From Polytrichum commune (lineage: Eukaryota > Streptophyta > Polytrichopsida > Polytrichales > Polytrichaceae): 64,000 bases of DNA. The stretch's first letter is position 1. Each line of letters begins with the position of its first letter. The DNA lies in assembly GCA_950295325.1 (NCBI GenBank), contig OX485808.1:43544527-43608526 (forward strand). Reading direction: 5' to 3'. Made by a program: the position numbers and the translations under genes. Under the pieces are notes generated by a model. The model had not been told where the DNA came from and did no database searches. It saw nothing but the letters and a program-made list of their open reading frames with translations. Positions 1 through 64,000 of this stretch are shown in pieces.

Positions 1-3000
1 TAATCCCCAACTACCTCACTAATTATTCAAGCCCTTAACTAATCTTCCTACCTAATTTCCCTAATTCTACTAACAACCCCTTTCTAATCACACAATTCTT
101 CTCTAATCCTAAAATCCTAAAATCCTAGAGAGGAGAGGGGGAGAGAGAATTTCCTAACTTCACTAAGACTAACTAATCCACACAAGTATATTTTTGCACT
201 CATCACAACATCAAGTGCTCAACTCTTAAACATGGAACTTGCAACCACGTGTATTCAAAACATGAACTTTAAGTACCACAAATTGGAATCATGAATTAAC
301 TTTAAAATCCTTCACGTCAACACTAATTCTACCAAGAGGTCAAGCCCTCTTCAAGGCTAACAAGCCTTGGCTCTCAAACTAAAAACTAAGCACACACATG
401 TGCTCCAATATGGCTTCCCACACCCACACTTATAACTCGTGGGGTGCCTTGGAGCACAAAGGAAAGAGAGGATGAGTGAGGGAAGAATGAGGGATTATAT
501 AGTAAGCTTGAGGGGGTGAGCACCCTCAAGGCTCACGATAAGCCCTTGAGATTTCCTCCTACTTAGTAGGCGCCAATCCTATCTTCTAAGCCTTCCTCCC
601 TCAAATGATCAACAAGGATCCTAATTCGAACATTTAACTAGCCTTGGCTTTCTACCTACCACACTTTACCAAACTTGGGATGCTTCAACCCAAACTTAGC
701 CTCCTTCGCTTTCCGCCGCCATAACTTTCTCCCCTTACTTTCCCAAATCGTCGCTCACCACTTAATTCAAACCACGATGCTTAACTCGTGATTTGATTGG
801 TGCTTTGAGAATTTGCTTATCCTCCACCTTGCATTCTTCCTTGGGCCTTCCCCATTAAGTGGCCATGATGAGGTGGTCCACTTGTGCGCTCCATGTGATC
901 CTCCATTCATCCCAATTCGAATGCACTTGCCTCTTGAGTCACTTTGGTTGTCTCCATCCATTTGTACTAGCCTACTCACTAACTACTCAATCCAAGTTCT
1001 CCTTACCTATCCTCATTCATTCAAATCCTTCCGAAGGTAAAAACACAATAACAACTCACATCCTAGCCTCTTACAACATGGTACTTCTAAGACTAACATT
1101 TCACTCTTTTTATATTTTTGTGAAGTAACATGCTACTTCAAAGTGCATCAACTAACGTTTCAAGGGTCTAAGACTAAATGTGGGCACCCTTTTGGGCTCA
1201 CACACTCATCCTAGACTTCTCTTTATTGTGGACACGGCCATTCTCAATTTTTTTATTTTAAAACATTGATAGATTCTTTGTTTTGGTATGGTAATTTTTT
1301 GATTTGTGGTAAATTTGTTGGTAAATTTAGTGGGAATTTTGATTAGTTCAATATTTATATAGTTATCTTTTTTTTAAAGCATGCATAACATGTGGTAGGC
1401 CTTCACCTATTGTATCTTAGGTACTTAACCACCTACAAGGCTATGCTAACGGTGGTGGTCAAGGTATTCTCAAACCTTCAACCTCATAGTCCCCACTTCT
1501 AGGCCTTATCCAATAACTTGTTGCACTACACATGTGTAAGTGTGTGCTTCAATTTTTTTCCATATGAGAAGGCCACTATTACCTTGAAATGTAAGGATAC
1601 ATCAAGTAAACAGACTCGCACTCATCCAACATTAAATTTTGTCCCCTATAGATTTTTGGCGGATTCATCTCAAATGACTTGGATTAGACTAACTTGGGGT
1701 CCTTAAACCTAAATATGGTGTTTGTAAAACTAACAATAGATAGCTATGAGCCGTTTACTATTTTAATGCTTCTATGTTGGATGGATGAAAGACACGCTTG
1801 TATGTAGTAATTCCCTCTCTCTCACCTTAGTAATTACCAAGGAAGGTGACTAACATCTACATCTAAAACTAGAAGATCTAAAACTAAACAAAGATAGAAC
1901 ATTCTTTCATGACATTCAATTATAAAAATGGAATCTAGTGAGCAAGCTTGAATGAGTAGCCAAACACATAACAATTTAGAAAGGGAAAATAGGTCATCAT
2001 AAGAAGATCTCCAAACTAAACAACAAGAGAACATTCCTCCATGGCCATTCAGTAATATACATGGAATCTATATCTAATGAGTAAACATAATACCTAGATC
2101 TATTGAGTAGCAAAAATTATAAGAAAGCCTTCACACATGACCTTTTGCATGTCAGAGAAGTGACACAATTCCCATACATGGAAGAAAAATCACTACACAC
2201 TATTCATCCTTGTTGGGTTCGACACAAAAGTTTTTGGTGTCATGGGGCCCTACCGTTTTCATGTCAAAGTGTTCGGCCTTCCTTTTAGTGAGGGCACCAT
2301 ATTTTTGCACAAAACTCTTACACACAAAGTATGGTTGTGTTCCAAACTTAGGCCTATTTTGATGTAATTTCATGTTAAAACTTGCATTGCATGTGGCAAT
2401 TTTGGCAAGTATGAATACACTAAATGTCATGATCGAGCTCTGGTAAACTCTCCACTGGCTTTAGAAACTCACATACCCTAGCCATATTGTTGGGGCGAAC
2501 CAACCCGTACACTTGTTCCTTGGAGGCAAGGGTTTAGACATCCAACAAGGAATGAGTGTATGGGTTGCTTTGCCCAAATCCCAACCAAACTTCATCACAA
2601 AAATGGCCACCACATTGCATTTTTACTCCAAACACCACAAATCCACCCTCCGCGGGTGATTAAAGCTTAAATAATTATAATGATGTTTTATTTTTATTTT
2701 TATTAAAAATGAACATATAAGCTTACATATAAAGCAACATGTTTGTGATATTTGGATATAATCATACCACATAGTGAATGATGTGCCCCTCTTCTCAACT
2801 TGATCCAATTTTTTAATTTTGGTGTTGAAGTCTTCTCTTGCGACACATGTCAACGCCATATTTGTGAAAGAGCTCTGCAAATCTTAAGATCCAGCCCACA
2901 TGCTATGTTAATATGCTTTAGCCTGCTTGAAATGCTACTTGTTTGAAATATGTTTCGTTTGGAGTGTTGCCAACACTACCAAAAATGGTTAAAGCATATT

Positions 3001-3185
3001 CAACATGAGATGGTCAATACATATTAAGCGCACAATTCAATCTCATCATAACACATGTCTTTGTGGTGTTGACTCATCGGTGCAAACCTTCCTGTATATC
3101 ACTCACACACAACCTTATAGAGTAGAGAGAGACCCATGTATAATACCCCCCCCCAAAAAAAATCTTAATACATAGAGTCCCCGAA
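1..3185. other. Gene-free; no recognisable element
   Basis: Only short frames. The part around 1620-1830 resembles 43530-43720 (GATTCATCTCAAATGA; GTTGGATGGATGAA), so it holds an old dispersed repeat. I see nothing else. Confidence 0.5.
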
Positions 3186-3189
3186 AGTC

Positions 3190-3880
3190 ATGAAGTTCCA
3201 CACATGTAGTCATCACATTCGCCGTGATGAAACAAGTAAGTTAAAAGAGCACGGATTTGAGTTTCTTGAAAAGGATGCTAATCATGCTCTCCTAGTTATA
3301 AGAACTAGGCCGACATCTGCCATGAATATGGGTTGGGAGAGAATCTTGTCTTGAAAATTTATAGTAGTTTCAAAACTTGGTAGTAAATTATGATTTTTTT
3401 AATTAAACATTGTGATATCAATTTCCAAACATCTGAAAAATCACCCGGATTTCACACCTATACTATACTCATGCAAAATTTCTTAATCAACGAAAATAAG
3501 TATGTCTACTCTTGCCATCATTTTCTAACGTGATGGAAAAACCTTGCATTTTCATACTTGTTGTTGTCACATCTAGCATGATGGAAAAAAGTAAGATCAA
3601 AGAGCACGGATTTGGGTCCTTGTAAAAGTCATCGATTGATTGTACTCAGGATTTCGTCTTCTAGTTATTGGAAATAGGTCAACCTATCTTGTGAATATGG
3701 GTTGGGAGAGAATCCAGCCTTTAAACTTTTACGGTAACTTCAAAACTTGGAAACAACTTGTGAAATTTTTGGTTAAACATTGTGATATCAATTTCCATAC
3801 GTGTGAAAGATCACTCCAACATCACCCATGTACTACACTTATACAAAATCATTTTAGTTGACATAAATGGGTCTATGTAC
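3190..3880. repeat. Two-unit diverged tandem repeat (~355-370 bp)
   Basis: Shared blocks in the same order: AGAGCACGGATTTG, AATATGGGTTGGGAGAGAATC, CAAAACTTGG and TTAAACATTGTGATATCAAT. No coding is seen. Confidence 0.75.
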
Positions 3881-4949
3881 TCTAGGTGCCCTTAAGAATA
3901 GTGATCACATAAGGCCTGAGTTACAATATACCTTATGGCAACACCAAGATGGTGTGTTGGTAGACTAACAACAACATGTGTCCCATATGATTTTTAGTGA
4001 CTATGTTATTAGTTTAATGTTGAATAAGATGTTCATACGAGCTCCCACATGAGGATAATGATTGAGACCGTGATTTGGATTTGTTGATTATCTCATACAA
4101 ATTGCATGTAAAATATCCTAGGCATACTGGTATAAATCATTTGTGACCCTTTCACCTTACTATTATAATTGATTATAAAGAAATTAAACCAAGCTACATT
4201 GTTTTGTCTAATAAGTGTGGGTTACCATTCCAAGTTACGTGTTGCTATAACATTTTACTAAGAGTACTTTTTTTACCCAATAGAATACTAAGCTAGTGTT
4301 TATGTCGATTAATGTCATATTGGATTAGGATTATAGCAACAATCTATAGTTTTTACTCATTCGTTCCTTCTTAATAAAGCTTAATTCACACTCTTATGCC
4401 TCATTGGTGCTTTCTGAATCGCTTGCGGTTATGTCCTACACATGTGGACTCCTATCACTCTAATTCCACTCATTATGTCAATGATAAAGCTTGAAAAACT
4501 GGCAAGTAGTCAATGGCTCATAGTCCAAACAATGTCCGGGGTAATGTTTTAAGAATCGTTGCAAAGTCTTCAATTGTCATAAATTATATTTGCAATAGTC
4601 TCAAAGTTAAATTCTCTTAATCAACTTATAATCATCATGCAAGTCTTCACAATTGTAATCACCACATTCGTCTTCAGTGGACCATGCAATTTGTCTCAAA
4701 AATTACCCACATTGGGTCATACAATAACAACATATCAACAAAGTAGGCTATAATCTTTGTTCATGTGTTTGAGCCTAATTCAAGTTAATCAAATCATGTC
4801 CATTGTGTTCTAAACTTACTTCAATGTGGCAAAGTCTTCCTTCTACCAAGGCATTGTCTCAAGTCTGAAACATTTTTTTAAATTTAATATTTTCTACTTG
4901 CCTTGTATCCCCTTTTTTCTAGCTGTTTTGGTACCCTCTTGAGTTCAAC

Positions 4950-6215
4950 ATGTATGAATAATTGAAAGCATGTATGTCATAATGAGAGCCTTGGGAGGGA
5001 TTGGATTTGGCCGCCTTCCCTTCCCCCTACAATCCAAATTGACCACATTATGTTGGGTGTGGATTACCCACCACCCCAACCGTTGTTTAAGTGCACCCTA
5101 GTGCCCATTTAATGAAGAGGAACACACACAAAAGAAGGAAAAAAAGAAAAAAAATTGTAAAATCTTTAAAATATTCAGTGTGGGATCAAAATTATCTTCT
5201 TGAAATTTCAGAGCTTCTTCTTGCTTCCTTTTTGTGTCCTCTTAGGTTCTTTCTAGAGCCTCATACAAATGATTGAATGTATGACCACACTAGCTTGGGT
5301 GTGGATTGCCCACCACCCAACCACCGTTTGAGTGCACCATAGTCAAACGTTTTTTTTTTTTTGGGTTTTTGGGTACCCTTTTAAGCTAAGCGTGTAGCCT
5401 TGTACAAATGATTGATAGTATGCATGCCAAAATGAGGGCCTTGGGAGGGGTTAAATTTGGCCACCTTCCCCCATGCCCTAAGTCATATTGTTAATAAGTG
5501 GCAAGCTTAATTGACCACATTAGGTTGGGTGTGGATTAGACGCCACCCTAGCTACTATTTGAGCGCACCTTAGTGCTTAGGTCCTCTCTCACACACACAT
5601 AGGATTAGATATTTTAAAAATAAATAAATCAATCAAAGTTTATTCTTGTATTGTTTTCTATTGTGTCTTTGGTTTTTTGGTACTTTCTTGAGTTTAGCAT
5701 GTAGCTTTGTATAGATGATTGAACTTATATATGCCATGTTGAGTTGGATTTGGATTTGCCCCCCCCCCCCCGGCCCCCAAAATGAAATTGTTAATAAATA
5801 AATAAAAAACACGTTTGATTGGCCACATTAGGGTGGATGTGGAATGACCACCATCCATCCATCATTTGAGCACACACTATTGCCCATAAAATAAATAAAT
5901 AAATGTATTAAAAACTCTGAAATCTCAAAAAAATCAATCTTGGATTGGATACACATTTCCTTAAAATAATTAAAATTTTCTTCTTCCATTGTTTTCTTTA
6001 GTTTTTTGGTCTTTTGGTGCCTTCTTGAGTTTAGCCCATAGCGTTGTATGATTCATTGAATGTATGCATGCCATATGAAGGCCTTGGAAGGGGTTGGACT
6101 TGGCCACCTTCCCCCGCCCCTAAATCATATTGTTAATCATAGGCAAGTTTGATTGATCACATTAGGTTGGGTGTGGATTACCCAACACCCCAACCACCAT
6201 TTGAGCATACGTTCA
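4950..6215. repeat. Five-unit diverged tandem repeat (~230-335 bp)
   Basis: The block TTGGGTGTGGATTA or a variant recurs near 5053, 5294, 5525, 5832 and 6167. It is preceded by GGCCTTGGGAGGGGTT-like and GACCACATTA blocks and followed by GCGCACCTTAGTGC-like blocks. Unit length varies. It abuts the pogo-like remnant. Confidence 0.75.
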
Positions 6216-6249
6216 TGCCCAAAAACCAAGACCAAATTTTTTTTTAAAC

Positions 6250-6872
6250 ACACACACACACAATTAGTCTCGGTTCCAAAACACTTTTGAAACATTGTTC
6301 CGGTTTTTTGCTAGCATGATGAATGCATTTTACAAAGTCTAGTGTGCTAACAAATCTTTGGTAAAGACATTGAACTTTGAATGAAGCAATTATTTCATGA
6401 TCCAAGGGTTGTACCACACTTGTAACATTAGGTGGTAAGAAAACAATAATAATATTGCTTAATTGCAACGCTAAAAAACCAAGATGGTTCATCCCTACCA
6501 ACATGCTCAAGGGAATGGATAGCATAATTGTCCATAATTAAAAGTAAATTCCGCTTTTGAGATTTGAAATATATATTGAGAATCATCACCCAACTTTCAA
6601 ATACAATTGATGTTATCCATGCCATTTGGTTAGCAAACCAACACACTTGAAATGTTGGCAACCACCTTCCAGAGCATCGTGGGCGTAGAGAGATTTGTAA
6701 ATGATCACATGTTTCAACTTGTTAGTGTTTGCCGTGTTAACAACAAAATAAATAATGAACGCTCCTCATGGATTTAGCGCTTACGAACTTTTCCCTGCAT
6801 TAGTGTCTTGTTTGGTTGGGCACGATAAAATAAACCATTCTCATCCATATTGTAGACATCTTCCAGTGCCAT
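6250..6872 (-). pseudogene. pogo/Tigger-like (Tc1-mariner) DDE transposase remnant
   Basis: Minus-strand fragments in two or three frames give the DDE core in the right order: NMDENGLFYR (first Asp), a VIIYKSLRPRC...AWITSIVFESW block, LLIMDNYAIHS (second Asp) and VFLPPNVTSVVQPLD (third Asp). These are hallmark motifs of the pogo/CENP-B-like family. A stop and at least two frameshifts break it, and the C-terminal end runs into a CA microsatellite (6249-6262). The N-terminal DNA-binding domain was not found. Confidence 0.8.
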
Positions 6873-7360
6873 AACCAATGTGGAGGAGGCGAGTGTTTAC
6901 CAAATTGTGTGCAACTTGTTTTGTGTGCATACGTGGTCATCAACATCGAAATGAAAGTACATGCCACTCAAGATTGTCGTCACCTCTAGAGCCAAGAAAT
7001 GGAAGAGTGGTATAGGTAAATCTAGGAGTATAAGTTGGCAAGGATTATAATTTCCAATCTAAAAAGACGTGAGATTTAGGTATGAGGACAATTTTTGCAT
7101 CAAAAAGAGAAATCAACAACTTCAAAATTATAGTTTGCATACCCAACAAACCCTTCAACCTCCACTTAAACCCAGATAGATAGATAGAAACTCCAGTCCC
7201 TTTAGGGGCCGGCGTGAATAGAGTGTCCGTTCGTAATGCCAACAATCCGATGCCCACAGGACATGGGGAAGCTGGGACAAAACTACTCTCCTCTTTCGAG
7301 GATGGACACTATAGTATCCAGTAACAAATAACAGGGGCCCGTCATGGCCCACGAGGGAGT

Positions 7361-7399
7361 ATATATATATATATATATATATTTATTTATTTATTTAAG
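7361..7399. repeat. TA repeat and TTTA repeat in the LINE 3' UTR
   Basis: (TA)n followed by (TTTA)n on the plus strand, between the LINE coding end and the shared 3' tail. Confidence 0.85.
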
Positions 7400-7487
7400 G
7401 GCGGGACGTTGGTACCAACACACTTGCACCAATCCCTAATCCTGAGATGGGAATAAGTGTTGAATACATTTAAGTTTAAGTTTTGAG

Positions 7488-9254
7488 TCATGGGGGATCT
7501 AGATTTTGGGGAAGTGGTTGGTGGTTTTCAATTCTTCTTTTATGGAGAAGGATTGACATTGCATATTGTATTGCAATGGTATTGATATTTTTAAAGGTAT
7601 TTTTGATGGTTGCCATGGGTATTTTGAGATTGTCTTCTAGTAGTTTCATAGGAGGGATGTGGGCAGTAGCTCTAGCCCCAGCAGTAATGACAAGAAGTGG
7701 TTCGATTTTCCATCCTCTGGAAGCAATACTATCAATTAGCGGTTTGTATTTGTTGATTTTAGCTTCTATGGCTTCCCGGGAGAACCGATCGTTACAGTAT
7801 GTAAATTCAATAAATTGTATGGAGAGGTCAGGGTTAATGTCAACTGGTGGGTCATTTTGATATGGTAGTCCTTTAACGCAAAGTATATCAGGTCGGAATT
7901 TTGCGTTACAGTGACATCTTTGTGTGTTACATATGCAGGGGAGTAGCCAATTAGGGACGGTATTTTCTTGGGGATTATTATTGAAGATACCAACGTTCAT
8001 GAGAGTAAAGCATCGGGATTTTTCGGACGAGATTAGGAGCTTTCTAATTTCTCCGACTGCTTTGTTATGTCTTTTAACTCTGAGTGAATGTATATGTTGT
8101 TGTTTACATTTAAGTAGTACATGGAGCCAAGTGTCTGGTTCGTTTGAGTGGCATATGGGGCACGTGATAGAGGGGTATCGTTGGGGACCGAAGAACATTT
8201 GTTTCCTAGCATTACCCATGTATGTTCATGTGTGGAATTTAATAAGGCATGATTTTTGTTTGTCAGTGATTGTGGGATTTGTCCAAAAGTCGTTTGATAA
8301 TTCTTTGTCTATGTCTGCGTTTTCTGTCCATTTACACGTGTTGGGGGTTTGGGTGGCCATGATTGCTATATTGTTTTCCCTATCATATTTCTTAATTTGT
8401 TTGTCTAAGAATCGTACTGGGCCTTTATCTGGAACGTCGATCATCGAGGCCCAGACATCTTTTTGATAATAATACGGAGTGGCATGGGCATGTTCATATG
8501 GATGGGTGGCAATTCTATGTTCTAATTGTAAGCCTGTTTTTGCAAGTTTGTCGGCTTTTTCATTACCGTCAATGTTGACATGTGCTCGGACTTTGTATAG
8601 TGTGATTGGTTGTGTACGGTTTTGAAGGAGTTTTACCATGGAGTTGAGTGTGGTTTGGTCTGGGTGACTATTGTGAAGAGTGGGATGTTTAATTTGTGTG
8701 CTGAGTAAATAGAGTACGTTTAGACTGTTTGTGAATATGAAGGCGGGTTCATTAGGAAATTGTGTATTGATGATTCTTAGTGTTTTATGTATGGCCATCA
8801 TTTCTGTGCGTAGTATGTTCTGATGGCCGTGTAATATTTTGGCGATATTTAAGCCTTTGGGGCTGTAGATACCGTATCCAGTTTTTTCTCTTCTCCATAC
8901 CCCTGGGGCAATTTCGGTGGGTTTTATAAAGGAACCATCTGTGTAGTAGCTGAATTGGGGGTGGAATTTTAGGGGGAAGTTAGTTTGGTAGTTTGGAAGT
9001 TGTGGTGTAAGGATATTATTGTGTGGGAACATGGTTGGATTAGTTAATTTAGCCCATTTTTTATTAGGGTTGACGGTGGTGTTCGGAGGGGTGGGTAGTG
9101 CAATTTGTGTGTGACTGTGTAGAATGTGCAGTGTGTTTGCTGTGTCGTTTATTAATTTCATTTGTTCGTAGGTACCAATATTGTTGTTTTGGTGATGAAT
9201 ACAGAAGATTTGCATGGTAGATGGTTCTTTGCATTTAATATTGAGTTCAGGGGG
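7488..9254 (-). pseudogene. LINE polyprotein C-terminal part: RNase H, CCHC, nuclease-like region
   Basis: A single frame from 9254 down to 7488, interrupted by one TGA at 8226-8228. The upper part (numbered from the Met at 9215) is an RNase H domain: YTDGS (D93), E138 in RTEMMAI, FTNS (N163, where the family has Asp) and GNEKADKLA (D222), with H212. Below the stop (numbered from the Met at 8219) are a zinc motif C20-X2-C23-X9-H33-X4-C38, a second Cys cluster (C95, C97, C102, C104), then RPD (109-111), IEFT (E138), KY (157-158) and RGWK. That order resembles the PD-(D/E)XK-like tail seen after the CCHC motif in several LINE groups. The reverse transcriptase itself is missing through truncation. 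The stop and the N163 change make this copy dead, yet it is little decayed and therefore fairly young. Confidence 0.85.
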
Positions 9255-9913
9255 TCACTTAAACCCAAAGACTCAAAAGTGCAACGTTTTGTTTTGAAAT
9301 CAAGGTTTAAAACAATCAACTTGAGTTAATTTAAACGAACCTGAATTATCCTATTGATAAATTCAACATGAACTCCCGATCCCAAAGTATATCATGTGGC
9401 GGGTCCCACCACCTGCACACATTAAAAACCTCTATTATATGACACGATGGGCCTTAAAATGTCATATTACAAGCATCATAGTAGTAATATCAGGGTAAAG
9501 GAACACTAGAAATTTTGGTCAACATGAAATGTATTGTCGGAGTTATATTGAATACTCCATTAATCGATAAGTTTTGGTGACTCTCTCATTTTGGCAATCC
9601 AGTTGGAGGTTTAAAAGCAACTCCTGGAAGGCAATTGGATGTTTCCAAGCATACACAAAAGCCATCCTAAAAGAGGTTTGACAACTTGTGATGGGTATAC
9701 GAGTTGGGAAACCATTCATCGACATGACATGGGGTGTTGTTTGGTTCAACACAAAATAAAATGTTTTTAGAAGAAAATTGCAATATGTTGTATCCACACT
9801 CGTCATTGTTTCACATGTTTAGTGCAACGGTATCACCATTAGAACTACATTGATCAATGTGGACATATGTAAAGTATGACTAACCCTTCACATCCTTGTA
9901 TTGTGGTCCAGTA

Positions 9914-10861
9914 TACCGTAGTTTAATAGCAGGTTCGGCACAAAATAATTCTAAAAACAGATGCCTAAAATTTTGGAATATTATTAGCATTTTTTGCCGA
10001 ATATAAAATTAATTATTTTTCAAAATTGCCCAAAAGTAAGAATTTTTTACTTCTCACTAGAGTTTTACTTACAATGGAAGCATATGTGAATTTTGAAGGA
10101 GAGAAGGTGCTCGTTTTGTAATCAAGCTCACTTACATTAGTCCACAAAGAATATGGGTTAAGAAGTAGCAAGACTCTAGGTGAGGCTTTTCAAATGTGTT
10201 GTACACAAATTTTTGGAGTCCAATTGAGCATAGAAGATGAAGTTTTATAGAATTTTGTCCAACTAACAAAAGTTGAGAAATCAATCCTTCTTCCACCTCC
10301 AACACGTTTTGTGTCAAAATAAGTCTTAATGCAAAAGATATGGATAAAACATTGCAGCCGTGTAAAGATCAAAAAATTAAAATGCGTTCATAACAGTTTT
10401 TCGGAGCTCATTTGTGCATAGAAGATCAACTTTTTTGGAATTTTTTTGGTCTAAGAAGAGTTTAGAAATCAAGTAATCTTTCACCTCCAACAAATTTTAT
10501 GTCATTTGAAGACTCTATGCAAAAGTTATGCGTGTTATAAAAATGAAGTCTAACTAGGTGCTTCACCTCAAAGTTTACATATCCCATATGCATTGTTGAA
10601 CACAACTCCACACTACTTGCATAAAGCACAGAGCATTTTCAACTCTTCACTCACATCTTACTTGTCATTCAATGCAAGAGAGATGTACAAGATATAAGCT
10701 TAAATAGGAAATTTAAAATGAATTTAAGCTGAATTTTTAAAAATTAAAAGAGAAAAATTGCCGAAAATATGAATATGCTATTTTAAGGTGCCGAACCTAC
10801 TTTTTGAACTTTAATTAAATATTAGGCAGCAAGTTGACGAACCTGCTAGTAAACTACGGTA
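9914..10861. mobile_element. Non-autonomous Tc1/mariner-type element (TA target)
   Basis: A 948-bp element with inverted ends TACCGTAGTTTAATAGCAGG and TACCGTAGTTTACTAGCAGG, extending to about 28 bp (TTCGGCA follows). TA lies on both sides. GTATAC makes the exact border ambiguous by a base or two. There is no transposase inside; a 188-bp tandem duplication fills the centre. The pogo-like remnant at 6.25-6.87 kb belongs to the same superfamily, but a link is not shown. Confidence 0.6.
10205..10560. repeat. 188-bp diverged tandem duplication
   Basis: GCATAGAAGAT recurs at 10228 and 10416, with the surrounding sequence (CACCTCCAACA, ATGCAAAAG) in the same order. It lies inside the TA-flanked element. 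Confidence 0.6.
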
Positions 10862-11416
10862 TACACCATCACACATAGAAATACGTGCATTGCTAGTTTT
10901 ACTTGACACTTTAACAATTCATTTTGTTCTCATTCTTTCACTTCTCGTCGTGGGTAAGTAGTCAATTAAAAGCAATTAAGAATGTGAATTCAAAGAGCGT
11001 GAAGCCACTTTTTGAAGTCCAAAAATCGAGGTAGAATGCATCAAAATTTAACATGGAGGTATATTCAACTAAACTTTGTATTGTCATTGCAACCAAATGG
11101 CTAAGCTTTGGGAAGCGTGCTTCGTGTCTTTAGAAATAGCATTGGACATGTGCCATCCTAATCCGTCAATAAATAAATAATGTACACACGTTGTCCCGGC
11201 TCATAGCACCCATGCATATGAATGATGAATTGTGAAGGATGTATATAATATGTGAATGCAAGATGGATGTAAAGTCTACATGGATTCCTACGTGGCATCG
11301 AATGGATCATGTTTCATGGTCACTTGGCCTATTTTTAAAAACCACTTCTTGGAGGTTGGCCTAATACAAAACCGGGAGACCGTGGCACTCCGAACACTCA
11401 CAACCGTTGATTTATT

Positions 11417-11568
11417 GGCTCTGTCTGTCGGACATAGGCTATGCATCAACTTCTTCGTTTCAAGCACAAATTTCCTAACCACTTTGCGTTCACACTTGGA
11501 CGTTACTTGTTCTTGTTATTTTTGGTCCACTTTATTTAATGTGGATGTTAACTATAATTATATATGTA

Positions 11569-11607
<39 letters not shown>

Positions 11608-11863
11608 AGAACTATAATTGCTCCCTAAAATGCATTGAAAGAATCTAGTTAAGTATAGTTATTTCGGTAGTTCTTGATTATTTATTCTAAAAATTTCGGG
11701 TGATATCAAAATCCTTGACCTGCATTTGAGAAGAAGGTGCACAAAATCCAAGAAAGGTTTGGTATAGTAAATAGCCATGGATTGGCATGAGCAAAGTGGA
11801 CAACTATAATTGTAGTCTTTCATAGTAAAGGACAGAGCCTCACGGTTCTACCGTTTTCTTGTT
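11417..11863. mobile_element. Unclassified ~440-bp insertion, copy A
   Basis: It starts GGCTCTGTCTGT and ends CGGTTCTACCGTTTTCTTGTT-like (hairpin ACGGT-TCT-ACCGT close to the end). It is absent from the homologous MITE at 17215-17709, where the flanks join directly (TTTATT|CTATTT). A second copy is at 56005. GGCTCTGTC recurs inverted near the right end (GACAGAGCC). The class is unclear; a 5-bp duplication (TTATT/TTGTT) is possible but not exact. It contains a TGTATG microsatellite. Confidence 0.7.
11564..11606. repeat. TGTATG microsatellite
   Basis: About six tandem hexamers inside the 447-bp insertion. The sister copy at 56005 has TA repeats at the same place. Confidence 0.85.
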
Positions 11864-12074
11864 CTATTTTACCATGTGTGAAGACCCACAAGAAAAATTC
11901 AGTAAAATAGCATTTGGTTGAGGCCCCGTCACATATTACTTCATGCTACACTTGAAGGTCGGTGACCACACTACATGATTTTGGAAGTGTTTTGGGACGG
12001 CCTTTGGACACTTTCTTTTGGGCTCTCACAATTTCATGGTCACAGCTCTTGGCTCATATCTGAAGAGGCCTTAA

Positions 12075-15000
12075 GTTCAATGATCCATGGACGTTTCCTA
12101 TATGGAGTGTCAACCCTAAGCTATTGACAAACCCAAAATGACCATGATTTGGAGGTGTGTTGCATAAAGGGACAAACTAAACTATATGAAAATAATAATA
12201 CTTGGCACTAACTATTTCAATTGTGAATCCAATGCCCCAATCTTCAGTGGAATTGAATTAAATCTCATTCCTACATTAATTTTGCATGTGCCAAAGCACC
12301 CAACCGTAGCCCGCAATTATGCTAAATACAATATTCATTGTCACTCGTTATTTAGAATTATGCAACACTATATCTATTTATTGTATATCTCATATTTTAC
12401 CAACAAAGGTGAAACTGGTAGATTGGACAATATAGAACACTAACAATTTTATTTGGTCAAAAAACACATCAACAGTAAAAACATATAGCATTGTGTAAAT
12501 CCAAATAATAAATGACATTAAATATGTTATTTTGTCTAGTTATCCAAAAATTGGTCCACCATTGGGAAGATGCCACATGCAACATGCCCAATTCTATAAG
12601 CAACCATGACAAGGGAAAGTTAACAGTGGAAGGGGACGGATAGGCATGTTGGATGTAAACTCGTTTCTTTTTTACTGTGAGGGGTGCCTGACTTGCCCTA
12701 TAGTAAACCGCTTTCCAAATGCACTATGCGTGACTTTCCCTTAAGCATGTTATTGTCTCGTATTCTCCAAACGACTTAAATTCTCCTAACAACAAAATTT
12801 GCATGAATGTTTGATTGTACATGGAGATCACATCTAGTGCTTTGGATCAAGTTTTAAATTTCCTTTGCCTAATGTCATTCATACATAGTCTTATGTGGCA
12901 GTTTCTGAGTGCCATGCATTGCAAAGACCTCTCAAAGATTGAGTTTTCACCATAACACTAAATTTAAAATTTGGTAGGCTCCCAACTTCAACACCCTTCA
13001 AAAACACAAAGTTCCACTCCAATTGGATTCCATCGTCTAACTCAAATCCAATGGTGAAACCAAACATGCATGTTGTGGGTGATAAAAACCTACCAAAGCA
13101 AAGTGATGTCCACAAAGTTGTAAAATATCATGATCAGTGAGGTTTGGACATCTTAAAACATGGTATTTAGGTATTAGCTACTTTATACGCGCCATTTGTA
13201 CGTTTGGATGTACCAAAGATTTATGGGATTTGAATCACAAAGGCCTCAAAGTTAGACATGTGAAATCATACGTTCTTTTGACCAAGTTTAGGTTGGTAAT
13301 TTAAGGGGTTGAATTGAGCTTCACCAGAAAGTGAGTTTCTTTGCACCTTAAAACTTGCAATCTCCAATTGTTGGCTCAAGCCACATGCTATCATTCAACC
13401 TTTGTATGGCATGACCAACAATACCACCACCTCGACCTCCATTGCATATAAATGTATGAATTGAAATTTAGGGTGACTTATAAAAGAAAAACTATTGATT
13501 TGAAAAAATGATAGGATGCTCAAATGTTGATATTCATTGTATGGTTTCAATCCTCTATTTTTCAACCCATATATATTCATATTTTGTAAAAACCTAATTC
13601 ATTATTCTTACTTTTTACCATATGATACCATGTAGTCACCAAAGTTGAGGTTGTAATTCACAAGCTCTTTTGTTTATCAACATCAGTATAATTGTTGGTA
13701 AATTTAATTTAATTTGATTTTAGAAGTTTTCTTATGATTCTTGGAGATTTGTTTTCAATGGCATCTTTATGTAGAGTTTGATTTACAGTTTATATATGGG
13801 TTATGGGCCCTTCAAGTTTTGCATATAAAAATTTGTTTCCATGTCATCAACATCGGTCATTTTGGTCTCAATTTCCTTTTAGAGTCAACAACACGCTTAT
13901 AATTGTCCAAAACCATGTCTTTAATTTAATTGGGGTGATTAAACTACCATTTAACGATAATCTCATATATTGTAGGTATGTATTATTCCAGCTTAAGAAG
14001 CTCTATCTCATCCACCAAACTTCATATATATATAACAATGTAAATATTGTCCCAATTTGAAAACGACAAACGCAATCTACAAAGCCTATCAAAGTCAGCC
14101 TTGATGTTAGCCCCAAAAATGCTACTTGGCCTTGAAGCAAGGAGACAAACAATCCCTTATTTGGCAGTGAGGTGGGGGGGGGGGCTACATGGAGTACTAG
14201 AAACCTATATGAGTGGTGAAAGATTGCGATGTCACAAGGTGGTGTCCCATAACTTTCTCCCACTCATGGGTTAAGTCATGGTGGAGTCACCCGGGCTCCC
14301 TAGCAACTTGCACCACTAAGGGGAACCTGCACTTACGTCTTGAATTCCCAAGAGAGGGCCCAATGCTAGTGAGTGGCAACAACAACTTGTGGGGTGTTTG
14401 AAGCATGTCATAGGACCACATGTTGGGATACCCAACTCGAAACCCCATGGGCAAGGGGTTTAGGATGCTCATAGCAGGGCGTATGCCATGCGCTGCACAC
14501 TAAAATTTATTGAGGGAGGTTGGATTAACTTGTGTGTGGCCCTTGGTTTTGCAGAGATATTGGCATTGCAAACTCATTGAGTCATCATTGGGTCCCACTT
14601 GGTGGTTGTCATTGTTACACAACAGGTTGCCTTTGAACCAAATGTGGGTTTGGGTTGAGAGAAATTATGTGAGTGCTCTTTTTTGTGTTGTTGAGACGTG
14701 CACATTATAATACAACTTAATTTGGGGGAAGATAAAAGAATATGATGAAAATCTTAACATTGCATGCTTTGAAAAATGACATGGTCCAATAATCACTCTA
14801 GAAGTGCATTCTTCACGAATAAGAAAAATGTGCATGCATTTAAAATGCGGCTCTAATAAGAGATGCAATGCACAATCGAGAAATATCATACTATATTAAA
14901 GTTCTTTGTGAAGTGGCAAAAGGGAGGGTCAAAATCATAAGTTTTGGAATTTTCTCACAATTCTAGTTTAACTTCCTCTCATACATGAAGTCATACGTAA

Positions 15001-16065
15001 AATGTAAAGGAAGATTGATCTTTTGGTCAACAAACATAGGATTCACGTCTTTGGGCCCAATCTTTGAATTTGAAGCAATGAACCACACCCATATAACACA
15101 TGGCCCTCCTCCATGTGGGATTTGGTGACATGGCTCTCCTCCATTAGGCTGATGATAGTTGATGTCAGTGATCTTGTTATTCAAGTTCTTAAAAGTGGGT
15201 CCATGAAGTACAAATTGCCTTTACTTTTTGAACAAATCAATTTCTCACCCCTAACATCCACTTAGAGGGTTTAGATTTCCTTAAAAACACATGATTGTTG
15301 TGCGGAGAACACTATTGTCCATGGTTAATGTAATAACACGCATAACTTAAGCACCCCCCCCCCCCAAAAGAAGAAGAAGAAGAAGAAGAAGAATCTTGTA
15401 AATATTTAAGAATGAACTAAGAATTGCTAATTGGAGCCCTATTGATCTTGGAGGGTTCAAGGGGCTAACAACATGGATGGAGTAGTTGTGGTTATGACAT
15501 ATTACACCATGTCTTCCTACATCAAAGAAACTCATTTATATGACTACCAAAACTCTTTTGACATTCCATGAATTATTGTTTAGTGGTGTATAAATTATTA
15601 TGACATTCGACCAAGCTTGCTCCATGAAACCCTAATCTATGTAGTGTCATTCAAACTCCACATAACTCCATAGGTCTCCACATGTTTCCACATATAAATA
15701 AGTGAGAATGATAATATTTTGGAGCCACATGTCAACACAATATGTCATTCCATTCAAGATATCATATATAAAAGCATATTTTGTACGGTTTTCATTGGCT
15801 CACACCCCCCTCCCACACATAAAAATGTTTCACCTACTTATATGCCCACTCAATTTGTTTTGTAAACTAGTCAAACCTCCCAAGGATACTCAATGTTTCC
15901 CTTATTCCATAAGCATTACCATCCAATTTGCTTCCAATCCATTGAATTTTCTTGTTGATTCCATCATCGTCACTTTTTGGAATACAAAGTGTGAATCACC
16001 AATATGCCATCAATACTCTCTTTAACTTTAATACGTAATTAAGAAAAAAACACAAATCAACATAT
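12075..16065. other. Gene-free AT-rich stretch
   Basis: Contains a lone end of the CACTAAATATGG-type MITE (12475-12530), a G11 run (14174-14184), the GAA microsatellite, and at 13960-14030 a short block (CTCATCCACCAAACTTCA) also present in CHD1 intron 2 (22290-22330). No coding is recognised. Confidence 0.5.
15354..15393. repeat. C12 run followed by GAA microsatellite
   Basis: A run of 12 C (15354-15365) followed, after AAAAG, by seven to eight GAA units. Confidence 0.9.
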
Positions 16066-16068
16066 CAT

Positions 16069-16494
16069 ACCTTGGACAACCAACCAACTAATTCAATTAT
16101 TAGTTAACTAGTTGCCTTTCATATCTATAGTTGTTCGCGATTTGACCTCCAAAAAATGTAGTTAATTATAGTTGTTTTAAATTCAATATGTCAAAAAAAC
16201 ATAGTTAACCAAAGTCGGGAGCAACTTGTTTATGGGATCTTGTTGCAGTGTTGTAGTGTCATTAGTGTGTTATTTGTGTTGATGGTGTACATGGAGGTTG
16301 ATATGGAGCCTAACTTTGTGAGTGATCGTATAAAGGCGTTTCTTCATGATCCTTAGTGGCCCGAGCATATCAAAGAGGCGAACTTCATCGAATATATAAT
16401 GATACTTGGAATTTTTCTAGTTAACTATAGTTGTTCTTGAATCTAGTCTTAATTTTTCTAGTTAACCATAATTATTTGAGTAGTTGTCCAAGGT
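16069..16494. mobile_element. Inverted-repeat element with ACCTTGGACAAC ends
   Basis: ACCTTGGACAAC at the left and its complement at the right bound 426 bp. GTTAACTAG blocks are repeated in inverted order further in. No target duplication was seen, so the borders are tentative. Confidence 0.5.
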
Positions 16495-16569
16495 CTACAC
16501 ATATGAAGGACCTTTTCAAGATAGCAGTATGATACCATACTACTTTTGTTATCATCAAATGTAATTAAA

Positions 16570-16593
16570 CACACACACACACACACACACACA
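16570..16593. repeat. AC dinucleotide microsatellite
   Basis: Perfect AC repeat of about 12 units between two inverted-repeat elements. Confidence 0.9.
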
Positions 16594-16620
16594 AAGGAAT
16601 ACAAATAGCTTGTCCCAACC

Positions 16621-17004
16621 AGCTACACTGAATATGATATTTAGTGTCATATGGTATTTTATGTCACTATAGTAGCTTTTTGGATGACACTTCTTATGAA
16701 TAAGTGAACAAATAATGTCATGGACAATGGACAAGTTCATCCATTAGCCAAAACCCTACTTTCTCTTATCAGCAACTCGTGATGAATTATTGTCATGGAT
16801 GATTGAAATTTGGATGAACAATCACTTGGTAAGTGATAGTAACTACAACACTATAATATATCTATAATCCCCCAAAAAATTATAAGGAATGGCAAATAAT
16901 GTTGGGTTAACATTTAGTAATGGTGACAATATACCATGGTATACAACTAGTATTGCGGAAGACAATTAGAATTGGTGCACTAAAATATCATATTTAGTGT
17001 AGCT
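16621..17004. mobile_element. MITE with AGCTACACTRAATATG ends
   Basis: A 384-bp element whose inverted ends start AGCTACACTGAATATGATA and AGCTACACTAAATATGATA (about 26 bp). No clear target duplication was found. The termini resemble those at 46222 and 56514. Confidence 0.6.
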
Positions 17005-17214
17005 TCCCCACCCCCATTTTCTCTCCCCTTTTTAGTCCACCTACCGGAAGGTAAGCAACGACTTCTCGTCCATAGTCAAGACACCCACCATTGACTAGTT
17101 GTTGGAAAATGGACCCTCTTCATGTCGGTTTGTCAAATGTGTTGATGTTCTATTGTGTTCCACCTTTTTCTCTTTTTTTTGTCTCGTCTTTGTCCCAACT
17201 CAACAAAACACTTA

Positions 17215-17709
17215 GGGCCACTTCACAAACGTGACTAAGAGCCCGTGACCATTACACTTCAAGCACCCTCATTCGTGGAAAAGGTGGAGCCGTCCAAGTT
17301 CACTTCACGCTATGCTTGAGGGACCAACATAGTATGTGAATGCAAGATGGATGTAAAGTCTACATGGATTCCTACATGGCATCAAATGAATCATGTTTCA
17401 TGGTCACTTGGATTATTTTCAAAAACTATCGCTTGGAGATAGGCCTAACACAAAACTGGGAGACCATGCCACTCCAATGCTCACAACCATCGATTTATTC
17501 TATTTTATCATATGTGAGGAGCCGCATGAATAGAAATTCATTAAAATAGCATTTGGTTGAGGGCCCGGTCACATATGGCTTCACACTACACTCGACGATC
17601 TGTGACCACACTACATGATTTTAGAGGTGTCTTGGGACGGCCTTTGGAGACTCTTTTGAGCTCTCACAACTTCATGGTCACGGCTCTTGGCTCGTGTGTG
17701 AAGTGGCCC
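17215..17709. mobile_element. Tourist-like (PIF/Harbinger) MITE
   Basis: A 495-bp element with ends GGGCCACTTCACA (left) and the same sequence inverted at the right, extending as imperfect inverted repeats for about 38 bp (including GAGCC...GTGACCAT). Both sides have TTA (17212-17214 and 17710-17712), the usual Harbinger target. It contains no gene. A second copy lies at 11249-12070. Confidence 0.8.
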
Positions 17710-18314
17710 TTAACCTCGTGGCTCCACAAATAGCCAGTGCTTGAAGTCACTTGCCATAATCGACATATACGACAACTAATCAAACCATGACCCAAAAGCT
17801 CAAGATACCAATGTAAATAAATGACGTGAACCAACATTCAAATGGTTGGAGAAGAAACTTGAAACTACACATTATAAATCGGAAATAAATACATTCCATT
17901 TAAGAATTTCACAGTTTTAGTGGATGGTATCCTCAAAACATGAAATAAACACAATCACATTAGAAGTTTTAGATGAATACAAAAACATGAACTTGAAGAT
18001 ATATATTATCATCCACAAATTGACTTCACCACAGCGATCTATGACAGTTCATTTGTATTGAAAATATGAATAAATGACCATTGATTTGAGGTGTTTTGGG
18101 ATTGCTTGACCTCGACTTAACTTCAATACCTCAATACCAATTGCATGTATATGTTGGGCAAAGGCCACGTTTCCACGTTCCCATCAATCTCAAGCCCGAC
18201 CTCAATACCTCAATTTCGAATGACAACATACAACATGGATTGAAGGTGAAGACATTCTCATACCAAGATGAATCCAAACTCAAAACCTCAACATGGTAGA
18301 TATGCATAATCTAG

Positions 18315-18678
18315 AGGCACCACGGGCCTTGGCTTGGTGGTTAGAGCTCATGGCCCCCAATGAGGAGGTTGTGGGTTCTATTCCCCATGCCGGCGTGGTG
18401 CTCACCACCCTTAGTCCACCCAACTATGGTGGGGGGTCCTTGGACCTTGTTGTATGGGTACCTCAAAGCCCTTTGGGGGGATACCATGTCCGGTATCTTC
18501 AAGGCACTAGTGGCTAGCTAGAAACTAGTATAGTGTGTCACTATAGTGTCCATCCTCGAAAGGGGAGAGTAGTATTGTCCCAACGTCCCCTTGTCCAGTG
18601 GGCATCGGGTCATTGGCATTACGAACGGACACTTTATTCATGCCGGCCCCTTAAAAGGGACCGGAGTTTCTATCTATC
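18315..18678 (+). mobile_element. Complete tRNA-derived SINE
   Basis: A 364-bp element with a perfect 12-bp target-site duplication, TGCATAATCTAG (18303-18314 and 18679-18690). Its head carries pol III promoter boxes: A-box-like TGGCTTGGTGG (18330-18340) and B-box-like GGTTCTATTCC (18374-18384, one mismatch to consensus). Its last 139 bp (18540-18678) match the 3' end of the LINE at 7175-7315 at roughly nine positions in ten by eye. It ends in the same TCTA-type tail. It lies just upstream of the CHD1 promoter, in the same orientation. Confidence 0.9.
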
Positions 18679-19049
18679 TGCATAATCTAGTTACTTATCT
18701 TAATCAAACACTTATAATTGAGTGATAGGTGGTCTGGTTTGGCGTCAAGAACGGATACCAAAAAGACATGTGTTTAGTAGATATTTGAAACTGCGCACAT
18801 AATACGACAACAACTCTACTTTCAATGCTAATCAACATATCTAGAGAGATCTACTTAACCATTTGATAAGAGCATAATTTGTTAACTTTGATAGTGAATA
18901 GGATATTGAAATGAGATTCAAAATTTATCGAGGAAAGTCGGTATGGCCTTGATTTGGATTTGCTAAACATCTCATGCTAATCGTGTGTTTTGTATCCTAG
19001 GAGAAGTGGACTGGTCGGAGAAAAAGTAACCATTTAAGACCCATCTACT

Positions 19050-19720
19050 TTAGCCCCCCTCCGCTCTAAATAGAAGGCTTTCGTATTGAAGTGAACCACT
19101 CAATGACCGGCTGAGACGGTCACTGCCGAGAAACCTCGAAGGAACGAGGGACAGGATCGACACAAGCACTAATCAGGCCCTATGGCCGCGGGAGACCGGA
19201 GCAGACGGTTGCTCCGACATGCGCTGCAGGAAAGACGAGGACAGAGAACCGGGTTATCCGGTTACACACACGTGAGTTTACAATGGAGACCGGAGGGGCC
19301 GGTACGCGTAACCAGGGGTAAGGTAAGGGTTCACCTGCAGCGTGCGTGTGGCTCGTCTTCTCCCCCCCTCGCCTGCAACCCTCGATGCATCGATTCCACG
19401 CATCTCCTCGCCCATCGCCGCAACGGAGCCCCGGGCGGACGGTTCCAGCGGATCCCCAACGTCGTGCCCTCTACGGTGGGCTTTGTCCCGTTGCATTCGG
19501 TGTAAAAATGAGGCCAAGAGGCAGGGAAATCTGACCAGGGGTCGGGGTACTCCTCTTTTGGGACATTCGGAGGCCGGGGCGGAGGATCGGGCCCACGGCT
19601 GCGAGAATCAGAGAATTATGGTGAGGATGCATGGTTGGGTGGGGGACGCATGCATGGATGCATGCGAGATGGTGCCGTTGTTTTGGTAGTTCCGTCCGCC
19701 CTTTTGGGGTTGCAAGAGAA
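19050..19720 (+). promoter_or_regulatory. GC-rich promoter/first-leader island of the CHD1 gene
   Basis: The AT-rich intergenic DNA gives way here to a CpG-rich stretch directly upstream of the gene. A TATA-like CTAAATAG lies at about 19065-19072, which would place transcription start near 19100. This is inferred from position and composition only; no transcript evidence is visible. Open frames in this stretch (for example 19182-19505) look like a by-product of high GC, not genes. Confidence 0.5.
19104..19303. promoter_or_regulatory. Cluster of ACCG...CGGT inverted repeats
   Basis: Four short dyads share the same half-site: TGACCG/CGGTCA (19104-19122, 7-nt spacer), ACCG/CGGT (19195-19209, 7-nt spacer), AACCGG/CCGGTT (19247-19263, 5-nt spacer) and ACCGG/CCGGT (19289-19303, 5-nt spacer). 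They sit in the presumed promoter. A dimeric DNA-binding protein could use such sites, but the factor is unknown. Confidence 0.4.
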
Positions 19721-19865
19721 GAGGATTGGATTGGTGACCTAAGCTTTACCTTGGCGCTTCGATTTCGCATCAATCTGGCATAAATCTCTCTTCCAAAATC
19801 GTTTCGATGTTGTCAGGGTGGTGTGAAGATTGCCATACGATTCGATGTGTGTGTATTGCGGTTTG

Positions 19866-19910
19866 CAGAGAGATATAGAGAAAGAGAGAGAGAGAGAGGG
19901 AGAACCCTAG
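19866..19910 (+). promoter_or_regulatory. GA repeat followed by a telo-box-like motif
   Basis: A GAGA tract is followed at once by AACCCTAG. GA repeats and AAACCCTA-type telo boxes are common in plant leaders near transcription starts of housekeeping genes. This supports a 5'-UTR or core promoter assignment. Confidence 0.5.
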
Positions 19911-20942
19911 GTCGGAGTTATCTTTCTTAGACAGGGTTTAAGGGAGGGATTCCCCGGGCGATCGCTAAGGGATGTGGTTCGATGTCTATATTGTTAGGAA
20001 TCCTACCGTTTGGAAAAGTCTGCTTGGGCTTCGGTCCCCGCAAGCGCCCCCGAAAGGATTGTTGGATCCTGGTTTTGACCTAATTCCATCGTATGGTGGT
20101 GAATAGCGTTACCTATCCTCGTGGAATGGATCTATTTACTCAGGGCATTGCTGCATGTTCAAGCAATTGTTCGTAAAGAGTTTCTTGTGACATAGATATA
20201 GTTATTTCGCCAATTTGTCGCCTAGATCGTTGGGGGTTGAGGTTGCAGTTTTTGTTTTAGGTGCGGAAGTCTACAATTGAAGAGTCTTATGCCTTGTAAG
20301 ACGGGTTGTGTTAGTGAAGAATTGGGTGCAAGTCTGTTATTTGCCTTGGTTTTTTCATTCTCCTGTAGGGATGGATCCCTCTGAACTGATGATGGATTGT
20401 TATGATTTTACGTTTTTCTTCAATGCCTTTGTTCAGAGAGATGTTATTTCTAAATCAAATCTTCCCAGAGTTCCTTCGGTTCTCGAAGGCGAGGCTACAG
20501 GGAGTTTGGTTTTCGTGGAGTAAAGTTCCCATTCACTTCCTCTCTGCCAGAAATCTCTACATACTAGAAGCAAACATCCTTCTAAAGCTCCACATGTAAC
20601 TCATGTGAAGGAATCCGATGTTCCCTGTCAGCTTGTAGTTGCTCATTGTGAGTTAGCCCAGTAGTTCAACCGTTTCTGCGTTTCTGCGTCATCAATCGTG
20701 GATTGAATTTTTAGGGTTTAATAATTTGCTCTGTCTAGTGGCGTGTTTCTTGTTAGGGATTGTACTTAGTCTCCTGGCATTGAATATCTGTCATCTGCAT
20801 TGTAGTCAGCTTATAAGGAGCGAACCCAATTGCAACAGTGTGTGAAGATGTTGGGAAGATGTTGAGTACACATGCACATGACCTAATTGGCACTTGGTGT
20901 TACCATTGTGAGGTATTCACCTAAGTCGTACATTCCTTGCAG

Positions 20943-21056
20943 GTAGACGGAGATATGTATCCTTGAAAGCAGCCCTGGAAGAGAGTCTGTGGAAAACTGG
21001 GTCGAATTCTTGGATCCCTGATGTCATAAAACCTGTAAATATTGGAGGGGTGCGGG
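20943..21056 (+). other. Last 5'-UTR exon segment with two minimal uORFs
   Basis: A good splice acceptor (CATTCCTTGCAG, ending at 20942) suggests a spliced leader whose last segment runs up to the start codon. It holds two very short upstream frames, ATG TAT CCT TGA (20955-20966) and ATG TCA TAA (21021-21029). Such minimal uORFs could reduce translation of the remodeller. The matching donor upstream (somewhere in 19900-20750) could not be fixed. Confidence 0.5.
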
Positions 21057-35472
<14,416 letters not shown>

Positions 35473-36112
35473 GAAAGGGGTGTAACATCACCCTCACTAC
35501 AATTTTCTATATCACCAAGATTTTCTTCAGGTATTGGGTGGGTGCCTCTCGGGGACACAAAAAGGTTATGCATGTTCTTGAGCATTTTGGCCATGTCATC
35601 GTAGAGGTGTTCCAAATTTCTCCCATTCCATTTTTGACGCTGTCGTATGAGTAGGTGCTGCGACTGGCACACTGCAGATTTTTCTTTTCCCCCCCTTCCA
35701 CCTGTTCCGCCAGGCATACAAATTCTTTGTAAAGTCTTTCAGGTGTCATGTATCTACCTGGCATATAAAACTACTCCAGAAAGCAATGGACCTGTCTCAG
35801 ATCTACCGCAAACACTACTTTACATAGTACAAACAAGCGCAATCTGTGCTTTGGCCATTGTTATTCCCACCTTGTCATAGTACTGCCATGAATTAGGACA
35901 CGGGAGCTGCCCACTTTGTGACCACTATTCTCCTGGTCTTCATATTGTACAATTGTTATTTGTGCTGTCTTCAATGAATTAGACAAGCTTTGGGCAGGTT
36001 CTACATACTCAGCTGATTATTTGAAGTAATTTTCAAGGTGGAGTGCAAATCTATGGCTCATGCTATAAGCGAAAGTCAGTTTGGTCAAGAATCAAGTAGA
36101 TCCACAATAAAA
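35473..36112 (+). terminator. CHD1 3' UTR with AATAAA polyadenylation signal
   Basis: No credible coding follows the TGA at 35470-35472. A canonical AATAAA is at 36106-36111. The end of the transcript is inferred; earlier AT-rich near-signals exist. Confidence 0.45.
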
Positions 36113-37589
36113 CCGAGACCTGACATTTCAGGCACTCAAGTCTCTTGACTTGGAGTATATCTCCTACACTTGGGACAACTTGAATTTCCAACTCTTCACA
36201 TTTGATAGTAAATTTTGGCAGTGCACTTTTTAGCGTAGCTAGTACAAAAAGCTAATTGTGAATGATTAAATAGTTGGGCCTCGGTCTGCAATGCCTAGAA
36301 CGTAGATCATGCTCCAGAGGACATCACCTCATAATGTAGTATCATTCTAGGTTGTACGATTCGTGATTCCATTACTTCTAGGCTGCATCAAGGTTCTAGT
36401 AAGGAATTGAGAGATGGCTCTGAGTCCCCCCCACAGATCTATGCATGTGAATGACTACAACATTTCTTGTCCATGCTTGGATTTTGGTCATTTTACCAAA
36501 GGCAAGGACTTAAATTGGCATTTCAATTTCTTCTGCTATTTTCCAGGCATTAAGGGTAAATTTAGAGGCATAGTTGTCTCAATCAACAATAGGTGTATTA
36601 TTAATTTTCTGTCCGATGCAAAATGTAACTGAGGATCATGGCAACAATTGCTGTTCTTGTAGCTGTTTCCACACTGTAAGCTCCAGTTTCAATCTGCACT
36701 GGAGAACTTTTGAAAATTGTCAAGAACTCCCAAGTCACAGCAGATTTTTCTCAAATGTACGTCACATGTACAAACGATGTAGAGATTTGCATTCATATCC
36801 TTTACATAATGTACCTGGATGATGCTAAAGAGCACCACCTACTGACCCAAAATATAAAAAAATCTGGCCCTCTCAAAATGCTGCACTGAGAATGCCTTAA
36901 TTTTCAAGAAGCATGTCTGGAATCTCTGGAATCTCTGGAATGCAAAGATATTGATGATGAAACTTGAGAACCTAAAGCTCTGCATGCACCCATTGTGATA
37001 TTATGAAAGTGGATGGCAGCAGCAACTCCAATGTCGCGAGAATCACAGGTGCATGCATCAGTCTTTCTCTTGCGTACGATTCGCACAAAGTTTCTCGGCT
37101 TGAGATTGCATCGAGGTTTGGGGTACCAATGGCAGTTGCACCTAGCTTAGTAGCTTCTCTTTCATCAATTCAATAGCTTGCAGTACGCTCTCTAGTGCCA
37201 GGGACCTTCTTATCCACAGAAGCTTCTCCCAAACTCCCCTTGTGTCTGAGGTAAGGTAGATGGATCTTGAAATGGTTACCTTTTTCTGATTAGCCCACTT
37301 CTTCTAGGGTATGAAACACATGACTAGTACGAGATGCTTAGCAAATCCAAATACAGGCCGGAGCCACTTTCATCATAATCTTCCAGAGCTCATATGAGTA
37401 TCTCATCAACGGATTAAAAATTTATGTAGCCGATGCGTTTCAAAGGAGTAAAGAGAAAGACACTCACAAGGCTATTAAATGAGAAATTGTTTTGTTTTCT
37501 GCCCCAGTTACTGGAGGCTCGGCTGTTTCCACTATTGTACTCTCAAACACCAAAATTGTGACCTCTTCAAGAAAACCCCAGGCTGAAGA

Positions 37590-37810
37590 ACCAACCGCTT
37601 GAGCTGATCAACTGCTCGAGTTTGAGAACTACCCGGTTGAAGTTTACGACTTCAGGAAAAATTACCCATAATTTTAGAGGAATCTTATGGAATATGCCTC
37701 AAATTAGTGAAGGAAAACTCAAAGCTCGCATGTAACCGGTTGGACTCAGAAACGTTAGGATTTTGACCGATTATGTTCTAAAATCTCCTTGGACACTGCT
37801 GAAGAATTGC
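37590..37810. repeat. Dispersed repeat pair, copy 1
   Basis: It shares GAATATGCCTCA, CCGGTTGAAGTT-like and TTGGACT...ACG-TAGGATTT blocks in order with 39548-39770. It is non-coding. Confidence 0.6.
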
Positions 37811-39547
37811 CTTGAGTCCATCCACAAGGCTTTAGACTCTAATCCTGAACCTAATCCCAACCCTATCCTCTCCTTTGCCTACCTGTGATACTCCATAAGC
37901 TCTCCATATCATAATTCATTGTATTTTTTTAGTGTGCTTATTCAATCGGGCTATATTTTGTACTCAAAGTTTTTGTTACCCACGAAATTTGTGTGCACTG
38001 TTTACAGTGTCAGTGTCACTTGCTATTTGGAATGATTCAGTGTGAATATTTATCGTTGATTTCATAGTTTAATAGATAAAATGCAGAAAGGTCCTTTGAG
38101 CATTGTAGAAGATAAATGTGCTAAAATATGTGATGTTATTTTGGGGGTTTTTTTTATATATTTAAATACTTGTTCTCTAACTTCTACTAATTAGATTTAC
38201 ACAACACAATTCTTCGTTTTGCATTAGAAAATCTACAATAACGTATCAACAAAAAGTAGATCTAACCTAATTTAGTTATAGTTATCAGAAGTACATGTTT
38301 GTTGATTTCTTAACTGAATACATAAGTCCTTCCAATTGTATTCATTATGAAGCGTGGAGTATTAATAGAAAATGAAGATGTAATCCATAGCCTTTTAAAT
38401 ACGTGTCTTTATGATGAATTGGTGTGTGATCCTCACCTAACCACACACCAAACAAATATAGGTGTCTGATTAAGAACATCGATCACATCACACCCGCATA
38501 TTTTATAAATGAAGTACACACTTGTAGAAAGAATTTGAATTCTAAGTGACAATTTATATACGGGTACCACAACGAACGGAGCTTTTGGGGACTTGAATTT
38601 CCTCACACATTCCGGGGCCATCATAACTTGGACTCCGGAATTTCAAACCCTTGACAAAGCCACTCAACGTGGGGCCTCCTCACAACAAATATCTCACATA
38701 GATTTGCGGTCGTAAGTGCCCTTAGTCTCTATCCGCCACACTTATCTTCCCATGCCCCGGAGACAAGAGGTTCAAAACACATCCTCCTCTCCTCCAATCG
38801 AAAGCCCAATTTTCACACCAAATACTTCATGTTCGGTTTCCGAGGTCCAAGTGGAATTTGAAGCCCTCCGGCTACCATACACTTGGGGATTTCGCATGTT
38901 CCCACCCAAGGTCAAGGAGCATATCACCATGTCATGGATGAAAGGTGGTGGATGAAAACCTTAACAATCTCCCGGATGTTATAGTGAAAAACTTGAACAT
39001 TCATGGGTAAATCATTCTCTAGTATGTGTCGTAAAATATCGTATTCAAGGAATTATCTTTGATGTATAAGTTAAATTGGACAACTATTTTAAAGTCTTGG
39101 ATGTTTTTTTTTGTCTTAACTACTATCTATGGGCAGACTTGTCAATACACTTTCATTATTAAATATGATTTTCATAATGAGATATGTGAATATGCTTTGA
39201 TGGTAGAATAAATATCATGTTATAAAAATATCTTGGAAAGAAATAAGCAGATTACTTTTGTATGTTCACGGCATGTTCTCAATTCATGAACATCGAAAGA
39301 AATCCCAAAACTCGTGTTCTAATATTATCATTGTCATGGAAATTCGATCATAAGATCTCACCGTACACCTTGACATTTTATAACCATACATTGGGTCTCT
39401 ACTTAGTTCTACTTAAATGTCGAATGATATTCTTCGTCATTATCACAAAAGAGGAGTTGTGTGCCACTATCAAAGTATCACATCCACATGATTTATGATC
39501 TCCTCATATATGCATTTGAAGCAATGAATGGGCAGAACTAATTGATA

Positions 39548-39770
39548 GTTACAATTGAACCGGTTGAGATTCAAAAATACCCGTTGAAGTTCAAGACTTT
39601 AGGAAAACTAGCAATTGTCTTCATGGAATCTATAGAATATGCCTCATATTAATGAAGAAAAACTGAAAGATCACAACATCTAACCAGTTGGACTTGAACA
39701 CGCTAGGATTTAGACCATTTATGCCCAAAAATCTCCCCAAGCATTGATTGAAGTAAATACTTTGAAGATT
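39548..39770. repeat. Dispersed repeat pair, copy 2
   Basis: See the copy at 37590-37810; same order and orientation, with moderate divergence. Confidence 0.6.
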
Positions 39771-42211
39771 GGTTGATGATTAGAATTATTGTTGTTTTGA
39801 TAAGAAACTTGCTATGATTGGATAAAAGCACAAACAATATACACCGACTAAAAAAAAATTAATCATCTAAGGTAGATGAGGTGAATGTGGACACCTTCAA
39901 CTCTATGGAATCATCCAGTCTATGGATACAAGCATTAGAAGCTTGAGTAGTTTAGCAATTGCCAATCAAGACCAAAGAACTTGAAATCATTGAAATCGGA
40001 GTTGAGGAAGGTGTTGATCTAGGCTTTGGAATCCAAGATTCTCTAGTTCCCAATGTGGTGTTAAAGGGGGAACTCTTTCATCGTTCCATGTTGTGTAAGT
40101 GGACAACATCATTAGCAAATCCTACACGGGTCATTGGCAAATGAAACCCAAGTTCAATGCCAATATCGGATGTGTCATGCCTCTAAAGTGGTCACATTTC
40201 ATATAAAATGTCGCCAAATTGTGTTTTCATTATAAGATGCCCACAATACAAATTGGTCAACACCTCACAGCCACATGTTGCCTCCTAATTTGCCCACCTC
40301 AGGCACTAAAGTCAAGCATGTCATAGCTCAATAGGTAGCACTCCTCATTATGGAGGATATTGGGTGTACTTTGACTTTTGTGAAGGTGACTAACCATAGA
40401 GGCAGTGGCTAAATCACCACGTATTACTCACCCACCAATTTAAAGCGATCGGATCACCAATTAGGAGCCAAAAATAGGCGTCCAATTAAGGTAGCCAACC
40501 GGATTAACCTCATATACCTTAGTATGATGTTGAAGTGAACAAACTATCACAACTGTCTCTTGATAGATGAGCACCATATAGGTGTTAAGGTATGTGGGTG
40601 TCATTTGGTTACATTTCTTAATTGAATCCCTATATTTGATTTGTATATGGTTAGATGAGGATCAAAGAACAAACATCATAAAAACACATATTCATAATAT
40701 AGTGGACTGCATCTTCAATTTTATTAACCACCCCAAACTCCATAATGAACAAATTTAATGTATATATTGATTGGGAGCTAAGTATTTAGTCAAGAAGAAT
40801 TCAACAAACATGCATGTCCAATAACCCTAACTAAATCATAAGAGTTCAGGTTTTTGTTGATGCTTCGCCATAGATTTGGTAATGCAACACAAGTTTTGTT
40901 GAGTAACTCTCTTTAGTAGAAGTCGGAGAACATGAAAAATGATCCAAATAACACCCACATACCTTATACATTTCTTGGAGCATGTTGGCGGAGGGAAAAA
41001 ATGTTGGACCGTCCCACCTTATTCATTGACACAGGTACCAGCTTGCGAGTGCTCTTTAAAATATTGAACCTTCCAAACCAGTGAACAAGGAGAAATTTGA
41101 GCCAACTCGATCACTTCTTTATTACCAGCCAATCATTCATGGAAATGTGTCGGTTGTTCCTTGAGTTTTTACTTAAAATGACAATTCCCCCAAAATGGTT
41201 TGGTCCAATCCCCTAAGCGTTGATTTTTAACCGCTAATTTGGGAAAACGAACCACTTGATTTGTAATTAGTAGCCACTTCTCCCGTTCATTGTTCCAAAT
41301 CCTTTTACATATTGATCAATATGGGTAGGGAAGATGGTGTAGAGTGTAGTAATATCTAAATGGTTATAATTTCATCTTAGTTTGTATTGAAACTTTCCAT
41401 GCTTTGGATATAGGAACAAACAGTAGTTGTAGTTCATCCCCGCCTTGCAAGTGGTGTAGGTTTCATTCCTTATTGTGCTTATCATAGTACTAGTGTTCCC
41501 TATTTTAGTCTACCAAAGACGGTCCCTAAAATTGTCAATTGAGATGTGTCAATTTTGGCTCTAATCATTGTTCGCCTAAAAAATAAGATTAATAGTCCAA
41601 ACAAGCGATAACACATTCTCAAATAACATTTAAGGCATTTATATGTTTTCCAATGTGGCCCTTATTGTGGGCACTTCATGTTCCACAAATCATTGTTTAT
41701 GGCCAATACATTGGCTTCGAAATTGAACTCATTTTGAAGCAACATGAACATATTTTCAAAATCTAGACTTTTTGATCGCCTCATTTCTCGGGGCAAATAT
41801 GTCAATACGATTTCAATATATCTATATTTTCATGGGAGATATGTGAATCCTCAATGTTTTTTTGAATGTCATGATAAAATCATATATGATAATAAAAATA
41901 AGTAGGTAGCATTTTTGGTGTTAATTCAAAATATCATTTGATGGAAAATTAAACTCTAAGAAAACTATCATTGTACTATAATCGTACCCATCTTTGCACA
42001 TTCTAATATACAATCATGTCAAACAATTCAGCATGTTGTAGATTGTGATTGTGTACTTGGTTTTGGTCCAATTTTACTTGAACATAAGCTATTGTCTTTC
42101 TGGACAACAATTGCAAATCACAAAAGATTGTGAACCATCTATTCATCAGGTACCACACAAGTACGTAGTGGTGTATGATGGACGAAAGAGACCACAGAAT
42201 GCCCACATGGG

Positions 42212-42247
42212 TATCTATCTATCTGTCTATCTATCTATCCATCCATC
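42212..42247. repeat. TATC/CATC microsatellite
   Basis: TATC units pass into CATC units. It resembles the LINE/SINE tail, but the sequence before it does not match their 3' ends, so it is called a plain microsatellite. A similar short TATC run is at 44728-44750. Confidence 0.8.
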
Positions 42248-42811
42248 CAAGAAGCTTTGGTTCATCATGCTTCAAACATTTGGATGCAAGAACTCACCAA
42301 AGCTCAAATTGCCATTCTACATGTCCTTATGAGACATTGCTCAAGTGGAGTAAATTGTGCAAGGAACTATTCAAAGAGCTTATTGCTCGTCACCAAGGTT
42401 CCGAAAACCAAACATGCAATGATTGCTCTAATGTGGAGGTTTGAGAGAGGGTTGAGACCGTTCACGAAGCTTGATGGCGTCATCCTATCTAGATAACCCT
42501 AGTTATACCCCCTAAGACCGGTTTTAAGATTCCCAAATTTCCGGTTAATATAAGGTTAATATAAGTTCCTAATGGGGTCATGATGATGCACAAGAGTGGA
42601 ATTGAAGACCCCAAAAATCATCTCCACAAGATATTAGCGCGTGGTGACACGCCCCAACGCAAGGGATTCAAAGATGCCAACCGCATGATTCCGAACTCTA
42701 ACATAACATATTACCCCATTGAACTTAGTATGAATGATCATGGTCCACACAAAAACCAACCCCACAAAAACAAAGAAAATGGGGAAACAAAACTACACTT
42801 CTTAACCCCTA

Positions 42812-43083
42812 CCCCCCCCCCCCCCCCGGCAACATTCAAGATGAATCTCACTATAGAGTCCCCAAACAATGTGGACCACAAAGTTGTGAGCTTAAGCTCA
42901 TTTTTACGGATTCTATTCTATAATGGTTGTTGGAATCCCCCCCCCCCTCCCCCTCCCTTTCTCAACATACACATATGAATACATTCTCCAAAAATATTTT
43001 CCCAATGCGATCAAGTTGGCGCTACAGTCACGTTTCTTTAGTTGTACCCTATGGCCGCTCGTTCGCTCCCCCCCCCCCCCCCC
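42812..43083. repeat. Three long C runs
   Basis: C16 at 42812-42827, an interrupted C run at about 42938-42957, and C16 at 43068-43083. Confidence 0.85.
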
Positions 43084-44099
43084 ACTAGGCCCTAGTGAGT
43101 CAACACAAAGAGATGGTGTTGAATATTTCTATTATTATTCTCCAACAAATTCCAACCATGACGACATATTTGTACACGGATCTCGGGAGCTCTAAGGTTG
43201 CACTATTAATGCCAATGACCGGCCATGCCTAGAGACACACCCACCTCTTTGAATTGGGCCCCATCAACGTTATCCAACGTGGTGAAAACGCGGTCAATTG
43301 TATTATAGCATGTATGTTTCGTTGTTCAGATGACTTGATTTCCAGAATCAAGATCTAGGACCTCGAATTAGTCTAGAAAGGCATGCTTGAGATCAGTTGA
43401 TCACAAGATTACATGGTTTAAGTTTCTACTAGACCTCGTTTACCTCAAGTAATGTTGGTGAGGGTCTTGCTCAAAGACAAGAGAATGTATAATAAGCTAG
43501 AGTATCTCTCATATTATGTCGAACACAATAAGTTCACCCCCCCTATAGGTTTGTTGCCAATTCATCTCAAATGATCCCGAGTAGACTACTTCCAGTGAAA
43601 AATCAACTTTAAATTTGGAAAAAGTAACATCCAAGTTGCACGATCTTTCATGACTTCCATGTTGGATGAATGAGAGGGTACCCTTGCATATGATAAACCT
43701 CCCCTCTCTCCTAGCTGAAAGAGGCGGGTGTCGAACCTTCACCCCAACGATGGCTTGGGAGTGGTGGCCTCTACGTAAACTCATCCATCGTGGATGAATG
43801 GATTCCAATAAAAGAAAACCTAAAAAGAAGAAACGCATGGAAATTGAGGGGTTGATTTCTCCCAAAGTTGATCCTCACTAGACGAATTCAGGGTATCTAG
43901 AGTCAACCCCTCTCTAAAATAACCATTTCCCACAGTCTAACGTAGTTCGCAAACATTTTAACCTTCCAAATGGATGGGTTTAAAGTAGACAACACGAATC
44001 CTTAGCCCCAACGGCCCAATCGGACCCTATACACTCCACATTACATCGTCATTTAAAAAACACTACTATAATTCACGACGTTGTGGAAATATTGAGAGG

Positions 44100-44590
44100 A
44101 GAAAAATGGCCCATGAATTCGTGTGCATTGTCGAATATGCCATGGGAAGGGCCGTGTGGTCCGGGCTTTCATATTCCCGGTCACTTCCCCCGGCCCCTTT
44201 GACAACAACACAAGCCCGAGTATTAAATTAAGCCATGGCTTAATATCCCGATGGTCCCCTTCATAGCTTATCCATACCCTCCAAGCTAGCCTGTGAGGCT
44301 GTGAGGCCCTCCTTAGCATGCAGCCCGGGTCAAAGCTGCTCGCCGGCCAGTCTATAGAGCCCACATCACGGGTCACCCGCTGCGATCCCGCCGGTCGCCC
44401 GGTCGATCCCTGGCCGTCCATCGCCCCTCCCGCCATGATTGCACGGAAAAGGTACACGTGGCGGTCCCCCGCGAGCCGTCGAGAGGGAAGATGACGTGGA
44501 CGAACGTGCGGTGGCAGCTAATGATTGGCCGGGCGAAAATATCATGGGACGTCCTCTCACCTGGACTGGTGTGGGGTAGGGAGATCACAT
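44100..44590. promoter_or_regulatory. Isolated CpG-rich island
   Basis: The GC- and CpG-rich stretch stands out from AT-rich surroundings and resembles the CHD1 promoter region in composition. It holds an ACACGTGG (G-box type), a TGACGTGG and an ATTGG (inverted CCAAT) within 44450-44535. No gene was recognised on either side. The open frame 44053-44457 (minus) looks like a GC effect. It could be a promoter of an unseen gene, or part of a GC-rich repeat. Confidence 0.35.
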
Positions 44591-45276
44591 TAGTTACTTT
44601 TTTTAATTCATTTGGCGTTGGCTGGGTTAGGGCTTCTGTCTCAAAAATAAACAAAACATTTTAAAAAACTAAGTTACTAGTCCAATTAGGCATTATAGAA
44701 ATTTTATTTAATAAGGGGGACAGTGTTCTATGATTGTATCTATCTATCTATATATCTTCCTCCATTTTAGTACACGGATAATGATAACAGGAGATGGTTG
44801 GTTTCATAAACTATTGTTGCTTATTCGGGCGTTGCTTGGCCACGTGGACGCATGCTATTTGCGGAGAAGTCACAAATATCTCAAGGGGGGTGGGTTAGGG
44901 GGGCAGTTTGGCTGATAGGGACAAGATGATTGTGTCAAAGGTGTTATTTATTAATAAGGAGTTGGTTGGTTGTTTATTCGTGACTAGTAGCATACTATTA
45001 TACTCCCCTGATGCTGCAAGTAGTGTGTGTCCGGGGAGGTTTTAGGGCATACGGCATGTTTTCCTTCTTTGGTATGACACGTTTGGGAAACACACACCCA
45101 CCCAAAAACAAAAAAAAGTTGTTGTATGATCGAGGTGTCGTGTTCACGTTACTATGACAAATGGTGTAAAGGTGTCATGTTAGTGAGGGAATACGAAAAC
45201 ATGAGTAAATTTGAGCTTCACGATATATACGACGAGTTTACGCAATGTAGGTGGTGTGAAATAATAGTTTATAACT

Positions 45277-45634
45277 TCAAACAAAGACAAATCTTTTGAA
45301 GAACTCTTGAAATAGGAGTCCAATGATCCCTGGTGTTTGCCTACCCAAGTTAGCAATTGTCGTTTTATCTGAATTCCCTACTACCTTTTGAGAAGTAATC
45401 ATTTCGTTGACACCAAAATATAAAGAATTCTTTCGTAAGAAACTAGACAACGATGATGCACAACGGTTAACATCACTGAGTTTTACTGTAGGTGGAGCAA
45501 CGTCACCCACATCTACTGAATCTAGATCAACATGAAGATCAAAGGCTTGTGCATAATGGGTTCCCAAAGCAACATCCACCAACTGATCGGTACTCAACTC
45601 TAGCTCAGTAATCTCTTCCCCATATCACCATGAG
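45277..45634 (-). pseudogene. Possible pogo/Tigger-like C-terminal fragment
   Basis: An open minus-strand frame of about 118 codons without an ATG. Its composition (EEITELE start, acidic middle, PPTVKLSDV, LSSFLRKNS, GRQT) resembles the acidic tail and final helix of plant pogo-like proteins. The match is by general pattern only, and it is not joined to the core at 6.25-6.87 kb. It could instead be a fragment of an unrelated gene. Confidence 0.35.
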
Positions 45635-45949
45635 TGCAAAGCAACATTCTAGGCAGGAGGCCACTCTTACTCTAACCCTAATCATGCCCATTCTACACCA
45701 GTAACCCTAACTCTCCTCAAGTTCCCAATGATAAAGTGAAGCTCCCAAGTGAAAATGAACGTATTTTAGATGTACATAACATAGATGAAAATTTTAATTT
45801 TAACATTAAAGACCTCTTTAATATGACAAAACGGAGATTCTAAAATGTTGCGTCATCAAGTGTCATAGTCTTATAAAAGGCGGAGTTTTGAACCAAAAAG
45901 TTTGGTCTCGCAAAAATATGGTGTAATATCGAGGGTGTAGTGTAAACGA

Positions 45950-46200
45950 GTGTTACATTAACGAGGCTAGACTTTATTAATCCGTCGGGATCCTAGCATT
46001 TCCGAGCCCCAATGGATTACATGTTGACATCCTTTCGGTTTTGTACTTGATGAGATTGGGGTATAGGGTTTAGGGTTTAGATGCCTCTCAAGTGATGAGG
46101 AATCTTTCTGAAGTCTTGAACTTCAACCGGTCATTTCTCAAACTCAACCGGATCATCCGGAACTAGAGGCCGGTTCTCGTCGTTCATTTCTCGTGTGTCA
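45950..46200. repeat. Dispersed repeat with AACCGG phrases, copy 1
   Basis: The order ATTACATGTTGACATC, CTCTC/ATGAGGAA, TCTTGAACTTCAACCGGTCA, TTTCTCAAACTCAACCGG is shared with 49990-50240 and 55925-56510. It also contains two telomere-type TTTAGGG units (46066-46080). Confidence 0.65.
46066..46080 (+). repeat. Short interstitial telomere-type repeat
   Basis: GGGTTTAGGGTTTAG, about two units of the plant telomere repeat. Single near-units also occur at about 60405-60420 and 63025. Confidence 0.6.
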
Positions 46201-46221
46201 TGGATCCAAAATAGGTAGGCA

Positions 46222-46451
46222 CACTAAATATGGTATTTAGCGGTCACTTGCTATTTGGACTCACACAATGCTAAATCATTTTACTATTGATCTACTTTCT
46301 TAGCAAGTGAAGTTGCTAATGTTCTGGAATGTCCTAACTAACAATGTAACATTTGTTGGTAAAATATGAGATATACTGTAGACATATATATATATATATA
46401 TATCATTGTGTAACTCCAAATAATAAGCGATACTAAATACCATGTTTAGTG
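46222..46451. mobile_element. MITE with CACTAAATATGG ends
   Basis: A 230-bp element whose inverted ends, about 49 bp long, start CACTAAATATGGTATTTAG and CACTAAACATGGTATTTAG and finish in ACACAATG. A TA microsatellite (46384-46403) lies inside. The target duplication is unclear (only CA on both sides). A lone matching end is visible at 12475-12530. Confidence 0.68.
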
Positions 46452-47650
46452 CAGTTTGTTTGTCAGTCTTCACCTTGAACCTTGAAGGTCATGGAGGCTT
46501 TGATGGAGCTTTGGAGGCAAGATAAATGAAAGTTTCTTGTTGTTAACATCAGTTTTAGACATGTACACATACAACAAACTCTTATTGAAAAGGCTTCATC
46601 CTTGTACTAAGATATTTATAATCAAGGAAATACATTCAAAATAAGGTCCAAGTGCAACAAAATGTTGTGTATGATTCTATGCAAAAAGTGTTGTGTATGA
46701 TTCTATGCAACATAGCGTATTATTAGTCACCGTTTCTATACACAATTGTATTTCATAAAACTCTTGAAAGGCTCACAGGGGTTCAGTGAGGCCATCGTCG
46801 TTAACTGTTGATTTTAGGATCTACCCCTATAAAATATCAATCACCATGGAGATCAGTTTGATTATAAACAAGTGATGGGAAGGATGAATGAGTTAGAAGT
46901 AGAAAGGTGACAAGACATACATATATTGTGTCAAAGAATATGTCTAGTAATAGAGTATCACGACGGCTACAACTAGATCTTCACATAACCCTGCCGCCTC
47001 CACACTTTCGACCACTACCTTACATGTAATAGCAAGTGCACATGTAGACCACATTGAAGAATGTTATGTCTTTCTCGGTCATTCATAATTATGTTTACAC
47101 ATGTTAGGCCATAGGGAAAATAGATTTAAAAATCTTGATATGCATAGTTTATAGAGTATTTATAAAAAGAATCTTATACATGGTTGTATGCCTTGTCAAT
47201 GTGTTTCAATTTATATTGATTTATAGAAAACTCCGATTGTATTAAAAAATGTAAACAATTTTCCCATGTTCAAATGTCCTTCACACACAACCGGAAGTTA
47301 TTACAAATGATCTAAACATAAAGATTACATTCATAAAGTGGAAATAGAATCAATAGATTCAATAGTTTGCTAGCAATGACAATCAATGTCAGTAAACTAT
47401 TAGCTTGATTGCATCATAGAGGTAGATAATACATATCGGACATGAAAGAAGATGGTTAATAACACATGTCCATTGTAGATTTGAGTTTGGCATGCCAAGT
47501 GGTGTTGACTTGAGTTTGGCCCCAATGAACCATCATAGAGCATTCAATGTTCTAACCTCTTTATCAACTCCAAGTGTCAGGGTTGTTTTTTCACAAAGTT
47601 TTTACCCGTCCACGTCCCAAAACCTCGAATTGAAAGGCAAAAAAAATTGC

Positions 47651-47772
47651 AACCCGTCCCAAAACCGGTAATTTCAAAACCAACCCGTCCATGGAAAGGT
47701 TGAAGAAAAAACAACCCGTCCCAAAACCGGTAATTTCTAAACCAACCCGTCCATGAAAAGGTTAAAGGAAAA
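47651..47772. repeat. 62-bp subterminal tandem repeat of the hAT element
   Basis: AACCCGTCCC recurs at 47651 and 47713 in two adjacent, nearly identical units. Each unit also holds ACCCGTCCATG. They lie just inside the left terminus. Confidence 0.7.
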
Positions 47773-47970
47773 AAACAAATCGATAAAGATAACCCGAAAG
47801 ATGTCGGCATGTGATTGGTGCACTTGCCACTTGGAAACAATAGTATCTTACTATCTTCGTTCATTTCTGTTTTTTCTATTATAATTACCAATTTGCCAGC
47901 CTGCCACTGTCCCATTTTGTCTGTTTGTCCACAGACTAGTTCAGAGAAACTGAACTAGACTCAGTCACTC

Positions 47971-48200
47971 AAACTCAACCGGTTCATTTGAAACTAACTC
48001 GAATTCAAGAAGTTGGAGAATGCCGCTGGAACAATCTCCTCCTGCAATCTTGAACTTCAACATGTGTTTTCTCAAACTCAACCGGTTCATTTGAAACTAA
48101 CTCAAATTCAAGAAGTTGAAGAGTGCCGCTGGAACAATCTTCTCCTGCAATCTTGAACTTCAACAGGTGTTTTCTCAAACTCAACCGGTTCATTTGATGT
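47971..48200. repeat. 103-bp tandem repeat inside the hAT element
   Basis: The unit begins AAACTCAACCGGTTCATTTG at 47971, 48074 and 48177 (two full units plus a partial third, nearly identical). The same AACCGGTT phrase occurs in dispersed repeats at 46130 and 50150, so the unit was probably captured from such a repeat. Confidence 0.8.
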
Positions 48201-49989
48201 ACCTGTTTGAAGTTGGAAACTTTGGATGCTTTGATGCGCATTTCATGTGCAAATATTCCAGTTGAAAACATCGATTGGAATGCAGTGATGCTTGTTTGGA
48301 GAAACATGAAGGATAGGAGAATTCATCCACTTCTTTGAAGGGTAAGTAGCTCTTTATTCTTAAACTTTTTAACATGTTTATATATACTAATTCTTATTCA
48401 ATTACTAAGTTTACCTTCAATTGTAATCTTTGACATTATGTTAAAAATATTCTAAATTTTGTGGTTGATGAATTAATGTATGCAGGTGAATCAAGCACTT
48501 CAAGATTGATAGTTGGATTGGGTATTAGTGGTTTGATTGCATTAGGCTTATATTCACATGTCATATATGACATAACGTAATTGATATTTGTACCATTTTT
48601 TTAATTTAAAAAATGTTATTTTTAGAACCCGTCCAAAGTGAATTTGACACGTCCCAAAACCGGTTCATTTTCTAAGAACCCGTCCACTGGAAATGTTTTT
48701 TTTTTTATGAACATGTCCCTAGACATGTTAGGGACCTTGTGAAAAAACACCCATGCCAAGTGTGCACCAAAAATGTTTGAACATCTGAGAAATCATATTC
48801 AAAACAACCGACTCCAATCAAATCTCCAGTTTAATTAAAGGATAACTCTAATAGACTTGTTTTAAAAGTAAAGCAGATCAAACCAGTGGTTTAGTCCCAA
48901 ACCTTCTCTTTATGAGAATCAATACAAAGTTTTCCAAGTTTTCTTATGCTTAAACTACCATACATAAAGAGTGATGCAAGGCTACTAGAAATCAAACTTA
49001 CTAGCTTTTCCTACTAGGACATGTGGGCCTAGCTACCCTTCCAAAGGCCAGTCCATAGTTTAGGACAACATGTTCCATGTGCATACCCTATTTGTAATCC
49101 TAAAAATATCTCAAATCTTGAGAGGTGAAAGAAGAGTTTCATCCAACTTTCAACACACACGACATGCTAACGAGCTCTTGATAGGAAGTTTGCTCAAAGA
49201 AGGATCAAACCCACAAGTTTTGCCTCCCTTTGCGGGACTTTTTGGATTACTCTAATATCACAATCATTACAATTATGCGCAAAGTCTTGGGGATCAAACT
49301 TACATTGAGTTGGCTGAAACATGAGTTCGAGAGCATATCCATATAATCACCCAAGTTTCCTTAAGGCTTTGAAACTAACATGCGTAATGAGTGGTATCGG
49401 CCTACTTGAAATCGGGTTTCTAGCCTACCTTTCTAGCATGAGTGGGCCAAGCTAGCCTTGTATAGGTTGATCTGGAATTTAGGGTGACAAGCCCCATGAA
49501 CAAACCTTATTTTAAATTGTATGACTCTTCTAAAAAGTTTTCGAGATGGCAAGAGAGAATCCAAATAGATTCATCCATCTTTTAACATGGGCTCCAACAC
49601 ACGATGAGCTAACAAGTTATTCGTTGAGGGACTTACCGCATATGTGACTCGATTCTCACCCATACATAATCTAAGTTAACTTCTTTGCATGTCAAGTGAT
49701 TTTGGGACATTGGTTCGGATCACTTGGAAAGCATGGCATGAGTGTCTTTCTTTGACACAATCAATCTAAGTGAGGCATGTACATAATTGACCACCGAATC
49801 ATTCCTCCACCCCACCATGTTGGAATTTCTTGGCATGCAATAATATTATACTCTTTAACCTTATCCTTTCATCCCTCCCTCATTGGTCAAGCCCTTGTAG
49901 TGAAAGTTTGGACATTAAGTCGGGTCACGCCCCTCGATAATTTGTTTAATAAGCTTTATTAGGCCAAGAGGAGCCCAGTGTCCGGGAAG

Positions 49990-50240
49990 ATTTTTGGACA
50001 TTATTGGTCGACATCCTAGTGTGCCAAGTACAGCTAGGTTGTATATATGTTGACATTCTTCCGGTTTGTTTCTTTATTGAAATGAGGAACATTATGTAAA
50101 CACCTCTAAATGGATCGGTAATTTTCCCAAAGTCTTGATTATGAACCGGTTATTTCTCAAAATCAACCGGTTCATCTTTGATTAGTGGTTGGTTCTTCCC
50201 GTTCATTGGAGGAGTCAATAACTTGGCCAACGTTGGATGC
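49990..50240. repeat. Dispersed repeat with AACCGG phrases, copy 2
   Basis: Same order of blocks as 45950-46200. It is uninterrupted where copy 3 carries the 418-bp insertion. Confidence 0.65.
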
Positions 50241-51070
50241 CCATCTCTTTGAGTTGGACCCCACCACTGTCAAAAAAGGGAGATGTGTTCTAGTAACAAT
50301 ATGATTCCCATAGATTTGTGGTTAATCCCGTAACATTATCAACTAGTGTGCGTATGGCTCCCGAGAATATAACCATGACCTGCTGCAACTAGTGCAGATT
50401 CAGATTGAATATGCACTAGCTGCGACATTTTGTGGTTTTATTCTCGGGGCCCACATGAACAGATGCACACTGCTTAGTAATGTTATGCCATCTGGGATGG
50501 GTTTCCTTCCTCTAAGTTGGGGCCTTTGATGTTAATTACATGGTCTTATTATCCAAAAAATACAAATTGAGCACTCACGCAATATTATAACTGAGTACGT
50601 TTTCACGATGAATGACAGTGGTAGGGACCTAGCTCAAAGAAGTAGGTGTCTAGCCTTAGCCCAAGAACTAGAAGGGGTGCTTTGTGCATTTTGGCATGGA
50701 TAGGGATAGTAGAACAAAGCACAAAATCGCATGAGCATGCAAATGATATCTATACATACATAACGCATCTTAGCTAAGAGAAATTTGCATTGATGCACTA
50801 ATATTCATAGCGATATTTAATCCATTCGAAATCATGCATGTACATGATATCATTCTCTAATATGCCATCGCCCTTACATCTCCATGTTGATGCATATGAG
50901 GACTTTCTCTCTCCCCCAATCACTATGGAGCAAGATCCATTCGTTGTAGATTCCGAACGTGTTGGGGACGTTGTTGGGCACGTTGAATATGTTGTTGAAA
51001 TGTTCCCAACTATTCCCTTTTCCTAACATGACCTATCTTCCCACACGGATTTGAGACCACCCATGTGTGA

Positions 51071-51125
51071 CCCCCCCCCCCCCTACTTGGAAAGGATTTT
51101 GGTGGGGTGGGGGGGGGGGGGGGGG
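51071..51125. repeat. C13 run facing a G17 run
   Basis: C at 51071-51083 and G at 51109-51125, 25 nt apart. Together they could fold as a hairpin, or each as a quadruplex or i-motif. Confidence 0.85.
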
Positions 51126-51682
51126 TTGGAACGCTCACATTTTGCTTTTTGTCGTGACCACTATCAATGCTTCTCCTCAACAAATTATGTTAACTTCCAA
51201 ATCCCGGGTGGCGATCGACTCCACAAAAATGTGCATGGGTGTGCATATCATAAATCCGATTTTGAGATAATTGTTGACTTATGATAAGTCAACTTGCACT
51301 TATTAAGATGCAAATGAAATCAAATTCTAGGTTGCAATAATGAAATAAATAAGAAGTTTGCCTTATCTTCATTTGTTGCTCACATGTCTAGCTTGATATT
51401 GTGTTTGCATGCAGACAATAGTCCATTTAGTGTTGTGGTCTCCACTTGTGAATATTTATTTCGGCAAAATGTGGTGCATGGTTGGGTTACATCCCCCTAC
51501 CCCTTTTATGAAGTTTCCAACTATATAGTGATGAAGTGCCATGATTATAATATTATTATAACTCTGTTTGCAAGTTATATATCATCGGATTTGACTGCTC
51601 GTGTACTATTCAGTTTCACTCCTCTAATGACAATCACAAAAATGTAACCCTGTTTACGGTCATCAAAATCAAATGGTTCATA

Positions 51683-51800
51683 CACTAGCAGAAAACTATG
51701 CCCAAAAAAACCGCAGCCAAAATCGGATGTGGTTCTTTTGACGAGCCTGATCTGCAGTCGCGAAACAACTACAATTTTTTTACATAGTTGTCTACTAGTG
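51683..51800. mobile_element. 118-bp CACTA-type mini-element
   Basis: The ends are CACTAGCAGAAAACTATG and, inverted, CACTAGTAGACAACTATG (16 of 18 equal). Both sides are flanked by the 3-bp duplication ATA (51680-51682 and 51801-51803). CACTA termini with a 3-bp duplication define the En/Spm (CACTA) superfamily. It is far too short to code for anything. Confidence 0.78.
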
Positions 51801-53300
51801 ATAAGGTTATGATCCAATGAGTTGTCACCATGGGCTTCCAAACAATTGCAATATTTGAGGCACTCTATTCCAAGATCCACCTCGTGGTCTAGCTCCGCAA
51901 ACATGTTTCAATGTTGGCAAGCTTAGGATTTCACTAATTGTAAGAGGACGCACGCAAATATTCAAGTGGCATCCATGCCAATGGTTGAGGTTGCACAATT
52001 TTGTTGATGGAGAATCGCAAGATCCTACTCTAACTTTCTTGATCACAAATTTTTGTAATGCATTGTTTGTTTATTGATCCCTTGGTTGGAGTCCCTTCAA
52101 TAATAAATAGAATAAATTAAAACAAGAACATCGATGTGTTTTTTAACATCAATGTGGATGGGAGCCGTTGTGCCTTTCATTGATCATGCTTTACCAAACT
52201 TCAAGGTAGAGTTACTTCCTTCCACTGAAGTCCCTTCAACCTCTTGCACTATCAATGCAATTTTTGTTATAACATTTGTTTCTCTTGTCATGTCATGTTA
52301 CATTATCAATGGAGACAATTTTAAATCTCCTCTCTACTTAAAGGAAGAAAAAAACTAGCGAGGTGGTCAAGTGCCTTTTGTGTTCCAAAAAAACAAAGAC
52401 AATTAGGCCCCCACACCAGGACAAACACATACTTTCAAGATGCAAACAAGGATTTCTAAAACATCCACATGAAATTTTGTAAAAAGGGATCGCCAATGTT
52501 ACTTCGTCGCCAAACAACTTCACATTGACAATGATATTTGTGAACTCCAATACCATGAGATGTTGAGATCGTTAACAAAGACGGCAAACTTTGTCACGGT
52601 AAGAATGTTGGTGGGATTTTTTCCATGTAGTTGGGTATTCAATTGTGTTCAAATATGAAGAGTCATTTGGAGCTCCTTTATAAGGCTTGGTTTGTCACCA
52701 TCCCTTGAATCATGGACATCCACAAAGAGTGAAGTAAATTTTGTCAAACCAAAGAGCTGAAGAGTATAAGAGCTATGAAATGAAATTTGAGAATAATTGA
52801 TTAAGTCCAAATCCACAATCATGACATGTTGAATTCTAATGTAGGATTGTCTGATAGAATATGCAAAGTTGATTATGATAATAACATAGCGGTTGTTTTA
52901 ATATTATTTTCATCACTTATCATTTAATTATATAAGTTTAACATTAAAAATATATATTTTCTCATCATGTCATATTATCATAACATTCAAATTCTAAATG
53001 AAAATTTACATGTCTTTCATAATATTTAGGTATATTGGAAGTGTATTGGCAGAAAAGAAGCAAAACTCAAAAGTCCAATTTTTGAGACTATGTCCATGTT
53101 TTCTTAAATATGAGGTACGAATGCAACGTTCAGAATCAACGAGATTCAGGTATGTCTCCTTAAATCCTCTCTCCTCATTTATTCAAGTTATCCGTGTTAT
53201 ATTGTATACACCTAGACACTTTCATATTCCCTAACTATGTTTAATGTGTCTTGTAATAGCCTTTGTATACCATCATGGTGTTTGATGGATTGCTTAACAC

Positions 53301-53600
53301 GATACATGTAGCACTTGCTATAGGGGCTCAAGAGACCGAGTTGGCCATTGATCTTGGCTACATGCTTTGAAGAATGAGTGCACAAATGATTGTTTTTATT
53401 TCCAAAAAGGATGATCAATTCTCAAGTGCGGTCATTGACACATGGTTTAACGGTATGGATGAAGCACTCGCTATAGGGTCCGAGAGACCGAGTTGGCCAT
53501 TGAACCTTGGCAACGTGCTTTAAACAACGAGTGCACAAATCTTAAAATATAAATATAGATTGATTCTTAAATGCGGTCATTGTTGAGAACGCACAAGCCA
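53301..53600. repeat. 152-bp two-unit tandem repeat
   Basis: AGAGACCGAGTTGGCCATTG recurs at 53333 and 53483, with GCGGTCATTG following in both units. No gene is recognised. Confidence 0.7.
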
Positions 53601-55444
53601 AGATCAATGTCATCAAGTGAGTTCTTGCTCTTTTAACTTCTCTTTTGCCTTTGACTTGTGTACATCTTCCTCCCATTTGAAGTTTTTCCTTTGTTTGTGA
53701 CATGACCGCAAGGCCAACACATAAAATGCACCAAGTGAACTTAATATCCAAACAATGTTAGGTTTGCAAATTGTATAGTGATTCAAGTCAATTACTTAAA
53801 ATTCATATGTTTGAAGTAGACCAAAATTCCTACTAAACCATGTATGACATTACTAAACATCTACATGATGCTCCCTTTCCAAAAACATAGTTTGCAGTTA
53901 AAATACTTTGATAGATTATACTACTTATTGAAAAGTTCACAATGCACAACAACCTAAGTGTTGACCATAATTAGGGAATCCATGATTTAAAGGATGATCA
54001 TGCTCATGTGATACATGGTCCCACATAACACGGCGAAGGAGTTGTGTAATGTTATGTGAATTTGAGAGATTTCTATGTTAACTCGAACAACTTCCCATGG
54101 CAAATAGGTGACAAAAAAAAACGTTGGCTAATGGGGCTACGATTGGACTTTGAATGTGGCCTACAAAGAAGGAAATTAAGTACGTTATGTTAAAGGGAGG
54201 TTTGGGGTTCATGGCGTCTATGTAAACTCATCCAATGTGGATGAAGGCTCTTGAAGGCCAATTCCTTCCCAATCGAAGTCCACTAGACTACACCCTAACC
54301 TCCGCAATGTCACCCTCCATAATGTCACTCCCTCTATTATATCTCGAAACCCTAGAGAACGGAAGTGCTCAATGTAAATCTTCCTTCTTGTTGTCACGTA
54401 TCCCTCCTATATATCACAAGTTTTGACACTAAAATAATCCACCAAAGAATTTAAGCCACGCGCTTGCATGCATCACGTTGTCATCATTGTCATTACTGCA
54501 ATGTTGGTTTTGTGTTGTTCCATATTGTCACACACTACACTAATTTTCTATTATCACACATCCAAGTTAACACCACAATCCTCGTTAATATCTCATGCAC
54601 TTGTGTGCAAGCATGGTAAAGTGGACAACTCTTGATCCTTGCACATGTTTAAGTGGAAGCGATTCTAAACAATATCCTTACTTTGAATTTTATGAAGAAA
54701 AAAATCCCAAATGTTTTAAAGACATATTCGTCTACTAAGCCAAGCAATTTATGTTGACAAAACCAATCTCGAAAAAAAACTCTTCTTGTTTTAGAATACA
54801 ATGCAAGTGGGGGTGTAAGTGACGATATTGAACAAGTAATTGTTAAAATTTTGTTTAAAATATGATAAAATTCCATTGAACTTCCACCATGTAAAATATG
54901 ATGAATTTCCACCAAAATAAAAAATAAAAAATAAAAACTATCACGACCTCAAGAGTTTAAGGAATTCAAAGAACATGAAGAAAGAAAGAAAGAAAAACAT
55001 CAAGTTCAAAATAGTTCGGCTCATGAAATTTACGTTCAAAACTAGATCTAGCCATTTGCTTTTGAGCGTCACTTTTAACGATAAGTTCCAAAGATCTCAT
55101 CTTGGTATTCTACATCCGAGTACTTAATACAACAACAGAGACCCAAAACAATCGATTCAAACAACATTTCACTACTATTTTTGGACGTTTGACCAAAACA
55201 AAACTATGGATTTTAAGATACTCGAGCATTTTCTTTTTCTTCTATCCACTTCACCTCGGTCACATGATATTAGGGAGGTTAGAGTATCATCCTTGGATCA
55301 TTACTCCGGTGGCATATCCGGAGTCGAATGATCAAAAAATAGTTAACTTTTGGAGTACAAACGAGCTCTCACTACGTTTATTTTTCTTTTTCCCTCTTTT
55401 TTGCCAACGGATGATGGGTTTCCGTAGACCCCACGACTCCGGGG

Positions 55445-55505
55445 CCTTGAAGGCAAGGCAAGGGAAGGAAAGGGAAGGGAAAGGGAAGGGAAAGGGATGA
55501 GAAGA
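55445..55505. repeat. Polypurine GGGAAA-type repeat
   Basis: GGGAAGGGAAA-like units form a one-strand purine tract of about 60 nt. Confidence 0.85.
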
Positions 55506-56004
55506 GGATGAAATCAAGTGCGTGATTCTCGCATGCACATGGTCTCCATGGCCAATGGGGAGGCCCATACATAATATCTTCACTCTCTTACTACCCCCCG
55601 GTTTCTCTCCCTTCCCGATTTTTATTGTTATTCTTCTTATTATACCTCGTCTTCCAATGGGCTTCGTGGTGGTAGTACTATATGCTACTATTGTGGATAG
55701 GCATGCATATCCCAACTGTAGCAGCTAAATCTCCACACAACCTATTCCAGTTTCCATTTGTTTAATCAACCACGGGACCCGGGCATGAAATTGGGGCAAA
55801 ACGGGTCTATGGTTGTAGGTGGTGCTAAAACCAACACCCTAAAATCTTGCATGATAACTACATGTTGATTCTTTAAGAATGTCCGTTACCCTAACATCAT
55901 GTTCGGTGTCCGGGGGGGGGGATTTTCGAGCAGTATCAATCGAGATCCTAGTGGTTTCAAGTCCCACTGGTTACATGTTGACATCATTTGTTTTTTGTTT
56001 TGTT

Positions 56005-56422
56005 GGCTCTGTCTGTAGGACAGAGACTATGCATCAACTTCTTCGTTTCAAGAGCAAATTTCCTAACCACTTTGTGTTCACACTTGGACGTTACTTGTTC
56101 TTGTTATTTTTGGTCCACTTTATGTAATGTGGATGTTAAATATAGTTTATATATATATATATATAAGTGCTCCCTAAAATGCATTGAAAGAAATCTAGTT
56201 AACTATAGTTATTCCGGCAGCTCTTGATTATTTATTTTTTAAAATTCGGGTGATAAGTGAGTAGCTTCAATCCTTGACCCGTATTTGAAAAGAAGGTGCA
56301 CCAAATCCAAGAAAGGTTTGGTATAGTGAATAGCCATGGATTGGCATGTGCAAAGTAATCAACTACAATTGTAGTCTTTCATAGCAAAGGACAGAGCCTC
56401 ACGGTTCTACCGTTTTCTTGTT
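56005..56422. mobile_element. Unclassified ~440-bp insertion, copy B
   Basis: It aligns over its full length with 11417-11863 and has the same termini, but sits in an unrelated dispersed repeat (compare 50040-50110, where that repeat is uninterrupted). TTGTT is found at both borders. Two independent full-length insertions with the same ends show this is a discrete mobile unit. Confidence 0.7.
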
Positions 56423-56513
56423 TGGTTCAATTTAGGAATGTTATGTAAATTCCTCTAAATGGTTTAGTCATGTTTTGGAAGTCTGCAATTCGCACCGTTT
56501 ATTTCTCACACTC

Positions 56514-56931
56514 AACTACACTAAATAGGTAGATTAGTGTTAGATGAAGATTAGTGTTAGAGCCAATAGTTACCCAAAACACTAAATGTCACTTGAAAGT
56601 ACAATTAGTGTTACAATTTCCTTTGTCTTTATTTTGCATTGTCAAAGTTGAGTTCCATTAAGTTTAAATTTTGTGATATCAAATTCCTAGCATATTACAT
56701 TTTCTATGAGGCTCACATATTCTACCTCCAATTCTTCATTTGAAGATCTACAAAAAATGTCACCTAACACTAAATGCGCTTTTGTAAATATTCAAAGTTA
56801 CTAATTGGTACAAATAGTGTTAGAGTTGACATTTAGTGTTCCAACACTATGAACTTATGAAGACAATTGACATTTAGCGTTTTCGTCGACTATTAGTGTT
56901 TCCAACACTAATCTACCTATTTAATGTAGTT
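56514..56931. mobile_element. MITE with 31-bp inverted ends and repeated TTAGTGTT motifs
   Basis: The inverted ends start AACTACACTAAATAGGTAG and AACTACATTAAATAGGTAG (2 differences over 31 bp). CTC flanks both sides (56511-56513 and 56932-56934). TTAGTGTT or its complement AACACTAA and close variants recur about ten times inside. It is non-coding. Confidence 0.75.
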
Positions 56932-57489
56932 CTCCTTGTTTATGGATCAAGTTGAGACTTGTTGGTTTTGCATCAAATACATTGTAAACTAATGTGGGCA
57001 TGCATGTAGCATGACTTACCCTTTGATGCAGTATTGTGTGGTTTGGGATTCACGGTGTCTGCGTAAACTCATCCATTGTGGATGAAGGGGTTGTAGTAAA
57101 AAAAAAAAAAGTCCCCTACAAGATTGAGGTTGGAGTCATTCCGGTTTGACTCTCCTAGACTAATTTAGGGTTGACTCTATTTCCGAAGTTAATTTGTTTT
57201 AAATACCCATTTACTAGTTATATTTCATTTCCATGCGTTTTCAGCTTCACATGGATGAGTTTACGTACACACCACAAATCCCTAGCCTTATAGCACGGCC
57301 TACAATATATAACATCACACATTAAAATAGTATGAAAACTTATAGTTGAGGTAATCTCTTTTGCATCAAGCTCTCCACGTATCCAAAATTCATGTAGTTT
57401 AGTGTACGGAACGTGCATAAGACATGCTTTGTTGCATTGGAACTCTACTTCAATTGCATACAAAAAGCATTTAAACCCCTTCAAATATT

Positions 57490-57511
57490 ATATATATATA
57501 TATATATATAT
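57490..57511. repeat. AT dinucleotide microsatellite
   Basis: Perfect AT repeat of about 11 units. Confidence 0.9.
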
Positions 57512-57924
57512 CCTCAACATTCACCGTGATGGTTTAGCACCCTCTATCTTAAACTCCATGTTTCTGCAAGACCAATTTGTCATTAATTTGAAAGCTGTGA
57601 ACATGAATCGGTTACTTTTTAACATCAACTGACTCATTTGTAATTATTCACCGATGCTTTCTTATTGTAACTCTAAAATTTTATATTTCCTATGTAATTT
57701 TTTTGACACCTAGCATGGAGGAGGGTTTTAATGCTTAGATATGCTCTATAGCTCAGGTATTTTTGTTTCAAGCCGAATTCATCGGATTTAGTTCATTAAC
57801 ATTACACAAATTCTTGGTTACATTTTGTGGGATTAAGTATCACATGATCATAGTTTTGCTTCAATTACGGGATTTCTTGTTTCTCGGGAGCACTCATGCT
57901 ACATACTATGAACTTATGCACTCA

Positions 57925-58330
57925 AGACTGCAACCAAGAAATTGAAGAGTGGCATGGGCAAATCTAGGAGTATAAGTTGGCAAGGATTATAAATTCCAAT
58001 CTAAAGAGATGTGAGTTTCAAGTGTGAGGACAAATTTTGAATCAAGAAGAGAAACCAACAACATCATAATTATAGTTTTCAGATCCAATGATCCCTAAAA
58101 CCCCAACCTCCACCCAAATCACAAAGATTGAGAAGTGCAACGTGTAGTTTGAAACCAAGGTTTGACCAATTAGCTTAACTTATCTTCAGTTAACCCATCA
58201 ATGAATCCATCATTATCTCCTTGATCCCAAGGCAAATTATAGTGTGATTCCCACCACTATTACATCACAATATTGTCATTAAATTAAGAAGCTTTTGTAG
58301 TTTACAAAATTGGAAAGTTCTCAATATTGG
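57925..58330. repeat. Uninterrupted copy of the LINE target repeat
   Basis: It aligns with both flanks of the LINE insertion at 7175-9255 and lacks the LINE. It is useful as an empty-site reference. Confidence 0.75.
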
Positions 58331-58334
58331 TGTC

Positions 58335-60900
58335 TCATACGCATTCATGCTTGCATTATTCTTGTGTAAAAGAGGAATATGACAATTTCTAGTTCCAACT
58401 ATATTTATTCATTGAGAAGGTGTCTAGCTCCAATGAATAACATCCATCCGCTAGGAGTTGTCTAACTTCAAAACAAAGATCTTCCATAGGGATGTATCTA
58501 AATCCATCGCAAATATCTTTGATAAGGAGTTGTCTAGCTCCTATGCACAATTCCTTCATGGATTGTTAGCCCTTGTGCAACATTCTCTCTTGGATCGTCT
58601 AACCGAATTTTTTCTTTGGAGTTGTTTGGCTCCAAACACCTTATGCTCACATGATAAGCACAACCAAATATGGTTAGTCTGTCTTTCTTGCATAATCCAA
58701 CATTAAATCTCTTAATTTGGGTATATCACAACATGCGTAGTGACATGCCTTGGTTGTAGCATGGATTTAGCTACCAATACCGTTGTCCAGTTGCCTCCCC
58801 GGCCTCCCAAGCAACTTCGTGTAATTGAAGCAGCCCAGCTATAAGTCATGTGCCCAGGTCTTCTCATTGTGTTTATATATTAATTCAATTTGATACATTG
58901 CTACAATCTTGCTCACGGTGGAGAAACAAACCATCGTCTACTAACTTCTTCTTTCCAACCTAGCACAAAGGCTTAAGATGGTAGCCCCTTGTCCTATTTA
59001 TACTTAGTAATTGGACATGTGCTTGGCCAAGAGAGGTGTGGCCTTCCCTATCTTACTAGAGCCTCTTCCAAATTTTCCTTGCGAAATCTCTAGGTCATAG
59101 TTGTCCATTTCACCTTTTTTTTTCTTTTTTTCTTTTTTTCTTTTTAAAAAAAATTTATAGTTCAAATAGAGTCTATTCACATTGTCCTTTCACTATAAAC
59201 TAAAAATCTCAAGGAATCATCACCATAGCCATCATAACAATAATGTATTTCTAAGGAGCCAATGGAAGTTTTATTGATTCACACAACTTCTAGTTATGTA
59301 TTAAACACGGCTCTTTTTGATGGGCCTAACACAATATCCGGTAGACCATGAAACATTATCCACTTACTATCATGTAGTATGTCATGTAGATTTTTCATCC
59401 ATTCAAATTCAGTTGGTCCCTCAAGTCCTTGAGGCGTACGATAATGTGAACTTGGATTGTCTCCAGCTTCTTGACCAATCACATAATTTGTATATCACAA
59501 GTCAAGGGCCCTCAAGCTATAGTGTGAAAGTGACACTATTATGAAATATTCGGAAAAAGGATAACATACAATTCTCGAATGTTGCAGTGAAGAATGTTAT
59601 GCATGTTAAAAATATATATGTCAAATTGGAGCATGGAAATCGTATATGAGCCTCAAAGCAACATCGAGGTTCGAGAATCTTGTACACAATACCAAGTTAC
59701 TGCATATTATTACTTATGAAGAAGATTTAAGGTTCGACTGCTCTTGCTTGGTCTTCTTGTATCCTACTCGTAATTACGGTTAATCTTTGCAACAAGAAGA
59801 AAGAAAAGAAAAATTGAATGTTTGAACTTTGCACTAACATGACTTTGAGCTTGTTGACCCTACCATGTGCAAAAGTCCCCTTTGTCTTAGTAGTAGAGTT
59901 TATTGCATGTTCTTTTAGTAGGTGGGTTCGTTTTGTCTTTGCAACAAAGTTCTACCTTATTTCAAAAACTTAAAGAAATTAAGGAAATCCTATCTTGGAG
60001 GTTTTTGTTTTGTTTTTTTGAGACAGAAGGCCAACAAGGAGGTTAACCACCTGGCAAGTTTTTTGTCAAGTAGAGAGGAGATTTCACAACCGGGAATCGA
60101 TCTATCAACCTCTTTCTTGAGATTTGGATATCTCTCCATCATTATCTGGTAATTTAGGGTCGTCTTGGACCAATCTTGGAGGTTTTGTTGAGCTCAACAT
60201 TTATATTCACCATTTTTTGGTCAAATTTGTCAACGATGGTGGTAATGCAGCTTGAGCTTCAATTGGCAAGTTTGTTAGTTAAGTTCCTAACTTCTGACCA
60301 TTTGCAAATGAAGATTGAAAAGAGGAACACCAGAATAAAAAGTCATGGAAAAACATATAATAAACAACGGTAATTAATAAAAATGACAGTGAATGGGAGG
60401 TTTAGGATTTAGGGTTTAGAGCAGGACATGAAGTCCCGCTCGTAGATTTTCTTGAATGGATCTTTTCCAAATACAAACATTTCATACTTGAATATGGCCA
60501 TAGTTTGTTTGCTTGAGAGAGAAAGCTTCACCTTGATCTTACATGCACGCTCATGCGTGAACCTCAGACAAGTTCACCAACATTGTGGGATAAGTGCTAC
60601 TACCTCATGTCAGAGGTGGCTCTTTTTAGAAACCAGAGACCAATGAGGACATATCTGGACATGTTTGTTGGTTCATTAGCATATTTATTTGTACACGAAA
60701 TTCGGTTTGGTGTTGTGTGTACCTCAAAGATGGGTGTTATGAGGGATGGTGTTTGTACTTGTTGTACCATGTGTTGGGTTCGATTTCAAGGGTTGACTTT
60801 GGAGGTTGTCTACCCCTTATACGTGTTAACAAAGTATGCATCCTATTGTAGGATTCATTCTCGGGGTTTTGGTATGCGTGGGGGGTAGTTTGGTAGTTAG
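58335..60900. other. Gene-free stretch before the decayed LINE
   Basis: Short frames only. TAGGAGTTGTCTAGCTCC-like phrases recur loosely at 58410-58620 (GTTGTCTA, GAGTTGTC), suggesting a worn short repeat. Nothing else was recognised. Confidence 0.45.
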
Positions 60901-60911
60901 TTAGGTAGGAA

Positions 60912-62059
60912 TTACATGTTGTTATTGTGTTCCAATTTTGGGTTGTCATGTATGAGTAAGGTGAGATAGTTGATGGATACTAAATGATTTCGTTGCATGC
61001 ATGCATGGATGGGCATTAGGGGGGTGTAGCATTGTCTGAATAGGTTGGTGATATTGTCTGTGTCGATCCCTCCACAAATGCATCTTGTGAAGATGGTGAG
61101 TGTGGCATACCATCCCGCATCTTCAAGGGTGTCCAGATGTGTTCGGTATTTGAGTTTTTCCATTGGGTTGGCAGAAGGTAAATTCATTGAATTGTAGGCT
61201 AGAGTTTTGGGTGATATGGGGTGTGGTTTTTTATAGGGAGGCGGTGATGATGATTAGGATGTCGGTTTTGAGATTGGCGAGGCATTGGCATGTTCATGTG
61301 GTCCAAGTGTACGGTTATAGCCATGTAGGGATTGTATTATTTGGGAGGGGGGGGGCTCCAATATGTGTGCATGAGTTCATTAGTAGGCACGGGGGGATCA
61401 CACCCCCTTACATTTCATAACCACGTGCGATAAAAGTTTGCTACCCTGTATTACATGCCATAGATAATTTTTAAAATTATGATATTTTTTCTACATACAC
61501 ATAACCATTGATAATATCTTTTGTATATTTTTTTGAAATTTTTAGTTATCTTCATTTTTTGTAGTAATTTGTTTAGTTCAATGTTGCGTCATTGTAGTTA
61601 GAAACGGTATGTTTTATAAAAAAAACAAATCATCAAATTTGGTTACCAATTTTTACTATGTAATAGATACTATGTATATCTACTCATGAAAAAAAAATCA
61701 TAAACTTTTGAACCATTTTGGTGATGCTTTATGTAAAAAGTAGATTTTGTTTTATCGCACGTGGTGTTCAACTTGACAATGAAGTGCACCCCCCGTGTTA
61801 GTAGGGTGTCGCATGGTATGGAGTGGAAGAGGAATAATTTACGTACATGCCAAACCCCTCTGTTGTGTCTAGTTGTTTGAGTGTTGTTGATGTCAGGGTT
61901 GGTGCACATGGAGAGGAGGTGGAAACATGTGTTGGCCTCTTGTAGTGGACAAAGGTTGTAGAGGGGATCGGAGAGGGCAATTTGGTGGGCCAAATGGTGC
62001 TTTTTCTTTGATTGTTCATGGTTTTTTTTTTTGTATCGCAGTTTGTGTGATTTGTGCAT
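60912..62059 (-). pseudogene. Decayed second copy of the same LINE family
   Basis: Scattered over frames on the minus strand are pieces that align in order with the LINE at 7488-9254: the zinc-motif region with RHNRGVWHVRKL (around 61830-61920; the other copy has RHNKAVGEIRKL), NTIPTWL (other copy NTVPNWL), a decayed KTDIL where RPDIL is expected, LQFNEFTFC (other copy IQFIEFTYC), and LKYRTHLDTLEDAGW followed by ITNLF. It carries several stops and frameshifts. A MITE (61388-61797) splits it. No tail or target-site duplication was found, so the true ends are unknown. Confidence 0.72.
61388..61797. mobile_element. hAT-type MITE inside the decayed LINE
   Basis: A 410-bp element with a perfect 8-bp target-site duplication, TTAGTAGG (61380-61387 and 61798-61805). 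Its imperfect terminal inverted repeats of about 47 bp start with CACGGGGGG and end with the shared block CCACGTGCGATAAAA. The inside is AT-rich and codes for nothing. An 8-bp duplication is typical of the hAT superfamily. Mentally removing the element and one duplication copy makes the LINE frame run on across the join, confirming the borders. Confidence 0.85.
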
Positions 62060-62179
62060 ATGTGCATTACGGTGTTGACCACAAGTAGTCGGAGATGGGG
62101 GAGTGAACTAGTGGATTGTTGAGCCATTCCGATACATAGGGATACTAAGGTAGGATAGTGGTTGTGGGTTGGCATGTGT

Positions 62180-64000
62180 GTTCATGTTGTGCGAAGGGTT
62201 AGAGGTGCATGATGAGGGTGGTGTGGGGGTGTTATGTAAGTATCTTGGAGTGCACAAATGGAGGTCGTATGTGTTTGTATGCATCGATATGTGGTGGGGG
62301 TTGTTAGTGTCTTTACCAAGAATTTTCGACTATGCATGGATTTTCTACAAGATTTAGAGGATGGTGTGTGGCACACATACATTGCCTAAACTCAAATACA
62401 CACCTTGCATGTCTAATCATCGTTGTCATATGTGTTTTTATATATACCGTGTCTTTTAAATAGGTTAAGATAAGCATGAAGTCAACACCAATTTAAAATA
62501 TTTTCATACTTGTTGTGCATTGTCCAATATATCATGCATCCCATATAAACACACCTCCTAACCTCTATAGCTTAAGCATAGTGAAGTTCATATCATTGGT
62601 CGAAGATGAACACAAGTTCAAACTCAAAATTAAATCTATTGTCTTTTGGCATTTGAACGAGAAATGGGCATTCTAGGCAACCATTTTGGGCAGATATGGA
62701 CAAGGGCTTCACAAACACATCACCATGTGTCCAAGGTTGGGACATTCACACCATTTAAAAGAATAGAAGGGAGATAACAAGGTGTAAAGTGGCTTAAAAG
62801 TGCTCATACGTGTTGCGATCTAAAGGTGGGCTCCCATTGGTTGAGGCCATGAATCACGATCCATAGTATGTCAAAAGAAGTGCCAAATAGGTAGATGCCA
62901 CCAAAGTTTTGTACTCATATATATCTTGAGTGAAGAGCTTGCGTAAAGTTGTAGTGAGGTGACAACCAAGTTCAAAGTGACTTCACCTCCTTGATAGAAT
63001 TCGTAACCTTACGCTTGACAAATTTAGGGTTTAGGGAAATTGGAGTTATTACTATATTCCGAGAATTTGAATTTCAATTGGGGATTTCTTCATATATAAT
63101 TATTGGAAATTTCTATCATAGTATCATTTTCAATTCATTTAATTCTACTCTTAGATCGTGGTCAACAATCTCCTAGGGAGTCATAATTCAATTTTTGCAT
63201 CACATTTTAGACACTCCCCTTTGAACAATCACATACACCTCCCAAAATTGTTCAATGTTGGATTTAGAACGATCACTGCATTTTGTAGACATGGCCCAAA
63301 CTCATTGTAGACAACATTGGTAGTGCATTAGATTGGGAACGGTCTCCTCTCGTTAGTAGTTGTATATCAAAAACATTGTCGTTTCAACTTTCATGATTGG
63401 ATTTGGATTGCAAACTTATAATATGTCAAAGTGAAGATTCTCTACCCTTGTAACTGACCATATAGGTTCTCCCGATTATGTTAAGTATTGACTCATCTTA
63501 AACGGTGTTTAGATTAAAACACACAGTCCCATACCAACGCATTACATGTCTATTTTGGCGTACGTTCTTAGCAACAAGCATTCTCACCTACCATCCAAAA
63601 TGTATGTGTCTAATTAAGAAAAAATAACCATATTTGAAGCTCTCAAGCATGTATTTCATACTACACAGTGGATTCACTCTTTCAATCTCATTTGAAAGAA
63701 ATTAGACTACCTTCACCTCATGGACTTTCTTAACATTAGTTGAAACAATCATTGACACCTCCGCAAAATCATTGATGTTTATTGCACCTCAAATCATAGA
63801 CTTACGATTGATATTGGTTGGTGCTCACCAATTCCTAGATGTAACAAATTGTGCCACTTAAGCTCTTACGATATAGTTGAAAACAAGACAAATTGTGTGT
63901 TGGAGTGTCTCCTTTACGACGTCACTAGAATTATGTTTCTTTTCCTTACTCCAAAATGTAGTACTAAGGAGTCTCAAGCCTATCTCCCAATTAGATCAGT
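62180..64000. other. Gene-free window end
   Basis: The first few hundred bases may be the 5' continuation of the decayed LINE, but no motif is readable. The rest shows nothing recognisable. Confidence 0.45.

Follow-up and report, generated by a model that had tools for sequence, protein, structure and literature searches.

The window analyzed here, a stretch of 64,000 nucleotides of Polytrichum commune contig OX485808.1, contains a LINE copy and a SINE copy with similar 3' tails. The LINE copy occupies positions 7175-9255 of the minus strand and is a 5'-truncated member of the group termed LINE-A below, its bounds being taken from a target-site duplication and a paralogous empty site. The duplicated 12-mer, CACTTAAACCCA, lies at 7163-7174 beside the 3' end of the element and again at 9256-9267 beside its 5' end. 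The joined LINE flanks matched positions 58022-58182 (plus strand) of the window with 76.7% identity over 163 columns spanning the junction, and this paralogous empty site supports the LINE boundaries. On the minus strand the element comprises (i) a part of ORF2 with RNase H at 8226-9254 (Pfam RNase_H at about 8529-8951, PF00075, E = 4.3e-11), (ii) the C-terminal part of ORF2 at 7491-8225, where an alignment of ten copies places a CCHC motif and then a restriction-like endonuclease motif, RPD...EFT...K..KY, and (iii) the 3' tail at 7175-7315, delimited by alignment and folding, which consists of a folded RNA element plus (TCTA)n and is common to the SINE. The original prediction of a LINE at this position needs amending in that the copy is 5'-truncated and that one in-frame stop separates its two coding parts. 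Counting the window copy, the RNase H part has 118 scored relatives in the genome.

The SINE copy, assigned to the group SINE-1, occupies positions 18315-18678 of the plus strand, as supported by the head-tail joins in sampled tails and heads. Its head (18315-18539) carries the motifs TGGCTTGGTGG and GGTTCTATTCC, which by eye look A-box-like and B-box-like, respectively. Its tail (18540-18678) is akin to the LINE tails by alignment, fold and class comparison and ends in (TCTA)n. The flanking duplication TGCATAATCTAG lies at 18303-18314 and 18679-18690; since its first T can be assigned to the TCTA tail instead, its length may be 11 bp rather than 12 bp. Joining the SINE flanks gave no match to an empty site anywhere in the window. 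The head had been called tRNA-like, a description based on the box-like motifs: ARAGORN found no tRNA in the window, a search of the head against Rfam gave no tRNA match up to an E-value of 10, and the minimum-energy fold of the head was a long hairpin and not a cloverleaf. A scan of the window and of L031 with Rfam at the gathering threshold likewise gave no match.

The tail similarity itself was confirmed. The LINE tail (7175-7315, minus) and the SINE tail (18540-18678, plus) were 90% identical over 140 columns, with 12 mismatches and one gap opening, and their alignment scored 209 compared with a best score of 28 in 200 shuffles of the SINE letters. The similarity begins abruptly at position 18540 of the SINE and 7315 of the LINE and extends to the (TCTA)n end. 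As predicted, both elements have (TCTA)n ends and target duplications of 12 bp, with the reservation made above for the SINE.

From its sequence the LINE looks Dualen/RandI-like: its reverse transcriptase is nearest to R2, and it also has an RNase H, a segment resembling PCIF1, a restriction-like motif and a weak match to APE. The reverse transcriptase was of the non-LTR type (RVT_1, E = 2.3e-29); in a search against PDB three of the five best matches bear the name R2 and the other two the name reverse transcriptase-like protein, and the remaining three matches up to an E-value of 0.01 were RNase H1. The RNase H itself matched PF00075 (E = 5e-13). Upstream of the reverse transcriptase a possible APE endonuclease was matched by Exo_endo_phos (E = 8.8e-4) at 19.5 bits, which is below the 24.5-bit cut-off, and by xth (E = 0.0051); L033 gave no APE-type Pfam match up to an E-value of 10. 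The L031 protein contains the strings TWNASSL, QETK, GDFN and SDHYP, which we presume to be those of an APE endonuclease. In the alignment of ten C-terminal domains from elsewhere in the genome CCHC and EFT were invariant, RPD was present in nine, L034 having RPN instead, and nine also kept the last Y of the restriction-like motif, which is H in L047. We assume that CCHC and RPD...EFT...K..KY following the reverse transcriptase represent a restriction-like endonuclease. This part gave no Pfam match, the window LINE included, a profile of the ten domains gave no PDB match up to an E-value of 10, and the structure predicted from the window protein alone was unusable (mean pLDDT 33). The terminal repeats of the LINEs, (TCTA)n, (TTA)n or TCT-type, are unlike the ends of flowering-plant LINEs, which are poly(A) for most L1 and (TTG)n or (TTGATG)n for RTE as tabulated in a 2013 review (PMC3747384).

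The tail motif occurred 1,418 times in the genome and its reversed control once. Sixty tail places were read, drawn from the top of the listing and all matching exactly within a single contig; 34 of them followed a SINE head, 13 formed a LINE 3' end and 13 had neither upstream. These last 13 differ from one another upstream and share no repeat there, apart from one pair with 33 nt of tail sequence in common, so the tail is not mainly an independent repeat. The search for the SINE head yielded 1032 first-look candidates, 40 of which were scored; among 20 heads taken from the best-scoring ones, 18 led into a whole A-class tail and two into the tail start only. SINE-1 may number perhaps a thousand copies. 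A pattern with up to three mismatches, found at 1,126 places, was dropped as a SINE-1 count because it also admits LINE-A and LINE-C tails. The supposition that the LINE family ends in the window tail held in part, as 14 of 20 LINE 3' ends picked from the 118 scored matches had this tail (class A) and the other six had a related class B tail with 71-72% identity to the window LINE tail and TTA- or TCT-type terminal repeats. Taken literally, these class B ends are the differing 3' sequences that the original prediction named first as a ground for rejecting it, yet class B has a matching SINE of its own.

LINEs with 82-87% identical ORFs thus fall into two tail classes, A and B, with 67-74% identity between them. 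LINE-A and LINE-C (L074 and L075 were assigned to LINE-C by reading the sequences) have ORFs of 68-70% and tails of 86-87% identity. The SINE-1 tail was 90-91% identical to those of LINE-A and LINE-C and 66-68% to those of LINE-B1, LINE-B2 and LINE-B3; the SINE-2a tail was 97.6% identical to that of LINE-B3 and 69% to that of LINE-A. The head consensus sequences of SINE-1 and SINE-2 (12 copies found and read) were 97.8% identical and their tails 68%. The same head therefore occurs with either tail class, and SINE and LINE tails match by subfamily, as had been anticipated. Per 102 columns the SINE-1 tail differs at 10-13 positions from LINE-A and at 6-8 from the rare LINE-C; it differs from every LINE tail compared, which weakens the assignment of a present partner to SINE-1. 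Most sampled SINE-1 copies end in (TCTA)n, as LINE-A and LINE-C do, and not in poly(A); in some variants the terminal repeats are CTT or CTC. The ORF and tail trees each contain three groups, so that their branching cannot conflict, and disagree in branch lengths alone; in the ORF tree class B forms one side of a weakly supported branch (56/99) and class A does not. An absence of SINEs from class B, suggested by 19 LINEs and the solo tail L062 when 20 places fetched among the 40 best B1-tail matches were read, was overturned by B2 and B3 copies. Some LINE 3' regions are 99-100% identical across 247 nt, and uninterrupted frames of 2,625-2,924 codons were present at five of the 118 scored places, both of which point to LINEs of young age. 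The original prediction had recognized neither the probable LINE class nor the second SINE/LINE pair.

Tail classes A and B are predicted to have the same fold with different sequence, namely a closing stem with two arms and a 3' hairpin, followed by the short repeats. The z-scores of folding were -4.03 (SINE-1, L002), -4.10 (LINE-A, L038) and -2.87 (LINE-C, L074) in the A/C group, and -3.97 (LINE-B1, L046), -4.70 (SINE-2, L154) and -3.48 (LINE-B3, L150) in the B group. The window's own two tails fold more poorly (-2.87 and -2.39), and one pair of the fold is broken in the window SINE. Double compensatory changes were present in nine of the 33 pairs, and 98.9% of 792 cells were paired compared with at most 55.8% when the fold was slid along the alignment; in shuffles the count of double-change pairs was reached in 73 of 500 and that of further pair types in 500 of 500. 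The double changes suggest that the LINE protein may recognize a fold, with the sequence giving class specificity.

The target duplications of the SINEs and the LINE are of similar length. A duplication of at least 8 bp was present at the junction in 40 of 46 distinct testable SINE-1 copies (11-13 bp in 33), compared with a mean of 1.15 and a maximum of four of the 46 when flanks were permuted, and in all ten testable SINE-2 copies (permuted mean 1.0, maximum 4). Segmental-duplication copies were retained outside the SINE-1 duplication count; within the stretches read, identical flanks were noted for L074/L075, L036/L037 and L056/L057. Outside the window a repeat of at least 8 bp was found in one of 13 LINE-A copies, most of which could not be assessed within the sequence taken.

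We consider it probable (about 0.85) that the Dualen/RandI-like LINE family is parasitized by the SINE, a non-autonomous element copied through the shared tail. The SINE head, with box-like motifs of the Pol III type, is fused to a LINE-type 3' tail; the LINE ORF2 protein would bind the folded tail, and target-primed reverse transcription would begin at the terminal repeats, the SINE RNA being copied alongside the LINE's own. SINE-1 would be served by the LINE-A/C tail class and SINE-2 by LINE-B3, the second tail having possibly been acquired at the tail boundary, either by recombination or by a template switch. We infer that the LINE protein recognizes the tail and acts in trans, that Pol III transcribes the SINE, and that the second tail was captured; taken together the data suggest that the SINE hijacks the LINE copying machinery and has switched hosts.

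That the tail is instead a separate repeat, picked up by chance by both LINE and SINE and with no role in copying, would account for the 13 of 60 places lacking an upstream SINE or LINE match and for L062, which is likewise solitary. These 13 places, however, mostly have varied start points within the tail, as expected of 5' truncations, and the agreement of SINE and LINE tails by class and a fold maintained through double changes speak against a chance acquisition, which we regard as very improbable indeed. The shared tail could also be a relic if the SINE is now copied by another LINE, such as one whose tail recognition is relaxed. The SINE-1 tail being closest to that of the rare LINE-C, and the CTT or CTC ends of some variants, would fit such a relic; the prevalence of (TCTA)n over poly(A), the tracking of the second tail class by SINE-2 and the close similarity of some LINE-A copies speak against it, and we hold it to be quite unlikely.

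A further alternative to simple capture by the SINE concerns the direction of exchange: the SINE may have supplied the tail of a LINE lineage, or tails may be swapped among LINE lineages. The clash of the ORF and tail distances reported above (A-B versus A-C) is in its favor, but a single shift along the B stem lineage, with constraint inside each class, fits them too, and the alternative appears unlikely. Under copying through the shared tail, one might tentatively propose a more specific history, somewhat doubtful as it stands, in which a LINE branch changed its tail (about 30% of the sequence and the terminal repeats, with the fold kept) and so perhaps escaped the SINE; the SINE would then have joined this new tail to its existing head, and both pairs of a host switch could still be read in one genome.

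Several known systems bear on this reading. In the 2013 review the flowering-plant pairs named are three only, the tobacco TS SINE with an RTE LINE and maize ZmSINE2 and ZmSINE3 with an L1 LINE (PMC3747384). Like the present pair these are land-plant SINEs and LINEs with a common 3' tail; they differ in having RTE or L1 partners and in ending with (TTG)n, (T)n or (A)n (PMC3747384). The SINEX-1, -2, -4, -5 and -6 elements of Chlamydomonas are tabulated as having a 3' tail in common with a RandI/Dualen LINE and resemble the moss SINEs in sharing a LINE tail and in short non-A terminal repeats, there (ATT)n or (CTTT)n; their host is a green alga (PMC3747384). In a search of openly licensed papers, no pairing of a SINE with a Dualen/RandI LINE came to light for land plants. 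If the LINE is Dualen/RandI, tail sharing of the Chlamydomonas type extends to land plants. With one head and two class-matched tails in one genome, SINE host switching becomes testable through tail swaps. For a possible recognition of the two tail classes by different proteins the zebrafish LINEs ZfL2-1 and ZfL2-2, whose ORF2 proteins are described as recognizing their own 3' stem-loops, provide a model, although they belong to the L2 clade, unlike the present LINE (PMC4176376). In the V-SINEs of sharks, zebrafish and lungfish, too, a single named SINE group carries the tails of several LINEs; there the LINE differs from species to species, whereas here two tails are joined to one head within a single genome (PMC3747384).

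Within the window, the LINE tail (7175-7315, minus strand) and the SINE tail (18540-18678, plus strand) were aligned locally at 90% identity over 140 columns (score 209 vs. at most 28 in 200 shuffles), which confirms the original prediction that the two elements share a tail alike at about nine in ten positions. Target-site duplications of 12 bp flanked both elements, and the LINE boundaries were additionally backed by a paralogous empty site (58022-58182) matching the joined LINE flanks. Elsewhere in the window, motifs noted by eye in the listed ORFs suggest that open frames at 21039-35472 (plus strand) are exons from the gene of a chromatin remodelling helicase of CHD type.

The genome assembly comprises 408 Mb in 64 contigs, seven of which (C1 to C7) measure 42-78 Mb each. 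Contig C8 (146,561 bp) bears rbcL, with a 315-residue frame read as accD after it, and a PsaB whose top-scoring PDB chains, 8htu, 6l35, and 7ksq, are Physcomitrium patens entries, which points to a moss as the host. The genome was searched using a 21-nt tail motif with at most two mismatches, which returned 1,418 places (reversed control: 1). Upstream of the first 60 places listed, all exact matches on the large contig C1, a SINE head was found in 34 cases, a LINE in 13 and neither in 13. The LINE-type places comprised 11 of class A and two of class C (L074 and L075, with identical flanks). The unmatched places were dissimilar upstream, the one pair sharing 33 nt doing so in tail sequence itself, and in this sample the tail is therefore not mainly an independent repeat, the alternative raised with the original prediction. 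Read by eye from their tail letters, ten unmatched places were of SINE type, two of LINE-A type (L110, L130) and one of LINE-C type (L084). If the 60 sampled places are typical, SINE-derived tails would make up about 44 of 60 and about a thousand genome-wide. For the reverse check 20 SINE heads were fetched out of 43 head matches; the whole A-class tail followed the head in 18, and only the tail start in L172 and L173. Terminal CTT or CTC repeats replaced TCTA in the SINE-1-type copies L080, L082, L097, L108, and L119. An antisense stretch resembling a different tRNA-derived element, GGGTTCGATTCCAG or near it, was seen upstream of the tail in the 3′ UTR of some LINE-A copies (L083, L128, and L129).

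Target-site duplications were scored in distinct testable copies, counting only repeats of at least 8 bp at the insertion junction. SINE-1, which combines the SINE head with the A-class tail, had such duplications in 40 of 46 copies, 33 of them of 11-13 bp (permuted flanks: mean 1.15, maximum 4), and SINE-2, with a B-class tail, in all 10 testable of 12 copies (permuted mean 1.0, maximum 4). A looser test of the 60 sampled places (repeat of at least 8 bp) gave 29/34 for SINEs, 13/13 for unmatched places and 1/13 for LINEs, whose 5′ ends fall outside the stretches fetched, with a high permuted control (4-13 of 60). The repeat lay at most 36 nt from the motif in 9 of the 13 unmatched copies, and L076 had no visible repeat at the break. 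Truncated LINE-type copies had repeats of 11 bp (L110), 13 bp (L130), and 10 bp (L084).

Whether the LINE family as a whole ends in the shared tail was a check put forward with the original prediction: among 20 LINE 3′ ends hand-picked from the scored list, 14 had this tail (A) and 6 a second one (B). The B-tail motif (at most three mismatches) occurred at 131 places (reversed control: 0), and three sequence types were distinguished by eye among the 100 matches listed. Reading of 20 B2/B3 places identified nine LINEs (three B2, six B3), three SINEs (L149, L151, L154) and eight places without an upstream match. Judged by its B1 tails only, class B had seemed to lack a SINE, which is wrong for B3. 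A head-tail junction pattern (at most two mismatches) occurred at 18 places, 12 of them SINE-2 copies (the three SINEs above and nine more); the other six include the SINE-1 variants L166 and L167, the fragment L168, L027, and L131. The head consensus sequences of SINE-1 and SINE-2 (25 vs. 10 copies) were 97.8% identical over 223 columns, their tails 68% over 132 columns. The SINE-1 consensus tail was nearest to LINE-A (90.4%) and LINE-C (91.2%) vs. 65.6, 68.0, and 67.2% for LINE-B1, -B2, and -B3, and that of SINE-2a to LINE-B3 (97.6%), followed by B2 (95.1%), B1 (90.2%), and LINE-A (69.1%); SINE and LINE tails thus co-vary by subfamily.

Distances among seven LINE copies disagreed between ORF and tail. 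LINE-A and LINE-B had ORF identities of 82.1-87.4% and tail identities of 66.7-74.4%, LINE-A and LINE-C 68.1-69.6% and 85.6-87.2%, and copies inside class A 85.6-92.2% and 93.5-96.7%, the LINE-C ORF being that of a single copy (L135) tied to its tail via 3′ UTR pieces common to L134. Either tails may have been exchanged between LINE lineages or a constrained tail may have shifted once on the B stem, and the ORF and tail trees are compatible with both.

Individually folded tails of SINE-1, SINE-2, LINE-A, -B1, -B3, and -C had a closing stem, two somewhat variable arms and a 3′ hairpin, with z-scores of -3.5 to -4.7 for five groups and -2.87 for LINE-C (window SINE -2.87, window LINE -2.39). RNAalifold predicted 33 pairs from 18 tails, nine with double compensatory changes. 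Across 24 tails 98.9% of cells were paired vs. 28.7-55.8% after sliding, and double changes occurred in 82 cells vs. a shuffled mean of 31.0; independent events are fewer than these cells, since many mirror the single A/B split. Of 500 shuffles, however, 73 reached the observed count of doubly changed pairs, and all 500 reached that of further pair types.

A genome search with the LINE RNase H part turned up 2,826 first-look candidates; 118 became scored matches, five of these with uninterrupted frames of 2,625-2,924 codons. In one of these five copies, L031, ORF2 (684-8558, minus strand) matched the Pfam models RVT_1 (E-value 2.3e-29) and RNase H (5e-13), and its closest PDB relatives were R2 proteins. 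PCIF1_WW matched above the Pfam cut-off between these domains at residues 1871-1964 (5.3e-8), and in L033 ORF2 at residues 2168-2263 (1.3e-10). The catalytic motif of PCIF1 is NPPF; AHPH stands at its presumed site, and the segment may be inactive. An extra frame of at least 488 codons overlapping the ORF2 start (L031: 8534-10000; L032: 8500-9999; minus strand) may be ORF1; that of L031 had no Pfam match. GDIEPNPGP at L031 residue 276 (GDIKPNPGP in L033), upstream of the APE-like region, is presumably a 2A-like ribosome-skipping motif. Exo_endo_phos matched L031 ORF2 weakly, below the cut-off (8.8e-4), and did not match L033 ORF2 in Pfam. Downstream of RNase H a CCHC motif precedes RPD...EFT...K..KY, which by its motif we take to be a putative restriction-like endonuclease; CCHC and EFT were invariant in ten aligned copies and RPD was present in nine. 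Dualen/RandI LINEs are described as coding for both endonucleases in two papers (PMC4640811, PMC3636483). The LINE is labeled only Dualen/RandI-like, because one endonuclease is a motif and the other a below-cut-off match.

Tail-dependent copying in trans is, we infer, the best reading, in which the LINE machinery would copy the SINE RNA via the common tail. Each zebrafish L2 ORF2 is reported to recognize its own tail strictly (PMC4176376), and similar recognition would account for the SINE needing a second tail for class B LINEs. Land-plant pairs named in a 2013 review were TS with RTE and ZmSINE2/3 with L1 only (PMC3747384), and no land-plant Dualen/RandI-SINE pair was found in searches of a library of openly licensed papers. 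The same review gives Chlamydomonas SINEX elements with RandI/Dualen tails (PMC3747384).
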